NCBI RefSeq assembly: GCF_024171565.1
Contig: NZ_JALJZZ010000006.1
Location: forward strand, 62,001 to 126,000
DNA from: Okibacterium sp. HSC-33S16
GTDB taxonomy: Bacteria; Actinomycetota; Actinomycetes; Actinomycetales; Microbacteriaceae
Length of the DNA stretch: 64,000 nucleotides
Direction: 5' to 3'
This document shows, piece by piece, positions 1 through 64,000 of the stretch. How positions within the stretch are numbered: position 1 is the stretch's first letter; each line of letters opens with the position of its first letter. The position numbers and the translations under genes were made by a program. The notes beneath the pieces were generated by a model. The model was not told the DNA's origin. It did not search any database and saw only the letters and a list, made by a program, of their open reading frames with translations.

Positions 1-1
1 G

Positions 2-2449
2 CGGCCACCCGTAGCACATCTTGAGCGGCTGCGAAAGCGAGGAATCGGACTCAATGTGAGATGGGTCCCCGTGCCGATGCGGCCATTCGACGCCGACACA
101 GCTATTAGCGAGATCCTCCGCCTGCTCGCAGAGCGCGAAGCGGCTAACCCTGAACAACACGATCGGGCAGAGATCCACGACCGATGGGAGCGCGTTCTGG
201 ATGCCAAGTTCGCGTTAGCCCGGGAAAGCGGCAAAGACGTCCCCTACTCTGCAGTCCGCGTGGATGGCGCTCGGGCATATTTCACTACAGGTGGCCATGC
301 AGCTGACCCGCAACTTGGTGAGCTTCGCGTTGTTCGCACCACTACTAACCGGCATCTTCGAGGCGAGATAGAAGCGATCGAAGGGAATGAAGTAGTTCTC
401 TATGTCAGCGAAGGAAGCCCAGAAGACCTCCCGAGGCGTGGAACCCTGACCGTAGATGCCGAGCGTACCGTTTCCAAGTTGCGGCGCGAGCAGGATGCTG
501 TACGTCGCGTATTCGAAGGGCGCGCTGCGCGCGCCGACCTCAAAGACATCTTGAGCCATCCTGCGCTGAATCCTCTTCCAAACGACGCTGTGGTTGAGAA
601 CTTCGAACAAGAGCAACTCGACGATGCAAAGCGACAGGTGGTTGCTTCCGTGCTCGGTTCGCAAGGCATGAGTCTCGTCAAGGGGCCGCCTGGCACGGGC
701 AAGACAACCCTAATCGCTGAGCTTGTGGCGCAGCAGTTGCGAAGGAAGCCCGACTCGCAAATTCTTTTGGCATCACAGACACACATCGCTCTCGATCACG
801 CGCTGAGCAAAGTGGCTAATGTCACGCCATCAGCATCGGTCTTGAGAATCGGCTCACCGGACCAGCTCTCTGCAGATTCCGAGGCGTGGACCGTGCCGTC
901 CCAACTTGAGGCCTGGCGTGCTGAGACCGAAGCGTCAGTCACCGCATTCGTTCAGGACCACCTTGAGACGGCGGGGGTGCTGAACGTTGCTGTGCGGGGG
1001 ACGGCAACCCGCCTGCGTGCCCAAGTTGAACGCCGGGTTCGGACCAGGGACGAGCTCGCTGCAGCCGAGGCTGACCTGAACTCCGCAGTAACACAACATG
1101 AGGCTACCCGCGCCGGTATCGAGTCGCTTTTCGTCGCCGTGAGCGGAATCGAAAAGGCGGCCGCCGGTTCGATCGGCGATGTCATCGACGACCTCGCCCG
1201 ACTCGCCGATGCCGTCACTCAACTGGGTGCCAACTTGGAGAAGCGGTCGCCGGCTCTCCGAAGTATGAGCGGGCTGCGGGAGAGGGCGGTCGAGTTGCGG
1301 GAGCGCCTTGACGAACTTGAGGCCGATACCAGAAGTGCGTTCGAGGAACTCCGAAGGGTCGAGGAGTTGGCCGATGCCTCCACAGAGGACGAGATGCTGA
1401 AACGCATCGAGGAATCGATGTCGGCCGATGACGAACGTATCCAAGGCCTTCGACTGCTGGCAGAGGAGTGGCTGGAACGATTCCGCCCCAATGGAGAATT
1501 CCGGCTGGGCCTTCTCTTTCGGGCCTCGGTTGTCGCATCGACGTGTGTCGCGCTCACAGGATCTAAGGGGGCGGAGCGTGTGGAGTTCGATTTGTGCATT
1601 ATTGACGAAGCGTCGAAGGCAACCCCAACAGAACTCATGGTTCCAATGGCCAACTCGCGCCAGTGGGTGCTTGTCGGTGACGACAAACAGCTCCCGCCTT
1701 TCCTCGACTCTGGACTCGTTGACCCCGATTTCCTTGCTGAACGTGACCTGACGCGCGCGGAGGTGGACGAAAGATTGTTCACTGAACTCGGCGGAGAATT
1801 ACCATCTGCATGCGTATCCACACTTAGCCATCAGCACCGGATGCACCCCGATATTGGTCAAGTAGTCAGCGATGTGTTCTACGGGGGCCAGCTGCAATCC
1901 ACAAACCGTGGCACGTCCCCGCTGGTTGAGCGGGCACTTGCCGGTGTTGTCACGTGGCGAGATACAGGCTCGCAGGAGACAGAGCGCAGGGTGGGCCTTA
2001 GCTTCGAGAACCGATCCGAAGCGAAGATAATCGCTGAGATCGTCGGCAACATCGACAATTACGCGGTTCTACTGGGACTAGGAGAGGTGGAGGTAGCTGT
2101 CCTCTCTGGCTACGCTGCGCAGGTCCGGACGCTCCAAGAAATTCTGAGCAGCACCAAATCGAAGCTCAAGGTCGTGCGCGTGAAGGCAGCAACGATTGAT
2201 TCCTTCCAGGGACAAGAAGCCGACATTTGCATCATTTCCCTCACACGCAGCAACAGTCGGGGAGACGTAGGATTCCTTGGCTCACCGGAGAGGTTGAACG
2301 TAGCGATATCTAGGGCGCGAGATGGTCTTGTGATAGTCGGGAATCGTTCGATGGCTCAAAACCAAGGCAAGTCGCACAAAAAATCCAAGGCGCTCGCCGC
2401 AGTCGCGAGAGCTATCTCACCAGCGGAGGTTCAACGCAATGGACGCTGA
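2..2449 (+). CDS. SF1 DNA2/NAM7-type helicase, probably 5'-truncated by the window edge
   Basis: Superfamily 1 (UPF1/DNA2/NAM7, COG1112-like) ATP-dependent helicase. Counting from the GTG at 56, Walker A GPPGTGKTT lies near residue 210, Walker B IIDEAS near 516, the QLPPF motif follows, QHRMHP is near 593, DSFQGQEAD near 716 and NVAISRARD near 748. A charged coiled-coil-like insertion separates Walker A and B (about 300-465), as is common in UPF1-like proteins. The reading frame has no stop back to base 2 and reads as plausible protein, so the gene may begin outside the window; GTG at 56, with a distant GAGGAA, is the only start I can offer inside it. The next gene overlaps its 3' end by 11 bases, so the two are probably translated together. 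Helicase identity is firm; a defence role is inference from the partner and island setting. Confidence 0.9.
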   Translation, partial: RPPVAHLERLRKRGIGLNVRWVPVPMRPFDADTAISEILRLLAEREAANPEQHDRAEIHDRWERVLDAKFALARESGKDVPYSAVRVDGARAYFTTGGHAADPQLGELRVVRTTTNRHLRGEIEAIEGNEVVLYVSEGSPEDLPRRGTLTVDAERTVSKLRREQDAVRRVFEGRAARADLKDILSHPALNPLPNDAVVENFEQEQLDDAKRQVVASVLGSQGMSLVKGPPGTGKTTLIAELVAQQLRRKPDSQILLASQTHIALDHALSKVANVTPSASVLRIGSPDQLSADSEAWTVPSQLEAWRAETEASVTAFVQDHLETAGVLNVAVRGTATRLRAQVERRVRTRDELAAAEADLNSAVTQHEATRAGIESLFVAVSGIEKAAAGSIGDVIDDLARLADAVTQLGANLEKRSPALRSMSGLRERAVELRERLDELEADTRSAFEELRRVEELADASTEDEMLKRIEESMSADDERIQGLRLLAEEWLERFRPNGEFRLGLLFRASVVASTCVALTGSKGAERVEFDLCIIDEASKATPTELMVPMANSRQWVLVGDDKQLPPFLDSGLVDPDFLAERDLTRAEVDERLFTELGGELPSACVSTLSHQHRMHPDIGQVVSDVFYGGQLQSTNRGTSPLVERALAGVVTWRDTGSQETERRVGLSFENRSEAKIIAEIVGNIDNYAVLLGLGEVEVAVLSGYAAQVRTLQEILSSTKSKLKVVRVKAATIDSFQGQEADICIISLTRSNSRGDVGFLGSPERLNVAISRARDGLVIVGNRSMAQNQGKSHKKSKALAAVARAISPAEVQRNGR

Positions 2450-3911
2450 TCGGCCCTTGGGCGCAAACCCCGATTCCTTGCTTCGTCGGGATGGCTTCAG
2501 GCTGCTTTCCACGCGCAAAGCGGCGATTCCCGTCTGGCGCACCGCTCTCCGGTGCCGGATCCTTAAGAGAAGTCAGGTGCCTACATTCACCGAGTTCATC
2601 CTCCGTGCTATCGGACTTGGAGTTGATAGTGCGGATGAGGTCACACGCTTGCTCAATCTGCCGACGAAGCTTGTAGATAGCATCATCGCCGAACTCCTTC
2701 TGGATCGCTACGTGACCGTGAATTCGAGCTCTGGTCAGTCCCTGCTTCAATTGAGTCCCACCGGACGCACGTTGGCGGGCACGCTCGTCCAAGAACGCGT
2801 CATTGAGGCCACGGTTAACTATCTCGTTGACGGGCTCACGGGTGAGCCGGTGTCCGTGCAGCGAAACCTCCTCTTGTCCGCAGACGATATCGACAAAGAT
2901 CCCCGGCTCGTCCTAAGCCCCGAGTCTGACCCCGATCTCGACTTCAGTCCGGATGACACAGCGCGGTTTCTCAGCGTCGAGCCCGTTCGCCCAGACCGAG
3001 AGAGTTCGCTGTTGTCTGTCCTCGCGGTCGAATCGATGACGAAGCAGTACATCGCTGTGACGTTGCTGCTTTTCGAGTCCGAAACAGATCCCGGAGATAG
3101 ATATTTGCGAGTCAGCGTGGATGGGCGCCAAGACGAAAGAGTCGAAGCGCTTGTCCGGGAGGGGGGACTCCTCGATACGATGCGGTTGGCCGACCGCATC
3201 GCAGAGGACCAGCGACGTGTCGACAGGCTCCTATCTTCAGACATGCTTGAATTGCGGGCGCCCGACGCTAGCGTCGAAGACGCCCTCGAGGAGCTTCGGA
3301 AACTGCGTCTTGTAAGTGCTTCGGGTTCAGATGAAACTGCTTCGGACACCAGGCGCGCGAAAGTTCGGGCGCGTCTCGCCCGAATGCCAGTCAGACGTCT
3401 TCCAATAATAGAAGCGGCGGAGTTCACCGAGGTTGCGCTGCTTGGTGCACGTGGGGGTGTGCTGATCTCGGCCTCGAGACTGTGGCCGCGATCCCGGCGG
3501 GAGCACCACATCGGCATTCTCCGGCAGATACATGCTGCTGGATGTCCCGTGACTTTAGAGACACCTTCGACTCAAATGATGTCGCGCTCCGACCGCGTCG
3601 AACTCGAAGAACTGAAGCGGGAATTCGATGAGAGCGGTTTCGAATTCAGCCAAGCGAAGCCGGCTCACGAGGCTAGCTTCCTCGTGGTTGACCAATCGTC
3701 CGTGACAGTTTTCCCGGGCCCACCATTTCCCGAACTTGCAACGCTTCCAGACCGCCTTGGCGATGACCGCCCGACGGTCATTCGGGGTGCCCAGCTTGTT
3801 CAAGCGTTCATGGATAACGCGCACGGCCCGAATGAAAGTTCTCGAGGTCGCACAGCGGAGTTGTCTCGCGGTACCCAAACGTCCACCGTGTTCTCGCGGC
3901 AGAGTCGTTGA
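2439..3911 (+). CDS. Winged-helix protein with a degenerate PLD-like C-terminal domain, partner of the helicase
   Basis: 490 residues. I do not recognise a named family. Residues about 48-110 read as a winged helix (two helices around LNLPTKLVDSIIAELL, then a wing ending in LSPTGRTLAG). The last 130 residues have the layout of a phospholipase D repeat: a helix with ILRQIHAAGCPV, a strand VTLE, LEELKREFDESGFEF, then HEASFLVVD followed by a strand and glycine-rich turn. A catalytic PLD motif would be HxK-x4-D; here the lysine is absent and the spacing is off, so the nuclease site looks lost. ATG at 2439 overlaps the helicase stop and has GGAGG at 2425-2429, nine bases upstream. The middle third is acidic and unassigned. 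The pairing recalls two-gene helicase/PLD defence systems, but the fold call is by eye only. Confidence 0.65.
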   Translation: MDADRPLGANPDSLLRRDGFRLLSTRKAAIPVWRTALRCRILKRSQVPTFTEFILRAIGLGVDSADEVTRLLNLPTKLVDSIIAELLLDRYVTVNSSSGQSLLQLSPTGRTLAGTLVQERVIEATVNYLVDGLTGEPVSVQRNLLLSADDIDKDPRLVLSPESDPDLDFSPDDTARFLSVEPVRPDRESSLLSVLAVESMTKQYIAVTLLLFESETDPGDRYLRVSVDGRQDERVEALVREGGLLDTMRLADRIAEDQRRVDRLLSSDMLELRAPDASVEDALEELRKLRLVSASGSDETASDTRRAKVRARLARMPVRRLPIIEAAEFTEVALLGARGGVLISASRLWPRSRREHHIGILRQIHAAGCPVTLETPSTQMMSRSDRVELEELKREFDESGFEFSQAKPAHEASFLVVDQSSVTVFPGPPFPELATLPDRLGDDRPTVIRGAQLVQAFMDNAHGPNESSRGRTAELSRGTQTSTVFSRQSR

Positions 3912-4092
3912 TATTCAGGCCATGCAAGTGAGAACTAGCACGACCGGTTGATGATGCGCCACCACTTAGTGCCGTGGCTCGAGAAAGGGGTTTAGCGGCG
4001 AGAAACAGTGCTGAACCGACCGTCCCACGAAGTCCACGTTGATTGCGGGTCCGATACCGAGCCCGAAATCCTTCAGCGAAAGGTTGGCGGCC

Positions 4093-4260
4093 TCAGGACT
4101 GGTTCACGCGGAGTTTAGCGGCGAGGGCCTCAGGCTGGCCGGCGTAGCCGAACTCACCACCCATGAAGCCACCATGGTGGCTAGGAACGACCGTCGCCTG
4201 TTGGCCGAGTCTTTCGGCCAACGCGATCGCTGTTCGTCCGGTATAGACCTTCACGGACTG
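4093..4260 (-). pseudogene. C-terminal remnant of an alpha/beta hydrolase
   Basis: Reading leftward from about 4260, the minus strand encodes YTGRTAIALAERL, then ATVVPSHHGGFMGGEFGY and a helix EALAAKLR before a stop at 4093. The HHGGF-x2-GE block followed by a short last helix is typical of the C-terminus of small alpha/beta-fold hydrolases, where the first histidine completes the catalytic site. Upstream of this the frame no longer resembles the family, and no nucleophile elbow is present. I therefore read it as a truncated leftover rather than a working gene. Confidence 0.5.
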
Positions 4261-4421
4261 GCAAGAAAGCCGAGGGGCCAGTGACAACTTTATTCCGGTG
4301 TACAGGAACGACGGGAAAACAGTAGTGGGTACATTCTTGGTCCTCGGCACTGATAATCAAAAGCGAGCGCAAGTGATACCAATCGGCGACGCCACCCCCG
4401 TTCTCGGTGGACTTGCTCGAA

Positions 4422-4451
4422 TACCCATCATTTACCCATCATTTACCCATC
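4422..4451. repeat. Short tandem repeat, unit ATTTACCCATC
   Basis: Two full copies of ATTTACCCATC (4430-4440 and 4441-4451) are preceded by a partial copy TACCCATC (4422-4429). It lies about 140 bases left of the tRNA remnant, so it could be an integrase arm-type or accessory-protein site. No integrase is visible to test that. Confidence 0.6.
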
Positions 4452-4585
4452 AAAAACGACCCTGATCGACCGTGTCTCTCCGCGTACAATTGGAGGCAGC
4501 GAACCGCCCGGTTCCCTGTAAACACAAGGGAATCCAGCAGTTTTCGGAGATTTTCGGTAAGACCGGAGTTTAGGAAATAACCTCC

Positions 4586-4634
4586 AAGGGGTCGCAGGTT
4601 CAAATCTTGTCAGCCGGACACTGTCAGCCCGACC
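4586..4634 (+). mobile_element. tRNA 3'-end remnant, probable attachment site
   Basis: AAGGGGTC leads into a T-arm with stem GCAGG (4594-4598), loop TTCAAAT (4599-4605) and stem CTTGT (4606-4610), then the acceptor-like CAGCCGG (4611-4617). A second copy of the terminal part, TGTCAGCCCGACC, follows at 4622-4634. There is no D-arm or anticodon arm, so this is not a working tRNA. Such 3' fragments are left when integrases recombine into tRNA genes. The acceptor sequence CAGCCCG would suit a tRNA beginning CGGGCTG, possibly tRNA-Pro, but that is a guess. Confidence 0.55.
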
Positions 4635-4739
4635 GTGCAGGTCTCATTGGCGCATGCTTCCGTGAGAGCTCGAGTGGATGCCTTTCGCCCGCTGGGGGAA
4701 GCGCGAAGGGTTCGGTCGAACGCCCTTGCCGGTTGGACG

Positions 4740-5369
4740 TCAACTGACACTCGTTCCGTAGCGGGCGACAATTGTCCGCGCGGCCTCGTCGACTATGTGC
4801 AGCGTCTCCTCATCAGTTAGTGACCAGCCGACGTGGACGAGGCGGGGCCAGAACACAACCGTGGCGATCATGCCCAGAAACTGTGCCGCAGCGACATCGA
4901 GGTCGTTGACGTTTGCGGTCCCGTGAATGTTCGCAGCCTGGAAGAAACGCCGGAGTGCCTTGAGTGCTGGCAGTGTGCTGAAATCGAAAGTGCGCTGGCG
5001 TAGCTCTGGGAATCTAGCCGATTCGGCGATCACGGCTCGAATTAGGTCCACCATTCGTGGTCGGGACAACAGCTCCACGTACGCCATGCCAAGACTGACT
5101 AAACCTGCATGGAAGTTTCCCGACGGCGCCTCCAACTGCTCCGAGTTCGACGTGTCGCCTGCGGCCAGCACCAAGGCCTCGAAGAGCTCCGCCTTCGTCG
5201 GGAATTGTTTGAACAGCGTCGCTTTGGAGACGCCAGCCTTGCCGGCGACTTGAGCCAGTGAGGTTCGGTCGTAGCCAAGATCGAGAAACAGATCGGTGGC
5301 GGCCTCAAGGATTGCGGCTCGCTTATTGACGGCGACCTGTCGATGGTAGGCAGTGAGTTCGCGAGGCAT
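4740..5369 (-). CDS. TetR-family regulator
   Basis: 209 residues. The N-terminal TetR helix-turn-helix is clear: AILEAATDLFLDLGYDRTSL, then VAGKAGVSKATLFKQFPTKAELFEA. The C-terminal half is an AefR-like ligand domain with no recognisable ligand signature. I chose ATG at 5369 because the longer frame upstream is not family-like and GGGAG stands just before it. It is divergent from the reductase-fold gene at 5493, and two palindromes lie in the 123-base gap, so it most likely represses itself and that neighbour. Confidence 0.88.
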   Translation of the reverse strand: MPRELTAYHRQVAVNKRAAILEAATDLFLDLGYDRTSLAQVAGKAGVSKATLFKQFPTKAELFEALVLAAGDTSNSEQLEAPSGNFHAGLVSLGMAYVELLSRPRMVDLIRAVIAESARFPELRQRTFDFSTLPALKALRRFFQAANIHGTANVNDLDVAAAQFLGMIATVVFWPRLVHVGWSLTDEETLHIVDEAARTIVARYGTSVS

Positions 5370-5390
5370 GCTCCCATTATGACGGCGTGG

Positions 5391-5406
5391 TGAGTCGGTT
5401 GACTCA
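5391..5406. promoter_or_regulatory. Inverted repeat TGAGTC-N4-GACTCA, likely TetR operator
   Basis: A perfect 6-4-6 inverted repeat (TGAGTCGGTTGACTCA) 22 bases upstream of the TetR start and 87 bases upstream of the divergent reductase-fold gene. Its position suits an operator for the adjacent TetR protein. Confidence 0.6.
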
Positions 5407-5410
5407 TGAC

Positions 5411-5422
5411 ATGCCCGGGCAT
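5411..5422. promoter_or_regulatory. 12-bp palindrome ATGCCCGGGCAT
   Basis: A perfect palindrome four bases to the right of the first inverted repeat, in the same divergent promoter region. It may be a second operator or a site for another regulator. Confidence 0.4.
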
Positions 5423-5492
5423 ATCCTCTCGGCATGAGGCGAGTTAGTGGTCTCACCTTTCACTGGAAGCAACGGGCAGCAAAGGAGCAGCA

Positions 5493-6035
5493 ATGTCGAA
5501 GGTATTCATCCATGCGACCGTGACCCTAGATGGGTTCATGGCTGACCTAGGCGGAGGCGTGGACTGGATGAACGGATTCCCGTCGGCCCCGGAGGACGAA
5601 GAGATCGTCGGAAAAATCATGCAAGAACTCGGTGCAGTCGTCGGGGGCGCTAATAAAACGCAGACCATAGACGACGGGGAAGTTCCATACGGGGCCATGG
5701 TCAAGGTGCCGGTGTACTTGATGACTCACAGTGCTCATGAGCCGATTGAGAAGGATGGCGTCACATACACCTTCGTCGTCGACGACATTGCGCAGGCGGT
5801 TGGATCCGCCAAACAGGCTGCAGGAAACAAGTGGGTCAGCCTGCTCGGAGGGAGCGTCTCGAGGCAGTGCCTCGAACTCGGACTCGTCGATGAAATCCAA
5901 CTGCACGTTGTGCCGGTCCTCCTCGGAGAAGGGATATCGCTCTTCACTGGACTAACGAAGCAGATCAAGCTGGAACGTGTCGAAACATTGGCCTACGCCA
6001 GCGAGACCCACCTCCGGTACCGCGTTCTTGCATAA
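5493..6035 (+). CDS. Dihydrofolate reductase-fold protein (RibD C-terminal-like)
   Basis: 180 residues, typical of the RibD-C/dihydrofolate-reductase superfamily. It opens with KVFIHATVTLDGFMAD, the first strand and NADPH-binding turn of this fold. LLGGSVSRQCLELGLVDEI is the conserved strand-helix near residue 120, and LHVVPVLLGEGISLF follows it. Members reduce pterin- or riboflavin-like compounds or have unknown substrates, and none is suggested here. The start is ATG at 5493 with AAAGGAG just upstream. It is divergent from the TetR gene at 4740-5369, its probable regulator. Confidence 0.88.
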   Translation: MSKVFIHATVTLDGFMADLGGGVDWMNGFPSAPEDEEIVGKIMQELGAVVGGANKTQTIDDGEVPYGAMVKVPVYLMTHSAHEPIEKDGVTYTFVVDDIAQAVGSAKQAAGNKWVSLLGGSVSRQCLELGLVDEIQLHVVPVLLGEGISLFTGLTKQIKLERVETLAYASETHLRYRVLA

Positions 6036-6135
6036 ACGACAGCCGGGGCACCACCCACAAAGTTAACCAGCCTGGGGAGATGGCGTGGTCGACCGTCGAG
6101 GCCGCTCACGAGCGTTTTTGCGGGCGCCCGGTAGC

Positions 6136-7182
6136 TCAGTCGGCGGCGGGAGCGGCGGCGGTGCTCGCGCGCACGGTTAGCGACGTTGCCAACTCAACGT
6201 GTGACGAGGTGGGGCTCCGCCCCTCGGCCATCATGAGGACGGTTTGCACCGCCATCGCGCCCATGCCTTCGAGGTGCTGGTAGACGGTGGTGAGCGGCGG
6301 CGTCGTCCAAGCGGCCTGAGGTGTGTCATCGAAACCCGTAACGCTCAGCTGCTCCGGCACTCGAATGCCCAGCGAGTGTGCTGTTGCAAGCACACCGACA
6401 GCGATCTCGTCATCGGCCGCCATGATCGCCGTCGGCGGGTTGTCCATTGTGAGCAGTTCGTGCGCAAGCTCCGCGCCAGTCGCGACCGCAAAGGAGCCGT
6501 GCCGGATGAGCTGCGGGTCAACCGAGAGCCCGGCGGAGTCAAGGGCAGCCTGGTAGCCGAGGCGACGGTCGCGGGCCGCATCTGATGCCTCGGGTCCGCC
6601 GATCCAGGCAATGCGTGTGTGGTGAAGAGCGATGAGGTGCTCCGCTGCGGTACGGGCGCCCGACCAGTTGCTTGATCCCACGCTTACCATTCGGCGATGA
6701 CGGGTGTCGACCGGGTCAACGATGATAAACGGCAGGTTCGCGTCGCTGGCTGCGTCGATGAGACCGTTTGGTCCCGAGAGCGTAAGGCCGATGATGCCAA
6801 CGACCCCGGCGGCTCGCTGATCGGCAATCCACTCCCGCGCCACCGCACGATGCGCTCGAGACGTTCGCTCGGGAGCTAAGCGGGCCAGGAGGTCAACATG
6901 GGAGTCTGTGGCTTCGGCCAACGCGCCCTGAAGAAGCCCGAGGATGTAGGGCGAAGCGGGAAGGTCGAAGACGATCGCGACTGCCCGGCGCGAGTTCTGT
7001 GGCCCGGTGAGCGTCGTCGGGCGATACTCCAGAGCGGCCACCGCGGCCAGCACTCGTTCGCGGGTCTCTGGCGATATGTCATCGCGCCCGTTGAGCGCCT
7101 TTGAGACGGTCGCCTTTGAAACGCCCACCGTTTTGGCGACGTCCTCCAGCGTTGTCCTACGCCCTAAGGCATCCGTTGTCAT
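6136..7182 (-). CDS. LacI-family repressor of the GH39/ABC sugar operon
   Basis: 348 residues. The N-terminal LacI helix-turn-helix and hinge are plain (TLEDVAKTVGVSKATVSKALNG, then a PATTL-type hinge helix variant), followed by a periplasmic-binding-protein fold with TAIMAADDEIAVGVL near the C-terminal third and VTGFDDTPQAAWTTPPLTT near the end. It is divergent from the GH39 gene. Two matching inverted repeats, one just before its own start and one downstream of the GH39 promoter, suggest that it controls itself and the glycosidase/transporter operon, with a (xylo)oligosaccharide as probable inducer. Confidence 0.92.
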   Translation of the reverse strand: MTTDALGRRTTLEDVAKTVGVSKATVSKALNGRDDISPETRERVLAAVAALEYRPTTLTGPQNSRRAVAIVFDLPASPYILGLLQGALAEATDSHVDLLARLAPERTSRAHRAVAREWIADQRAAGVVGIIGLTLSGPNGLIDAASDANLPFIIVDPVDTRHRRMVSVGSSNWSGARTAAEHLIALHHTRIAWIGGPEASDAARDRRLGYQAALDSAGLSVDPQLIRHGSFAVATGAELAHELLTMDNPPTAIMAADDEIAVGVLATAHSLGIRVPEQLSVTGFDDTPQAAWTTPPLTTVYQHLEGMGAMAVQTVLMMAEGRSPTSSHVELATSLTVRASTAAAPAAD

Positions 7183-7196
7183 GCGCTCATCCTAGC

Positions 7197-7211
7197 GAAA
7201 TGTTTTCGTAA
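7197..7211. promoter_or_regulatory. LacI operator 1, GCGAAA-TGT-TTTCGT
   Basis: A 15-bp inverted repeat 15 bases upstream of the LacI start. It shares the half-sites GCGAAA and TTTCG with the site at 7314-7328, which argues that both are bound by the adjacent LacI protein. Confidence 0.65.
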
Positions 7212-7265
7212 TCGCGGTACATAACGTCTTGAACGAATCTCGAATTCGTTGTTTCAATAAACCTA

Positions 7266-7295
7266 TTGACAGGCTTGACCGAGCAAACCTAATAT
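7266..7295 (+). promoter_or_regulatory. Promoter of the GH39 operon
   Basis: A perfect -35 TTGACA (7266-7271) and a -10 TAATAT (7290-7295) are separated by 18 bases. Transcription would start near 7302, just upstream of the LacI operator at 7314. Confidence 0.65.
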
Positions 7296-7313
7296 GAGGC
7301 AACGATACAAGTT

Positions 7314-7328
7314 GCGAAACAATTTCGC
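7314..7328. promoter_or_regulatory. LacI operator 2, GCGAAA-CAA-TTTCGC
   Basis: A perfect 6-3-6 inverted repeat starting about 12 bases past the predicted transcription start, in the usual place for a roadblock repressor. Confidence 0.7.
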
Positions 7329-7369
7329 CGAACAACCGGATGCTCTCGGTTGTGACCAAAGGAGGTCCC

Positions 7370-9010
7370 ATGCCTGTCGAACCATCAGCCAGCGTACTGA
7401 TTGACGGGCAGCCCTCCGGCGATGTTTCACTTCGCCACATCTGGAACGAATGCATCGGCGCTGGTCGGGCGAACGAGGCACTCCGCGCGGACTGGCAGCG
7501 GCATTTCCGTGAGGCCGTTGACGTGTTGGGCGCACGGTATGTGCGTTTCCACGGCGTCTTCCACGACGACATGTTCGTCTACCGCGCGTCAAACGGAGGC
7601 GGATTTGGGCCACCGACGCCATTGGCGCAACCGGTATACACCTTCGCCTACGTTGACAAAGTCTTCGATGCCATCCTGGACGCCGGTGCGCGCCCGTTCG
7701 TCGAGCTCGGCTTCATGCCGCGCGAATTGGCGACGCAGACCGAAACGCTGTTCTGGTGGAAGGCACACTGCAGCCCTCCGAAAGACATGGCTGCATGGGT
7801 CGCCCTTGTCACCGCGACGATCGAACACTGGATTGAGCGCTACGGACTCGACGAGGTCCGCAACTGGCCCTTCGAGGTGTGGAACGAACCCAACCTCGTA
7901 CCCCATTTCTGGACAGGGACCAGAACCGAGTACTTCGAGCTTTACGAAGCGACCGCGAATGCCATCAAGGCGATCGATTTGGAGTTGCGTGTCGGTGGAC
8001 CGTCATCGTCGGTCTTCGTTCCAGATGCCCGCTACGACGGTGAGTACCACGACACGTCCGTAGAGGCAGCCACGGCGGAAGCTTCGGATCCCGAAGTTCT
8101 CCCGTGGAAGCCGGTATGGATCCACGAGTTCATCGCATATTGTGCTGAGCGGAACGTTCCGATCGACTTCCTTTCCACGCATCTCTACCCCACGGATTTT
8201 GCGTTCGACACACAAGGTGTTGGGCGGCACATCAGCCGACAGCGCGATGCCACACGCAATGACCTCGTCGTTATGCGGCAGATCATTGCTGAGTCTCCGT
8301 ACCCGGACGCCGAGCTGCACATCACTGAATGGTCAACGTCGCCGTCAAGCCGTGATCGGATGCACGACACAGTTTTCGCGGCCACGTATATCGCCCGCGC
8401 TTTTCTTCAATGCCATGACCTCGCTGATTCCATTTCCTACTGGACATTCACCGACGTGTTCGAAGAAGGCGGCGGCGGCATCGGACCCTTCCACGGCGGT
8501 TTCGGTTTCGTCAACGAGCAGGGCATTCACAAGCCGACCTTCCACGCGATGACAATGCTCAACCGCCTCGGCGAAAAGATTGCCCTGCAAACCGAGCACG
8601 GCATCGTCACTCGCACCGCCGATGATGCCATCGCCGCCCTGTTCTTCAACTATCCGGACTCCATGGGCGAAAAATCCGTGGGCAGCGCGAACTCCCATGC
8701 TGAGACACGTCGCCTCGCCGACGAAGGCCCCGAACGACACATCAGGCACATTGTGGCGGGATTGAACCCCGGCGCCGTCTATGACGTCGAAATCCTGGAC
8801 CAGGACCACGGAAACGTCGCGGCGGAATGGCACCGGATGGGGGAGCCGCTCAACCTGTCACGCACAGACGTCGCCGACCTCACGAAGATCGCCGACGATC
8901 TGGACCGCAGAACGCTCACCGTGAACGTCGACGGTGTCCTCACCATCGACATCTCGCTCGCACCCTGGGCCGTGATGTCGATTTCTCCCGCCACACCACA
9001 TTCCCTCTAA
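7370..9010 (+). CDS. GH39 family glycosidase (beta-xylosidase-like)
   Basis: 546 residues, the usual length for glycoside hydrolase family 39. The acid/base glutamate lies in VWNEPNLVPHFW (near residue 172) and the nucleophile glutamate in HITEWSTSPSS (near 320). The N-terminal HIWNECIGAGRANEALR and RYVRFHGVFHDDM are typical of GH39 beta-xylosidases. There is no signal peptide, so it would act in the cytoplasm on imported oligosaccharides. I chose ATG at 7370, which has AAAGGAGG at 7358-7365; an in-frame ATG at 7340 lies upstream of that site. It is first in an operon with a binding protein and two permeases, under the divergent LacI. GH39 also contains iduronidases, but a beta-xylosidase role fits better. 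Confidence 0.88.
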   Translation: MPVEPSASVLIDGQPSGDVSLRHIWNECIGAGRANEALRADWQRHFREAVDVLGARYVRFHGVFHDDMFVYRASNGGGFGPPTPLAQPVYTFAYVDKVFDAILDAGARPFVELGFMPRELATQTETLFWWKAHCSPPKDMAAWVALVTATIEHWIERYGLDEVRNWPFEVWNEPNLVPHFWTGTRTEYFELYEATANAIKAIDLELRVGGPSSSVFVPDARYDGEYHDTSVEAATAEASDPEVLPWKPVWIHEFIAYCAERNVPIDFLSTHLYPTDFAFDTQGVGRHISRQRDATRNDLVVMRQIIAESPYPDAELHITEWSTSPSSRDRMHDTVFAATYIARAFLQCHDLADSISYWTFTDVFEEGGGGIGPFHGGFGFVNEQGIHKPTFHAMTMLNRLGEKIALQTEHGIVTRTADDAIAALFFNYPDSMGEKSVGSANSHAETRRLADEGPERHIRHIVAGLNPGAVYDVEILDQDHGNVAAEWHRMGEPLNLSRTDVADLTKIADDLDRRTLTVNVDGVLTIDISLAPWAVMSISPATPHSL

Positions 9011-9047
9011 ATCCCACGTACGACGAAGTATTGAAAGGACCCACACC

Positions 9048-10367
9048 ATGAGACTCACCAAAAGATCAGCAGGAATCGCCGCTTTCGCGACGTTCACTGC
9101 CCTCGCCCTTACCGCCTGCACGGGCGGAAGGGGAGGCGCCGGGAGCGGCGGTGAGAAAGCCACCGAGGAGAACAAACCCGAGAAGCTGACTGTCGCGGCG
9201 TGGATGGATTTTCCGCCGGAACTGCTTGCCTCATTTGAGGAGGAGTACGGGATCAAAGTCGCCGTCGAATCGTTCCCGGACGGAGCCTCCGCTCAAACGG
9301 TGCTTCGCAATGGGCTTTCCTCAGGGGGCGCCGGCTTGTCGGATGTGCACCTGATCGAGCTCGACTGGTGGACCGAGATGATGGCAGCTCCCGAAGACTG
9401 GGTCGAGCTTCCCGAGATCGACGACCGCTGGGTGGACTGGAAAGTCAAACAGGGCTCCGTCGACGGGGTCATCACCGGATACGGCACCGACATTGGCCCG
9501 CTTGGTGTGGCCTTCAATCAGGACATGACCGCCGCCGCCGGTGTGGCGACAGACCCTGAATCATTTGGTGAATTCATCGGCGGTGACGCTGCCTCCTGGG
9601 AGTCGTTCCTCGACGCTGGTCGCGCCTATGTCGCGACGTCCGATAACTACTTCGTTGATTCACTGTCCAGCGCTTTCCAGGCCGCGGTCAACCTGCTCCC
9701 GTCAGCGTTCGAAGACCCGGAGTCGGGCGACCCGTACAACCTCGCCGACAACGCCGAGATCAAGGAATTGTTCATGACCTTCGCTGAGGCAGCAGCGGAT
9801 GGCGTCTCAGCGGGCATTCCGATTGGGCACGCTGACTGGGGCGCTGGCTTCCAGAACAAAGAGTGGGCAACGGTCATCACGCCCGCATGGATGACGGGCA
9901 TCATCGCCGAAAACGCTGACGGCGTTGAAGGCTGGCGCGTATCCAGCGCCTTCCCCGAGGGCGGCGGAAACTGGGGAGGCTCGTTCTTCTCCGTACCTGC
10001 AACCGGTAAGAACACCGGGTGGGCAGTCAAGCTCGCTGATTACCTCACCTCCGCAGACGCAGCCGTGCAGTGGTTCCACGAGACCGGCCAGTTCCCGTCG
10101 CAGCTCGACGCCATTGAGAACCCCGACATCGCCGAGACCGAGAACGAGTTCTTCGGCGGTCAGCGTCTCGGTGAGGTCTACGGCAGCCTCGCGGCGTCGG
10201 CAGGGGACTCCGCAGCAGGTGGCTTCCGTGGCGAGAACTTCGCCGGAATCCAGACTCTGGTGACCAACGGCATCGCCCTTGTCGAGTCGGGCAGCGCGAC
10301 CCCGGAAGATGCCTGGGCGTCCGTCGTCAGCGAGTTCGAGGCTCTCGGCTTCGACACCGCGGACTAA
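9048..10367 (+). CDS. Sugar ABC transporter substrate-binding lipoprotein
   Basis: 439 residues. A lipoprotein signal (AFATFTALALTACTGG) gives a lipobox cysteine near residue 25. The rest is a family 1 (MalE-like) extracellular binding protein that starts KLTVAAWMDFPPELLASFEEEYGI. It would capture oligosaccharides at the outer membrane face and hand them to the permeases at 10459 and 11529. It follows GH39 by 37 bases with GAAAGG before the start. A strong stem-loop lies directly after the stop. No ATPase gene is in this operon, so a shared MsiK-type ATPase elsewhere probably powers it. Confidence 0.92.
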   Translation: MRLTKRSAGIAAFATFTALALTACTGGRGGAGSGGEKATEENKPEKLTVAAWMDFPPELLASFEEEYGIKVAVESFPDGASAQTVLRNGLSSGGAGLSDVHLIELDWWTEMMAAPEDWVELPEIDDRWVDWKVKQGSVDGVITGYGTDIGPLGVAFNQDMTAAAGVATDPESFGEFIGGDAASWESFLDAGRAYVATSDNYFVDSLSSAFQAAVNLLPSAFEDPESGDPYNLADNAEIKELFMTFAEAAADGVSAGIPIGHADWGAGFQNKEWATVITPAWMTGIIAENADGVEGWRVSSAFPEGGGNWGGSFFSVPATGKNTGWAVKLADYLTSADAAVQWFHETGQFPSQLDAIENPDIAETENEFFGGQRLGEVYGSLAASAGDSAAGGFRGENFAGIQTLVTNGIALVESGSATPEDAWASVVSEFEALGFDTAD

Positions 10368-10379
10368 CCCCACCGGATT

Positions 10380-10414
10380 GTGGTCCGGGCCTTCTCGATC
10401 GAGGCCCGGACCAC
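10380..10414 (+). terminator. 13-bp stem-loop after the binding-protein gene
   Basis: GTGGTCCGGGCCT (10380-10392) pairs perfectly with AGGCCCGGACCAC (10402-10414) around a 9-base loop. There is no T-run after it. Placed between the binding protein and the permeases, it probably stabilises the upstream mRNA or attenuates read-through, so that more binding protein is made than permease. Confidence 0.7.
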
Positions 10415-10458
10415 TGTACGGCCGCAACTCTCTCGATTTTTCACGAAAGGCTCGAGCC

Positions 10459-11532
10459 ATGGCTACCGATACATTGGCGCTTCCGCGTACCGCGCGGCGC
10501 CTCGGCTGGGGACAGCGGTTATCGCGCTGGGACATCAAGGTCTCGCCCTACCTCTACATTTCGCCGTTCTTCATCGTGTTCGCGATCTTCGGCGCATTTC
10601 CCCTCGTCTTCAACGTCGTCGTAGCCCTTCATGACTGGCACCGCCGCACCGGTATGGGTGATTTTGTCGGGCCCGACAATTTCGCCTGGGTACTGCGCCA
10701 ACCGCTGTTCTGGCGGTCGCTGGAGAACACTTTTTCCATCTTCCTGTGGGGAAGCATCCCGCAGCTGATTCTGGCGTTGGTCATCGCGTCGATCCTCGAC
10801 CAGAATCTCCGGGCCCGCACATTCTGGCGAATGAGCGTATTGATCCCATTCGTCGTCATGCCGGTCGCCACGTCGATGATCTTCGGTCAGGTCTTCGGCC
10901 AGTTCGGTCTCCTCGTCCCCAACCTGCACGAGCTCGGCATCTGGACCAACTACAGTTCACCGTTCTTCCAGGACCGGATGCTTTCTCACATCGCCATCGG
11001 ATCCATGGTCATTTTCCGATGGACCGGATACAACGCCCTAATCTTCCTCGCTGCGATGCAGGCGGTGCCTCGAGACCTGTACGAAGCCGCCACGGTCGAC
11101 GGTGCGGGTCGGGTGCGCCAGTTCTTCTCGGTGACGATCCCCGGCATTCGTCCGACCTTGATCTTCGTCATTCTCACCATGACAATCGGTGGTCTCGAAA
11201 TCTTCGATGAAGCACGGATGTTTGACGGTGGCGGAACCGGCGGAGGAGCCGGTGGCGCAGACAGCCAGTGGACCACCGTTGTGCTGTACCTCTATAACCT
11301 CGGGTTCGGAGACTGGCAGGACCGGCTGGGCCAGGCTGCTGCCGTTGGTTGGATCTTCGCGGCCATCATTTTGACCCTCTCCCTACTCAACATTGTCCTT
11401 ACCCGCTTGATCGCATCCTCCGACTCTGGCGTGAAGCGGAAGCCTCTGTTTCGCCGTTCAGCGTCCAGCTCAGAGGTGCGCGCCGCGCAGTCGGCCGACG
11501 CGGTCGAGTTAGTCAAAGGAGACCGCCGATGA
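10459..11532 (+). CDS. Sugar ABC transporter permease (MalF-like)
   Basis: 357 residues with about six membrane segments, beginning KVSPYLYISPFFIVFAIFGAFPLVF. The EAA loop is readable as DLYEAATVDGAGRVRQFFSVTIPG, the contact site for the ATPase. I chose ATG at 10459 (GAAAGG at 10445-10450). Its stop overlaps the next permease start (ATGA), so the two are translationally coupled and form the membrane heterodimer of this importer. Confidence 0.92.
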   Translation: MATDTLALPRTARRLGWGQRLSRWDIKVSPYLYISPFFIVFAIFGAFPLVFNVVVALHDWHRRTGMGDFVGPDNFAWVLRQPLFWRSLENTFSIFLWGSIPQLILALVIASILDQNLRARTFWRMSVLIPFVVMPVATSMIFGQVFGQFGLLVPNLHELGIWTNYSSPFFQDRMLSHIAIGSMVIFRWTGYNALIFLAAMQAVPRDLYEAATVDGAGRVRQFFSVTIPGIRPTLIFVILTMTIGGLEIFDEARMFDGGGTGGGAGGADSQWTTVVLYLYNLGFGDWQDRLGQAAAVGWIFAAIILTLSLLNIVLTRLIASSDSGVKRKPLFRRSASSSEVRAAQSADAVELVKGDRR

Positions 11533-12455
11533 ATACCGCATTCATTGAGAACACCGCAGGCCGAGGCGCCGCTCAGTACGCCAAGAAGCGCACAGCGAAA
11601 GGAAAAGCTGCCGCGCACCAGCCTTCGGGGCGACGCCCAGGGTGGGTGACATACGCCATCCTTGGGGTTGCCTTTGTGCTGTCGGTCTTTCCGCTTTACT
11701 CGGCGGCGATGTACGGCTCGTCGACCACCACGGAGATCGCCCGGTCTGTCGGAACGCTGCCGACATGGCTTCCGACACTGACGCTCTTCGAGAACTTCGG
11801 CCAGGTCTTCTCGACCGAACAGTTCAACATCTGGGTGGCGTTCGCTAACTCGCTGCTCGTCGCCACCACGGTGAGCGCATCGACGGTGTTCTTTGCATCG
11901 CTTGCGGGCTTCACATTTTCCAAACTCCGCTTCCGCGGCCGCCAGGCGCTGTATCTGGCCGTGATCGGCACTATGGTGATCCCGGCCCAGATCGGGACCA
12001 TCCCGATGTTCGTCATGATGAACGAGTTCGGCTGGATCGATTCGCTGCTTGCGTTGACCGTCCCCGGCCTCATCGGAGCGTTCGGTGTGTTCTGGATGAC
12101 GCAGTACCTTCAAGAGGCTTTGCCGTTCGAACTCATTGAAGCGGCCCGCGTCGACGGCGCATCGATGTTCCGGGTGTTCTGGTCAATCGCACTGCCGGCT
12201 GCGCGCCCGGGAGCGGCTACCCTGGCGCTGTTCACCTTTATCGGCTCCTGGAACAGCTTCTTCTGGCCGTCGGTGGTGATGCGTTCGCAGCTCACGATGC
12301 CCCTCGTGGTGCCGCAACTCCGTGGTGCGTTCACGTCGGATACCGGACTTGTCATGGCCGGTGTTTTCCTCGTTGCAGTGCCGCTGCTCCTCGTGCTTGC
12401 CATCGCGGGTAAGCAGCTCGTCGCCGGCGTCATGGAAGGTGCGGTCAAGGGCTGA
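11529..12455 (+). CDS. Carbohydrate ABC transporter permease (MalG-like)
   Basis: 308 residues, the MalG-type partner of the upstream permease. After a basic cytoplasmic tail of about 35 residues come six membrane segments. The EAA loop reads LIEAARVDGASMFRVFWSIALPAARPG, and the protein ends in the family-typical GKQLVAGVMEGAVKG. ATG at 11529 overlaps the previous stop and has AAAGGAG at 11516-11522. It is the last gene of the GH39 operon and faces the GH78 gene end to end; a weak TGGCGT/ACGCCA hairpin at 12459-12476 may end transcription. Confidence 0.92.
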   Translation: MNTAFIENTAGRGAAQYAKKRTAKGKAAAHQPSGRRPGWVTYAILGVAFVLSVFPLYSAAMYGSSTTTEIARSVGTLPTWLPTLTLFENFGQVFSTEQFNIWVAFANSLLVATTVSASTVFFASLAGFTFSKLRFRGRQALYLAVIGTMVIPAQIGTIPMFVMMNEFGWIDSLLALTVPGLIGAFGVFWMTQYLQEALPFELIEAARVDGASMFRVFWSIALPAARPGAATLALFTFIGSWNSFFWPSVVMRSQLTMPLVVPQLRGAFTSDTGLVMAGVFLVAVPLLLVLAIAGKQLVAGVMEGAVKG

Positions 12456-12613
12456 GATTGGCGTCGGGGCACGCCACTGCTCATTCGTCTGCGATCGTCG
12501 GCTGTTTAGACTAAGGACCATTCACGCTGTGAGTATCACCGACCGGTCCTACCCATCGAAACTCCTCCATCCCGTCGGCCGAGGATGCCACAGTGAAGGA
12601 CAACCAGAGGCGG

Positions 12614-14701
12614 CTAGGAAGAGGAACGCGCTCGAAACATTTCTTGCACGACCGTCGACGGACCGTGGACCGAGTCTCCGTCGCGCACCAGAACGGTTCC
12701 TGCAGGTATCTGGACGGTCGTGCGTTCACGGGTGGCAACGATCACGATGTCGCCCTGAGGGGCAGGCATGACGGCGGTCGCCCAGTCGAGGTCGCCGAGT
12801 TCCGGATGTACTTCGAACCGCGCCCATCCGTTGCCCAGCGGTCGGACACCGAGAATCGCCTCGGGCAAGATGGCAGCCGGACCCGACGCCCACGCGTGGC
12901 TGAGACTTCGCCCGAATGGTCGCCCGTACATCGCTAGCACGTCATCGCCCAGCGTTGCTTCTTCCCAAAAAGTGCCTGGTCCCCGATCGAGCATCGTGCC
13001 CCAGATTTCCCGCACCTGGTCAAGCGCGGCCTGCCCGTCGCCCGTTGCGAGCATCGCCCGAAGACGGAAAGCCGTCATGAAGGGGGTTCCCTTCGCGCCC
13101 ACGCGAATGGCATCCGCTACTCCAATGGGAATGCCGCTTTTGTCGTGTATTCCGGAGAGGACGGCGAGGAAGTTCGCATAGGGTGCCGGGCCCGTGGACA
13201 CGTCTGCATCGAGATAATCAGCCCAGCGCCCGTGCCGGGAAAGCCACGCGCGTCGATGCAGAGTGTCGGCGAGGCTGTCGGCCAAGTCGCCCCAACGTTG
13301 AGCGTTCGAGTGTCCCGCCTCTTCGAGCACCCGCTGTGCACTGCGAAGCGCCCAGTACCAGAGCATTTGAAGTGCGACAGGATCGCGACCGGGCTTGAGC
13401 GCCACACCCCAGTCGAGGAAGACCGAGCCGGGTCCAGAGTCGACGAAGCCGCCGGGCTGGTCTGCAGGCCGGAACACCCCATCCTCGTCCGCCTGCTGAG
13501 CGAGGTCAGCAACGAAATTGTTTAGCCGTTCCGCTTCGGCTTCGGCGAACGCAAGATCTCCGAAATACCGCAGGCGAAGCTCCGAGTTCACCATCCACCA
13601 GAGTGAGTAGTCGGCGATTCCGTTGACGTATCCGTGCCCTGGCTGGCCTAAGGCGACCAGCCCGTCGGCGACAACCCCACCGGCGCCGATTGCGTAGGCG
13701 TTGGCTAGCGTGCTCAGTGCCTGGTCGCCGGCCCAAGGCATCCGGTCGCGTTTGATCCCGTCGATCATTAGTCCTTGCATGGACAAACGCAGGGTGTACT
13801 GGGAGGACGCCCAGATGCGGGTGAGCTGGTCGTCGGAGCAGGCGAACGCTCCTGGTCGTTCGACGGCTGGTATCGAGGCTTGTAAGTCAATCGCCCCGAG
13901 CGGGGTGCTGGATTCCACGAAGAGGTATCGGAAGCCCAACAGGTGTTTCGTGGTCCAGCCTCCGTCGGCGAGGGAAACGAGGTCATGCCGCGTTTCATGA
14001 GTCCAGGGGTCGGCGAGTGCTTCTTCGATGCTCTCGCCGCTGGACACACGTGGGGGAGAGCCTGGTGGAAAAATGGGACGGCCGAGCACCGGAGCGCCCA
14101 CGTCGAAGAGTGAGTTCCCGATGCTGCGGGCTATTACGTCGACCGAGCCGGCCGGTTCGAGATGCGCGGCTTGATCCCCGCCTGGCCGTGGGCTCACGGG
14201 CTCCCACGGGTTGTCGCCGATGCGCGCCCGCCAGGCCCGAACTGGTGCGTTATGGTCGACCGCTATCGCCGGCACCCCGCCTGAGCCGGCCGCGACATCG
14301 AGCCGAATCTCCGCGCCTGCCGGAGCATCTAAGGTGACCCACGATGTATCTCCCGACTGGACGAGGCCGCGCTCAGCCGACGTGCCGCCAACGGTGACCG
14401 AGGTCAGCGTGCCGGAAATGCCCAAGGTGAAGTTTGCGGCCTCCGTTGTTGTTGCGGCGAACGACGCGGTCCTCGACACTTGACCGTAGTTGCGGGGGTA
14501 GTGCACGTTGCGATTGGCGGCGAAGCCATCATCCACGAGGCGGGCAAGCAGCGCGAGTTCATACTGCCCAGCTCCGTATATCCACGCCCATTCGTTCGGA
14601 GGCGGCCTGACGGCATGCTCGTCGAAGGGCTGTGGGGACATTTTCCGTACCCAGGCACGGATTTCGACTGCCGTGACCGGCGCCTGGTCTTCTCCGGTCA
14701 C
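12614..14701 (-). CDS. GH78 family alpha-L-rhamnosidase (short form)
   Basis: 695 residues. An N-terminal beta-sandwich half leads into the (alpha/alpha)6 barrel of glycoside hydrolase family 78. The catalytic stretch is GIKRDRMPWAGDQALSTLANAY, the KRDRxxW variant of the family, and HAWASGPAAILPEAILGVRPL near residue 610 is the typical C-terminal barrel segment. No signal peptide is seen, so it is probably cytoplasmic. It starts at GTG 14701, overlapping the permease stop by four bases, and closes the minus-strand ABC operon. It differs greatly from the second GH78 enzyme at 19140-21812, so the two likely cleave different rhamnosides. Confidence 0.85.
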   Translation of the reverse strand: MTGEDQAPVTAVEIRAWVRKMSPQPFDEHAVRPPPNEWAWIYGAGQYELALLARLVDDGFAANRNVHYPRNYGQVSRTASFAATTTEAANFTLGISGTLTSVTVGGTSAERGLVQSGDTSWVTLDAPAGAEIRLDVAAGSGGVPAIAVDHNAPVRAWRARIGDNPWEPVSPRPGGDQAAHLEPAGSVDVIARSIGNSLFDVGAPVLGRPIFPPGSPPRVSSGESIEEALADPWTHETRHDLVSLADGGWTTKHLLGFRYLFVESSTPLGAIDLQASIPAVERPGAFACSDDQLTRIWASSQYTLRLSMQGLMIDGIKRDRMPWAGDQALSTLANAYAIGAGGVVADGLVALGQPGHGYVNGIADYSLWWMVNSELRLRYFGDLAFAEAEAERLNNFVADLAQQADEDGVFRPADQPGGFVDSGPGSVFLDWGVALKPGRDPVALQMLWYWALRSAQRVLEEAGHSNAQRWGDLADSLADTLHRRAWLSRHGRWADYLDADVSTGPAPYANFLAVLSGIHDKSGIPIGVADAIRVGAKGTPFMTAFRLRAMLATGDGQAALDQVREIWGTMLDRGPGTFWEEATLGDDVLAMYGRPFGRSLSHAWASGPAAILPEAILGVRPLGNGWARFEVHPELGDLDWATAVMPAPQGDIVIVATRERTTVQIPAGTVLVRDGDSVHGPSTVVQEMFRARSSS

Positions 14702-15528
14702 CCCTTCACTGCACCGGAGGTCATGCCGCCGACGATTTCGCGTTGAAAGAAGATGTACATGATCAGCGGCGGAATCGTGATGAGAAGGACATCCGCGAAC
14801 AGGAGATTGTATGAACTCGTGGATTGGGCAATGAAATTGAAGGTCGTCAACTGAACAGTGGCGTTGTCGTCTCCGGGCAGGAAGTACAACGCATAGGTGA
14901 AGTCGTTGAAGACGAACACCGCCTGCACGACGATGACCGTAACGATCACGGATCTCAGCAGCGGGAAGATGACACGGAAGAAGAGCTTGATCGGTCCGGC
15001 ACCGTCGATGATTGCTGCTTCATCGAGCTCGCGCGGAATCGTGGCGACGAATGCGCGGAACAGGAGGATGCAGAACGACAGCCCGAACGCGACGTGCACT
15101 GCGATCAGCCCAGGCAGCGTCTTGAAGATCTCGAGGCCCTGCATGACCCAGATGGTGGGCACGACAGCGGGAGGGATGATGAGCCCGGCCAGGACGAGGC
15201 TGTTCACCAGCGGATTCCACCGAGACCTCCGGCGCTGGAGAACGTAGCCCACCATGGCGGCTAGGACGACCATGATCGCGACCGCCACAACCGTGAGGAC
15301 GGTGCTGTTGAAAAATGCCCGAACCAGCAGGAAGTCGCGGGTCTGAATGACGGTGACGATGTTTTCGAACAACACCCATTCGGTCGGCCACGTGAATTCG
15401 AGCGCGGCTGCCTCTGCCTGGGTCTTTCCGGCGGTGAAGAGGATGAACGCGAATGGGATGATGAAAACGACAAACGCGAGGGCGATCGCAACGGTGCCTG
15501 CGCCCCACTTCCAGACGACATTTCTCAT
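14698..15528 (-). CDS. Carbohydrate ABC transporter permease (MalG-like)
   Basis: 276 residues with six membrane segments. The EAA loop is ELDEAAIIDGAGPIKLFFRVIFPLLR, and the C-terminus REIVGGMTSGAVKG is typical of MalG-type permeases. I chose ATG at 15528, which overlaps the stop of the previous permease (ATGA) and has AAAGGGAG upstream; a longer frame to 15555 is less likely. It is the third gene of the operon that starts at 17854. The substrate is inferred to be a rhamnose-containing saccharide from the flanking GH78 genes. Confidence 0.92.
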   Translation of the reverse strand: MRNVVWKWGAGTVAIALAFVVFIIPFAFILFTAGKTQAEAAALEFTWPTEWVLFENIVTVIQTRDFLLVRAFFNSTVLTVVAVAIMVVLAAMVGYVLQRRRSRWNPLVNSLVLAGLIIPPAVVPTIWVMQGLEIFKTLPGLIAVHVAFGLSFCILLFRAFVATIPRELDEAAIIDGAGPIKLFFRVIFPLLRSVIVTVIVVQAVFVFNDFTYALYFLPGDDNATVQLTTFNFIAQSTSSYNLLFADVLLITIPPLIMYIFFQREIVGGMTSGAVKG

Positions 15529-16454
15529 TGCTCGTCTCCCTTTCGGTTGAGCCACCAGGACAGTGGAAAGATGATGGCGGCAACAACGACGAACAGGACG
15601 ACGTTGCCTGCGGTGGAGAGGCCAAAGAAACCGGCCTGGTACTGCTTGAAGATGACGGAGGCGAGCACGTCACTCGTGAAGCCCGGACCTCCTTTGGTCA
15701 TCGCCCAGATGAGGTCGAACGAACGGAGACCGCCGATGAGCGAGAGCAGGACAACGGTCACCGTCGCTGGACGGAGCAGCGGAAGGGTAATGTGCCTGAA
15801 GTTGTGCCACGCCCCGGCGCCGTCGACTTTGGCAGCTTCGAAGTATTCCTGGGGAATGGCGACCATTCCGGCGATGTAGATCAGGGCTGCCAGGCCGACG
15901 CCTTTCCAGATGTCGACGAGGGCGACGGAGAGGAGGGCGATCGATGGGTCGGTCAGCCACGCCGGGCCCTGGATCCCGACCGCCCCGAGGATCTCGTTGA
16001 TGGGCCCGCCGAACGGGTCCATCAATACCTTGAAGAGGATGCCGACGCCGATGGTGCTGACGAGCACGGGGAAGAAGATGGTCGCCCGGAGAAAACCACG
16101 CGCGATGATCTGCGAGCTGAGGAAGACACCGAGCAGGAGCCCGAGCACGACCTTGGAGGCGGACGTGACGAAGGCGTAGATGAACGTGTTTAGGAAGCCC
16201 TGCACCAGCTGGGGTTCCTGGAAGAACCGCACGAAGTTGTCGAAGCCGATGAAGTCGACCTCGAAGAGCGTCCAGCGCGTCAACGAGAAGTAGAACGAGG
16301 CGATGGTGGGAACGAGGAACAGGACGACGTAGAAGACGCCGGCCGGGATGAAGAACCAGGTCGGATATGAACTCTTCATTCGTCGACGCAGGGCTGGGCG
16401 TGGTGGGCTGACATCGTCGCGCGATCTCGAGGCCGGAGCTGTCGCTGTGGTCAT
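15525..16454 (-). CDS. Sugar ABC transporter permease (MalF-like)
   Basis: 309 residues. A basic 30-residue tail precedes the first membrane segment (TWFFIPAGVFYVVLFLVPTIASF). The EAA motif is YFEAAKVDGAGAWHNFRHITLPLLRP. It pairs with the overlapping downstream permease to form the importer channel. It lies 71 bases after the binding-protein gene, with a stem-loop in the gap. As in the other two sugar loci of this window, no ATPase is encoded nearby. Confidence 0.92.
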   Translation of the reverse strand: MTTATAPASRSRDDVSPPRPALRRRMKSSYPTWFFIPAGVFYVVLFLVPTIASFYFSLTRWTLFEVDFIGFDNFVRFFQEPQLVQGFLNTFIYAFVTSASKVVLGLLLGVFLSSQIIARGFLRATIFFPVLVSTIGVGILFKVLMDPFGGPINEILGAVGIQGPAWLTDPSIALLSVALVDIWKGVGLAALIYIAGMVAIPQEYFEAAKVDGAGAWHNFRHITLPLLRPATVTVVLLSLIGGLRSFDLIWAMTKGGPGFTSDVLASVIFKQYQAGFFGLSTAGNVVLFVVVAAIIFPLSWWLNRKGDEQ

Positions 16455-16475
16455 GATTAGATCTCCCAGATACGC

Positions 16476-16509
16476 CTGCGGGGCCGGACTGTCGGGTCCG
16501 ACCCCGCAG
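16476..16509 (-). terminator. Stem-loop between binding protein and permease
   Basis: CTGCGGGGCCGGA (16476-16488) pairs with TCCGACCCCGCAG (16497-16509) with one mismatch and an 8-base loop. It has the same place in its operon as the hairpin at 10380-10414, which suggests the same differential-expression role. Confidence 0.65.
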
Positions 16510-16525
16510 ACTGAAATGATGCGGC

Positions 16526-17854
16526 TTACCAGCCCTCGATACCGAGTTGTTGGGCCTGCTTCTTCACATCTTCGTCATACTGGGCTGCACCCTCAGCAGC
16601 CGAGGTGATGCCGGATCCGACCGCAACCGTGATCTGCTCGAGTGCCGGGCCCTTGATAGGGGAGAGGAATTCGAGCGCGAGGTTCGTCTTCTCATCGTCA
16701 AAGTACGGCTGAAGGTCGGAGACGATCGCCGGAACGTCGTCAGGCAGGTCGCAGCCTTCGACGACGAACGGTCCCTGAGGCGAGGTCGTCTCAGACTGGA
16801 TGTCACAGCTTTCAGGTGTGACAAGCCACTCGACGAACTTCTTCGCCGCCTCGAGCTTCGCGCCCTCGGTGGACTTGGGAATGTAGACGGCGCCGGGCAT
16901 CCACACGGTGAGCCCGTTAGTGTCTGCGTCTGGGCCGGGGAGCGGGAATGCTCCGACGGCGTCCTTGGCCTCCGGGTTGGTGGTCATCAACTGCGACGCC
17001 GCGAAGGTCAGCATCGGGTACTGAGCGCCTGCACCAGTCGCGACCATGGTGACACCATCCGCATACGTGGCTGACGCAAAGTCTTCGTTGAAGAGTTGAT
17101 CCTCGAACGCCTCCTGGAGGTGCTCGAACCCAGCCGTCGCGGGCTGATCGACGTACTTCGCCTTGTTGTTTGTGTACTTCTCAGCCCAGTCGGGGTCCTC
17201 CGCCAGGACGTTGTTGAAGTCTCCGAGGACGAACAACTGTGAGGTCCAGGTGTCGCCATAGGTCTGCACGATCGGAGCGGCTTTGCCTGAGGCCTTGATC
17301 GCTTCGCTGTTGGAGAGGAATTCCTCCCACGTGGTGGGAATCTCCAGCCCTAGTTCTTCGTAGATGGCCTTGTTGTAAAGCACGGCGCCGGCCATGGCCT
17401 GCCCCATCGGCACACCGTAGAGGCCGTCATCGCCGCCCACCGAGTTGATGAAGTTCTTATCCAGCTTGTCCGCCCAGGCTTCACCGGAAAGGTCGACGAG
17501 AGTCGACTGAGGAGTCAGCGCCTCAAGGAGTGAGCCAGAGTTGTAGGCGAAGACATCGCTCATCTCTCCTGTCGCGAGACGAGTCTTGATGACGTTGTCT
17601 CCGTCCGCGCCCTGCGGGCGAGTCTCGACGTCGACCGTAATGTCAGGGTTCTTCTCGGTAAACGCCTTGGCCAGTGCCTCTGCCGTCTTGACCGTCGACT
17701 CCTGGTTGTCCACAAGGTAGCTGAGGGTGGCGGAACCGGACTCCGAATCCGAGTCGGATCCGCCAGCGGAACAGCCGACCAATGCGAGCGACAGGGCGAG
17801 ACCGCCTGCGCCGATGGCGACGACCGAGCGTCGCGAAGTACGGGAAACCATCAT
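16526..17854 (-). CDS. Sugar ABC transporter substrate-binding lipoprotein
   Basis: About 442 residues. The signal peptide ends in GLALSLALVGCSAGG, a clear lipobox with cysteine near residue 27, and a serine/aspartate-rich linker follows. The mature part is a family 1 binding protein beginning ATLSYLVDNQESTVKTAEALAK. GGAGGT precedes two adjacent ATG codons (17854 and 17851); either could be used, and the longer frame upstream is not signal-like. It is first in the operon with two permeases and a GH78 rhamnosidase, divergent from the LacI gene at 18065. Confidence 0.92.
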   Translation of the reverse strand: MMVSRTSRRSVVAIGAGGLALSLALVGCSAGGSDSDSESGSATLSYLVDNQESTVKTAEALAKAFTEKNPDITVDVETRPQGADGDNVIKTRLATGEMSDVFAYNSGSLLEALTPQSTLVDLSGEAWADKLDKNFINSVGGDDGLYGVPMGQAMAGAVLYNKAIYEELGLEIPTTWEEFLSNSEAIKASGKAAPIVQTYGDTWTSQLFVLGDFNNVLAEDPDWAEKYTNNKAKYVDQPATAGFEHLQEAFEDQLFNEDFASATYADGVTMVATGAGAQYPMLTFAASQLMTTNPEAKDAVGAFPLPGPDADTNGLTVWMPGAVYIPKSTEGAKLEAAKKFVEWLVTPESCDIQSETTSPQGPFVVEGCDLPDDVPAIVSDLQPYFDDEKTNLALEFLSPIKGPALEQITVAVGSGITSAAEGAAQYDEDVKKQAQQLGIEGW

Positions 17855-17950
17855 CTTTACCTCCATGTAAAGCAACTGCGCTGTTGATGCTCCGAATCGA
17901 CTCGGTGCTGTGGCGTGGCCCACGTTACAAGCGTCGTCAAAAAAATGTCA

Positions 17951-18011
17951 ACCGATCTACACAAAATATTTGAAACGTTTTTATAACACTGCGCCGATTT
18001 CGTAGATCGGT
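17951..18011. promoter_or_regulatory. Divergent regulatory region with LacI-type site and long inverted repeat
   Basis: ACCGATCTAC (17951-17960) and GTAGATCGGT (18002-18011) form a perfect 10-bp inverted repeat 41 bases apart. Between them TGAAACGTTTTT (17971-17982), with the central palindrome AAACGTTT, resembles the common LacI-family operator TGAAACGTTTCA. On the minus strand, TTGACA (17951-17946) with TGTAAC 16 bases on is a candidate promoter for the binding-protein gene. Confidence 0.55.
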
Positions 18012-18064
18012 CTATTTTTTTGTGGTCGGACGTGTATCGTGGCAGCCAATCGAAAGGGGATGCG

Positions 18065-19099
18065 GTGTCGAAATCGGGAGGAGCGACGATTGAGGATGTC
18101 GCTCGCGAGGCGGGCGTTTCGCGTGCAGCGGTCTCCAAAGTCATTCGCAATGCTTACGGCGTGAGCCCTGCGATGCGGGACCGTGTGAATGCCGCGATCA
18201 AGATGCTGGACTATCGTCCAAGCGTTGCCGCCCGAGCTATGCGTGGCGTGAGCTTCACGCTCGGGATCGAACTGCCGGGCATCTCGAACCCGTTCTTCTC
18301 GAAAATTGTTGCGGGAGCGACAAGAGCACTGCAGCACACCCAGTACCAACTGATCATCGCGCCTGCGACCGGGGACGATAGCGACGAAGGCGTCCGAGCG
18401 CTCGGTGCGCTAGCCGACCGCCAGGTCGATGGCATCATCGCGATTTCCCCCCTCGTGACCTCCGAGTGGCTCGAGAATCTTTCGCGAAAAGTCCCGGTCG
18501 TGATGCTGGGCCGGCACGGCGACGCCCATTCATACGACTCGGTTTTCGGTGATGATGCCGAGGGGACCCGACTGGTCATGGAACACCTCTTCCACCTCAG
18601 ACACCGCCGGATCGTTCACCTCACCCGCAGCGAAGAGGTCACCCGTCCCGGCTCAGGCAATCCGCATGCTGTCCGGCTGGAGCAGTATGTCGCCCGGATG
18701 CGCGAGGCTGGCTTCGGCGACGACATCCGTGTCGCTCGCACCGGTCTCACCGAAGAATCCGCGCGGCTCGACACTCTTGCGCTGCTCGACCAGGAGGTTC
18801 CCACGGCGATCTTCGCGGGAAACGACGACCTCGCCCTTGGCGCACTACGGGCGATCGACGAGTTCGGGCTTACCTCAGCAGACGTGTCCGTCGTGGGATA
18901 CGACGATATCGACATCGCCAGTCATCCCGCCGTCTCGCTCACGAGTGTTAACCAGTCCGGCGAAGCCATGGGGGAGCAGGCCATCCGCCTCCTACTCGAG
19001 CGAATCGGCGGACGCGTCGAGTCCAGTAGCTTCCGTGTTCGGCCCGAACTGCGGGTCCGACACTCCACCCGTCCCGTTCCGACAAGCCAGAAGTCCTGA
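18065..19099 (+). CDS. LacI-family regulator of the rhamnoside locus
   Basis: 344 residues. The helix-turn-helix reads TIEDVAREAGVSRAAVSKVIRNAYGVSP and the ligand domain begins TLGIELPGISNPFFSKIVAG. The conserved PTAIFAGNDDLALGAL and VSVVGYDDIDIASHPAVSLTSV segments are present. I chose GTG at 18065 with GGGGA at 18056-18060; an upstream TTG at 18020 would add 15 unlikely residues. It lies between the divergent ABC/GH78 operon and a co-oriented GH78 gene 40 bases downstream, so it probably controls both in response to a rhamnoside. Confidence 0.92.
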   Translation: MSKSGGATIEDVAREAGVSRAAVSKVIRNAYGVSPAMRDRVNAAIKMLDYRPSVAARAMRGVSFTLGIELPGISNPFFSKIVAGATRALQHTQYQLIIAPATGDDSDEGVRALGALADRQVDGIIAISPLVTSEWLENLSRKVPVVMLGRHGDAHSYDSVFGDDAEGTRLVMEHLFHLRHRRIVHLTRSEEVTRPGSGNPHAVRLEQYVARMREAGFGDDIRVARTGLTEESARLDTLALLDQEVPTAIFAGNDDLALGALRAIDEFGLTSADVSVVGYDDIDIASHPAVSLTSVNQSGEAMGEQAIRLLLERIGGRVESSSFRVRPELRVRHSTRPVPTSQKS

Positions 19100-19139
19100 C
19101 TTTTACCGTTCAGACAAGAAAATCAACCAAGGAAGGTCG

Positions 19140-21812
19140 ATGATGACCCAGCACTTGCCTGCTCCAACCACCGCCGATAGCAGCGCTCGGATCGTCGCCT
19201 TGGCGACACAGTATCCCGAGGGTTTGATCGGCGTTCCGCTGGACGACTTGCGCCTTACCTGGCAAGCGACGGCTGCATCTCCACAGATCGGCTATCAGGT
19301 TCGCTGGGAGGGCGCAACGAGCGGCACGTCGGAGCCGAGAGAGTCCGATGCTTCCATTGGCGTCGCCGTTCCAGCCCCTTCGTTGCAGCCAGGTGAAGTG
19401 CGGCGATACGAGGTCCGAATCGCAACGGGTGCCGGATGGTCGCCATGGAGCGAGCAGCTGAGCGTGGAGGCCGCCGTCGATCCGGCGACCTTGATTGCTC
19501 GTCCGATCGGTGGTTCCGGGCCTGTCGAAGGCCCGGCCGCGCTGCTGCGCACGACCTTCGATCTCCCGTCAGCACCGCTCCGGGCGCGACTGCGTGCTAC
19601 CTTCTGGGGCGTCGGGGAGCTGCGCCTCAATGGCCTGCGTGCAACCGATGAGCATCTCACCCCAGGCTGGACCGCATATAAGGACCGAGTCGTCTTTGGC
19701 ACCTGGGACGTGACGGAATTGTTGCATGTCGGCGAGAATGCGCTCGGCGCGTTGCTCGGCGATGGCTGGTACCGGGGGCGCCTCGGTTGGGAGGATGGGA
19801 CCGAACAGTACGGGGCTGAAACCGCCGCCCTTGTGCAGCTTGACGTCGACTGTGCCGATGGCACGACCGTTCGCGCTGCGACGTCTGGCGAATGGACGAC
19901 GTCGACCGGTGGCATCCGCTCGAACAGTCTCTACGACGGCGTAGAAGTCGACCTGCGTGCGGAGCCCGACGGATGGGATACGGCAGGCTTCGACGACTCC
20001 GCCTGGCCCCGCGCACGCACGGTCGACATCGACACCGCAAGCGTGGAGCCCCGGATCGCCGGCGGGGTGCGAACCATTGCAGAGTGGGACGTCGACGTCG
20101 AGGAACGCGAGGGTCATAGCTTCCTCGATCTCACACAGAATATCGCCGGATGGCTGCGGCTCATCGTCCGCGGCTCAGCCGGCGACCGCGTCGAGGTTCG
20201 GCACGCCGAGGTACTCGAACCCGACGGGTCCATTCACACCAAGTCGCTTCGGACGGCGCGGGCGACCGACGGATATGTGCTCGCGCACGATGGCGAAACC
20301 ACCCTCGAGCCGACATTCACGTTCCACGGCTTCCAGTACGCGGAAATCACCGGCGCCGAGATCGTGTCGGCCACGGCCGTTGCGATCTCCAGCGCGGATC
20401 GGCAGCGCTCCGAATTTGCCTGCTCAGAACCGCGGCTGGAACGGCTGCATTCGAACGTTACGTGGTCGCAGCGCGACAATTTCGTCTCGCTCCCGACCGA
20501 CTGTCCTCAGCGCGACGAGCGACTCGGCTGGACGGGCGATGCACAGGCGTTTGCACCGACCGCTAGCACGCTATTCGATGTCGAACAGTTCTGGGTGTCG
20601 TGGCTCCGAGATCTCGGCCTCGACCAGGACGCTGATGGCGCCGTCGCTGCCGTCGTGCCCAACATCCTTCGGGACCCCGAGAATCCAAAGAAAGACGAAT
20701 GGACGACCATGGGCCGTGCTGGGTGGGGGGATGCCGCGACGCTCGTTCCGTGGGCTGTCTACGAGTCCTACGGCAGTGAAGAAGTGCTCGTTCGCCAGCT
20801 CAGCAGCATGCGTCGGTGGGTGGACAGTCTTGAGCGGCGGGCCGCTGGTGGCCTGCTTCCTACCGAATTCCAGTTTGGTGACTGGCTCGACCCGGACGCA
20901 CCAGGTGATCAACCGTGGAAGGCGAAGGTGTCGTCGGACTATGTGGCGAACGCCTTCTTCGCCCACAGTGCCCGCCTGCTCGCGAAAACTGAACGGCTCG
21001 TAGGCGACGCTGACCGCGCGGATGCGGCCGATCGGCTTGCCGACCGGGTAGCTCGAGACACGTGGGAGAACTGGGGCGCTTCTGCGGTCGGTACACAAAC
21101 TGGAGCGGCGATCGCGCTCGAGTTCCGGATCGCACCAGACGAGGAGCGGGACCGGATCGGCGAGGGCCTTGCGCGGAACGTTCGCGAGGAGCGTGGTCGC
21201 ATCGCCACCGGGTTCCTTGGGACTCCACTCGTTCTTTTCGCTCTGGTGAACGGCGGCTACACCGACGAGGCTTTCCTCATGCTCCTCCGGCGAGACGCGC
21301 CGTCGTGGCTGTACCAGGTGGAAATGGGCGCCACCACTGTGTGGGAGCGGTGGGATGCCCTGGCGCCGGATGGGACCATCCATGCGGGAGAGATGGCCAC
21401 AGGCGACAGTTCCGGGATGCTCTCCTTCAACCACTATGCCTACGGCGCGGTCGTTGATTGGATCTACCGCTACGTCGCTGGCATCGCACCGAGCGCGGAG
21501 CGACCGGGATATCGCCGGATCGTCGTGGCACCACGCCCGTCGACCGCAATCTCCTGGGCACGCGCATCCATCGAGACCCGGCTGGGGAAGGCGGCCGTCG
21601 ATTGGCGTCTTTCCGACGACTTACTGCACCTGGATCTCGTGATTCCTTATGGCGCTGAAGCCGTTCTCGATCTGCCGGTCACCGAACGCTCGACGATCGA
21701 GGTAGACGGGCAGGCTTTCGTCGACGGAACGGTCGGGCCCGGGAAACATCGTGTCGTGGTGACGGCCGCTCGGATCGCAGATCCGGAAGCTCTCCTCGCG
21801 CCGATCTCGTAA
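19140..21812 (+). CDS. GH78 family alpha-L-rhamnosidase (long, multidomain)
   Basis: 890 residues, the usual size of multidomain bacterial GH78 enzymes. A fibronectin-like domain (about 20-100) comes first, then an N-terminal carbohydrate-binding sandwich with LRLNGLRATDEHLTPGWTAY and NALGALLGDGWYRGRLGW. The catalytic barrel carries LPTDCPQRDERLGWTGDAQ near residue 455, and TTVWERWDAL near 733 is another hallmark. There is no signal peptide. ATG at 19140 (or 19143) has AAGGAAGG at 19129-19136. It is cotranscribed with the LacI gene and probably acts on saccharides imported by the divergent ABC system. Confidence 0.92.
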   Translation: MMTQHLPAPTTADSSARIVALATQYPEGLIGVPLDDLRLTWQATAASPQIGYQVRWEGATSGTSEPRESDASIGVAVPAPSLQPGEVRRYEVRIATGAGWSPWSEQLSVEAAVDPATLIARPIGGSGPVEGPAALLRTTFDLPSAPLRARLRATFWGVGELRLNGLRATDEHLTPGWTAYKDRVVFGTWDVTELLHVGENALGALLGDGWYRGRLGWEDGTEQYGAETAALVQLDVDCADGTTVRAATSGEWTTSTGGIRSNSLYDGVEVDLRAEPDGWDTAGFDDSAWPRARTVDIDTASVEPRIAGGVRTIAEWDVDVEEREGHSFLDLTQNIAGWLRLIVRGSAGDRVEVRHAEVLEPDGSIHTKSLRTARATDGYVLAHDGETTLEPTFTFHGFQYAEITGAEIVSATAVAISSADRQRSEFACSEPRLERLHSNVTWSQRDNFVSLPTDCPQRDERLGWTGDAQAFAPTASTLFDVEQFWVSWLRDLGLDQDADGAVAAVVPNILRDPENPKKDEWTTMGRAGWGDAATLVPWAVYESYGSEEVLVRQLSSMRRWVDSLERRAAGGLLPTEFQFGDWLDPDAPGDQPWKAKVSSDYVANAFFAHSARLLAKTERLVGDADRADAADRLADRVARDTWENWGASAVGTQTGAAIALEFRIAPDEERDRIGEGLARNVREERGRIATGFLGTPLVLFALVNGGYTDEAFLMLLRRDAPSWLYQVEMGATTVWERWDALAPDGTIHAGEMATGDSSGMLSFNHYAYGAVVDWIYRYVAGIAPSAERPGYRRIVVAPRPSTAISWARASIETRLGKAAVDWRLSDDLLHLDLVIPYGAEAVLDLPVTERSTIEVDGQAFVDGTVGPGKHRVVVTAARIADPEALLAPIS

Positions 21813-21820
21813 GGACGAAG

Positions 21821-21851
21821 GGTCGACGCGGACCGAGACCGCGTCGACCCT
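21821..21851 (+). terminator. 12-bp perfect stem-loop after GH78
   Basis: GGGTCGACGCGG (21821-21832) pairs with CCGCGTCGACCC (21840-21851) around a 7-base loop, nine bases after the stop codon. It lacks a T-run, which is common for terminators in high-GC actinobacteria. Confidence 0.7.
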
Positions 21852-22270
21852 CGATGAGTTCTCGGACCTTCGGTTCACACTACAAGGCCGAGTCCCAGAG
21901 CGAAGCTGAAGCCGCGGGCCATTGGTCCTGTAAAGGGTGAGCTTGACCGCGGTCATTCTACCCGGGCGGCCCGTCGCGCCAGAAGTCGCTAACCGTCGGA
22001 TCTGCTCAGAGGTCAGCAGCCCTTCTGGCGACCACTGAGGGCAACCGGAATTCCTCAGCGACGCTCTGCAAGCAAAACCAGACGTCGAGGATCACGCGCG
22101 CAACGCCGAGTAGACCTCGAGGGCGCGGTGCAGCAATGCGCAATTACAACGTCGACTTTCCGTCAGGCCACGGTGCCTCAGTTTGAAGAGCTATGGCCCG
22201 AGCCGATGGAGTGGTTGGTGATTCAAATCGAGCACCTAGAGTGCCCGACGCCGACCACGCCGCCTCGACG
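21852..22270. other. Intergenic stretch without a recognisable gene
   Basis: Both flanking genes end toward this stretch. I see no family-like reading frame on either strand. An imperfect inverted repeat (GTCGCGCCAGAAG near 21971, CTTCTGGCGAC near 22022) is the only structure noted. It may hold the terminator of the MFS gene or decayed sequence. Confidence 0.4.
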
Positions 22271-23518
22271 TTATCTCCGACGCCGAGGGCCGCTCGCTCG
22301 AAGCGCGCCAGCAAGTCCGGCGACGGTGAAGACCATCGTTGAGATGAGCACAACGCCGATGGGAAGGGTCCAGGTTCCCGTGGCGTCGTGCACAGCGCCG
22401 ACGAGAATGGCGGCGGTTGCACCAATGGCGTAACCGACTCCCTGCACCATTGCGGACAGCCGCCGAGCATGCGTTCCACTGAGCGCTAGCTGCACGACAA
22501 GCATGAACACGATCCTGATGCCGCCACCCTGCGCTACTCCGCCCAGAAAGCCCCACACGAACCAACCGGCAGGAGCAAAGATCATGCCAACGGGAAGACT
22601 GATCCACAGCGCGGACACCAGGGCAAAGGTCTTGGGTATGCCGAACCGACGGGAGAGCAGAGGAACGCCCAGCGCACCAACCACGGCGGCGATCTGGAAG
22701 ATTGACGAACTCGCACCGGCCTGGCCTGCCGAGTAGTCGAGCTCCTGCTCCAGGATGGTCGGGAACCACGCGGTGAGTCCGTAATACGAGAAGGCCTGGG
22801 CGCCAAACGCCAAAGCGAGAAAGATCGCGGACAAGCTGCGCCAGGTGCGCGGCTCGGGTCGGGCGACCGGGAGGCCACGAGTATCGATTGCGACGGTTTC
22901 GAAGGCACCCGTCTCAAGCGCCGAGCGGAACGGACCCCAGTGGAACGCCCGTCGAGGGCCAACAGCAATGAGCCATGCAGCGGCTGCGAGCACGACGAAA
23001 CCAACCCAGGCAAGCAAGGCGCCGCGCCAGCCGAGGACGCCCGCAAGCGGCACGGTCCCGAGCGTGGTGATCATCGATCCCACGTTCAGCGCTGAGGTGT
23101 ATGCACCCGTGACGATGCCGACGCGTTCGGCGGAGATGTCGCGACGGATGATAACCGGGATGACCACATTGCCGATGGTGATGAACGCACCCATGAGAAT
23201 CGTGCCGACAAGAACCGCTTCGATGCCTCCGGCCGACCGAACGATCGACCCAGCACCCACACCGACGATGGCGATCGTGGTTGCGAAGTTCGCTCCCGCT
23301 CTGCCGACAAGCAACGAGGCAAGAGGGGTCATCAGGGCAAAGCAGAGCACAGGAACACTCGTGAGCAGCCCGGCCTGAGCCGCGTTGAGCGAGAGGTCGG
23401 AACTAATCTCACCGACGATCGGAGCCACGGCCACAATCGACCCACGGAGTATGAACCCGATTGAGATGATGGCCAAAATAAGGAGGACGGGATGTGGCTG
23501 CCACTGAGATCGATTCAT
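22271..23518 (-). CDS. MFS transporter, CynX/NimT-like
   Basis: 415 residues with about 12 hydrophobic segments, a normal length for the major facilitator superfamily. FILRGSIVAVAPIVGEISSD followed by LNAAQAGLLTSVPVLCFAL is typical of the cyanate/2-nitroimidazole (CynX/NimT) subgroup. The second half begins near residue 215 with a segment ending YYGLTAWFPTILEQEL. The substrate cannot be told. It starts at ATG 23518 with GGAGG upstream and stands alone, divergent from the PadR gene 130 bases away. Confidence 0.88.
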   Translation of the reverse strand: MNRSQWQPHPVLLILAIISIGFILRGSIVAVAPIVGEISSDLSLNAAQAGLLTSVPVLCFALMTPLASLLVGRAGANFATTIAIVGVGAGSIVRSAGGIEAVLVGTILMGAFITIGNVVIPVIIRRDISAERVGIVTGAYTSALNVGSMITTLGTVPLAGVLGWRGALLAWVGFVVLAAAAWLIAVGPRRAFHWGPFRSALETGAFETVAIDTRGLPVARPEPRTWRSLSAIFLALAFGAQAFSYYGLTAWFPTILEQELDYSAGQAGASSSIFQIAAVVGALGVPLLSRRFGIPKTFALVSALWISLPVGMIFAPAGWFVWGFLGGVAQGGGIRIVFMLVVQLALSGTHARRLSAMVQGVGYAIGATAAILVGAVHDATGTWTLPIGVVLISTMVFTVAGLAGALRASGPRRRR

Positions 23519-23604
23519 CGTTACCTATCTTCCTCCCCGGGAGCGAAGAAGTAGGAATTGAGGCACAAGATGGGGCCGCCGACCCCTATCGCTCAGGACG
23601 ATAC

Positions 23605-23614
23605 CGATATATCG
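23605..23614. promoter_or_regulatory. Palindrome CGATATATCG upstream of padR-type gene
   Basis: A perfect 10-bp AT-rich palindrome, 34 bases before the PadR start and 86 bases from the MFS start. The sequence is reminiscent of PadR-family autoregulatory sites, so it may be bound by the gene product at 23649. Confidence 0.5.
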
Positions 23615-23648
23615 TTGAGCATCATTCACGTTCTAGTAGGAGGCCAGA

Positions 23649-24197
23649 ATGAATAACACATTCCCAGCCGGAGGATTCGGTGCCGGCTTCAACCCCGACA
23701 ACATGTGGCAGTTCATGGAGCAACTGAAATCAACGTTCGAGAAGCGCCCGGGCAGCAGCCGGATGGGGAGGGGTGACGTGCGCGCAGCGGTGCTCGCGCT
23801 GCTCGCCGAAAAGCCGATGCACGGCTACCAGATCATCCGGGAAATCGAAGAGCGGAGCAATGGCAGTTGGAAGCCGAGCGCGGGCTCTGTCTACCCGACC
23901 TTGCAGCTGCTTGCCGACGAGGGACTCATCAGCGCCGAAGAGTCGAACGGCCGCAAAACCTACGCACTCACCGAAGCTGGACGACACGTCGTCGACGGCT
24001 CCGACACCGCGGCGCCGTGGGCGACAACGGGCACAGATGACAAGTCAGCCTTCGGCGCCCTGCCCAAGGCGGGGATGGAGCTCGCTCAGGCTGCTGCCCA
24101 GGTGGGTCGCACCGGTTCCCCCGAGCAGATTCGCGAGGCGGTGGCGGTGCTCGACGAGGCCCGTCGTCGGCTGTACTCGATTCTCGCCCAGGACTAG
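23649..24197 (+). CDS. PadR-family transcriptional regulator
   Basis: 182 residues. The winged helix spans about residues 42-115, with VRAAVLALLAEKPMHGYQII, then GSVYPTLQLLADEGLI and TYALTEAGR, the classic PadR block. The glycine-rich N-terminus is usual in actinobacterial members. The C-terminal helical part would dimerise. TAGGAGG precedes ATG at 23649. It is followed six bases later by the UbiB-type kinase, so the pair is an operon and the kinase is a likely target of regulation. Confidence 0.92.
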   Translation: MNNTFPAGGFGAGFNPDNMWQFMEQLKSTFEKRPGSSRMGRGDVRAAVLALLAEKPMHGYQIIREIEERSNGSWKPSAGSVYPTLQLLADEGLISAEESNGRKTYALTEAGRHVVDGSDTAAPWATTGTDDKSAFGALPKAGMELAQAAAQVGRTGSPEQIREAVAVLDEARRRLYSILAQD

Positions 24198-24202
24198 CGG
24201 CG

Positions 24203-25909
24203 GTGCCGTCGGTTCGCGAAGGTCGAACAGAGTCGTACACCGGGGCCGAAAACACGCGAGCTCGCTACCGTCGCATCCTCCGGTTCGCCGGATGGAATTT
24301 GGCGGTGACGTGGTGGTACGAGCTGTTCCTTCCGCGTGTTGGATTGAGGAGTATCGCGGAGCGCACGCGTGCGCGACGAATGAAGCGATTCGCGCGGCGC
24401 TTCCACGTACTCGCAGTTGACCTCGGCGGGCTGATGATCAAGGTCGGTCAATTCATGTCGTCACGCCTCGACGTGCTGCCGCCCGAAATTACGTCGGAGC
24501 TTGAGGGGCTGCAGGACGAGGTTCCACCCGTGCCGTTCGCCGCGATCCGCGCGCTTGCGGAAGCGGAGCTCGGGCTGCCGCTCACGAGCGCCTTTTCCAC
24601 GATCGACGAGGTGCCGGTGGCCGCGGCGTCCCTGGGCCAAGCACACCGTGCCACTCTCGGTGCCCTCGATCGCGCCGACACCGGGTTGACCGGAGCTGTG
24701 CTCAAGGTGCAGCGCCCCGGCATCGACGAGATCGTGGCCGTTGACCTTGCCGCGCTTCGCAAAGTCGGGGGATGGCTGAGTCACGTGCGCCTCGTCTCTG
24801 ACCGGGTCAACGCCCCCGCTTTAGTCGAGGAATTCGCGGTCACGAGCCTCGAAGAAATCGACTACCTTCACGAAGCGGAGAACTCGGAGCGCTTTGCGGA
24901 GGACTTCGTCGGTGACGACCGGGTCGCGATTCCGGCCGTCGTGTGGGAGCGCACAACCCGCCGCGTGCTCACCCTCGAAGACGTGACCGCCATCAAGATT
25001 ACCGATGGGGATGCTCTCCGTGCGGCGGGAATTGATCCCAGCTACGTGGCATCCGTTTTCGCCACGGTGATGTTCGATCAGCTCTTCACCCACGGGTTCT
25101 TCCACGCCGATCCGCACCCTGGCAACATCTTCGTCACGCCGATCGACGACCCGACCAGTGACCGCCCGTGGAAGCTGACGTTCATCGACTTCGGCATGAT
25201 GGGTGAGGTTTCGAATCGCACGAAAAGTGGTTTGCGCAAGCTCCTGATCGCCGCAGCGTCACGTGATGGCCGAGGCCTGGTCACCGCGATGAGCGACGTG
25301 GGGGTGCTGTTGCCGACCGCCGAGACCTCCGAACTCGAGCGTGCCATGGTGCAGCTGTTTGCGCGATTCGGAGGAATGGGCTTCGCCGAACTGCGGGAAG
25401 TTGACCCACGTGAGTTCCGCGACTTTGCCGAGCAGTTCGGCGATGTGGTCAGGTCGTTGCCTTTCCAGCTACCCGAAAACTTCTTGCTCGTCATTCGCGC
25501 CATGTCGCTGACGTCTGGCGTGTGCAGCGCGCTCGATCCCAAATTCAACCTGTGGGATTCCGTCGAGCCGTACGCGGCGCAACTGCTGCGGGACGAGAGC
25601 GGCAATGTTGTGAAGGACATTGCGCAGCAGGCGCGAGAGATCGCAGGTCTTGCCGTGCGGCTGCCTCGGCGGCTGGATGAGGTCATCACCCGGCTCGAGG
25701 ACGGTTCGCTGGCGGTTCAAAGTCCGGCGTTGGAGCGCCGGGTTGCCCGCTTGGAGCGTCTGGCACAGCGACTGTTGTCAGCGGTGATTTTCGGCGGGTT
25801 GCTCATCGGCGGAGCTGTGCTTCGTACCGAAGACTCGGTCTTGGGCACGGTGCTCATGGTCGCGTCGGTTGTTCCGCTCCTGCACTCGGTGTTCGCCCGA
25901 CGGAACTAA
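24203..25909 (+). CDS. UbiB/AarF-type (ABC1) atypical kinase
   Basis: 568 residues. ABC1-family hallmarks are present: the KxGQ motif in LMIKVGQFMSSRLDVLP (near residue 75), the A-rich loop as AAASLGQAHRA, the catalytic FHADPHPGNIF, and FIDFGMMGE in place of DFG. The last 50 residues hold one or two hydrophobic segments (LLSAVIFGGLLIGGAVL). Family members support quinone or isoprenoid-lipid metabolism at the membrane. Actinobacteria use menaquinone, so the exact role is unclear. It starts at GTG 24203 directly behind the PadR gene. Confidence 0.9.
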   Translation: MPSVREGRTESYTGAENTRARYRRILRFAGWNLAVTWWYELFLPRVGLRSIAERTRARRMKRFARRFHVLAVDLGGLMIKVGQFMSSRLDVLPPEITSELEGLQDEVPPVPFAAIRALAEAELGLPLTSAFSTIDEVPVAAASLGQAHRATLGALDRADTGLTGAVLKVQRPGIDEIVAVDLAALRKVGGWLSHVRLVSDRVNAPALVEEFAVTSLEEIDYLHEAENSERFAEDFVGDDRVAIPAVVWERTTRRVLTLEDVTAIKITDGDALRAAGIDPSYVASVFATVMFDQLFTHGFFHADPHPGNIFVTPIDDPTSDRPWKLTFIDFGMMGEVSNRTKSGLRKLLIAAASRDGRGLVTAMSDVGVLLPTAETSELERAMVQLFARFGGMGFAELREVDPREFRDFAEQFGDVVRSLPFQLPENFLLVIRAMSLTSGVCSALDPKFNLWDSVEPYAAQLLRDESGNVVKDIAQQAREIAGLAVRLPRRLDEVITRLEDGSLAVQSPALERRVARLERLAQRLLSAVIFGGLLIGGAVLRTEDSVLGTVLMVASVVPLLHSVFARRN

Positions 25910-26025
25910 GCGGCGATCGCCCGTTTCCGACGGTCCAACTATTCGATCGCGGCAGGAGGATGCGGTGCAATGGCGCCGATCTGACCGGGAGTAACCTAGG
26001 GTCCTCACCGCCGAAAGGGAGCCGA

Positions 26026-26379
26026 ATGCCCACCTCCGTTATCCATGTGTTCCACGATGATCCCGATTCGCTCCGGACCGGCACTCGGCTGGCCGGTCGA
26101 CTCGCCGAGGTGGCGACAGAGCACGGAGTAGCTGTCGAGGTGTTCTGCTTTGGGCCAGCGCAGAAGCACCTGACTCGGAGTGGCGACGAGGACGTCGATA
26201 CGTTCAACGCACAAATCGATGCGTTGCTGGAGCAAGGGATCCGGGTAGGCGCGTGCGTCAATATGGCTCGCACCGACGGTGTCGAAGACCAATTGCGCGA
26301 CCGCGGGATCGCGCTTCACGTAGCGCGCGATGAGTTTCTCCGGTTCACGCTTGACGGCGCCACGGTCATCACGTTCTGA
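26026..26379 (+). CDS. DsrE-family small protein
   Basis: 117 residues. It matches the DsrE/DsrF-like fold: an N-terminal strand VIHVFHDDPDS, a helix, the strand VAVEVFCFGPA, ALLEQGIRVGACVNMA with the conserved-region cysteine near residue 85, and a C-terminal strand DGATVITF. Related proteins move sulfur or sit next to redox genes, but whether this cysteine is active cannot be told. ATG at 26026 has AAAGGGAG upstream, which rules out the longer frame. Confidence 0.75.
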   Translation: MPTSVIHVFHDDPDSLRTGTRLAGRLAEVATEHGVAVEVFCFGPAQKHLTRSGDEDVDTFNAQIDALLEQGIRVGACVNMARTDGVEDQLRDRGIALHVARDEFLRFTLDGATVITF

Positions 26380-26432
26380 TATTTCTGGAACGTGACCGCC
26401 GGCATCCGTTTGTCAAGCACTAACGTGAGGCC

Positions 26433-26720
26433 ATGGAACTGAGCTTCCGCGGTGAAGTGTGGCACTGGCGTGGGCCGGCGCCCTATTTCTTTGTGACGGT
26501 ACCCGCTGATCAGAGCGAGGTCATCGCCGAACTGGCGCCCGCGGTGACGTATGGGTGGGGCATGATTCCGGTGACCGTGCGGCTGGGGGAGTCCGAGACC
26601 GCCACGTCGTTGTGGCCGAAGGATGGTGGCTACATCGTTCCATTGAGGAAATCGCTTCGTGAAGCGGAGGCGGCAGAGCTGGGCGATGTCGTCGAGGTGA
26701 CGTTGCTCGTGAGGGTGTAG
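26433..26720 (+). CDS. DUF1905 domain protein
   Basis: 95 residues. The whole protein matches the small beta-barrel DUF1905: ELSFRGEVWHWRGPAPYFFVTVP, then GWGMIPVTVRLG and SLWPKDGGYIVPLRKSLR, ending in a strand DVVEVTLLV. The function of the family is unknown. ATG at 26433 follows a GTGAGG. It is 53 bases after the DsrE-like gene on the same strand. Confidence 0.85.
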   Translation: MELSFRGEVWHWRGPAPYFFVTVPADQSEVIAELAPAVTYGWGMIPVTVRLGESETATSLWPKDGGYIVPLRKSLREAEAAELGDVVEVTLLVRV

Positions 26721-26863
26721 ATAGAAGGCCCGCGGGGCGGATCGGGACGCACCCCTACCGGCTCCGCACGGTTGGCCCTATATTGAGCGCCAGCGTTTGG
26801 CACAGCAAGGACGCAGAACCACCACATCGAGTCACCATCGCGACACTCATGAATGGAAGTCCC

Positions 26864-27598
26864 ATGCCAACATCATCCACGCCGACCATCGTCCTCGTCC
26901 ACGGAGCGTGGGCGGACGCATCCAGTTGGAACGCCGTTATTGTTCCGCTCCAGGCCGAGGGCTACACGGTCTTCGCACCGCCCAACGAACTTCGTGGGCT
27001 GACCGGGGACGCGGCGTACATCGCATCTTTCCTGGCCCAGCGCACCTCCGGCCCTGTCGTGCTCGTCGGGCACTCCTATGGCGGTGCCGTCATCACCAAC
27101 GCCGGGGCGCAGGGTGGAGACGTGAAGGCGCTCGTCTACGTTGACGCGTTCATCCCAGATGAGGGCGAGACGGTGGTGAGCATCCTGGAAGGTTCGGGCT
27201 CGGCTCTCGCTGGGGCCGACCCAACGACTGTGTTGGACGTCGCCGGGTATCCGGGTGCTCCGGAGGGTGCGGCGGAAGCGTTTCTCAAGCCGGAGACCGT
27301 GCACACCGCGTTTGCCCAAGACCTGTCGGAGCAGGATCGATGGACAATTGTCGCCACGCAGCGACCCGCGTCATTCGTGGCAAACGTGACGCCATCGGGG
27401 CCTCCCGCCTGGAAGAGCATTCCGAGTTGGGCCGTGCTGGGCGTCGACGATCTCGTGATCCCGATCGACACCCAGCGCCGCATGGCCGAGCGTGCCGGAT
27501 CGACGATCACAGAAGTTGACGCGTCTCATGTGTCGATGGTGTCGCACCCCGACGTCACCCTCGCCGCGATTCGTGCCGCGGTGGAGTCAATCAGCTGA
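26864..27598 (+). CDS. Alpha/beta-fold hydrolase
   Basis: 244 residues, compact alpha/beta hydrolase. TIVLVHGAWADASSW supplies the oxyanion HG motif, VVLVGHSYGGAVI the nucleophile serine (GHSYG), and DASHVSMVSHP the catalytic histidine near the end. Close in type to the EstA/RsbQ-like small esterases of actinobacteria; the substrate is unknown. I chose ATG at 26864 with GGAAG at 26855-26859 over longer frames. It appears to be a single gene. Confidence 0.9.
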   Translation: MPTSSTPTIVLVHGAWADASSWNAVIVPLQAEGYTVFAPPNELRGLTGDAAYIASFLAQRTSGPVVLVGHSYGGAVITNAGAQGGDVKALVYVDAFIPDEGETVVSILEGSGSALAGADPTTVLDVAGYPGAPEGAAEAFLKPETVHTAFAQDLSEQDRWTIVATQRPASFVANVTPSGPPAWKSIPSWAVLGVDDLVIPIDTQRRMAERAGSTITEVDASHVSMVSHPDVTLAAIRAAVESIS

Positions 27599-27667
27599 CC
27601 CGTCCTTCTTCGCCGCCCACAGGCATCCGTTCTTCCTGCGAAGATAAAGGGTGGAAAGGTCGAACGG

Positions 27668-28483
27668 ATGGAAACCCAGCAAGACGCAGTGACTCTCGAG
27701 GCGGAGCTGCTGCTTCCCGACCTTCCGGCGGTGGAATGGACCTACCCGGCGACGCTGCCCACACCGAAGCTGCACGCCCGATGGATCATCGACGAAGAGC
27801 TGACCCTCACGTTCATTGAGATCGGTGACATCGCCATGCACGTCGAAACGACGGATGAGGACACGGCGTGGCACCTCCACGTGGGCGGACACGATGGCCC
27901 ACCGCTCGAGGGGACGCCGTGGGACGAGGCAACGACCGAAGCCCTGTTGCAGTGGATGGCCGAATTTGTGGGCAAAGTTCACGCCTGCATCGAGATGGTT
28001 GACGACGACATCTACGACGCCGTCGACCTCTTCGAAGCGGGCGCGACGGCTGCGCAGCCCTCAGCAGCGAGTTTTGAACCGGAGGACTGGAAGCGGTTCC
28101 GTCCGTCGGACTTCAAGGTGTTCCGCGTCCGGATCCCGGGCCACGCCGAACCCCAGGTCTGGACCGGTGCTGGTGACGCCTGGCACATGCACGATGAAGA
28201 GCGGAACGGTGACGCCGAGTTGCTCTGGACTCCCGCCGAGGGAGACGAGCCCACTCACCTGGGTGCCGTGATCCTGTCACCGGAGACCGGGCTGCCAGCC
28301 ACCTTCGCGAACCCCGGCATCAACTGGGACGACGTCGGAATGGCCGAAGACGACGCGATGGACTGGCTGCTCCGCGAGCATCGCAACTGCGTCTGGGCGT
28401 CGACCGTTCACGATGCCCTCACCGAAGAGGTTCTCCAGGTACTCGCCGGTTTCACGACCGCAGTTCCGTCGCCGCACCGCTGA
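27668..28483 (+). CDS. Hypothetical acidic protein
   Basis: 271 residues, strongly acidic, rich in tryptophan and histidine. I do not recognise a family. Two similar halves may exist: WIIDEELTLTFIE then DTAWHLHVGGHDG in the first, and VFRVRIPGHAEPQVW then DAWHMHDEERNG in the second. No signal peptide or membrane segment is present. ATG at 27668 has GGAAAGG upstream. The codon use and the long open frame with no competing ORF support a real gene. Confidence 0.7.
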   Translation: METQQDAVTLEAELLLPDLPAVEWTYPATLPTPKLHARWIIDEELTLTFIEIGDIAMHVETTDEDTAWHLHVGGHDGPPLEGTPWDEATTEALLQWMAEFVGKVHACIEMVDDDIYDAVDLFEAGATAAQPSAASFEPEDWKRFRPSDFKVFRVRIPGHAEPQVWTGAGDAWHMHDEERNGDAELLWTPAEGDEPTHLGAVILSPETGLPATFANPGINWDDVGMAEDDAMDWLLREHRNCVWASTVHDALTEEVLQVLAGFTTAVPSPHR

Positions 28484-28510
28484 CACCACGCCGACGGCCA
28501 TCCAATTCCG

Positions 28511-29020
28511 TCAGTGGCGCCACGGCGTGAGTCGTGGCAACCACCCGGGGACGTTGCGGCGGTATTCACGGTAGTACTCGCCGTATGTGCTGGTGAGCGT
28601 CGGCTCTTCGTAACCCTTCACAAAGGCGACGACGGAGACTAGAAGAACCGCCGCGTACGCCACGAGTCCCCAGCTGCCGACGAGCAGCGCCTGACCCAGA
28701 ATGATGACCAGGACTGAGAGATACATCGGGTTCCGCACGAAGCGGTAAATCCCGGTCACGACAAGGGTCTCGGTCGGTGCAACCGGCGCAGGAGTTCCAC
28801 GATGAAGCGCAAAGAGGCAAAACGCGACGAGCAGGAAGCCGGTGCCGAGAACGATCGCGAGCCAGCCAACCGGGACGATGACCCAACCAACCTGGCCCCA
28901 GTCGTGCGGCCGCCAGCCGGAGATCAGCCAGGGAACCAAGCCAGCGACGATGCCCGGTGCGAGAAAGAGGAACACGAAAGTTCCGATCCATGCGCGAGCG
29001 GCGGACCCCGTCTGGTTCAT
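28511..29020 (-). CDS. Isoprenylcysteine carboxyl methyltransferase-like membrane protein
   Basis: 169 residues with four hydrophobic segments. Conserved cofactor-binding parts of the ICMT/PEMT family are visible: LVVTGIYRFVRNPMYLSV near residue 85 and EEPTLTSTYGEYYREYRRNVPGWLP near the C-terminus. Bacterial members probably methylate small lipophilic compounds with S-adenosylmethionine. I chose ATG at 29020; the upstream extension is not membrane-like. It is divergent from a TetR gene, with a strong inverted repeat between them. Confidence 0.85.
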   Translation of the reverse strand: MNQTGSAARAWIGTFVFLFLAPGIVAGLVPWLISGWRPHDWGQVGWVIVPVGWLAIVLGTGFLLVAFCLFALHRGTPAPVAPTETLVVTGIYRFVRNPMYLSVLVIILGQALLVGSWGLVAYAAVLLVSVVAFVKGYEEPTLTSTYGEYYREYRRNVPGWLPRLTPWRH

Positions 29021-29081
29021 GGGCGACACGATAGGCGGTTCGCAGTTGAGAGACGAGGGGTTCGGAGACAATCCGCAGCGG

Positions 29082-29110
29082 TTTTGCACTATTAACTAAT
29101 TAGTGCAAAA
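29082..29110. promoter_or_regulatory. TetR operator, TTTTGCACTA-N9-TAGTGCAAAA
   Basis: Perfect 10-bp arms separated by 9 bases, placed 10 bases before the TetR start and 62 bases from the divergent methyltransferase-like gene. Its size and symmetry suit a TetR dimer pair, so the neighbouring regulator probably binds here. Confidence 0.72.
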
Positions 29111-29119
29111 ATACACAGC

Positions 29120-31421
<2,302 letters not shown>

Positions 31422-31454
31422 CGAACTCCGCTCACACATCCACACACCCACACA

Positions 31455-31493
31455 CGAGAGCACCGGCGGACTTCGCGTCCGCCGGTGCTCTCG
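31455..31493. terminator. 17-bp stem-loop terminator
   Basis: CGAGAGCACCGGCGGAC (31455-31471) pairs perfectly with GTCCGCCGGTGCTCTCG (31477-31493) around a TTCGC loop. It lies between two convergent genes and could end transcription from both sides. Confidence 0.8.
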
Positions 31494-31533
31494 TATTGTG
31501 CGGGGACCGACGCTCGAGCGCGCCCGACTGCGC

Positions 31534-31884
31534 TCAGCGCTGGAGCGGCCGAAGCGTCTCCGGCGCCGGGAACGGCAGCGCGTAGTAAATCTGCGGGGCG
31601 GTCATGTCTCCCCAGTCGTCCTTCTTCGCGCGGATACCGTGGGCGGATACTTCAGCCAAACGCACGCGCAGCCAGTTGCCGTCCTCGAGTCGCAGTTCGT
31701 ACGGGTCGGCCAGGTAGCCGATGCCCAGGGAATCCAGGGTGTTCTCCGCGTCGAACCAGTCGACGACGCCGGTGCGGACGCGCCCGAGCAGATCGATGAC
31801 GACGAATCCGTCGTCGACCGGATTCATCCAGCCGAGAAGTTCCCCGTCCACACCGCGTCGATGTTCGATCCAGTTTTGTGACAT
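31534..31884 (-). CDS. Hypothetical protein
   Basis: 116 residues. No family recognised. It is predicted to be mostly beta, with DGFVVIDLLGRVRTGVVDW, AENTLDSLGIGYLADPYELRLEDGNW and a C-terminal tail APQIYYALPFPAPETL. ATG at 31884 is preferred; the longer frame upstream is proline-rich and unconvincing. Soluble, with no signal peptide. It is divergent from the oxidase-fold gene at 31989. Confidence 0.7.
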   Translation of the reverse strand: MSQNWIEHRRGVDGELLGWMNPVDDGFVVIDLLGRVRTGVVDWFDAENTLDSLGIGYLADPYELRLEDGNWLRVRLAEVSAHGIRAKKDDWGDMTAPQIYYALPFPAPETLRPLQR

Positions 31885-31988
31885 GGCGACGAGCCTACCC
31901 ACGTGAACGGGTGCAGGGTCTGACGGGACTATCGCCGGGTCACGCGGTGCAGTAGTTTGAGGCAACCGCGAGCGCACCGGGAGGCATC

Positions 31989-32474
31989 ATGGTGGACCTG
32001 ACCACGGACGACGTCTGGCGGGTACTGCAGAAGCAAAACTTTATGGTTGTCGGAATGGTGTCGGCTCGGGGCGAGGCTCGTACTGCGGGGGTCATGCCGT
32101 ACACGGTGGATCGCAGGCTGTGGTTCACGACGAACGAGAACGAGTGGAAGGCTCGTCACATCGCGGCGAATCCTCGCGTGTCCGTCACCGTGGCGATTCC
32201 GAAGCGGGTGCCGCTGCTCGCGTGGATCAAAGTGCCCGCCGCAACGATCACCTTCTCCGGCGTCGCCGAGCTGGTTCCGGCGAGTCATATGCCCGCCGCC
32301 GCCCGGACGGCGTTGACCAAGGGAATCACGTTGGGTGATGAAGGCTCAGGTGGCCAACTGCTCGGCATTGCCATCCGGCCGGTTGGTGACTTCATCACCT
32401 ATGGAGTCGGTGTCTCTGTGGTGAAGATGCTGGATACCGAGGCCGCGCGCGGTCGAGCTCCGAGCGGCGGCTAG
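31989..32474 (+). CDS. Pyridoxamine 5'-phosphate oxidase-fold protein
   Basis: 161 residues with the FMN-binding split-barrel pattern: VLQKQNFMVVGMVSARGEARTAGVMPY, RRLWFTTNENEWKARHIAANP and VSVTVAIP. Family members bind FMN, F420 or heme, and the ligand here is not evident. GGGAGG lies eight bases before ATG 31989. It stands alone between two genes of opposite direction. Confidence 0.85.
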   Translation: MVDLTTDDVWRVLQKQNFMVVGMVSARGEARTAGVMPYTVDRRLWFTTNENEWKARHIAANPRVSVTVAIPKRVPLLAWIKVPAATITFSGVAELVPASHMPAAARTALTKGITLGDEGSGGQLLGIAIRPVGDFITYGVGVSVVKMLDTEAARGRAPSGG

Positions 32475-32505
32475 CGCTGATCGGCCGCCAGTGACGGGCG
32501 GGTTG

Positions 32506-33333
32506 TCAGGTCAGATATGCGTCCACCAGAACCGAGCCGCGGATGTCTCGGAGGGTGTCGATCAGGCGCGCGAGAGCGCTGGCGTTCATCGCGGCCAGTT
32601 GCAGATCGTGTGGCCCGAGTTTCTCGAGCTTGCCCGTGCGAATGCGCACCACCTCCCACCGGGCGGCGCGGAGTACCCGGTCTTTTCTGCGGTCAGCCTG
32701 TTCGCGTTTGCCGACATGCTCGAGTCCGTGCCGGCCAATGCTGTCGTACTCGATCGCGACGCGGAGCTCGGGGAGAAGGAAATCCGGCCAGACTTCGAGA
32801 TGGTCGAAGAAGGGGCGTCCGACTCGAACAGCGTTGAGGCCAGCAGTGACGGACAGGCGTCCGAAGAGGTCTGCGCGCAACTGAGATTCAACGGCCGACG
32901 CGGGGCGCGGCGCACAGGCGCTCACGAACGGTTCACCAATCGGCAGTGCCGGCGTCTTCGGGCAGATGAGCCTGGTCGGTTTCGTCGGCCGCGGTGTCGG
33001 AGCGGGCGAGGCCGGACGGACCCGGGTCGGCTGAGCGAGTTCCGCACAGTTCGGGCACCAGGCTGAGCGTCGTCGCTCTCGCCCCGGGCGGGACCGTTGC
33101 TCGAGGGGAGTCGCGACAAACACGTGCCCGGCGTCGCAGGTCCAGAGCAGGAGCACGTCCGCGGCCGGCGGGATTTGCGTGAGCATGATGCCGGCATTGC
33201 GGTCGGGATAGTACTGCCGAATCAACGCCGGATACGGTGCCCATGCCTCGCGGTAGGTGCCGATGGCGTAGGGCACGTCAGTGTTTCGCGAGAATTGGCG
33301 ACGCGCCCACCAATCCTCAATCCTCTCGGCCAT
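32506..33333 (-). CDS. Zinc-ribbon protein with Vsr-like endonuclease domain
   Basis: 275 residues. The N-terminal third has a treble-clef ribbon of the PF14311 type: WTCDAGHVF then WCPNCAEL. The C-terminal part resembles the Vsr/DUF559 restriction-endonuclease fold: AVESQLRADLF supplies the helix glutamate, WPDFLLPELRVAIEYD the catalytic aspartate and following strand, and DRRKDRVLRAARWEVVRIR the last helix and strand. It would bind and cut DNA, probably at mismatches or in a defence role, but no methylase or partner is beside it. A proline-rich linker joins the domains. Confidence 0.75.
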   Translation of the reverse strand: MAERIEDWWARRQFSRNTDVPYAIGTYREAWAPYPALIRQYYPDRNAGIMLTQIPPAADVLLLWTCDAGHVFVATPLEQRSRPGRERRRSAWCPNCAELAQPTRVRPASPAPTPRPTKPTRLICPKTPALPIGEPFVSACAPRPASAVESQLRADLFGRLSVTAGLNAVRVGRPFFDHLEVWPDFLLPELRVAIEYDSIGRHGLEHVGKREQADRRKDRVLRAARWEVVRIRTGKLEKLGPHDLQLAAMNASALARLIDTLRDIRGSVLVDAYLT

Positions 33334-33470
33334 GCGGGCACGCTAACAGCAGCATCTGACATGACGCTTCAAGCATCCGCTCTCAGTTGTCAACGCCTAG
33401 CCGGTCGGTCCCACCGTTTTCTAGCGTTGGACCCGAACGTGACGCGACTCGATAGAAAGGGCGGCCCGCC

Positions 33471-33863
33471 ATGGGGAAACTGTATGCATTGATGCTCGGA
33501 ATCGTTCTCGGAACCCACGGCCTCGTCGGGCTCTTCATCGAAGGGGAGCACCTGCTGGCTATCCTCAACGTGGACATCTTCATTGACGTGGTCTACTTGG
33601 TCAGCGCGGTGCTCCTTCTCGGTGTCGCGCTGACGAACAGTTCCCCTGGCGCCATCCGCGGCTCGCTTCTCCTGGTCGGAGTGGTGCTGCTGGCCATCGG
33701 TGTTTCCGGGCTCTTCGACAACACAGTCTTCGGCCTCATGCCGACGGGCCTGACGCTCGTCGACTATTTCCTCTTTTTCGGGGCGGGTTTCGTTTCGCTG
33801 ATCCTGCCCGCTTTTCCGAGTTCGGTGCAGCCGTTGACCTCATCGGGCACGGCCCTCAACTAG
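33471..33863 (+). CDS. Small DUF4383-like membrane protein
   Basis: 130 residues, four hydrophobic segments: LYALMLGIVLGTHGLVGLF, DVVYLVSAVLLLGVAL, GSLLLVGVVLLAIGVSGLF and YFLFFGAGFVSLILPAF. The pattern resembles the DUF4383 family of small actinobacterial membrane proteins. ATG at 33471 has AGAAAGG upstream. No function can be given. Confidence 0.8.
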   Translation: MGKLYALMLGIVLGTHGLVGLFIEGEHLLAILNVDIFIDVVYLVSAVLLLGVALTNSSPGAIRGSLLLVGVVLLAIGVSGLFDNTVFGLMPTGLTLVDYFLFFGAGFVSLILPAFPSSVQPLTSSGTALN

Positions 33864-34023
33864 CGGCGGACGTTTTACTCCGTTTGTGGCGGTCCGGCTA
33901 GGGGGAGCGGATTCCTCGACACCCGAGGGGAGTGAATCTACCGTTGACAGCACGAGAAGTTCGGCCCGCAACGGCCGAGACAGATGACCGAAAGTGCAGC
34001 ACCAGAAGAGGAGGAGAACGAAG

Positions 34024-34215
34024 ATGAGCCCAGATGCAGGCAGCGCCAACTTCGGCGGCCCCAAGGAACGCGAGGGCATGAAAGGTAACTCAGCGGACGA
34101 CATTCCACTCCGCGATGGACACAATCCGGAGCCGGACATGCCCACCGCCAGTGAGGCGTTCGACGAAGCCGAAGAGAGTGACGGGCTCTCGTTAGAGCCG
34201 GGAAGCAACTCCTAG
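34024..34215 (+). CDS. Small acidic hypothetical protein
   Basis: 63 residues, hydrophilic and probably disordered, rich in aspartate, glutamate and serine (SADDIPLRDGHNPEPDMP, SEAFDEAEESDGLSLEP). AGAGGAGGAGAA directly upstream of ATG 34024 is a strong ribosome binding site, and a stem-loop terminator follows the stop. These two signals support a real gene although no family is recognised. Confidence 0.65.
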   Translation: MSPDAGSANFGGPKEREGMKGNSADDIPLRDGHNPEPDMPTASEAFDEAEESDGLSLEPGSNS

Positions 34216-34223
34216 GACTAACA

Positions 34224-34261
34224 GCAACGGGCGATTGCGACACGTCGCAATCGCCCGTTGC
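34224..34261. terminator. 17-18-bp perfect stem-loop, bidirectional terminator
   Basis: GCAACGGGCGATTGCGAC (34224-34241) pairs with GTCGCAATCGCCCGTTGC (34244-34261), leaving a tight CACG loop. It lies between convergent genes. Confidence 0.8.
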
Positions 34262-34270
34262 CGCGCGTGC

Positions 34271-35107
34271 CTACCGAACCGACTTTCGCTCGTAGATGGT
34301 GAGCGACCAGACATATCCGATGAGCGTGATGACCACGCACCACGCGACAGCGAGAACACCGTCCCAACCGAGCTCTGTGCCGAAAAGCAGGCCGCGGGTG
34401 GCTTCAATGAACGGTGTGAACGGCTGGTATTGAGCGAACCACTGCAGAAAGGCCGGCATGGAATCGGTGGGAACGAACCCGCTGCCCAGGAAGGGCATGA
34501 AGGTGAGAAGCAGAGGCCAGTTGCTCGCCGTCTCGACCGACTTCGCCTGCATTCCCATTCCGACAGCCAGCCAGGTGATTGCGAACGAGATGAGCGTGAG
34601 CAGCGCGGCGATGCCGAGCCATGCCAGAGGACTCGCGGTTGGCCTCAACCCGATCAGCACGCCCACCCCGAGGACCAGGGCGACGGCGATGAGCGCCTGA
34701 ATGGTGTTGCCGAGCACATGGCCCGCCAGTACCGATGCCCGGGAGATCGCCATGGAGCGGAACCGGGCCGTGATGCCTTCGGTCATATCCATGGAGACCG
34801 TTGTGGCCGTTCCGCCCGCACTGCCGGCAATCGTGATGAGCAGGATGCCCGGCATGACGTATGCGATGTACGCGTCACGTCCAGCGGCCGGATCGACGCC
34901 GGGGAGCCCGGCACCGAGGGTGCCGCCAAACACATAGACGAACAGAAGCAGAATGACGACCGGGCCGAGGATGGTGAAGATCGACAGGCCCGGGTATCGG
35001 ATCATATGCTGGAGGTTGCGGCGCAACATGGTGACCGCGTCTGCGATCACGTGGGACTGTCGGCGAGTGCCCACGAGTGTTGGTTGCTGAGCGGTGAGAG
35101 TGGTCAT
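34271..35107 (-). CDS. ABC-2 type transporter permease (DrrB-like)
   Basis: 278 residues with six hydrophobic segments in the ABC-2 layout. MIRYPGLSIFTILGPVVILLLFVYVFGG and YVMPGILLITIAGSAGGTATTV are typical of DrrB-like drug exporters. The start overlaps the ATPase stop (ATGA at 35104-35107), so the two are coupled. It ends an operon of regulator, DUF4097 protein, ATPase and permease. The exported compound is unknown. Confidence 0.92.
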   Translation of the reverse strand: MTTLTAQQPTLVGTRRQSHVIADAVTMLRRNLQHMIRYPGLSIFTILGPVVILLLFVYVFGGTLGAGLPGVDPAAGRDAYIAYVMPGILLITIAGSAGGTATTVSMDMTEGITARFRSMAISRASVLAGHVLGNTIQALIAVALVLGVGVLIGLRPTASPLAWLGIAALLTLISFAITWLAVGMGMQAKSVETASNWPLLLTFMPFLGSGFVPTDSMPAFLQWFAQYQPFTPFIEATRGLLFGTELGWDGVLAVAWCVVITLIGYVWSLTIYERKSVR

Positions 35108-36048
35108 GATGCCGTTCCTTGTGAGTCGGTCCGGCCGGTGAGGGCGAAGAACACGTCATCGAGGTCGGGGGTGTGAATGCTGAGGTCGTCCACGTCGATT
35201 CGCGCGTCGTCGAGACGGGCAAGGAGCGTGCGGAGCGCGCCGACGCTGCCGTCGCTTTGAACCGCCAATTCGAGAGCGGCGTCGTCGCGGGAGGACCCGA
35301 GCAAGAGCTCGGACGCCGCGTTCAGCGCCGGTGCGTCTGCGAATCGGAGGCGGACGTGGCCGCCGGGAGCGAGCCGTTTAAGCTCGTCCGGTGTTCCCTC
35401 CGCGACGATGCGTCCTCCGTCGAGGACCGCGATGCGGTCGGCGAGTTCGTCGGCTTCGTCGAGGTGCTGGGTGGTGAGCAGCACAGTGGTGCCATTGGCG
35501 ACGAGTCCGCGGACGATATCCCACATGGTGTGGCGGCTGCGTGGGTCGAGCCCGGAGGTGGGTTCGTCGAGGAAGAGGACGCTCGGCGTTGCCACGAGGG
35601 TCATGGCGAGGTCGAGCCGCCGGCGCATGCCGCCGGAGTAGGTGGCGAGAGGTTTGCGGGCGGCGTCGACCAGGTCGAACTGTTCGAGAAGCTCAGCGAC
35701 GCGCGTTCTCGATCGCTTGGCGCCCAAGTGGCGAAGCCGAGCCATGAGCAGGAGATTTTCCTCGCCACTCAGTAGGCCGTCGACAGCGGAGAACTGCCCG
35801 GTCAGTCCGATCGCGGCGCGTACGCCGTCAGGGTCGCGCGACACGTCGCATCCGTTGATGAATGCTTCTCCGCTCTCTGCTCGGATCAGCGTGCTGAGAA
35901 TATGGATGGTGGTGGTCTTTCCCGCGCCATTCGGGCCGAGAAGTGCGGTGACGGTGCCCCGGGCGACGGTGAGGTTGACGCCGTTGAGGACGACTTTGTC
36001 TTTGTAAACCTTGCGAAGTTCGGTGACGTCGATGGCTGGGCTGGTCAT
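35104..36048 (-). CDS. ABC transporter ATPase (DrrA-like)
   Basis: 314 residues. Walker A LLGPNGAGKTTTI, the signature YSGGMRRRLDLAM, Walker B VLFLDEPTSGLD and the H-loop LLTTQHLDEADELAD are all intact. The C-terminal extension of about 80 residues is typical of daunorubicin-resistance (DrrA) ATPases. It drives the overlapping permease. ATG at 36048 stands 30 bases after the DUF4097 gene. Confidence 0.93.
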   Translation of the reverse strand: MTSPAIDVTELRKVYKDKVVLNGVNLTVARGTVTALLGPNGAGKTTTIHILSTLIRAESGEAFINGCDVSRDPDGVRAAIGLTGQFSAVDGLLSGEENLLLMARLRHLGAKRSRTRVAELLEQFDLVDAARKPLATYSGGMRRRLDLAMTLVATPSVLFLDEPTSGLDPRSRHTMWDIVRGLVANGTTVLLTTQHLDEADELADRIAVLDGGRIVAEGTPDELKRLAPGGHVRLRFADAPALNAASELLLGSSRDDAALELAVQSDGSVGALRTLLARLDDARIDVDDLSIHTPDLDDVFFALTGRTDSQGTAS

Positions 36049-36078
36049 GATGGGTTCCTTCTGGTGAGGCGCCCGCCG

Positions 36079-36921
36079 TCAGCGAGCGCGAGAGATGCGG
36101 ATGTCGCCGTACTGGGTGCGAGCGCGGACGGCGACGGTGTGTTCGGTGGGTTCGGGGGCGCGATCGCCGTCGAGCTCATTGCGGATGCGGCCTTCCTTGG
36201 AGGCAAGGTCGAGCCAGGCCGGAACTCCGGCGCGAATGCCGATGGCGATGCCGCCGTAGCCGCTTTCAACGGTGACGGAGCCGTCGGAGACTTCGGCGAG
36301 GTCGATGCTCCCGTATGCCGTTTTGGCGGTGAGGGAGCCGAGGACGCGAGCGATCTCGAGGTCGCCGTAGGAGAGTTTGGCCTCAAGGTCACCGCTCGAC
36401 TGCTCGAGGCGAATGTTGCCGTGTGATGAGGTGAGGATCGCGTTTCCGGCGATGGTGCCCGCGCGGATCTGGCCGTGGTCAGCGATGATTTCTGCGCTGC
36501 CGTCGACCGTGCCAACGGTGCCGTTGCCGTGGGACGCGCGGAGCCAGAGGTCACCGGTCGCGTCGATGTTCACGGCGCCCGTGGACGCTTTCAGGCGGGT
36601 GGCTCCCAGCGTGCCGACGGTGCGGACGCCGCCAACGGCGATCTCGGCCGTCAGGCGGGATCCGGTGGGCAGTTCAACGGTGAGGTCGATGGATTCGGAG
36701 GGGCCGATCCAGACTCTCGACTTCGGTCCGGTGATCGTGAGCCGCTGGCCGTCGAAGTCGATCTTCGTCTCCTCAGCGCCTCGACGGTCGACGGCTTTGT
36801 CCGGATTGGTGGGGGACACGGTCACGATGGTGTCGAGCCGGTCGCTCGCGACAATGTCGATAGCGCCGACGGGCAGATTAATCGCGAGGTCAATGGGAGT
36901 AGGGGTGGAGAAAATGGGCAT
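36079..36921 (-). CDS. DUF4097-type beta-repeat protein
   Basis: 280 residues built of short repeated strands, the DUF4097 beta-solenoid: GSRLTAEIAVGGVRTVGTLG, TGAVNIDATGDLWLRASHGNGTV, SSHGNIRLEQSSGDLEAKLSYGDLEI and AKTAYGSIDLAEV. No signal peptide is present. Proteins of this kind often sit in operons with ABC exporters and small regulators, as here, but their role is not established. AAAGGA precedes ATG 36921. Confidence 0.85.
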   Translation of the reverse strand: MPIFSTPTPIDLAINLPVGAIDIVASDRLDTIVTVSPTNPDKAVDRRGAEETKIDFDGQRLTITGPKSRVWIGPSESIDLTVELPTGSRLTAEIAVGGVRTVGTLGATRLKASTGAVNIDATGDLWLRASHGNGTVGTVDGSAEIIADHGQIRAGTIAGNAILTSSHGNIRLEQSSGDLEAKLSYGDLEIARVLGSLTAKTAYGSIDLAEVSDGSVTVESGYGGIAIGIRAGVPAWLDLASKEGRIRNELDGDRAPEPTEHTVAVRARTQYGDIRISRAR

Positions 36922-36957
36922 GCTGGCGCGATCCTTTCGGGAGGCGTGAGTGACCGG

Positions 36958-36977
36958 ACCTCATGAGGTCATGAGGT
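36958..36977. promoter_or_regulatory. Palindrome ACCTCATGAGGT with adjoining direct repeat
   Basis: A 12-bp palindrome (36958-36969) continues into a second CATGAGGT (36970-36977). It lies 36 bases upstream of the DUF4097 start, so it might be an internal regulatory site or a structure between the regulator and the rest of the operon. Confidence 0.4.
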
Positions 36978-37010
36978 GAGCGGTCTGACGTTCTGTGGGT
37001 GAAGGGAGAG

Positions 37011-37499
37011 CTACCTGGCCCAGCCGGCGAAGTTGTCTCCGGTGCGCAGGGATCGCTGGGCGGATCGTCGTTGTTTGGGTTGGAGGGCGGCGGCGACAGC
37101 GCGCACCAGCCAGGTGTTCACCGACAGGCCGTCTGCGGCCGCGGCGTCGTCTACCCGTGCTTTGAGGGCGTCGGGCAGGCGCAGCGTGGTTCGTGACGTG
37201 CTCGCGTCGTCAAAGTCGACGTGCGCGGCAGGTTGTTCATCGGACTCGGCGTCAGCGGGAGGTTGCGTGACAACGAACTCGATGTCGCGCCCCCGCAGTC
37301 GAATGTCGACGGCGCCCGGAGCGAGGTCGCGAGTGATCTCACCGGCCGCAGCCGAGAGGGCGTCGAGCAGGACGAGTCGCGTTGCGGCATCAAGATTCGC
37401 GGCGAGCCGTTCAGCGGCGACGCGGGTCTCTTCTGACGCATGCTCCGTGGCATCCATCAGCTGTCGCTGCAGGTCAACCACGTACTGTCCAAGTTCCAT
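37011..37499 (-). CDS. Ribbon-helix-helix regulator (HicB/Arc-like C-terminus)
   Basis: 162 residues. The last 60 contain a ribbon-helix-helix: TSRTTLRLPDALKARVDDAAAADGLSVNTWLVRAVAAAL, where TTLRLPD is the DNA-binding strand. The N-terminal two thirds is helical plus an acidic linker. The start at 37499 is embedded beside an array of GACACCAT half-sites, so autoregulation is likely. It heads the operon with the DUF4097 and DrrAB-like genes. No HicA-type toxin is beside it, so I read it as a regulator rather than an antitoxin. Confidence 0.82.
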   Translation of the reverse strand: MELGQYVVDLQRQLMDATEHASEETRVAAERLAANLDAATRLVLLDALSAAAGEITRDLAPGAVDIRLRGRDIEFVVTQPPADAESDEQPAAHVDFDDASTSRTTLRLPDALKARVDDAAAADGLSVNTWLVRAVAAALQPKQRRSAQRSLRTGDNFAGWAR

Positions 37500-37550
37500 G
37501 ACACCATCGTGACACCATTATGGTGTCACGTCAAGATGTTTTTGGTGTCA
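37500..37550. promoter_or_regulatory. Operator array for the ribbon-helix-helix regulator
   Basis: A perfect 21-bp palindrome GTGACACCAT-T-ATGGTGTCAC (37509-37529) is flanked by two more half-sites, GACACCAT (37500-37507) and TTGGTGTCA (37542-37550). Ribbon-helix-helix proteins bind such tandem half-sites cooperatively. The array starts at the base next to the start codon. Confidence 0.75.
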
Positions 37551-38249
37551 GATTGGCGACGTCTCGCGTTCGCTCTGTCTCCGAACGATTTCCGCAATCC
37601 AGATCGGAGCGAACGGCGAGGTGCAATTCGGGGGAGTCGGGTAATCCTTGAGCACCTCGAGGCGTTCGCCGATGTCGACGGCCCGTGAGCGAAGCGTCGG
37701 GTGGGCGATGCCGATCTGCGCCAGGCAGCTATTCATCGCCCATTGCAAGCGCTCGGGCGCACCCTTCATCTCTGCTTCGATAGCGTCGAGGAGGCCAGGC
37801 AGGTCAAGGCCCTCTGGCTTTTTGGCCACTCGTTCGCTGGTAAGCGCCCAACCCGCACTCGCCACAACCGGATCGGCGTCGACAAACCACGCTTCACGCA
37901 GCGCCTCGACGTGCGAACTCTTCTTCACGACATAGTTGACGAGCCAATCCTGCACCTTCGGAGCCCGGGCTTCGCGGAGCATGGCGTCCAGTTCGTCGCG
38001 CGAGAACGATTTGGGACGACAGATGAGGAGGGCCAGGAGTCGGGCGGCGGTGTCACCTGTTGCCCACAGGTCAAGCGCCAGCTCGTGTTGCGTCTTCAGC
38101 CGCTTGGCGATGGCCCGCAACTTGCCGAGATTCACTCCATGGTCGTCACCGTGCCGGAGGTTAACCGCGCGTGCGCCCGGATCATCGAGCGCGGCCAGTT
38201 CCGCCATCAACTCCGGGACCGTTGTGCCCGTCACTGGTGTTTGGCTCAC
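37548..38249 (-). CDS. DNA alkylation repair protein (AlkD-like)
   Basis: 233 residues, all-helical HEAT-repeat protein of the DNA alkylation repair family (PF08713). Recognisable parts are VNLGKLRAIAKRL, ALDLWATGDTAARLLALLI, VQDWLVNYVVKKSSHVEALREAW and APERLQWAMNSCLAQIGI. AlkD-type enzymes remove bulky or positively charged alkylated bases by a base-contacting mechanism. Its 3' end touches the operator array of the regulator at 37011. ATG at 38249 opens the gene. Confidence 0.88.
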   Translation of the reverse strand: MSQTPVTGTTVPELMAELAALDDPGARAVNLRHGDDHGVNLGKLRAIAKRLKTQHELALDLWATGDTAARLLALLICRPKSFSRDELDAMLREARAPKVQDWLVNYVVKKSSHVEALREAWFVDADPVVASAGWALTSERVAKKPEGLDLPGLLDAIEAEMKGAPERLQWAMNSCLAQIGIAHPTLRSRAVDIGERLEVLKDYPTPPNCTSPFAPIWIAEIVRRQSERETSPI

Positions 38250-38347
38250 CTGCCACCTCGCTTTGCCGTGTGATCCCAGCCTATGCCGGAACCTCCGGGC
38301 GAGGGCACGGCCCAGCGAGTTTGCTGTGATCGTGCCACGCTGTGTGA

Positions 38348-38770
38348 ATGGATCTGGAGGTGTCGCCCGCGCTCGTCATTCCGGCCGCTGAGCTCGGCTG
38401 GCGATTTTCCCGGTCATCGGGGCCCGGTGGACAGCACGTCAACACCTCGGACAGTCGGGTCGAGCTGTTCTGGAACGTGGCCGAGTCGGGAGCCTTGACC
38501 GATGAGCAACGGTCGAGATTGCTGGCGCGATTGCGAGGGCGTCTCGTTGGTGGCGTCGTGACAGTTGCATCATCGGAGCAGCGTTCCCAGTTGCGTAATC
38601 GGGAAGATGCGCTGCGCAAGCTCGCCGAGTTGGTTCGCGCCGGTCTTGCACCCGACGCCCCTCGTCGACGCCCGACGAAACACACCCAGGGCTCTCATCG
38701 TCGGCGCTTGGCCGCCAAAGGGCAGCGTTCCGAGACCAAGCAGAACCGGCGACGCCCGACCTCCGACTAG
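38348..38770 (+). CDS. arfB: ArfB-type peptidyl-tRNA hydrolase
   Basis: 140 residues, the standard length of ArfB/YaeJ. The release-factor GGQ motif is in SSGPGGQHVNTSDSRVELFW (residues 27-29), and the tail after residue 105 is strongly basic (PTKHTQGSHRRRLAAKGQR), the part that enters the empty mRNA channel. It frees ribosomes stalled on mRNAs without a stop codon. ATG at 38348. It is divergent from the AlkD-like gene. Confidence 0.92.
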   Translation: MDLEVSPALVIPAAELGWRFSRSSGPGGQHVNTSDSRVELFWNVAESGALTDEQRSRLLARLRGRLVGGVVTVASSEQRSQLRNREDALRKLAELVRAGLAPDAPRRRPTKHTQGSHRRRLAAKGQRSETKQNRRRPTSD

Positions 38771-39232
38771 CGAGACGCCGAGCCCCGTTGCTCGCGGCAT
38801 ATCCGCGCGCCGATGATACCCAGCGCCAACGGCCCTGGAGAGCCAACGCGTCGCTTGAGTGGAACTCGCCGACGTCAGCGGTGGATACCGTGGGAACTCG
38901 CGCAGGCCAGCAGGAAGTATCCGCATCGATCGCACGCCACGGGCCAGCGGCCCGCGACGAAGATTACGGCGGGGTCGTTCCCGCGACGGTCAAACGTGGC
39001 GCGGTCGTCCATGGCCGTGGGCAGAAAGCTGGATATGGGAACCTCCACTTCGGCGTGCGAGATGCGCTGCACTGACCTCAACCTAGCGGTGTGCCTGAAC
39101 TGGATGCGAAAGCTTCTTGGATCGGTGACAACGCTCCGTTCAAGCCCCGGCCCAGCGTCGCCTCAAGTCCGTAACCCAGGAAGCAATCTGCGATAGATTC
39201 GCCAACGCTGAGGCACGGAGAGGCGGTACCGA
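38771..39232. other. Intergenic stretch without a convincing gene
   Basis: About 460 bases. A 68-residue minus-strand frame (38875-39081) contains VACDRCGYFLLAC, but it lacks a ribosome binding site and family match. I cannot support a gene here. GAGAGGCGG near 39219 is the binding site for the following pseudogene. Confidence 0.35.
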
Positions 39233-40622
39233 ATGAGTCAGCCCGACAGGCAGGACGAAGATGGCGTTCTTCAGCGCATGCTCGACGCCATTCTTGGCAG
39301 CGAGCACGCGCGGAACGTCGCAGTGTCGGGCAGCGGGAGCTTGCGGTCAGTGTTTCCGGTAACCGAACTCGCAACAGCGTCGATCGCTGCCGCGGGCGTT
39401 GCCCTCAACGAACTGCTGGACAGCGCCGGCTTCGGAAGCCGCACCGTCAACGTGGATCGTCGACTCGCCTCCCTGTGGTTTGGCACGTCGATCCGCCCGC
39501 GCGGCTGGGAATTACCGCCCGCCTGGGATGCGGTCGCTGGCGATTATGAGGCCGCGGACGGATGGATCCGTTTGCACACAAACGCGCCAGCCCACCGGGA
39601 GGTCGCTCTTCGTGTGCTCGGTGTGCGTGCCGACCGCAAAGCAGTTGGGGCCGCTGTGGCGCGATGGAATGCGAACAAACTCGAAGCAGCGATCGTTGAA
39701 GCGGGCGGGTGTGCGGCCGTCATGCACAGCTTGGCCGACTGGCACGCGAGCGAACCGGGACGTGCGGTTGCAACTGAGCCACTCATCGGTTGGGAGAACG
39801 GTGGCATGGACGGCGGGGCGATGAACGCACGGTTCGGCCCTCAACATCCGCTGGAAGGGATCCGAGTGCTCGATCTGACCCGTGTTCTCGCCGGCCCGGT
39901 AACTACTCGTTTTCTGGCGATGCTCGGCGCCGATGTGCTTCGGATCGACCCTCCGGAGTGGGACGAACCGGGCGTTGTTCCCGATGTGCTTCTCGGGAAA
40001 CGCACCGCTCGCCTCGACCTGCGGCAGAGTTCCGGCCGGAACCGATTGCTCGAGTTGCTGGCGAGTGCGGACATGCTGGTACAAGGCTACCGTCCTGGGG
40101 CTCTCGACAATTTGGGTCTCGACGCCTCCGTCAGGGACAGGGCCCGGCCCGGGTTGATCGAGATCAGCCTCGACGCATACGGGTGGACCGGTCCCTGGGC
40201 AGGGCGCCGAGGATTCGACAGTCTCGTGCAGATGAGTAGCGGTATCGCCGACGCAGGCATGCACGCTTTTGGCCTCAACAAGCCAGGGCCGCTTCCTGTC
40301 CAAGCGTTGGACCACGCCACTGGTTACCTCATGGCTCACGCCGCTCTGATGGCACTTCGGACACGGGACGCGGAACTCGAGCGTCCCTGTCTCTGGCGCG
40401 GACCGCGAAATTGCTTATCGACGCAGGCGCGGTTGAGCTCGAGACTGGTGAGTCCCTTCGGGTGAGGACGAACGAGACCTTGGCTCATCTATCGAAAACA
40501 CGGGTTGGGGACCCGCTCGTCGGCTCGTTCCTCCACTGTCACTACCCGGCGTCGAGTTCGCCGCGTCGATCCCCGCTCGGGCGCTCGGAAGCGACAGCGC
40601 CCGTTGGAGGTTCGGTGCCTAG
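39233..40622 (+). pseudogene. CaiB/BaiF-type CoA transferase, two frameshifts
   Basis: The first frame (39233 to about 40375) encodes a family III CoA transferase with PLEGIRVLDLTRVLAGPVTTRF, AMLGADVLRIDPPEWD, LASADMLVQGYRPGALDNLG and GRRGFDSLVQMSSGIA. Family-like sequence then moves to another frame (ASLSLARTAKLLIDAGAVE from 40381) and again to a third (GVEFAASIPARALGSDSARWRFGA) ending at TAG 40620-40622. Both shifts fit one-base deletions. Read together the parts make a near full-length protein of about 460 residues. The original frame instead runs on to 40465 without homology. It is a recent pseudogene unless the reads are in error. Confidence 0.8.
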
Positions 40623-40693
40623 GCCGGGTTGCTCAAGCTGGAGCGTTGACCGTTCTGTCATCGGTATGGGTCGGGCCGCGATAGCGTGGCCAG

Positions 40694-41125
40694 GTGCAGT
40701 TCAGTGCGTTTGAGAGCTATGCGTCCGAGACAGGGCTGGCCGTTGTGGTGACTCCTGAGTTGCAGAACAGCGACTATGAGTCGGGTGTCGCGCAGATCGA
40801 CGATGAGGCGTGGCATATCCGGACGGCCAGGAACACTCCATCCAAGCCTGGCGCGTTTCTGGCTTTCTGGCGGCGAAATCTCGACGGGAAGACGACGCCC
40901 TTCAGCGATGACGACCCCGCCGTGGGCCTGCTCGTCTTCGTGGAGCAAGAGGGCGGCCGCGGTGTGTTCAGATTCACCGCCGCGCATCTCTCGGAACTTG
41001 GGGTCACCGCAGGAAGGCAAGCGGGCAAGCGTGGATTCCGCGTTTATCCGACGTGGTGCACAGGGCTGAACGCTCAAGCGGCGGCCACTCAGCGCGCTCA
41101 GGCATCGGCATTCCGGGAGTACTGA
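40694..41125 (+). CDS. MepB-like protein
   Basis: 143 residues, similar in layout to MepB (PF08877), a small protein first known beside a staphylococcal multidrug efflux gene. Visible blocks are ESGVAQIDDEAWHIRTARNTPSKPGAFLAFW, VGLLVFVEQEGGRGVFRF and GKRGFRVYPTWCTGLNAQAAATQRAQ, the last being the family hallmark. Its biochemical role is unknown. It starts at GTG 40694 and stands alone here. Confidence 0.82.
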   Translation: MQFSAFESYASETGLAVVVTPELQNSDYESGVAQIDDEAWHIRTARNTPSKPGAFLAFWRRNLDGKTTPFSDDDPAVGLLVFVEQEGGRGVFRFTAAHLSELGVTAGRQAGKRGFRVYPTWCTGLNAQAAATQRAQASAFREY

Positions 41126-41264
41126 AAATCGGAAGTTTGCCCGTTACAACCTCCCTGGCTCGCTGACGCGCGAACAGGCCGTCGAACTCGCGCTCAATCC
41201 TCCGGCCGACGATGAGCCGCTTCCCATCCTCATGACCTGAGCATCCCCGCCTTTTCGCCTGCGG
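41126..41264 (+). other. Possible coding remnant
   Basis: A plus-strand frame without a start codon reads KFARYNLPGSLTREQAVEL and ends PLPILMT before TGA at 41238-41240. It looks protein-like and may be the tail of a lost gene, but I cannot assign a family. Confidence 0.3.
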
Positions 41265-41870
41265 TCAGAGCCCGAGCAGCAAACTGGCGGCGATCGCGAA
41301 CATGACGAGCGCAATGGCGGCGTCGAGGATCCGCCACGCGATGGGCTTAGCGAAGAGAGGCCGGAGCATGCGCGACCCGAAGCCCAGGGCGGAGAACCAG
41401 ACCACACTGCCGATCACCGCACCGAGTCCGAAAAGCCACCTGCCGTCGCCGTAGGTTGCACCAATCGAACCGAGCAAAACCACGGTGTCGAGGTACACGT
41501 GAGGGTTGAGCCAGGTGAGGGCTAACACGGTGACGATGGCGGTTCGCAGTGGAAGGCCCGTGCCGGTCGAGTCCGCCTTGAGTGTGCCCGGTCGCACGGC
41601 CCGGATCGCGGATCGCATGCCGTACCAGATCAGAAACGCCGCGCCCGCGATGCGCACGACAACGAGCAGCACGTCCGCCGTCTCGATGAGCGCGCCGAGC
41701 CCCCAGATCCCCAACCCAATGAGTACGGCGTCGGAAAGCGCGCAGATCGCGACGATCCACAGCACGTGCTCCCGCCGAAGACCTTGACGCAGTACGAACG
41801 CGTTCTGCGCCCCGATCGCAACGATGAGTGAGAGTCCGAGGCCGAAACCGGCGAGAAGGGGCGAGTGCAC
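41265..41870 (-). CDS. LysE/ArgO-family amino-acid exporter
   Basis: 201 residues with six hydrophobic segments, the standard LysE size. GFGLGLSLIVAIGAQNAFVLRQGL and HVLWIVAICALSDAVLIGLGIWG are the conserved N-terminal part, and LTWLNPHVYLDTVVLLGSIG the central LNPH motif. It exports basic amino acids such as arginine or lysine. It is divergent from an ArgP-like regulator with an inverted repeat in the short gap, the classic arrangement of this pair. Confidence 0.92.
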   Translation of the reverse strand: MHSPLLAGFGLGLSLIVAIGAQNAFVLRQGLRREHVLWIVAICALSDAVLIGLGIWGLGALIETADVLLVVVRIAGAAFLIWYGMRSAIRAVRPGTLKADSTGTGLPLRTAIVTVLALTWLNPHVYLDTVVLLGSIGATYGDGRWLFGLGAVIGSVVWFSALGFGSRMLRPLFAKPIAWRILDAAIALVMFAIAASLLLGL

Positions 41871-41911
41871 ACGTCAACGTTAGGGCCGCCGATCGAATTA
41901 GCCCAGCTAAA

Positions 41912-41934
41912 GATTCTAACGTCCCATTAGAATC
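41912..41934. promoter_or_regulatory. LysR-type site GATTCTAA-N7-TTAGAATC
   Basis: Perfect 8-bp arms spaced by 7 bases, fitting the T-N11-A pattern of LysR regulators. It lies 8 bases before the ArgP-like start and 42 bases from the exporter start, in the shared promoter. Confidence 0.65.
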
Positions 41935-41941
41935 GCTAACC

Positions 41942-42862
41942 ATGGACCTCTCCCAGCTTCAGGCGCTTGCCGCCGCAGTCGACGAGGGGACCTTCGACGG
42001 GGCAGCCCGGGCTTTGCGTGTGACGCCGTCGGCCATCAGCCAACGCATTCGAGCGCTCGAAAACACGGTGGGCGGCGTGCTGGTCCGCCGGAGCAAGCCC
42101 ATCACCGCGACATCGGTGGGCGAGGTTTACCTCCGCCTGGCGCGGCAAATCGATGCGCTCTCGGCCCAGGCGGCGCTCGACGTCTCTGAGCAGATCGCTG
42201 CCGCGTGGCCCGCCGTTTCGCTGGCCGTCAACGGTGATTCGCTGGCCACCTGGGTGATGCCCGCTCTCGCCGAACTCGCCGGAGAGATGACCTTCGACAT
42301 CCACCGTGAAGACCAGGACCACTCCGCCGCCCTGCTTCGAGACGGCACAGTGATGGCCGCCATCACGACTGAGGCTCGGCCGGTGCAAGGCTGCACCTCA
42401 ACAGCGTTGGGGGTGATGCGGTATCGGCCGATGGCATCCGCTCGCTTTATCGATCGATGGTTTCCAACGGGAACGGATGCCGCGACGCTCGCGGCCGCAC
42501 CGATGGTCGTTTTCGACGCGAAAGATGACATTCAACACCGGTACCTGCGCATGTTTTCAGACACACCGTTGTCGCCGCCGCAGCACTTCGTTCCGGTGTC
42601 AGCGGACTTCGCGGAGGCCGTTCGGCTCGGGTTCGGCTGGGCGATGTTACCCGACCAGCAGTCGCGCGAGCTGGAAGCCCAGGGGGAGGTCGTCGAGTTG
42701 CAGGCGGGAAAGCCCGTCGACGTTGCGCTCTATTGGCAGCAGTGGGCGCTGCGGATGACCGCGCTCGATCGGGTGGCTGCGGCGCTGGCGGCTGCGGCGG
42801 GGGAGCGACTGCTGCCTCTCGGGGCGAGAGACGGCGAGATTTCCGCGCGTCGACTTCGGTGA
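41942..42862 (+). CDS. LysR-family regulator, ArgP-like
   Basis: 306 residues. The N-terminal winged helix reads LQALAAAVDEGTFDGAARALRVTPSAISQRIRALE, very close to ArgP/LysG, followed by a periplasmic-binding-type effector domain. Regulators of this group activate the divergent lysine/arginine exporter when the amino acid accumulates. I chose ATG at 41942, since the upstream extension is unrelated to the family. The C-terminal 25 residues are alanine- and arginine-rich. Confidence 0.92.
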   Translation: MDLSQLQALAAAVDEGTFDGAARALRVTPSAISQRIRALENTVGGVLVRRSKPITATSVGEVYLRLARQIDALSAQAALDVSEQIAAAWPAVSLAVNGDSLATWVMPALAELAGEMTFDIHREDQDHSAALLRDGTVMAAITTEARPVQGCTSTALGVMRYRPMASARFIDRWFPTGTDAATLAAAPMVVFDAKDDIQHRYLRMFSDTPLSPPQHFVPVSADFAEAVRLGFGWAMLPDQQSRELEAQGEVVELQAGKPVDVALYWQQWALRMTALDRVAAALAAAAGERLLPLGARDGEISARRLR

Positions 42863-42949
42863 CCCCCTTTCGACCGTCGCGGTCGACGGGCATGATGGTG
42901 CACCAATCGTCAGCCACCGAGAATCGAGGGCGGCGTCAAGGAGACCGTC

Positions 42950-44194
42950 ATGGCACAGGACGAGCTGCGTCGCGCGGGGAGCGGTCGTCGAGGTGGGGTG
43001 AGGCCCTGGCGCGCCGTAGTTGCCGGGGTGCTCGCCATTCTCCTGTTGGCCCTGTTGCCCGGGCTGGTTCGGTTGGCAAATTTCGGCGAGCGCGTCGAAC
43101 AGGGCAAGCTCGCCGAGTCACGGCTGGGACCCTTCTATGCCGCGTCGACGGCGGCGCCCGGAGGTGCACCCGGCGACATCGTGCGCTCGGAGCCGATGGT
43201 TGGCGCGCCGCCCGGTGCTGAGGCGTGGCGGGTGATCTACCGCTCGAGCGACGAAGAGGGACAGCCGACGGTGGTCTCGGGCACGGTGGTGGCCCCAACG
43301 ACGGTGCCGACGTCGGACCGGACTGTCGTTGCGTGGGGGCATCCCACAACGGGGACCGCGTCCCGATGTGCTCCGTCCATCGGGATGGCGCCGTTCGTTC
43401 TCATCGAGGGACTCGGTCGCCTTCTCTCGGCCGGTTACGTCGTCGTTGCGACGGACTACTCCGGGATGGGGATGCCCGGGCCGCCGTCGTTCCTCCTCGG
43501 TGCCACGGAAGCCGCGAACGTTCTCGACATCGTTCGCGTGGCGGGTCAGATTCCGGATGCCCACGCGAGCAACGACCTCATCCTCTGGGGACATTCGCAA
43601 GGCGGTCACGCTGCACTCTTTGCGGCACAGCGGGCAGCCACCTACGCCCCGGACCTGAACCTGCTCGGGGTTGCCGTCGCTGCGCCAGCCACTGACCTGG
43701 CCGCCCTGCTCCAGGCCGACATCGTGGACGTATCGGGCATCACGATCGGCGCCTATGCGCTGACGGCCTACGCGTCGGCATATGCCGGCTCCCTTCCACC
43801 CGATCCGCTCAGCTCGATACTGACCTCGGACGGCGTGAGCGCGGCGGGCCGCATGAGTGAGCTCTGCCTCCTCGGGCAGAACAACCAGCTCCACGCCATC
43901 GCCCGGCCGCTCCTTGGTCGCTTTCTCGCTCGAGAGCCGGCCACCACCGCTCCGTGGGACGAACTCCTCGCCCAAAACAAGCCACACGCCGGACCGCTGC
44001 CCGTGCCGCTCTTCGTGGCGCAGGGAGAGTCCGACACGCTCGTTCGTCCGGAAGTCACCGCCGCCTTTGTGCTCGCTCAACAGGCGGCAGGAACCGCTGT
44101 CACGTCGCATACCTATCCACGAATCGGCCATGGCACGGTCGCACTCGTCGCCATCGACGACCTCCTCCCATGGATGAGTCGTCTTCGGTCGTAG
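42950..44194 (+). CDS. Secretory lipase-type alpha/beta hydrolase
   Basis: 414 residues. A basic N-terminus precedes one membrane segment (VVAGVLAILLLALLPGLVRL, about 23-42), so it is secreted or membrane-anchored. The body matches the secretory lipase family (PF03583): RVIYRSSDEEGQPTVVSGTV, VVAWGHPTTGTASRCAPS, the nucleophile WGHSQGGHAALF near residue 215, and GHGTVALVAID with a late histidine. AAGGAGA precedes ATG 42950. Likely an extracellular esterase or lipase; the substrate is not known. Confidence 0.9.
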   Translation: MAQDELRRAGSGRRGGVRPWRAVVAGVLAILLLALLPGLVRLANFGERVEQGKLAESRLGPFYAASTAAPGGAPGDIVRSEPMVGAPPGAEAWRVIYRSSDEEGQPTVVSGTVVAPTTVPTSDRTVVAWGHPTTGTASRCAPSIGMAPFVLIEGLGRLLSAGYVVVATDYSGMGMPGPPSFLLGATEAANVLDIVRVAGQIPDAHASNDLILWGHSQGGHAALFAAQRAATYAPDLNLLGVAVAAPATDLAALLQADIVDVSGITIGAYALTAYASAYAGSLPPDPLSSILTSDGVSAAGRMSELCLLGQNNQLHAIARPLLGRFLAREPATTAPWDELLAQNKPHAGPLPVPLFVAQGESDTLVRPEVTAAFVLAQQAAGTAVTSHTYPRIGHGTVALVAIDDLLPWMSRLRS

Positions 44195-44202
44195 CCCAGC
44201 CG

Positions 44203-44940
44203 TCAGGCCGCTCCACCGTTGGCGAAGAGCACCTGGCCGTTCACCCAGCGGCCTGGCCCCGCGAGGAAAGCGACCACCTCGGCAATGTCGTTCGGTGTTC
44301 CGAGTCGGCCCATCGGATTGCGTGAGGCGATCTGCGCGACGAGCTCGTCACTCTTGCCGTCGAGGAAGAGTGGCGTGGCGGTTGGCCCGGGTGCCACGGC
44401 GTTGACCGTGACGTCGCGGCCGGCGAGTTCCCGCGCGAGGATGAGCGTCAATGCCTCCACCGCCCCCTTGGATGCCGCATATGCGCCATAGCTCGGAGTT
44501 TGCAGCCTCGTAATCGACGTCGAGAAGTTGATGATTGCGCCACCGTCCCGGACGCGTCTGGCGGCGAGCTGATCGACGATGAAGGTGCCGCGAACGTTTG
44601 TGCGCTGCACTCGATCGAAGGTCTCCAGGTCCATCTCTGCGATGGGGGCGAGTGGCATGATGCCCGCGGTATGTACGACCACGTCGGCCCCGCCGAACGT
44701 CTGCTCCGCGAGGGCGAACATCCCAGCCATGGCAACATCGTCGGCGACGTCACCGCCGAACGCGATAGCCTGCCCACCGGCAGCGACGATCGCCTCGACC
44801 GTGTCATCAGCCCGGCCGCGATTTCCGGCGTAGTGCACGACGACCGAGAAGCCGTCTTGACCGAGGCGCTCGCTGATCGCCCGACCAATGCCACCTGAGC
44901 CACCGGTCACAAGAGCGACGCGTTCTAATGTGTGGGGCAT
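44203..44940 (-). CDS. Short-chain dehydrogenase/reductase
   Basis: 245 residues, a classical SDR. The cofactor site is VALVTGGSGGIGRAIS (TGxxxGIG), VHTAGIMPL matches the NAG motif with one change (TAG), and the catalytic YxxxK is in YGAYAASKGAVEAL. The arginine at VHYAGNRGRAD suggests NADPH. It is divergent from a TetR gene, with repeats between them, which implies ligand-controlled expression. Confidence 0.92.
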   Translation of the reverse strand: MPHTLERVALVTGGSGGIGRAISERLGQDGFSVVVHYAGNRGRADDTVEAIVAAGGQAIAFGGDVADDVAMAGMFALAEQTFGGADVVVHTAGIMPLAPIAEMDLETFDRVQRTNVRGTFIVDQLAARRVRDGGAIINFSTSITRLQTPSYGAYAASKGAVEALTLILARELAGRDVTVNAVAPGPTATPLFLDGKSDELVAQIASRNPMGRLGTPNDIAEVVAFLAGPGRWVNGQVLFANGGAA

Positions 44941-44956
44941 TGGATGCCTTCCTCTA

Positions 44957-45005
44957 CGATATGTACCAACTGTATATTTGTGATCGTACGCCGATATGTA
45001 CGATC
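44957..45005. promoter_or_regulatory. Operator region of the SDR/TetR pair
   Basis: GATCGTAC (44982-44989) and GTACGATC (44998-45005) are perfect inverted arms with an 8-base spacer. CGATATGTAC also occurs twice in direct orientation (44957-44966 and 44992-45001). Confidence 0.55.
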
Positions 45006-45024
45006 TGTCTAGAAAAGGGTGCTG

Positions 45025-45624
45025 ATGGGTGAGACACCGTCGCCACGGCGAGGCCGCGGCCGCCGACCAGCCGGCGAGGTGCGCGGAGCGGTTCTGGAAG
45101 CGGCTGGCCGGATCCTTCTTCGAGACGGTATGCGCGCTGTGACCTTCGATCGCGTGGCGAACGAAGCAGGATCGAGCAAGATGACGCTTTATAAGTGGTG
45201 GCCGTCACCCGGAGCCCTTGCTGCCGAGGCGTACTTCACGCGTAGTGCACCACAACTCGACTTTCACGACACCGGCGACCTGCGGGCTGATCTCATTGAG
45301 CAGCTGACCTCTTTCGTGCGCTGGGTTGTTGCAGCGGGCAACCCGGTGGCGGAGCTGATCGGCGCTGCACAACTCGACCCTGAGCTCGGCGCGGCATGGT
45401 CGGCAAGCTATGGGCTGCCACGACGCGAGCTGGCTCGCGAGAGACTGCGGAGTGCGCAACGGAGTGGAGAACTTCGCGAGGATGCCGACCTCGATGTTCT
45501 TGTGGACCAGCTGTGGGGTGCGTGCTACCACCGTCTGCTCGTGCTGAGGGTGCCCGTGGAGGAGTCGTTCGTTATCCCCGTGGTGGACCAGGCGCTGTAC
45601 GGGGCGGCAGCTCACCGACCCTGA
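45025..45624 (+). CDS. TetR-family regulator
   Basis: 199 residues. The helix-turn-helix is VLEAAGRILLRDGMRAVTFDRVANEAGSSKMTLYKWWPSPGAL, where YKWW in place of the usual YYHF is common in one TetR subgroup. ATG at 45025 follows AAAAGGG; a GTG two codons earlier is possible. It faces the SDR gene across an 84-base gap that contains the repeats at 44957-45005 and probably represses it. Confidence 0.9.
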   Translation: MGETPSPRRGRGRRPAGEVRGAVLEAAGRILLRDGMRAVTFDRVANEAGSSKMTLYKWWPSPGALAAEAYFTRSAPQLDFHDTGDLRADLIEQLTSFVRWVVAAGNPVAELIGAAQLDPELGAAWSASYGLPRRELARERLRSAQRSGELREDADLDVLVDQLWGACYHRLLVLRVPVEESFVIPVVDQALYGAAAHRP

Positions 45625-45744
45625 CCGACCACAAGAAAGTGCGTACTTTCTCGCATCGCCAGCGGCAGGGCAACCCCCTCACCGGCGGAATCGTCAGGCA
45701 TAGGGTTTTCTCGTGGATGCCAGGAGGCGGCTGGAGGGGGACTC

Positions 45745-47157
45745 ATGAGTACGGACACTCGACGCGCGGCAGGATCGGACGACGCGGTAAAAAAGGGGCT
45801 GACCTCTTTTCTCGCTGCACCGCCACCCGGGCCGCGTCTCGACGATGCGACGATCGCGAAGCGCTACCCGCGACTCCGCCTTCAGGTCTTCATCGGAATC
45901 TTCATCGGCTACGCCGCCTACTATCTGATTCGAAACAACGTCCCGTTGGTATCCACGATCCTCAAGGACGAACACGGGTTTAGCGTTGTCGGTTTGGGCG
46001 TCATCACAAACGGGGTGCTCCTGGCATACGGGTTCAGCAAATTCTTCAGCGCCATCGTGAGCGACCGAAGCAACGCCCGCTGGTTCTTGCCGATCGGGCT
46101 CGTGCTGTCCGCATTCGCGAACCTCTTCATCGCTTTCGTTCCTGCCGTTGGGGCGTCCGTCGCTTTCTTTGCAATCGTCATGATTGTCAACGGATTCTTC
46201 CAGGGAATGGGCTGGCCGCCAAGCGGACGTACCTTGGTCCACTGGTTCTCGACGTCGGAGCGCGGTGGAAAGACCGCCATTTGGAACGTCGCCCACAACG
46301 TTGGTGGAGCAGGAGCCGGTGGCCTCGCCGGTCTCGCGCTGGCTTGGTTCGGAGGATGGCAGAGCGCGTTCTGGTTCCCGGCAGTTGTCTGTCTCATTAT
46401 CGCGGTGATCGCGTTCATCCTTCTCCGTGACACTCCCGAGTCGGAGGGATTACCGCCCATCGAGGAGTACCGCAACGACCCCGCTCCCGTGGAGGCGGAT
46501 CACAGCGACGAAGGTGCATCCACATGGCAGACCGTTCGCAAATATGTGATCACCAACGGTACGATGGTCAACCTCGCGCTGGCGAACGTCTTCATCTACA
46601 CCCTTCGATATGGCGTCCTCGTGTGGGCTCCCGTCTACCTCGCCGAGGTGCGTGGTGCCAGCCTTGGTGAAGGCATCGCCGGTTTCTCCCTCTTCGAACT
46701 CGCTGGAATTCCTGGCACCCTGCTTTGCGGCTACATCAGCGACAAAGTGTTTAAGGGCAAGCGATCGCCGACAGGAATCCTCTTCATGGCCGCGGTCGGT
46801 GTGGCCGTTGCCGTGTACTGGCTCTCGCCCGTTGAAGGCCCGTTGTGGGTGTCGCTCGCGGCGCTTGTCGCTATCGGCGGCCTGATCTACGGACCGGTGA
46901 TGCTCATCGGCCTGCAGGCACTCGACCTGAGCCCGCGGAACGTCGCTGGTACGGCCGCTGGTTTCACCGGTTTGTTCGGATATGTGCTTGGCGCGACGCT
47001 GGCATCAACCGGAATCGGTCTCGCAGTGCACGCGTTCGGCTGGAACTGGACGTTCGCGCTGATTCTCGTGTGTGTCGTACTCGCAATCGTGCTGCTCGCG
47101 ATCGTCGGTCGAAAGGAACGTGCCCTTCGCGCCCGCCGACACGAGACTCAGGGGTAG
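45745..47157 (+). CDS. GlpT/UhpT-family organophosphate transporter
   Basis: 470 residues, 12 membrane segments. KRYPRLRLQVFIGIFIGYAAYYLIRNNV is the typical N-terminus of GlpT/UhpT antiporters. GMGWPPSGRTLVHWFSTSERG and WNVAHNVGGAGAGGLAG carry the conserved arginine and helix motifs of the phosphate-binding site. It most likely exchanges glycerol-3-phosphate for inorganic phosphate. GGAGGGGG lies just before ATG 45745. No glycerol genes are next to it. Confidence 0.88.
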   Translation: MSTDTRRAAGSDDAVKKGLTSFLAAPPPGPRLDDATIAKRYPRLRLQVFIGIFIGYAAYYLIRNNVPLVSTILKDEHGFSVVGLGVITNGVLLAYGFSKFFSAIVSDRSNARWFLPIGLVLSAFANLFIAFVPAVGASVAFFAIVMIVNGFFQGMGWPPSGRTLVHWFSTSERGGKTAIWNVAHNVGGAGAGGLAGLALAWFGGWQSAFWFPAVVCLIIAVIAFILLRDTPESEGLPPIEEYRNDPAPVEADHSDEGASTWQTVRKYVITNGTMVNLALANVFIYTLRYGVLVWAPVYLAEVRGASLGEGIAGFSLFELAGIPGTLLCGYISDKVFKGKRSPTGILFMAAVGVAVAVYWLSPVEGPLWVSLAALVAIGGLIYGPVMLIGLQALDLSPRNVAGTAAGFTGLFGYVLGATLASTGIGLAVHAFGWNWTFALILVCVVLAIVLLAIVGRKERALRARRHETQG

Positions 47158-47172
47158 CCGGGAGGACCGGAC

Positions 47173-47559
47173 CTAAAGCAGCGCTTTGGCCTTGAGAGCA
47201 GCAAACTCCTCGGGGGTGATCGATCCGGCAGCCAACAGTGACTGGGCTGTGGCGATGTGATTTGAAGGACTGGCCAGCGGGATGATGCGCGGACGATAGT
47301 CGTGGGGTTCGGAAACCGTCGCTTCGCCTCGAGGATTCCGGCCATTCATTCCGTTGCCCCGTACAACGAGGTAGGCGAGGACGGTGAGGAACGGCAGGAA
47401 CACCAGGCCAGCGACCCACACTGCTTTACTCCAGCCGTTCAGGGCCCGATCACCGAAAATATCCCCGAGCACCCTGATCAGAAGGAGGAGATAGGCGATC
47501 AGCAGATAGGCCCACACGAACCAAACGATGACGGCCCAGAAGGTGCTCCACCAGTTCAT
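47173..47559 (-). CDS. PLDc_N/SHOCT membrane protein, copy 1
   Basis: 128 residues. Two hydrophobic segments at the start (WWSTFWAVIVWFVWAYLLIAY and KAVWVAGLVFLPFLTVLAYLV) have the PLDc_N layout. A SHOCT tail follows, with TAQSLLAAGSITPEEFAALK near the C-terminus. SHOCT tails are small oligomerisation or sensing modules. Its paralogue lies at 52726-53109. Both carry the same upstream operator, so they probably respond together. ATG at 47559 is chosen because the longer frame lacks membrane character. Confidence 0.85.
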   Translation of the reverse strand: MNWWSTFWAVIVWFVWAYLLIAYLLLLIRVLGDIFGDRALNGWSKAVWVAGLVFLPFLTVLAYLVVRGNGMNGRNPRGEATVSEPHDYRPRIIPLASPSNHIATAQSLLAAGSITPEEFAALKAKALL

Positions 47560-47595
47560 TGCTGTCGGCTCCCTCCGCGATCCCCGGTGAGGCGA

Positions 47596-47640
47596 AACAT
47601 AATCGAGCGCTTCCGCTGTGCGATCACCCACGGTGGATGA
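47596..47640 (-). promoter_or_regulatory. Regulon site A with promoter for SHOCT copy 1
   Basis: Read on the minus strand, TCATCC-ACCGT-GGGTGA (47640-47624) is followed after 22 bases by TATGTT (47601-47596), a good -10. The same layout occurs at four other promoters in this cluster. Confidence 0.68.
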
Positions 47641-47753
47641 CATTTTCGAACGGCGTCTCGAGCCGTGGACGATCGCGGGGGCCAGTGCTAGTTTGCCGAC
47701 AGGCCGGGGACCACCAATCGCACCGCTGACGATGCGCGCTTGGGGATGAAACG

Positions 47754-48986
47754 ATGAATCTACGCTTCTGGGGTCGTCAAGACCGGGCGGAGGATCCTCA
47801 GAAACGAGCCATGCGGGACGCTGAAGCCGGTTCCTCCTCACCGTCGCCCCTTCCGCGGGCGACTGTGGTCCTCCTCAGCCTCGGCGGCGCTTCAGCCACG
47901 ATTTTCGGACTCTGGGCGATACAGCCGGTGGCCGCGCCGGTGGCTCTTGCGCTCGTGCTGAGTATCTGTGCGCATCCCGTGCGTGGGGCCCTCGAACGGA
48001 TCCGAGTGCCTCGCGGTGTCGCCACCGTGCTTGCCATCCTTCTTGTCGTCGCGTTACTCGCCGGTTTCGTCGCATCCTTGTTGATTGCGCTGACCCAGTT
48101 CACTACCCTCCTCCCGCAATTCACGCCGCAAATGGAGCAGATAGGTCAGGACATCGTCGCCTGGCTCGCGAGCGTCGGGGTCGGAGTTGAGTCTGCCCAG
48201 ACCATCATTGCTGGATTCGACCCAGCCAAACTCCTTGACCTCGCGGCTGGCCTGCTCGGTGGGATCACCGGAATCGTGTTCTCGCTCGTCGTCATCATTA
48301 CTTTGGTGATGCTGATGGCCATGGACGCGACATATCTTCCGCCGCTCTTCTCGGAGCTTCACAAGCGGCGACCGACTCTGGTCTCCGCGATGAACGGATT
48401 CGCCGTCAGCGTTCGCCGATATATGGTCGCCGCAACCGGCCTCGGTGTGCTGCAGAGCACGATGAACTTCATCGCCTTAGCCCTGCTCGGAGTTCCGGCC
48501 CCATTCCTGTGGGCGCTTCTGTCATTCATCTGCAGTTACATCCCCAATGTCGGTTACTTTCTCGCGATCATCCCGCCCACCGTCTTTGGTCTGCTCGTCG
48601 GCGGTTGGCCAATAGCGATCGCCGTCATCCTGATCTACGGCATCATCAACATGATCGTGCAGTCCATCGTTCAGCCCCTCCTGGTGAGCAACGTTGTCGC
48701 ATTGAACCAAACCATTACATTTGTCTCGGTCCTGTTCTGGACACCCGTCCTCGGGCCGGTCGGTGCGGTGTTGGCCGTGCCATTGACGTTGCTGGTCCGC
48801 GCCCTTCTACTCGACGCCGATCCCGATGCCGCCTGGTGGCGACCGCTGACGGGCGACATCGACGCGGCGAAGAGCGTTTTGAGAGCGAAGGACGCCGACA
48901 ACAGACGAAAGCGGGCTGCGCGGAGAAGTGCAGTGCGGGGCGAGCGGGAAGCCGCGGTCGAGGGCGCGCGTTTGGCGGATGAATAA
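47754..48986 (+). CDS. AI-2E family transporter
   Basis: 410 residues with about seven to eight membrane segments, the AI-2E (PF01594) layout. Typical parts are ALVLSICAHPVRGALERIRVPRGVATVLAI, the periplasmic helical region around residues 110-165, and PFLWALLSFICSYIPNVGYFLAIIPP near 250, ending in FVSVLFWTPVLGPVGAVLAVPLT. Members are often proton- or ion-coupled exporters with uncertain cargo. The charged C-terminal 35 residues are cytoplasmic. ATG at 47754. It faces the LuxR gene end to end. Confidence 0.9.
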   Translation: MNLRFWGRQDRAEDPQKRAMRDAEAGSSSPSPLPRATVVLLSLGGASATIFGLWAIQPVAAPVALALVLSICAHPVRGALERIRVPRGVATVLAILLVVALLAGFVASLLIALTQFTTLLPQFTPQMEQIGQDIVAWLASVGVGVESAQTIIAGFDPAKLLDLAAGLLGGITGIVFSLVVIITLVMLMAMDATYLPPLFSELHKRRPTLVSAMNGFAVSVRRYMVAATGLGVLQSTMNFIALALLGVPAPFLWALLSFICSYIPNVGYFLAIIPPTVFGLLVGGWPIAIAVILIYGIINMIVQSIVQPLLVSNVVALNQTITFVSVLFWTPVLGPVGAVLAVPLTLLVRALLLDADPDAAWWRPLTGDIDAAKSVLRAKDADNRRKRAARRSAVRGEREAAVEGARLADE

Positions 48987-49000
48987 TGCTCTGGTTGGAG

Positions 49001-51460
49001 CTAGAGCAGTCCGACTTCGCGAGCGCGGTCGATGGCTCCATCGCGTGTCGTCGCACCCAGCTTGCGATAAATATGCGCCATATGCGTTTTTATGGTGTTT
49101 ACCGACACGTAGAAACGCCGCGCGAGTTCAACGTTGGTGAACCGAGTCGGGAAGTAGACGAGAAGTTCCAGTTCGCGCTCCGTCAGCGGTTCGGACAGAC
49201 CGAGAGCGGGCAACTGCGACGTCTCTTCACCTGCGCGGCTCCGGATCAGGTCACTGAATGCGGCCTGGGGTCCGGAGATCATGGAAAGCCGCTGCAAAAT
49301 GAGCGGACCAGCCTGAACGAACACCTCCACAAAACCGTGGATCTCAGCAACCTGCAGCGCGGCCGCAAGTTCTCGTAGGGCTTCCTCAGGCAACTCGTCG
49401 ACGGCTGCCAGGCGAGCCCTGAGAATGTGATTCTGGACGACCGACAGAGGTGTCGAGACGTGAACCAACTGTTGCCAGGTTTCCACGATCTCTCGCGCGG
49501 GACCGGTGTCGCCGAGGGTGATCGATGCTGCTGCTCGTTCAAAGAGCACTGTTGGAACGAGCTTGGGATCATCAGATACGAGCACTTCGGTATCGGTCCT
49601 GACAGTCTGTGGAGCGGCAGCCAAGGGATGATGCGTGCCGCGAGCATCGCTGGTGGTTGCGGGTGAGCTGTGAGCTGATTCTTCGCTTCCGGACGGTTCG
49701 GCACCCGGATCGGCCTCGGGTTCCAACGAGGTGAGGACGGACGCCAGATAGGCGTCTGCGATGGCGGGGTGGGCGAGCATCCCGGCATCCCGTGCTGTCT
49801 CTAAGGCGTCTCGCATGAGTTTGTCCGCGCGGGTCACGTTTCTGCTCCACGCTTCCACGAGAGACAGAGCGCTGAGTGCGCTTACTCGTTCGACGACATC
49901 TGACCCCGAAGCCACGAGGGCACGCGACAACCACTTCCGTGCCTCCGTCGTATTTCCGGCGAGGAAGAACGCACGACCCCCTGATACGAGTGCCTGGGCT
50001 AATTCCGGGGACGTTGCTCGGCGAACGTCTCCACGCTGCGCGAGGGCGCCAACTTTGCGACGGGCTTCATCGCTGGAGATATCCGGGCGCGCTCGCCATA
50101 ACACCTGCGCCGCGACGAATCCCCATCCCCGGCGCGGTGCCGCAGACGCAGTCACGTTTCGCTCTGGTTCCGCAGCGGGCGCTGGAAAAGCGGCAGATTC
50201 ATCTCCCCACGCATGCCGAACACCGGCGAAGAGCTCTTCATTTATTTGGGCGGTTCGCACCAGATTGCGAGCGGTGGGCACGGGCGAGTGAACCGGGGCC
50301 CCCACTCCAGTGGCCGCATCGTCAGCGGCGGACGCCAGCATGGTCTCCATCGCACCGTCGCGGGCTTGTGCTCTCAAGAGATAGTCGAGAGCCTTCTTCA
50401 CCCGGCTTCGACTCAGGTGCCAGTCGGCCGCTGCGGTAAGGATCTGGAGCTCGGCCGCGGGGTTTTCGGCGCGGAGCCGGGATCGAAGAAGTTCTGAGAA
50501 GAGATGGTGAAAGCGGAACCACTGGCGCTGGGCATCCAACGGGATAAGAAACATGCACTCCCGCTCCAACTCCTCAAGTGTTTGCTGGGCGTTGTGTGAA
50601 CCGACCGCGGCTTCAACGAGACCGGCACACATGTCATCGAGTACTGACATCTCCAACAACAGCTGTCTGCGGTCAGCAGGAAGGCCAGAAATCACTTCCT
50701 CGCCCAAGTAGTCGGCTACAAGCCGGTCGCTTCCGCTGAATTCGGCGATGAACGACTCAGCGTCCGGTTCGTTCCTCAGATGTAGCCCGGCGAGTTGTAA
50801 CCCCGCCGCCCACCCTTCGGTCCGGTCACACAGCTTGTGAACCTGTGAAGGCGTGAACGCGTGGCCAACGATGTTTTCGAGGAGTGCAGCTGACTCGGAT
50901 TCGTTGAACGCAAGTTGGGCCGGTCGAAGTTCGAGAAGTTCATCATTCAGGCGGTGGCGACTGAGCGCGATCGGTGGATCGACCCGAGACGCGATGACGA
51001 CATGAACGGTACGAGGCACACGCTCGATGAGCTTGCCCAGGTCAGCAACAAGAGCAACGTTTGTGAAGCGATGTACATCCTCGAGGAGAAGGACGGTTTC
51101 CGGGCCGCCCTCGAGAGCCGCTGCCAAGCCGGTGATCAGAGCCTGCCCAAGTCCCTCCCCGTCGCGGGAAATGGATCTTGTTGCTCGTGCGCTGGAAGGG
51201 TGAGAAAAGGTCAGGGCTGTGATGAGGCGACGTGTGAAGTGAGCCGGGTCGTCATCGGCCGAGTCGATGGAGAGATGGGTAAAGTTCAGGTCGCTGTGCG
51301 TCGCAATCCATTGCCGTAAGAGAGTCGTCTTACCGGCACCAGCAGGTGCAGCGACCAAGGTGAGACGCCGCCCCAATGCTCCATCAAGAGCAGCGAGAAG
51401 CGCTGGTCGCTCGACGAGAGGTTTTCCTGCAAGGGGCTGGCTGGAAGCGCCCATGGCCAC
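49001..51460 (-). CDS. MalT-like LuxR-family regulator
   Basis: 819 residues, a large STAND-type LuxR regulator. The P-loop is TLVAAPAGAGKTTLLRQW near residue 40, VLLLEDVHRF is the Walker B region, and a helical-repeat sensor core fills residues about 350-740. The C-terminal LuxR helix-turn-helix is LTERELELLVYFPTRFTNVELARRFYVSVNTIKTHMAHIYRKL. Such proteins oligomerise on ATP and inducer binding and activate promoters, mostly next to the -35. Five matching inverted repeats at that place in this cluster make it the best candidate activator. A second ATG at 51454 is an alternative start. Confidence 0.9.
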   Translation of the reverse strand: MAMGASSQPLAGKPLVERPALLAALDGALGRRLTLVAAPAGAGKTTLLRQWIATHSDLNFTHLSIDSADDDPAHFTRRLITALTFSHPSSARATRSISRDGEGLGQALITGLAAALEGGPETVLLLEDVHRFTNVALVADLGKLIERVPRTVHVVIASRVDPPIALSRHRLNDELLELRPAQLAFNESESAALLENIVGHAFTPSQVHKLCDRTEGWAAGLQLAGLHLRNEPDAESFIAEFSGSDRLVADYLGEEVISGLPADRRQLLLEMSVLDDMCAGLVEAAVGSHNAQQTLEELERECMFLIPLDAQRQWFRFHHLFSELLRSRLRAENPAAELQILTAAADWHLSRSRVKKALDYLLRAQARDGAMETMLASAADDAATGVGAPVHSPVPTARNLVRTAQINEELFAGVRHAWGDESAAFPAPAAEPERNVTASAAPRRGWGFVAAQVLWRARPDISSDEARRKVGALAQRGDVRRATSPELAQALVSGGRAFFLAGNTTEARKWLSRALVASGSDVVERVSALSALSLVEAWSRNVTRADKLMRDALETARDAGMLAHPAIADAYLASVLTSLEPEADPGAEPSGSEESAHSSPATTSDARGTHHPLAAAPQTVRTDTEVLVSDDPKLVPTVLFERAAASITLGDTGPAREIVETWQQLVHVSTPLSVVQNHILRARLAAVDELPEEALRELAAALQVAEIHGFVEVFVQAGPLILQRLSMISGPQAAFSDLIRSRAGEETSQLPALGLSEPLTERELELLVYFPTRFTNVELARRFYVSVNTIKTHMAHIYRKLGATTRDGAIDRAREVGLL

Positions 51461-51529
51461 TCCGTTCCACGGTCAGTGTGGCACATCTGACTTTGGTGGC
51501 CAAGGGGAGTGGTCATCTGAGGAAATCCT

Positions 51530-51574
51530 TCATCCTCCGCGGATGATGCTTCCAGTCAGAGTTGTACTCAGAAT
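51530..51574 (+). promoter_or_regulatory. Regulon site B with promoter for the 71-residue protein
   Basis: TCATCC-TCCGC-GGATGA (51530-51546), a perfect inverted repeat, is followed after 22 bases by CAGAAT (51569-51574). The gene starts 25 bases later at 51600. Confidence 0.68.
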
Positions 51575-51599
51575 GTGGATTGTGTGAGAGGACTCGGCC

Positions 51600-51815
51600 G
51601 TGACCAGCGAACCATTCGAAATCGTGATCAAGGGCACGTTGAGTGACCCGGTCGCGGAGCTCATCGACGGATTCCGGATTAGCAAGGTCGATCACGGCGA
51701 GACCCATTTAGTCGGAGCGCTGCCGGACCAGGCGAAGCTGCAGGGAATTCTGGCTCTCTTTGGGAATCTCAACATTGAACTGGTGTCAGTCAATCGAGCG
51801 ACGAGGAGAAAATGA
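51600..51815 (+). CDS. Small conserved-looking protein, ACT-like layout
   Basis: 71 residues. The order strand (FEIVIKGTL), helix (VAELIDGF), strand (RISKVDHGETHLVGAL), helix (QAKLQGILALFGNLN), strand (IELVSVNRA) resembles a small ferredoxin-like or ACT-type fold. It starts at GTG 51600 behind GAGAGGA. It has its own regulon operator and meets the channel gene end to end ten bases later. The function is unknown; a ligand-sensing or adaptor role would be a guess. Confidence 0.72.
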   Translation: MTSEPFEIVIKGTLSDPVAELIDGFRISKVDHGETHLVGALPDQAKLQGILALFGNLNIELVSVNRATRRK

Positions 51816-51824
51816 TGTTTGTGG

Positions 51825-52529
51825 TCAGCGACGCTGCGGTTGCCAACCCGATACAACTCGAGCGACCGCGATGACAAGAAAGAGCTGACCGGCGATCGCT
51901 TCGGCAATGGCGACGCTCTGGACGGCTGATCCACTCGGGACGAGATTTCCGTATCCCGTCGTCGTCAGTGTCGTGAATGAGAAGAAGAGTTGGCTGGTCA
52001 GCGAGTCGTCATTCGCGTTCTCGAAAAGGGGCGTGGCAGTCGTGAGACCGATCAGGTTATAGACAAAGGTGAAGAACATCCCGACCATCACGTAGGCAGC
52101 TATCGACGCAAGAAGAGTCTGGCCGTCGACAAGCACTTTCCTTCCCTGGTGAGCGATGATCGCGATCGGTGCGCCAAGATACGCCAACATGGATGCCGAC
52201 GAGAGCACGATATCGAGCACACGGCCCTCGAGCGCAGCCAGTTGAACGATACCGGCGGCGGTTCCGGTCACAGCGAGGACAACCCAGCCAACCTGACGCA
52301 CTCCCGCGTTGACGCGAGCCACCCACAGGGTCGCTGCGACGGTAGCGAGTTGGACCAGAAGAACCACGGCGCTCGGGTCTGGTGAGGTCTGAGCGGCGCA
52401 CATCAGGTACGAAACCGTGAGCAGTGTCAGGACAAGCCAGTAGCCGGATCGCCAACTCGAGGGATGCCGGCCGACCGGGTGGGCCGTCGATGCCAGAGAT
52501 TCGGCCTTCGTGCGGCGGGGCTTGGTCAT
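51825..52529 (-). CDS. Potassium-type ion channel
   Basis: 234 residues. About six hydrophobic segments end in a pore module: LLASIAAYVMVGMFFTFVYNLIGL, the selectivity filter TTLTTTGYGNLVPSG, and the final helix IAEAIAGQLFLVIAVARVVSGW. TTGYGN is the potassium-channel filter. No voltage-sensor arginine ladder or RCK domain is present, so gating is unknown. I chose ATG at 52529; a GTG at 52538 is also in frame but lies inside the ribosome binding site GGAGG. It carries regulon site E upstream. Confidence 0.87.
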   Translation of the reverse strand: MTKPRRTKAESLASTAHPVGRHPSSWRSGYWLVLTLLTVSYLMCAAQTSPDPSAVVLLVQLATVAATLWVARVNAGVRQVGWVVLAVTGTAAGIVQLAALEGRVLDIVLSSASMLAYLGAPIAIIAHQGRKVLVDGQTLLASIAAYVMVGMFFTFVYNLIGLTTATPLFENANDDSLTSQLFFSFTTLTTTGYGNLVPSGSAVQSVAIAEAIAGQLFLVIAVARVVSGWQPQRR

Positions 52530-52565
52530 TGCCTCCACCCTCTACGTCACTTCCAGATCCCCGGA

Positions 52566-52610
52566 ACGCTACGGCAATGGCTGACAAACGGCGTCATCCG
52601 CTCGGGGTGA
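52566..52610 (-). promoter_or_regulatory. Regulon site E with promoter for the ion channel
   Basis: On the minus strand TCACCC-CGAGC-GGATGA (52610-52594) is followed after 22 bases by TAGCGT (52571-52566). It is only 21 bases from site C, which points the other way. Confidence 0.66.
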
Positions 52611-52631
52611 CCGTGGGTCAGGCGAGAGCCT

Positions 52632-52676
52632 TCATCCTTCCCGGGTGATGCCCGGTCGGTGATGCCTCACTAGATT
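52632..52676 (+). promoter_or_regulatory. Regulon site C with promoter for SHOCT copy 2
   Basis: TCATCC-TTCCC-GGGTGA (52632-52648) is followed after 22 bases by TAGATT (52671-52676). The gene starts at 52726 behind GAAAGG. Confidence 0.68.
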
Positions 52677-52725
52677 CAGGCGATCGGCACATTGCCCGAT
52701 AACCGTCCGTGAAAGGTCGCCCGAA

Positions 52726-53109
52726 ATGAACTTCTGGGATTTCATCCTTTTCGTTTTCTGGAGCTATGTCTTCTTTTCGTACCTCATGGTTCTTTTCGGA
52801 ATCATTGGGGATATTTTCCGGGACACCAGTCTCAACGGCGGTCTCAAAGCTGTGTGGGTGATCTTCCTTGTGTTCGTGCCGTTCCTTACCGCACTCGTCT
52901 ATCTCATCGCCCGCGGCAAGGGCATGAGCGAGCGACAGCAAGCTGCCGTTCGACAGGCACGGTCACAGACCGACCAGTACATTCGATCGGTCGCAGGGAG
53001 CTCACCAGCCGAAGAGATCGCGAAAGCAAAGACGCTGCTTGATTCGGGGGCGATTAGCCAGGGTGAGTTCGACGGCTTGAAAGGCCAAGCGCTCAAGGTT
53101 GCGGCCTAA
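52726..53109 (+). CDS. PLDc_N/SHOCT membrane protein, copy 2
   Basis: 127 residues, paralogue of the gene at 47173-47559. Both share the order WDFIL..F..W, IIGDIFRDTSLNGGLKAVWVIFLVFVPFLTALVYLI (compare VLGDIFGDRALNGWSKAVWV) and the SHOCT tail AKTLLDSGAISQGEFDGLK. Its loop between membrane and SHOCT parts is longer in glutamine and arginine. The 3' end overlaps the HerA-like gene tail to tail by 17 bases. GAAAGG precedes ATG 52726. Confidence 0.87.
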   Translation: MNFWDFILFVFWSYVFFSYLMVLFGIIGDIFRDTSLNGGLKAVWVIFLVFVPFLTALVYLIARGKGMSERQQAAVRQARSQTDQYIRSVAGSSPAEEIAKAKTLLDSGAISQGEFDGLKGQALKVAA

Positions 53110-54553
53110 GACGCACCGGGACGCGGACATCCGCGCCGCCCTCCTCCAGCAACCGCTCGCCCATCTTCACCATCGTCGGGGTCGCCGTGAAGCCGCCAGC
53201 GAACAACGCTTCACCCTGCCGGAACTGCGACGCACGCGTGAGCATGTTGCCCGGCACAAAACCGAAGATTGTGCCCAGCTCGTCGAGATCAACGGGTGAC
53301 GTCATCTTCATCAGCGCAAGGTTGTCGCACTGCGAGATGATGCTCGGATCGATTCGGGACGGGCGCTGTGTGGAGAGCAAAAGCCACAGTCCGAACTTGC
53401 GGCCCTCTGCCGCGATCTGGATAAGCCGTTCTCGAACGGCGTCATGCAGGGGACTGTGCTGGTCAGGTGAACCCAGGTTGTGCGCTTCATCAATCACGAT
53501 GAGCAGCGGCCGGCGTCGTTCCCGGCGCGCCCAGAGGTCGTCGAGAACAGCCATGGCGACAACGAGTGGCTCGTCGGGTGTATCAAATCCACCGAGGTCG
53601 AGCACCGTTGCGTCTGGTCGTGTGTCCAGAATGTCCGTCACCGCTTCGAACTCCCGCGCCCAGACGGCCCAGTCGACGAGTCCCAGGTTTTCGATGCGGG
53701 ACGCGAGCGCGAGAGCAGCTGCTGTTCCGCGCTGGCGAAGCGTTGGAACGACCTCTTCTCCTGTCACCGAACCTACGACTTCCTGGAGATGGATGAGCTC
53801 GTTGTATTCGTCGCGGTCGGTCACCGGATCGAGGTGCATGACTGCAGCTTTCGCTCGAAGCGGGAGATCAACAAACCTGACCCGGAGAGAGTCGGGATCG
53901 GGCGATGCGGGGCGAAGAATTCGGATGTTACGGCTCAAAAGTGAGCGTATGGCATCCGTTTCTCTCGTCTCTTTCGCTTCCCGAAGCCGAGTGAAGTCAC
54001 CATTGGGGTCGAAAATCACCATCGGAAGCGATGTGTGCAAGAGCAGTTGTTCAAGCACGACTCCGAGAGCGTATGTCTTGCCCGAGCCGCTCTGGCCGCA
54101 CCAAAAGGTGTGGCGATTGAACCGATGGGGAAGCAGGTGTGCAGGCACGTCAGTTGATGAAAGGGAGGTTCCGATGTCAAGAAGGTCACCACTTCCGCTG
54201 TACAGGGAATTGATCTCGACGGGCTCGGCGGGCTGGATCTGCGCAGAGATAAACGGGAGTGAGCGGCGCGAATCGAGGGTTCTGGTGTCCTCTGAGATGA
54301 GCCCCAGAATCCTCCCCGTACCGTGCATGTCGCCGCCCATGGAGAAGGTGACGTCCTCGACTTGGCCGAGTTCTCGCATCCCGCCCTCGAGACGCACGGT
54401 GACGAAGCCGCCCGGCTCGAAGAACGACCGAAGTGGCCCGGTGAAGTGAAAGTATCGGCCGTCGAGTGAGACCGCAGTGGTGTCGCGAGGGACAAGCTCA
54501 GGGTCGTACATGGCTGGGACCAGAGTCGCTTGCGAGTGCTTCAGGCGTGGCAT
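53093..54553 (-). CDS. HerA-like (DUF87) ATP-binding protein
   Basis: 486 residues counting from ATG 54553; ATG 54511 (residue 15) is the alternative and would reduce the overlap with the ClC-type gene. An N-terminal HAS-barrel (to about 110) precedes the ATPase: Walker A FWCGQSGSGKTYAL (153-160) and Walker B LLIVIDEAHNLGS. LLLSTQRPSRIDPSIISQCDNLALMKM is the typical motif-III and arginine-finger region of HerA. Related hexamers translocate DNA with NurA, but no NurA, SIR2 or DUF4297 partner is beside it. It overlaps the end of the ClC-type gene, so they are cotranscribed. Confidence 0.87.
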   Translation of the reverse strand: MPRLKHSQATLVPAMYDPELVPRDTTAVSLDGRYFHFTGPLRSFFEPGGFVTVRLEGGMRELGQVEDVTFSMGGDMHGTGRILGLISEDTRTLDSRRSLPFISAQIQPAEPVEINSLYSGSGDLLDIGTSLSSTDVPAHLLPHRFNRHTFWCGQSGSGKTYALGVVLEQLLLHTSLPMVIFDPNGDFTRLREAKETRETDAIRSLLSRNIRILRPASPDPDSLRVRFVDLPLRAKAAVMHLDPVTDRDEYNELIHLQEVVGSVTGEEVVPTLRQRGTAAALALASRIENLGLVDWAVWAREFEAVTDILDTRPDATVLDLGGFDTPDEPLVVAMAVLDDLWARRERRRPLLIVIDEAHNLGSPDQHSPLHDAVRERLIQIAAEGRKFGLWLLLSTQRPSRIDPSIISQCDNLALMKMTSPVDLDELGTIFGFVPGNMLTRASQFRQGEALFAGGFTATPTMVKMGERLLEEGGADVRVPVRLRPQP

Positions 54554-55829
54554 GGACGATCATTTCTGGTCCGCGTGACACGAGCAGCCACGTCGGCAAG
54601 ACAGCAATGCACAAGACGGGGAGGACCGTAATCCCGCCGGTGACCGCGACAGCGATAAAGAGGGCGATCCATCCGTCACGGGAGATCGCCAGGACCATCC
54701 CGAGCACCCCGCTTGCGGTCGCAACGGCGAGCGGGATCGAAGGGATCAACGCATTCGCGAGGATGCCAATCGCGACCCCGATGAAGACGGCCGGGAAAAT
54801 GCGCCCCCCACGAAAACCGGCGGCTGCGCTCACAAGCAGGGCAAGGACCTTCACTGCCACGATCACGATGAGGGTGGAAGCCGCGTAGTCGTCGCGGTGA
54901 GCGATCAGGTCGCCCATTTGACCGAGCCCCTTGAAGAGCGTGATGGGGCCGCCGACCGCTCCGAGGATTCCCAGGATGACGCCGCCAAGCGTGATGTACA
55001 GCGCGGGATTCCTGAGCAGGCGAAAGGCCCGGTGAAGGCGCGGAAAAACGGCGGCGGCGGTGAGCCCCAGAGCCGCGGAGATCACTGCGATGAGCGCGGC
55101 ACTCAGGAGATCGACCGGTGCAACGGTTTCATAAGCGGGGAGGTCGAGGGTGAATTGTGGATTTGCGAGCAGGGACATCATCACCGCGCCGGCCCCGGCG
55201 GACAGCAGTGGGAGGAAGAGTTGGTCCCACAGCGCCCCCTCCCGGAACAGTGAGCCGACCAGGCCGGTGAAGACCAAAGCGGCCGCCACTGGAGTGCCGA
55301 ACAGCGCCCCGATCGTTCCTGCGGCCGTGACCACAACGACAAGTTCGACCGGAATGCTCGGCCACAGCCAGCGAGAAAGGGCCACCATCAGTCCGGCGTT
55401 GATGCCGATGATCGCCGCCTCGGGACCCAGGCTCACACCGCCGCCCAAGGCCAAGACGGCAACGATCGTCAGGGAGGGCAAGGTCTGCAGAGGAAGCGGA
55501 GGAGCGATGAGGTGCACCGTCGCTGAGTCCTGTCCGCCGTGCCCCGGCATCAGCCAGACGATGAGGCCCACAACGAGCCCGACCGCGCTCAATACTCCGA
55601 AGATCCACCATCGCGAGTCCGGATCGATGCCGAGAGCGTCGGGAAGAGCTGACCACAGCCCGTGTTCGAGTGCATGCGCGATCGCTTCAACGGCATAGAG
55701 CAGGATCGCTGACAGTGCGCCGACCATGATGGTGGGAATCGACAGTGCCAGAAGCTTCTGCACGGTCGACCGGGAAGGCCTGTCTCCCTCGACATCCGCG
55801 AGGGTGTCAGTTCCCGTGAGCTCAGCCAT
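54498..55829 (-). CDS. ClC-type chloride/ion channel family protein
   Basis: 443 residues with 10 or more hydrophobic segments. GGGVSLGPEAAIIGINAGL corresponds to the second ion-binding loop of ClC proteins and AAAGFRGGRIFPAVFIGVAIG to the third (GxFxP). The first loop, GSGIP in most members, is replaced by LPGHGGQDSA, and the usual GxEGP is LGPEA, so this is an atypical branch similar in style to YfeO-like proteins. Whether it is a channel or a proton-coupled exchanger cannot be told. It lies 205 bases from the divergent large membrane protein. Confidence 0.85.
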   Translation of the reverse strand: MAELTGTDTLADVEGDRPSRSTVQKLLALSIPTIMVGALSAILLYAVEAIAHALEHGLWSALPDALGIDPDSRWWIFGVLSAVGLVVGLIVWLMPGHGGQDSATVHLIAPPLPLQTLPSLTIVAVLALGGGVSLGPEAAIIGINAGLMVALSRWLWPSIPVELVVVVTAAGTIGALFGTPVAAALVFTGLVGSLFREGALWDQLFLPLLSAGAGAVMMSLLANPQFTLDLPAYETVAPVDLLSAALIAVISAALGLTAAAVFPRLHRAFRLLRNPALYITLGGVILGILGAVGGPITLFKGLGQMGDLIAHRDDYAASTLIVIVAVKVLALLVSAAAGFRGGRIFPAVFIGVAIGILANALIPSIPLAVATASGVLGMVLAISRDGWIALFIAVAVTGGITVLPVLCIAVLPTWLLVSRGPEMIVHATPEALASDSGPSHVRP

Positions 55830-55953
55830 GAGACCACCCTCCGGCGTGAGCCCGTGCCCTGCGGGTGTTCATCGCCACTTTGCGTTCGAGATCGTCGGTG
55901 TTCAGCGACAGAGTATCGCGGCGGCCGAGCCCGTAGCGAGGGATCACCAGATC

Positions 55954-55999
55954 TCATGCTCGGCGGGTGATCTGCGCTGGACGTGCGTAGAGGCAGAGT
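55954..55999 (+). promoter_or_regulatory. Regulon site D with promoter for the large membrane protein
   Basis: TCATGC-TCGGC-GGGTGA (55954-55970), one mismatch from the consensus, is followed after 23 bases by CAGAGT (55994-55999). The gene starts at 56035 behind GAAGGA. Confidence 0.58.
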
Positions 56000-56034
56000 G
56001 GCAGTCGACCCAGCATTGTGCGACGAAGGAAATG

Positions 56035-57408
56035 ATGACGGATCTGGCCAGTGTCGAACTGCTTCGGCGGATTGAAGAACTTGAAGCTGAGAACTTCGCG
56101 CTTCGGGAGCACGAGAATGCGGGTCAGGCTGAATCCGATCCGACATCAGCACCGCGCACAACTCGAAGCTGGGCATGGACCGTTCTTGCAACGCTTCTCA
56201 TCGTCCTGGGCGCGCTGCTCGCTCCAGTTGCGCTCGTTGCCTCATGGTCGAAGACGGTCCTCACCGACACCGATCGTTTTGTGGCTACCTATGCGCCGCT
56301 CTCCGAGAGCCCGCGCATTCGCGCATTCGTCACCGATCAGACTCTTCTTGTCATCAACGAGCAGGTCGACATTCCGCAGATCACCTCGGAGGTGATCGAC
56401 GGCATCACCGAGCTCGGTACGGGTCCTCGTGCGACCGAAGCGCTGGAGCTTCTCAAGGGCCCGGCAGCGTCAGGCGTCCAATCGCTGATTGAGAATGGCG
56501 TCACGAGCTTCGTCGAGTCTGAGGCGTTTTCAAATGTCTGGGCGTCGGCACTGCGGATCAGTCATACCCAATTGATCAGAGCGATGGGGGAGAATCCGGA
56601 TGCTGCGGTGCAGCTGGGCGACGATGGTTCTGTTGGCATCCAACTCGGCCCGGTCATCGAAGCGGTCAAGTCCGCACTGATCGAGCAGGGCATCGACCTT
56701 GCGAACCAGATCCCTGTGGTTGACCGCACGATCATCATCGCCCAATCGGACGCACTCGCCTCGGTGCAGCTCATCTACGGTATGACCGTCGCAGCGGGAT
56801 CGTGGCTGCCGTGGGTGGCCATCCTCCTTCTCGCCGCTGGCGTGCTGGTGGCGCGCCGACGCGCAGTGGCTCTGATCTGGGCAGCGGTCGCTCTTGCACT
56901 GTCAATGATTCTGTCGCTCGCGGGATTCGCCATTGGCAATGTCGCCCTGACCTCCGCTCTCAGCCCCGCGGTGTTGCCCTCCGGGGTAACCGGGCTCCTC
57001 TACGAGACTGTTGCGGGTGATATGCGAACAACGGCCGTTGCTGTGATGGTGCTCGCTCTTGTTGTCGCACTTGTGGCGTGGCTCGCCGGACCATTCGATC
57101 TTCCGCGTCGTCTGCGGGCGTTTGCTACTGAAGCGGCCGGGGGGTTGCGCGGGGCGGCCGAGCGCAGGGGCATCACGACCGGCCGTGTGGGTGTGTGGAT
57201 CTACACGAGACGGATGCTCCTGCGTGCGGCCGTTGCCATCGCCGCCGCCGGGATCGTGCTGTTTGTGCGGCCACTGACCGTCGGAGTGACGCTCTGGACC
57301 CTGGTGCTTTCCGCCGTTGCCTTGGCCATCCTCGAACTCGCCCAGCGTCCTGTCATCACCGTGCCGGCAACAGTGAACGAGAGTATTCCTATCGTCGACG
57401 TCGAGTGA
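56035..57408 (+). CDS. Large membrane protein of unknown function
   Basis: 457 residues. A short coiled coil (VELLRRIEELEAENFALREH) comes first, then a membrane segment near 45-70 (AWTVLATLLIVLGALLAPVAL), an external domain of about 190 residues with alternating helices, and five or six more membrane segments from residue 255 on. An arginine-rich cytoplasmic loop (FATEAAGGLRGAAERRGITT) lies between the last two groups. No family is recognised with certainty. GAAGGA suits ATG 56035 better than the ATG at 56032. It carries regulon site D. Confidence 0.78.
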   Translation: MTDLASVELLRRIEELEAENFALREHENAGQAESDPTSAPRTTRSWAWTVLATLLIVLGALLAPVALVASWSKTVLTDTDRFVATYAPLSESPRIRAFVTDQTLLVINEQVDIPQITSEVIDGITELGTGPRATEALELLKGPAASGVQSLIENGVTSFVESEAFSNVWASALRISHTQLIRAMGENPDAAVQLGDDGSVGIQLGPVIEAVKSALIEQGIDLANQIPVVDRTIIIAQSDALASVQLIYGMTVAAGSWLPWVAILLLAAGVLVARRRAVALIWAAVALALSMILSLAGFAIGNVALTSALSPAVLPSGVTGLLYETVAGDMRTTAVAVMVLALVVALVAWLAGPFDLPRRLRAFATEAAGGLRGAAERRGITTGRVGVWIYTRRMLLRAAVAIAAAGIVLFVRPLTVGVTLWTLVLSAVALAILELAQRPVITVPATVNESIPIVDVE

Positions 57409-57478
57409 GCCTTCTGGGCAGCGGGCGGGTCGTGTCACTATGTCGAACCTCATGCCACCAGCCGCTCGCGGAATCGGG

Positions 57479-58312
57479 TCACCGCTCGGTGTGTTCCCAG
57501 AAGTCGAGCATCGCACTCGCGAGGAGCTGAGGTTGCTCGAGGGGAATCAGGGTGCGCGCGTCCGGGATCATCGTGGTTCGTGCATCGGGAGTCTGCTTCG
57601 CCGCACGCTCGGCACCAGCGGGGGTCCAGTCGCCGCGATCGTCGGATGACACGAACAGGCTCGGAACCGCAATTTGGGGGAGGCGGTCGGTCACGTCGAC
57701 ACGGTTGAGGATGAACGACTGAAGTGCCCAGGCCAGACTCGAGCGGGGCGGACGGCGAATCGCGTCGAGAACGACCGAACGGATCTCGGGATCGGCCGCC
57801 GAGGCATCCGTTATCAGAGCGGTGATCATCGCGGTGCGCACCGGTCCGACCGGTCCGGCCAGGCGCAGGATCGGGCGCAGGGCGGCGATCTTTCGACGCA
57901 GTGCGTTGTCGATCGGCTCGGTCGGTGCGCTGATCGCCACGAGGCTCCGAACGACGGTTGGATCGGTGGCGAGTTCGTAACCGATGTGGCCACCGAACGC
58001 GTTGCCGACCCAGTCGACCGGCCCGCCAACGTCGAGGCCGTCGAGAGCCTCGCGGGCGGCCTCGGCGGCCTCGGTGATGGAGCTCGCCCTGCCCAGCGGT
58101 TCGCTGAGGCCAAGACCCGGCGGGTCTATGAGGATCACGCGCCGAGGAACGCTTCGGTCGCGCTGGAGGAGGGGGAGAAGTCGGTCCCAGGTGTGGCTGT
58201 CGACAAACATCGATGACCAGAGAACGGTGGGCAGGCCGGAGCCGATCGTTCTCACGTGCAGCGAGCCGAGTCGCGTTGAAACGCGGTCGGTGTGTTCCGA
58301 GAGGAGTGTCAT
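57479..58312 (-). CDS. Alpha/beta-hydrolase-fold protein lacking the nucleophile serine
   Basis: 277 residues. The fold is clear: LPTVLWSSMFVDSHTWDRLLP, VILIDPPGLGLSEP, and a cap of about 80 residues. At the nucleophile elbow the sequence is WVGNAFGGHIGYE, with alanine (codon GCG) where the family has serine (for example TCG). A dehalogenase-type aspartate is also absent. The late histidine region is weak as well, with ARTLIPLEQPQ. It may be a non-catalytic binder, a sensor for the divergent TetR, or a recently inactivated enzyme. ATG at 58312. Confidence 0.85.
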   Translation of the reverse strand: MTLLSEHTDRVSTRLGSLHVRTIGSGLPTVLWSSMFVDSHTWDRLLPLLQRDRSVPRRVILIDPPGLGLSEPLGRASSITEAAEAAREALDGLDVGGPVDWVGNAFGGHIGYELATDPTVVRSLVAISAPTEPIDNALRRKIAALRPILRLAGPVGPVRTAMITALITDASAADPEIRSVVLDAIRRPPRSSLAWALQSFILNRVDVTDRLPQIAVPSLFVSSDDRGDWTPAGAERAAKQTPDARTTMIPDARTLIPLEQPQLLASAMLDFWEHTER

Positions 58313-58318
58313 TATTTG

Positions 58319-58337
58319 ATGTTAGCGTCATTAACAT
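58319..58337. promoter_or_regulatory. TetR operator ATGTTA-N7-TAACAT
   Basis: A perfect inverted repeat in the 23-base gap between two divergent starts. It overlaps the ATG of the TetR gene at 58336. Confidence 0.55.
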
Positions 58338-58941
58338 GAAAACACGAGGGTATCGAATGTCAACGCGTGCGGATGCGGCGCATGTCACGGGCGAGCGCAT
58401 CGTCGACGCCATGCTGGTGCGGCTGCGTGACACTCCGTACGAGCGCATTCGACTCGACGACGTCGCCGCTGATGCCGGTGTCACGGTTCAGACCGTGCTC
58501 CGCCGGTTCGACAACAAGCCCGGCCTGATGAATACAACGGTTGAGAGGGAGCTCGGGCGAATTATTGCCGCGCGCGAGGCGGCAGCGCGGGCGGGAGCAG
58601 CCGACACCATCCAGGCACTGGTCGCGCACTATGAAAACTACGGTGCCCTCATCCTCAAGACCTACTCCGAGGCGCCGCTCGTTCCCGGACTGCCTGAGAT
58701 TGCGGCACGCGGTCGTGAGTATCACGTCGACTGGTGCCGGCGGGCTTTCGCCGATCACCTGGCCCCGGAGGTCGACGACGACACCCGACGTCGCCGCCTC
58801 GCCCAGATCGTCGCGATGTGCGATGCGACCACCTGGCGGGTCCTGCGCTTCGACGGCAGCCTTTCCCCCAACCAGGTGGAGGTCGCGCTCATCGAGCTTC
58901 TTACTCCACTTCTGCGCAGCGGCGCGCTGGCTCGGGGCTGA
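58336..58941 (+). CDS. TetR-family regulator
   Basis: 201 residues. The helix-turn-helix reads IVDAMLVRLRDTPYERIRLDDVAADAGVTVQTVLRRFDNKPGL, with the unusual VLRRF in place of YYHF. I chose ATG at 58336; ATG 58357 is an alternative that would separate the start from the operator. It is almost back to back with the hydrolase-fold gene, and the single inverted repeat between them would let one dimer shut off both. It meets the beta-lactamase-fold gene end to end. Confidence 0.88.
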   Translation: MKTRGYRMSTRADAAHVTGERIVDAMLVRLRDTPYERIRLDDVAADAGVTVQTVLRRFDNKPGLMNTTVERELGRIIAAREAAARAGAADTIQALVAHYENYGALILKTYSEAPLVPGLPEIAARGREYHVDWCRRAFADHLAPEVDDDTRRRRLAQIVAMCDATTWRVLRFDGSLSPNQVEVALIELLTPLLRSGALARG

Positions 58942-58956
58942 GCCGCACCGTCCCAA

Positions 58957-60390
58957 TCAGAAGGTCGTAAAGGAGACGGATGCCGTCGGCTTGCGCAGCG
59001 ACGCGAGCGGAGGTGCGTGCAGCGGCTCGGTTTCCCAGCGCGTGACGAATGTCGACGTCTCACTGTTGAGGGTGAAGTGCAGGCGGTGCGGTGTCTCGAT
59101 GAAGATGACATCGACCGCGAGGCCGTCGGGGGTCCAGCCGGCGCTGGCCGACGTCGCGTCGGACGTGAACCAGTTATCAAACCGGGCAGGGACATCGATG
59201 TGGTCCTCATCCTCGACCAGGGTGAGGACGAGGTCGCTGCCGTTCGCTCCCGGGGCGAGATCGATCCGGGTGAGCTTCGGATAGGAATGCGGGGGCTTGT
59301 GGGTGAAGGACTGCGCTGTCACCGTACGGTCACCGGTGCTGGCGTCGACCGGTGCCAACCGCAGCGATGCAAGCTGTGCGGCCAGCGTGGCATCCGTTCC
59401 TGAATCGCCTCGAGAAACGCCATCGCCACCGATCGCGGGCAGCAGGTGCTGCCATGCGAGGTCGAGGACACCCTGCATGTCCTGGCTTTGCCCGGTCATG
59501 GCGAGGACGACGTTGTGCTCGGGCAGGATCACGCAGAACTGTCCGTATGCACCGTCGCCCCGGTAACCGTGGCGAGCCATCCAGAACTGGAATCCGTATC
59601 CCTGTTCCCAGTCGGATGTCGGATCCGACCCGTTCGCGACCTGCGGTCGGGTCGCCTCGTCCACCCAAGCGGCTGGAATGAGCTGGGTGCCCTGCCACAC
59701 CCCGCGCTGGAGGTACAGCTGGCCCAGTGCGGCAATGGCTTCAGTAGGGGCATGAAGGCCGCTGAATCCGAGTTCGTGGCCGGACCCGTCTCTCATCCAG
59801 CCGACATCGACAATGCCGAGCGGATCCAGAAGGCGCGGCCTCAGGTAATCGACCAGCGACTGGCCCGATGCGCGCTGCACGATGAGTGCGGCGGTGTAGG
59901 TGCACGGCTGGTTGTACGCGAAGACGGTTCCGGGATCCTCGTCGGGTGGGAGCAGGAGGAATCCGCGAACGAGGTTCTCAGGGTCGAGATCGAGCGCGCG
60001 GTCGAGGGTCTCCTCGCGGTGGCCGCTCGCCATGGCGAGAACGTGACGCACGAGCATGGAACGGCTGCGCGGGTCGGTGATGTCGGCGTCAAACTCGGGG
60101 AAGTGGCTGAGCACGGTGTCGTCGAGGCTGAGCAGCCCCTCCTCGACCGCGAACGCCACAGCGGTGGAAGTGAAGCTCTTGCTCAGCGAGTAGAGCAGGT
60201 GCACCCGGTCGGCAGAGTACGGCGCCCACCATCCTTCGGCGAGGACTTCGCCGTTGCGGAGAAGCATGAGGCTGTGCGGTTCGATGTGCGGGGCGGCATT
60301 CAGTGCGTCAACGAACGCGGCGATGCCCGACGCGTCGACGGAGTGGGCAGACGGCGTGCTTCTCGGCAGTGAGCGATGCATGGGTCCCAT
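58957..60390 (-). CDS. Serine hydrolase of the class C beta-lactamase fold
   Basis: 477 residues. The SxxK motif is in LYSLSKSFTSTAV (near residue 70), the YxN motif in AYNQPCTYTAA, and a C-terminal HxG-type region is replaced by GYRGDGAYGQF. The last 130 residues are an extra beta domain (DLVLTLVEDEDHIDVPARFDNWF). There is no signal peptide. Members cleave esters or peptides as well as beta-lactams, so this is not a resistance call. Starts at 60390 (two bases after the next gene ends) or 60381 are possible. Confidence 0.87.
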   Translation of the reverse strand: MGPMHRSLPRSTPSAHSVDASGIAAFVDALNAAPHIEPHSLMLLRNGEVLAEGWWAPYSADRVHLLYSLSKSFTSTAVAFAVEEGLLSLDDTVLSHFPEFDADITDPRSRSMLVRHVLAMASGHREETLDRALDLDPENLVRGFLLLPPDEDPGTVFAYNQPCTYTAALIVQRASGQSLVDYLRPRLLDPLGIVDVGWMRDGSGHELGFSGLHAPTEAIAALGQLYLQRGVWQGTQLIPAAWVDEATRPQVANGSDPTSDWEQGYGFQFWMARHGYRGDGAYGQFCVILPEHNVVLAMTGQSQDMQGVLDLAWQHLLPAIGGDGVSRGDSGTDATLAAQLASLRLAPVDASTGDRTVTAQSFTHKPPHSYPKLTRIDLAPGANGSDLVLTLVEDEDHIDVPARFDNWFTSDATSASAGWTPDGLAVDVIFIETPHRLHFTLNSETSTFVTRWETEPLHAPPLASLRKPTASVSFTTF

Positions 60391-60391
60391 G

Positions 60392-61186
60392 TTAGGGCGA
60401 GGAGACCCGGAGCTCGACATCGGCGATGACGGGGAAATGGTCAGACGGGAACAGGCCGCGGACGGGCGAGTCAATCGTGGAAGCTCCGGTGACGGAGATC
60501 CCCGCGCCTCGGGCGACGATATGGTCGACACGACGGTCGATCTCCTTGGTAGCTTCGAGCGGGGCGAAGGGAACGGCTGAACTGAGCGTGACGGCCCTGG
60601 GATCACCGTTTGCTCGCTCCCAGGTGTCGTCGGCGACGGCTGCGAGCGGGGCGAACTCTGCCTGGGACGCATCACAGTTGAGGTCGGCTAAGAGGAAGCG
60701 TGGGACGCTGTCGTCTGCGGCAGCCAGAAGTTCGGCCAGGCGTCGAGTCTGGGCGAGGTGGTCGTCGGCATACTCCGGCTCCCACTCCGTGCCGGCCACG
60801 AGAACGTCAAACCGACGTCCGCGCTCGTCCTCCATGCGCGCCTCGAGCGCCACCGGGGCGATCTGCCGGTGACTCACGGGCAGCGCGTGGTGTCGTGTTG
60901 AGAGAACCGGCCAGCGACTGACGAGACCGACGCCCATGCGAACGCCGTTCTGGTCGGGATGTTCTGGCGGACTCGGCACGGGCGGCAGTGAAGAGGCGGC
61001 GTAGGCCGCGTGCATTCCGAGGTGCTCAGCAAAGATCTCTGCTTGCGTGTGCTCGTCGGTTGCCCAGCACTCCTGCAGCCCCAGCACATCCGGGCAAACC
61101 TCTTTCAGCACAGCGAGGATGCGCTCCTGTCGCCCCTTCCAATCCGGGTCGAAGCGCCACAATACGTTCCAGGTCATGAGTCGCAT
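60392..61186 (-). CDS. Endonuclease/exonuclease/phosphatase-family protein
   Basis: 264 residues with a complete EEP (DNase I-like) active site: MTWNVLWRF, GLQECWA (metal glutamate), ADLNCDASQ (DxN) and PSDHFPVIADV (SDH). The substrate may be DNA, a phosphoinositide-like lipid or another phosphodiester. ATG at 61186 is chosen because the strand RLMTWNV should lie at the N-terminus. It lies between the LacI gene and the beta-lactamase-fold gene, all on the minus strand. Confidence 0.88.
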   Translation of the reverse strand: MRLMTWNVLWRFDPDWKGRQERILAVLKEVCPDVLGLQECWATDEHTQAEIFAEHLGMHAAYAASSLPPVPSPPEHPDQNGVRMGVGLVSRWPVLSTRHHALPVSHRQIAPVALEARMEDERGRRFDVLVAGTEWEPEYADDHLAQTRRLAELLAAADDSVPRFLLADLNCDASQAEFAPLAAVADDTWERANGDPRAVTLSSAVPFAPLEATKEIDRRVDHIVARGAGISVTGASTIDSPVRGLFPSDHFPVIADVELRVSSP

Positions 61187-61229
61187 GTGAGTCAGGATAC
61201 GTTCGAGCTGTCCCAGCGTCGATGGGTGA

Positions 61230-62240
61230 CTAGGTCGTTTCGCGTGGGACGATTCGGCAGGGGAGTGACTCGATTCCCGATCGCGAGCTACCGTCGATCG
61301 CTTCGAACAGCCGACGGGCCGCAAGGGCTCCGAGCGCCTCTAGATTGATGTCGACACTGGTGAGGTGCGGCCGGGCACCGGTTGTGAAGACCTCCCAGTT
61401 GTCATAGCCCATGACAGAGATCCGACCAGGCACGTCCCAGCCGGATTCGCGGAGTGTGTCCAACGCTCCGCGGGCGATCTGGTCGTTACCGCAGAGGATG
61501 CCGTCGACATCCGGATGTTGTTCGATCAGTCGTGCTGTCGCGGTGCGGCCCCACTGCTCGGTCCACGATCCGAACTGCGCTCCTCCGAGAAGAGAGAGAC
61601 CGTGACTCGAGAGACCCTCGTCAACGCCGCGTGCCCGGTCTTGTGCCGCCGCGTAGTCCGGCTGCCCGGTGATGTGGGCAATCTTCCGACGCCCACGGGA
61701 AATCAGGAAGTCGACACAATCTTTCGCCCCCTGAACGTCGTCGGGAACGAGGGACAGATCGTTGTCGTCCGTCGACGGGGCGTACGCGTAGACCACCGGC
61801 ACAGGCAGATTGCGACCCAGCGATGGGCGTGGATCCGTGCGGGATCCCACCACAATCAGTCCATCGACCCGGCGGCTCAGCAGCGCGTCGAGGTGGTACT
61901 GCTCGCGGATCGAGTCTCCCCGTGCGTCGCATAGGAAAACCGACATTTTGCCCTTGCCGAAGGCGTCTTCAGCGCCCATCAGAATCGGAAGCGAGAACCG
62001 GCCGTCAAGGTCGCCGGTGATTAGCCCGACGGTTCCGGTTTGCCCGGCGAGGAGGCCGCGTGCCAGGGCATTCGGTGTGAAGGAGATTTTCTCGGCTGCG
62101 ACCAAAACGCGAGCGCGCGTGTCGGGATGCACCTGGTCGCGACCGTTGAGCGCCTTAGAGGCCGTGGCGACCGAGACCCCGGCCAAGCTGGCGACGTCAC
62201 GCAGCGTCGGTCTGTTCTGCGGTTTGTCTGCGATGGTCAT
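61230..62240 (-). CDS. LacI-family regulator of the third sugar ABC operon
   Basis: 336 residues. The helix-turn-helix is TLRDVASLAGVSVATASKALNGRDQVHPDTRARVL and the ligand domain includes GTVGLITGDLDGRFSLPIL, DGILCGNDQIARGAL and ISVMGYDNWEVFTTGARPHLTSVD. ATG at 62240 is used; upstream sequence in the same frame is not family-like. It is divergent from a binding-protein gene whose promoter overlaps a perfect 18-bp inverted repeat, its probable operator. Confidence 0.92.
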   Translation of the reverse strand: MTIADKPQNRPTLRDVASLAGVSVATASKALNGRDQVHPDTRARVLVAAEKISFTPNALARGLLAGQTGTVGLITGDLDGRFSLPILMGAEDAFGKGKMSVFLCDARGDSIREQYHLDALLSRRVDGLIVVGSRTDPRPSLGRNLPVPVVYAYAPSTDDNDLSLVPDDVQGAKDCVDFLISRGRRKIAHITGQPDYAAAQDRARGVDEGLSSHGLSLLGGAQFGSWTEQWGRTATARLIEQHPDVDGILCGNDQIARGALDTLRESGWDVPGRISVMGYDNWEVFTTGARPHLTSVDINLEALGALAARRLFEAIDGSSRSGIESLPCRIVPRETT

Positions 62241-62350
62241 GGCTGAATCCCCTTGGTGATACCCAGCCCGTCGCGCTGCCCGCACCCGCGGGCGCCTTCG
62301 TCGATGAAGCTGATTGTCGTCTCTTTCGAGTGGACTCGAGACTACACGGG

Positions 62351-62399
62351 TTGACGCAAGTGATCTACCGGTGTTATGTTCGCCGAAAACCTTTTCGGC
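62351..62399 (+). promoter_or_regulatory. Promoter plus LacI operator GCCGAAAA-CC-TTTTCGGC
   Basis: -35 TTGACG (62351-62356) and -10 TATGTT (62375-62380) are 18 bases apart. A perfect 18-bp palindrome (62382-62399) begins one base after the -10 and covers the start site. Its core CGAAA/TTTCG is shared with the operators at 7197 and 7314. Confidence 0.75.
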
Positions 62400-62468
62400 A
62401 AGTTTCGAGAAGGTCGCTCTGCACCGAGTTATGCCCTCATCAATGACGATTCCAGACAAGGAAGTCTT

Positions 62469-63749
62469 ATGGCACTGAAATTCTCGCGGTCCCGCCGCAC
62501 TCGTTCGCTCCCGTTAATCGGGGGGGCTATTGCCGTATCAGCGGCGCTCGCGCTCACCGGTTGCACTCCGTCCTCCTCGGGCGGAGCAGGAGACAATGGC
62601 GACAGCGACACCATCACGGTGTGGCACTACTTCAGCGATGAGAACCAGGTCAAAGTGATGACCGACTACAAAGATCTCTTCGAGAAGAACAACGACGGTG
62701 TCACCGTCGACAACGTGTTCGTTCCCTACGACCAGCTGAACTCCAAACTTATCTCTGCGGTGGGTTCGAAAACTGGGCCGGACGTTGTTGTCTTCAACGG
62801 AGCCGACGCGTCAACCCTGGCCCTCGGTGGTGCGCTCGCACCGATCACGGATCAGTGGGACGGCTTCGACGACAAGAGCGAATTCCCCGAGTCCGTCGTG
62901 CACTCACTTGAGGGCGACGTCTACGCAGCACAGGGCTACGTCAACCTGCTCGGGCTCTGGTACAACAAGGACATCCTCGACGAAGCGGGCGTGCAACCGC
63001 CCACAACGATGGACGAGCTGAATTCGGCCCTCGACGCCGTCACGGCCGCAGGCAAGGGCGGCATCACGCTCTCCGGGCTGCCCCAGTCGCAGGGTGAATG
63101 GCAGGCATACCCATGGCTGTCCAGCTTCGGTTTCAACTACGACGACCCGCAGGCTGCCCCGCTCGAGGAGGCCTTCGCCGCCATTCAGGACTGGACCGCA
63201 TCGGGAGCACTCACCCGTGAATCCGTGACCTGGGACCAGACGGTTCCGTTCCAGACGTGGGCCGCCGGAAACGTTGCCTTCGCCGAAAACGGCAACTGGC
63301 AGATCGGGACTGCGCGCAGCGATGCCAAGTTCAACTACGGTGTCGTGCCGCTCCCGGTCGGTGAAGATGGTCAGGTCTACCTCGGTGGTGAGGGACAGGG
63401 CATCGGTGCGTTCAGTAAGAACCCCGAACTCGCTTGGAAATACCTCGAGGAAACCTACTTCAGCGCAGAGGGCCAGGCCATCGCGCTCAAGGATGTCGGC
63501 AGCATTCCCAGCCGCGGCGACGCAGCATCCGCTCCGGAAGTAACCGACGACCCCATCCTCAAGGCCTTCGCCCAGTCACTCGCTGACAACGGAGCGAACT
63601 ACCCGGCTCCGGCCGTTCCTGCCGAGGCCGTTGCCGACCAGCAGCTCGCCGTAGGACAGGTCTGGAGCGCCGTGATCGGTGGCCAGATGACGCCGAAGGA
63701 TGCGGCAGCCAAGCTGATCGCAGACCTCGAGCCACTGCTCGCCAAGTAA
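62469..63749 (+). CDS. Sugar ABC transporter substrate-binding lipoprotein
   Basis: 426 residues. The signal peptide is basic then IAVSAALALTGCTPSSSGG, with lipobox cysteine near residue 32. The mature part starts DTITVWHYFSDENQVKVMTDYKDLFEKNN, a family 1 (MalE-like) binding protein. The long 5' leader from the operator to ATG 62469 contains AAGGAAG. It is followed 26 bases later by a permease, so the importer operon continues out of the window. No post-gene hairpin is present, unlike the two earlier loci. The sugar is unknown. Confidence 0.92.
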   Translation: MALKFSRSRRTRSLPLIGGAIAVSAALALTGCTPSSSGGAGDNGDSDTITVWHYFSDENQVKVMTDYKDLFEKNNDGVTVDNVFVPYDQLNSKLISAVGSKTGPDVVVFNGADASTLALGGALAPITDQWDGFDDKSEFPESVVHSLEGDVYAAQGYVNLLGLWYNKDILDEAGVQPPTTMDELNSALDAVTAAGKGGITLSGLPQSQGEWQAYPWLSSFGFNYDDPQAAPLEEAFAAIQDWTASGALTRESVTWDQTVPFQTWAAGNVAFAENGNWQIGTARSDAKFNYGVVPLPVGEDGQVYLGGEGQGIGAFSKNPELAWKYLEETYFSAEGQAIALKDVGSIPSRGDAASAPEVTDDPILKAFAQSLADNGANYPAPAVPAEAVADQQLAVGQVWSAVIGGQMTPKDAAAKLIADLEPLLAK

Positions 63750-63775
63750 TCCCACACGAGAAAGGAGGAAGACCC

Positions 63776-64000
63776 ATGTCAGCAGATCTGACGGCCGCGC
63801 GGCCGTCCCGGCGGTTGTCCGCATCACCGGGGCACACCCGCCGGTTCCCACGACGCCGCTCCCTGTCGCGGCGAGGCAAGCTCCTGTTTGCCCTCCCGGC
63901 CGGGGTCTTCCTCCTCATCTTCTCGTTCTTCCCGCTCGCCCAACTGGGGCGAATGAGTGTAAGCGACGTCTCGGCGCGCACCCTCAACTCGCCGTGGGAG
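63776..64000 (+). CDS. Sugar ABC transporter permease, 3'-truncated by the window
   Basis: Seventy-five residues are present. A strongly basic cytoplasmic tail (RRFPRRRSLSRRGK) leads into a first membrane segment LLFALPAGVFLLIFSFFPLAQL, as in MalF-type permeases. AAAGGAGG lies before ATG 63776. It belongs to the operon of the binding protein at 62469 and continues beyond base 64000. Confidence 0.85.
   Translation, partial: MSADLTAARPSRRLSASPGHTRRFPRRRSLSRRGKLLFALPAGVFLLIFSFFPLAQLGRMSVSDVSARTLNSPWE

Follow-up and report, generated by a model that had tools for sequence, protein, structure and literature searches.

Do five copies of a 17-bp palindrome in a cluster of membrane-protein genes mark the promoters of one regulon, and if so, which protein acts there and to what end? 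The question is raised by 8.4 kb of the window, a stretch of 64,000 nucleotides from Okibacterium sp. HSC-33S16. The first-pass annotation had listed five TCATCC-N5-GGRTGA palindromes here, one of them with a mismatch, each facing a gene and lying 22-23 nt 5' of a -10-like hexamer. All five were recovered in the places and on the strands claimed, with gaps of 22, 22, 22, 22 and 23 nt.

Site 1 (TCATCCACCGTGGGTGA, 47624-47640, minus strand) lies in the putative promoter of a SHOCT/PLDc_N gene, at a gap of 22 from TATGTT (47596-47601, minus strand). It is kept in two relatives, with TAGGTT at gap 23 in genome G002 and TATGTT at gap 22 in G005. Site 2 (TCATCCTCCGCGGATGA, 51530-51546, plus strand) would serve the gene of a 71-aa protein, with CAGAAT at 51569-51574 (plus strand, gap 22). 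Sites 3 and 4 belong to the predicted promoters of an ion-channel gene and of a second PLDc_N gene, respectively: site 3 (TCACCCCGAGCGGATGA, 52594-52610, minus strand) is followed by TAGCGT at 52566-52571 (minus strand, gap 22), for which G002 has TAGCAT at gap 23, and site 4 (TCATCCTTCCCGGGTGA, 52632-52648, plus strand) by TAGATT at 52671-52676 (plus strand, gap 22), a hexamer that recurs in G002 and, at gap 23, in Arthrobacter sp. GMC3. Site 5 (TCATGCTCGGCGGGTGA, 55954-55970, plus strand), the candidate promoter site of a large membrane protein, carries the mismatch (TCATGC), a variant also kept in G002 and G005, and lies at a gap of 23 from CAGAGT (55994-55999, plus strand). Measured against TCATCC-N5-GGATGA, a single site matches throughout, three are one base off and site 5 is two off. 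Conservation upstream of orthologues had been expected, and in matched intergenic regions of relatives the site and the hexamer were indeed kept while the bases between them had diverged.

Palindromes arising by chance in a GC-rich genome are the simplest explanation to consider. With up to two mismatches allowed, the window held 19 matches vs. 11.9 ± 4.3 in shuffled sequence, which is not significant (7 of 100 shuffles reached 19); the strength of the pattern in the window lies in its near-exact matches. The counts that follow speak against chance. TCAYSCN5GSRTGA occurred at seven places in the whole genome (3.23 Mb), five of them in this cluster, and its reversed control at three. For five matches in 8.4 kb, a Poisson estimate gives 2e-13 to 2e-11, a post hoc value because the pattern was derived from these very sites. 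The two matches outside the cluster were set aside: by inspection, both overlap coding sequence and neither is followed at 22-23 nt by a -10-like hexamer. The proposed scan of the genome and of Microbacteriaceae for the 17-mer with a -10 hexamer gave 52 matches in 27 of 199 genomes of the family (47 outside the window's own genome) vs. one for the control. At ten loci linked to a related regulator, the 5-base spacer was found 29 times and spacers of 0-4 and 6-11 bases not at all; TANNNT peaked there at gaps 22 (11 cases) and 23 (5 cases), with a mean of 0.16 elsewhere. Together with conservation and linkage to the regulator, these spacing tests led us to reject chance, whose probability we put close to nil.

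The SHOCT/PLDc_N membrane protein (47173-47559, minus strand, 128 aa, start chosen by inspection) is 43% identical to its paralogue at 52726; the longer 222-aa ORF of the gene scored 22.4 bits for SHOCT and 22.2 for PLDc_N, both below the Pfam cut-offs. Divergent from it is an AI-2E family transporter gene (47754-48986, plus strand), for which the window shows no separate site at the right spacing; in relatives, AI-2E genes do have their own site with TA...T, an exact one at loci L083 and L086 and one with a single mismatch at L090. The proposed activator is a MalT-type LuxR regulator (LAL) of 819 aa (49001-51460, minus strand), with a GerE match of 36.2 bits and AAA and MalT-TPR matches below their cut-offs. 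Head to head with it is the gene of the 71-aa protein (51600-51815, plus strand), for which a beta-alpha-beta-beta-alpha-beta fold was predicted by modelling. This protein had no Pfam match, and a fold search with the model returned nothing at E ≤ 0.001, the weak matches being ferredoxin/ACT-like. They are followed by the Ion_trans_2 (K+-type) channel (51825-52529, minus strand, 234 aa; 39.1 bits on a 237-aa ORF) and the second PLDc_N membrane protein (52726-53109, plus strand, 127 aa; 27.6 bits, above cut-off). A site at the right spacing is also absent, within the window, from two further genes inside the cluster: a HerA-like/DUF87 ATPase (53093-54553, minus strand), with no site within 300 nt upstream of any of three homologues, and a ClC-family channel/transporter (54498-55829, minus strand), which has a correctly spaced site in relative G164 (locus L115). 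The large membrane protein (56032-57408, plus strand, 458 aa, start chosen by inspection) had no Pfam match and has homologues in Actinoplanes motif regions.

The MalT-like LuxR at 49001-51460 had been named as the likely regulator, a single activator of class II geometry, and both proposals gained support from the linkage of regulator and motif in loci, genomes and trees. When loci were found by the regulator alone, all ten of the best-listed named relatives carried sites (29 in 197 kb); these ten head the list, one of them (L161) at an E of only 4e-23, and five are from Agromyces and hence not independent. Sites were present at 2 of 70 comparison loci of other LuxR/MalT-type regulators (3 in 1,121 kb), which come mostly from other phyla and so differ in base composition. 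Pattern matches were found in all nine genomes with a regulator match of E < 1e-100 and in 18 of the 190 others (Fisher p 4e-9), a cut chosen after a gap between 1e-102 and 2e-68 was seen; the profile scan scored five first-look candidates per genome, so regulators can be missed. In a first tree, 19 rows of the 21-row clade holding the window's regulator were site-linked. A second tree (FastTree, midpoint root) had a 33-row side with support 74, composed of 24 of the 27 site-linked rows, all six Actinoplanes rows and three rows without a site; ACSP50_3915 was not identified by name among the rows, and the other three site-linked rows fell outside this side. The second tree left out L144_3, L283_1372, L218_17180 and L277_1462, the first two of which are identical over their shared stretch and carry opposite site labels; a label means a site within 3 kb and depends on the flank length at each locus. 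Of the ten named loci, L159 contributed no regulator row to the tree. At the level of sequence, the sites, the fixed hexamer distance, the conservation and the linkage to the regulator clade are thus in evidence.

We consider it likely that the cluster is a compact MalT-type regulon of five promoters with the LAL as activator, and this neighbouring protein probably controls the five promoters as a single gene circuit. The LAL would most likely contact TCAYCC-N5-GGRTGA, which would span about -51 to -35, through two GerE domains spaced by roughly one helical turn. Bound LAL would then stand in for the -35 element and activate RNA polymerase in the class II manner; the five outputs would be two PLDc_N/SHOCT proteins, the 71-aa protein, the Ion_trans_2 channel and the large membrane protein. 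Binding, activation, signal and function are what we infer for this circuit.

The same annotation knew of no description of such a regulon. This does not hold, as the available part of a study by Droste et al. (2020) gives the same motif, promoter position and MalT-like activator in Actinoplanes sp. SE50/110, where MalT (ACSP50_3915) governs a maltose-regulated large genomic region (PMC7567727). The motif there, 5'-TCATCC-5nt-GGATGA-3', overlaps the -35 region and is found 34.4 ± 1.0 nt upstream of the start site. Deletion of malT lowers 42 of 51 cluster genes, and overexpression raises 39 of 51. In that text the motif is reported within Micromonosporaceae only, and the authors could give no explanation for the function of the regulon. 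Among open-licence PubMed Central papers, searches turned up no other account of the regulon, and the name MRLGR was found in this one only.

Sites lay upstream of 14 of 16 PLDc_N, 12 of 16 DUF6325 and three of three AI-2E homologues, compared to 49 of 336 called genes; for two of the three AI-2E homologues, the exact site that was counted faces the other way (L096, L090). The gene caller was home-made and missed the window's regulator. An exact upstream site was found for one of two channel genes, but for none of four large membrane proteins, eight MFS and three aquaporin genes. Glutamate decarboxylase had a site at 3 of the 30 loci examined (41 were above cut-off), plus genome G032, and none above cut-off was found in the window's genome; a site upstream of this gene was therefore rejected as a general rule. 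New here is a regulon of this kind in Microbacteriaceae, Micrococcaceae and Acidimicrobiaceae, with predicted ion-transport targets and sometimes glutamate decarboxylase. The proposed membrane or ion-homeostasis module stands in part, through the K+-type channel, ClC, AI-2E and PLDc_N/SHOCT genes, and through glutamate decarboxylase and aquaporin in some relatives; that it is stress-responsive is something we infer. Ion-transport targets and glutamate decarboxylase hint at pH/ion stress. Gene content in relatives makes homeostasis under pH, ion or envelope stress the most likely job, held here tentatively. We lowered our estimate for this role slightly because glutamate decarboxylase, ClC and aquaporin had no match in ten Actinoplanes motif regions (from four Actinoplanes-genus genomes).

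That same result favors a carbon- or growth-phase-dependent programme of the maltose type instead of a stress response, as do the MalT architecture of the regulator and the MalT-dependent rise of the Actinoplanes cluster genes on maltose vs. glucose (PMC7567727). Against it, that paper reports that genes of maltose metabolism are unaffected in Actinoplanes itself, and Pfam searches of 30 site-linked proteins brought up no maltose gene that we noticed, though one was GH15/trehalase-like. We regard the maltose-type programme as possible, if less likely than not.

A different, unlinked regulator might bind the sites and have the LAL merely as one of its targets. In 11 of 17 cases the regulator gene is itself preceded by an exact site at no more than 300 nt, and Mycetocola miduiensis (G005) has five pattern matches (G541 repeats four of these places) while its single regulator-profile match (E 2e-131) has no site nearby and groups with regulators without sites, outside the site-linked clade. 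Six more genomes (G103, G107, G138, G164, G183 and G220) have pattern matches and no site-linked regulator that we found. Conversely, G131 has no exact site in 19.9 kb around its regulator, and divergent regulators had an exact site at 4 of 18 loci looked at (G209, G030, G056 and G171). However, sites and the LAL clade co-occur across families and classes, and the Actinoplanes deletion and overexpression results point to the LAL (PMC7567727), which makes an unlinked regulator improbable. More improbable still seems binding by BldM, which also has a GerE-type domain, or by another response regulator of the NarL type. According to the available text on the BldM group I box of Streptomyces (5'-TCACcCgnncGgGTGA-3', a 16-bp palindrome), its half-site TCACCC/GGGTGA is identical (PMC4125116), but the box has a 4-base spacer, and BldM is a response regulator with developmental targets. 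BldM was rejected on the spacer, the ten regulator-linked loci giving no 4-base against 29 5-base spacers, and the sites cluster around LAL genes.

Beyond the LAL-run circuit itself, it is conceivable, if rather doubtful, that one MalT-type clade and its 17-bp box form a regulon across distant actinobacteria (Microbacteriaceae, Micrococcaceae, Acidimicrobiaceae and Actinoplanes) that in truth serves acid, ion and envelope homeostasis, not maltose use. On this reading, one circuit would provide acid resistance by different routes, through glutamate decarboxylase, ClC, aquaporin and channels in some lineages and through the arginine deiminase operon in Actinoplanes, and the 71-aa ACT/ferredoxin-like protein would be a possible feedback partner of the regulator. 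The results above link the puzzling Actinoplanes regulon to small clusters elsewhere, whose few targets can be tested singly, with pH/ion stress as a concrete alternative to maltose. The 17-mer followed at 22-23 nt by TANNNT offers a simple signature for finding targets of a little-studied regulator clade.

Compared to E. coli MalT, the window's regulator shares the LAL architecture, and the E. coli box core quoted in PMC7567727, GGA(T/G)GA close to -35, is similar to GGRTGA. Unlike that system, the box here is a palindrome with a 5-base spacer and the five targets include no maltose genes. The LAL scored 298.3 bits with the NCBIfam MalT model (PRK04841 equivalog), under its curated cut-off of 537; an E. 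coli-type maltose regulon was rejected.

The Actinoplanes MalT regulon and the one in the window have the same palindrome and a MalT-type LuxR activator encoded within the cluster (PMC7567727). A gap of 22-23 in the window would put the 3' end of the site about 34-35 nt before the predicted start. The pattern with strict TANNNT was found in 2 of 101 Micromonosporaceae genomes (control 0) and that with the looser YANNNT in 40 of 67 Actinoplanes-genus genomes (control 1), because Actinoplanes promoters frequently have CAGGCT or CACGCT as their hexamer. Unlike the five promoters in 8.4 kb here, the Actinoplanes region has 51 genes, 17 start sites and an arginine deiminase operon, as far as described (PMC7567727). 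The ten motif regions gave no match at E ≤ 1e-5 to PLDc_N/SHOCT or the 71-aa protein, and their paired regulators, related to the window's LAL, are 31-34% identical to it over the ATPase part. The regions do contain homologues of three proteins of the window, the AI-2E transporter, the Ion_trans_2 channel and the large membrane protein, as well as of targets known from relatives (DUF6325, DUF7144, DUF1269, class II glutamine amidotransferase and MFS). The regulon of the window is of the same kind as that of Actinoplanes MalT (ACSP50_3915), in a smaller form.

The five palindromes TCATCC-N5-GGRTGA, with their strands and -10-like hexamers, were confirmed by re-inspection of the sequence at 47624-47640 (-, TATGTT), 51530-51546 (+, CAGAAT), 52594-52610 (-, TAGCGT), 52632-52648 (+, TAGATT) and 55954-55970 (+, CAGAGT). 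The fifth site carries one mismatch and lies 23 nt from its hexamer. A genome-wide scan located the near-exact pattern at seven places in the 3.23 Mb genome, five of them inside the cluster (reversed control, 3). The form with up to two mismatches, counted in the window, has a frequency that is nothing special. The half-sites are separated by five nucleotides in all 29 cases from ten named loci (N0-4 and N6-11, none), in 19 from nine family regions (N2 and N3, one each), in four from 44-60 kb of the window (N7, one) and in three from 70 other loci, where the remaining lengths gave counts of 0-4. The downstream half extends to GGRTGA-Y-G (pyrimidine in 39 and G in 34 of 42 oriented sites).

Of 99 relatives, 10 contain the pattern TCATCCN5GGRTGA-N22-YANNNT; the 16 matches include four in the window's own genome (control, 0). 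Its TCAYCC form gave 52 matches in 27 of 199 family genomes, five in the own genome (control, 1); 26 fell in the nine genomes with a strong regulator match and 26 in the other 190. The TANNNT version gave 21 matches in 11 of 296 genomes across the phylum, three in the own genome (control, 4). These searches preset the gap between site and hexamer. A test that left the gap free used ten loci retrieved via the regulator only, whose 29 sites were read both ways; in these 58 oriented sites TANNNT occurred 11 times at gap 22 and five times at gap 23, against a mean of 0.16 over the other 58 gaps. The distant genome G467 has two near-identical copies of a motif plus TAATTT promoter on separate contigs (L127 and L135). 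In an uncultured Chloroflexi contig, a site near a LAL gene is followed by TATGCT at gap 22 (L208, 3112).

The cluster is present in G002, of the same genus; no ClC match was found in its cluster region (L096). Upstream conservation, predicted by the first-pass annotation, held when corresponding intergenic stretches were compared between the window, G002, G005 (Mycetocola miduiensis), Arthrobacter sp. GMC3 and the relative G236: the 17-mer and a hexamer 22-23 nt further are retained, and the bases between have diverged. The unusual TCATGC half of site 5 is retained in three genomes, and promoters of the 71-residue protein gene have weak hexamers (CAGAAT, CACACT, GATGAT, GAGGAT). At 8850-9420 of the M. 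miduiensis locus L100, the regulator is absent between the 71-residue and SHOCT genes and both sites are retained, one with a mismatch. A HerA-like ATPase gene (53093-54553), without its own site, is found alongside the cluster in Arthrobacter sp. GMC3, G002, G236 and also G005, where the match is split into three pieces.

The product of 49001-51460 is a LAL protein with MalT features which scores under the MalT equivalog cut-off, and it is the best candidate for the regulator of the sites. Its alignment comprised at least 80 named loci. Among those listed, sites were found in all of the first 10 (Arthrobacter sp. GMC3, five Agromyces, two Microbacterium and two Acidimicrobiaceae MAGs) versus 2 of the other 70, one of which adjoins a sister of the regulator clade. 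On a FastTree tree of 117 rows (28 site-linked), the site label required 9 changes versus a shuffled mean of 25, and none of 500 shuffles was as low. G005 is an exception: it has five matches, yet its LAL is not a member of the site-linked clade. L178 carries an identical LAL, and its genome (G541) repeats the G005 match places. G005 is assigned to the same genus as the window, which would probably make the latter a Mycetocola as GTDB defines it. No exact site was found in 19.9 kb around the regulator of G131, and no site-linked regulator was found in further genomes with matches.

In relatives, correctly spaced pairs of site and hexamer, part of them with a mismatch or weak hexamer, precede PLDc_N/SHOCT, AI-2E, 71-residue and channel genes, ClC (G164), glutamate decarboxylase (G236, G145, G032, G164) and aquaporin (G145 by Pfam, G032 by likeness), as well as DUF6325, DUF7144, DUF1269, DUF1622, YrhK, sulfatase, MFS and PLD-family genes; the list also has many members whose functions are mixed or unknown. 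Across 19 regulator loci, not counting the window, 336 genes were called, the targets among them, and 49 have an exact site within 300 nt upstream, in either direction. The rates were 14/16 for PLDc_N, 12/16 for DUF6325, 11/17 for the regulator gene, 9/16 for the 71-residue gene, 5/9 for sulfatase, 4/6 for DUF7144, 3/3 for AI-2E, 1/2 each for channel and PLD-family, 1/1 each for DUF1269 and DUF1622, and 1/5 for SfLAP. None was found in these loci for MFS (0/8), the large membrane protein (0/4), HerA (0/3), aquaporin (0/3) or GH15 (0/1). Fourteen aligned loci encode the 71-residue protein (51600-51815) near the regulator; the two genes are arranged head to head in 11 of them and tail to tail in the other three. 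It has no Pfam family; its model, of fair confidence (pLDDT 86, pTM 0.74), is a small beta-alpha-beta-beta-alpha-beta, ferredoxin/ACT-like fold. It could possibly be a ligand-sensing or feedback partner; a feedback role is speculation.

From the layout, in which the site would be centred at about -43, a -35 element is missing and the gap stays rigidly at 22-23 nt, we infer a fit to a class II activator. The regulon is genuine and conserved, and its kind is already known from Actinoplanes. The first-pass annotation knew of no description of the regulon, but PMC7567727 describes the identical motif for 17 start sites in a 51-gene region of Actinoplanes, 34.4 +/- 1.0 nt from the transcription start, with the MalT-like ACSP50_3915 as activator and no maltose-metabolism genes affected.

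In the genus Actinoplanes, including A. aureus (G537), the pattern occurs in 40 of 67 genomes (control, 1). In G693, G678, G661 and G537 the same-distance hexamer is often CAGGCT or CACGCT, versus TA...T elsewhere. In a second tree, six of six Actinoplanes LALs from three genomes fall on the window's side, which takes in 33 of 119 rows with support 74. Ten regions from four of the matching Actinoplanes genomes gave no hit at E <= 1e-5 for glutamate decarboxylase, ClC, aquaporin, PLDc_N/SHOCT or the 71-residue protein. Because these regions are without the acid-type genes sought, we slightly lowered our estimates for two readings: a stress role of the regulon, though the likeliest function, is now rated somewhat below even odds, and a regulon of one MalT-type clade that is shared by distant actinobacteria and serves acid, ion and envelope homeostasis and not maltose use appears unlikely. 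As in the window, LALs are present in the ten regions, with homologues of AI-2E (34-36% identical), the channel (36-54%, partly short pieces) and the large membrane protein (27-31%). The window shows the regulon in compact form, directed at membrane and ion-transport genes, and its spread is broader than the reports consulted describe.
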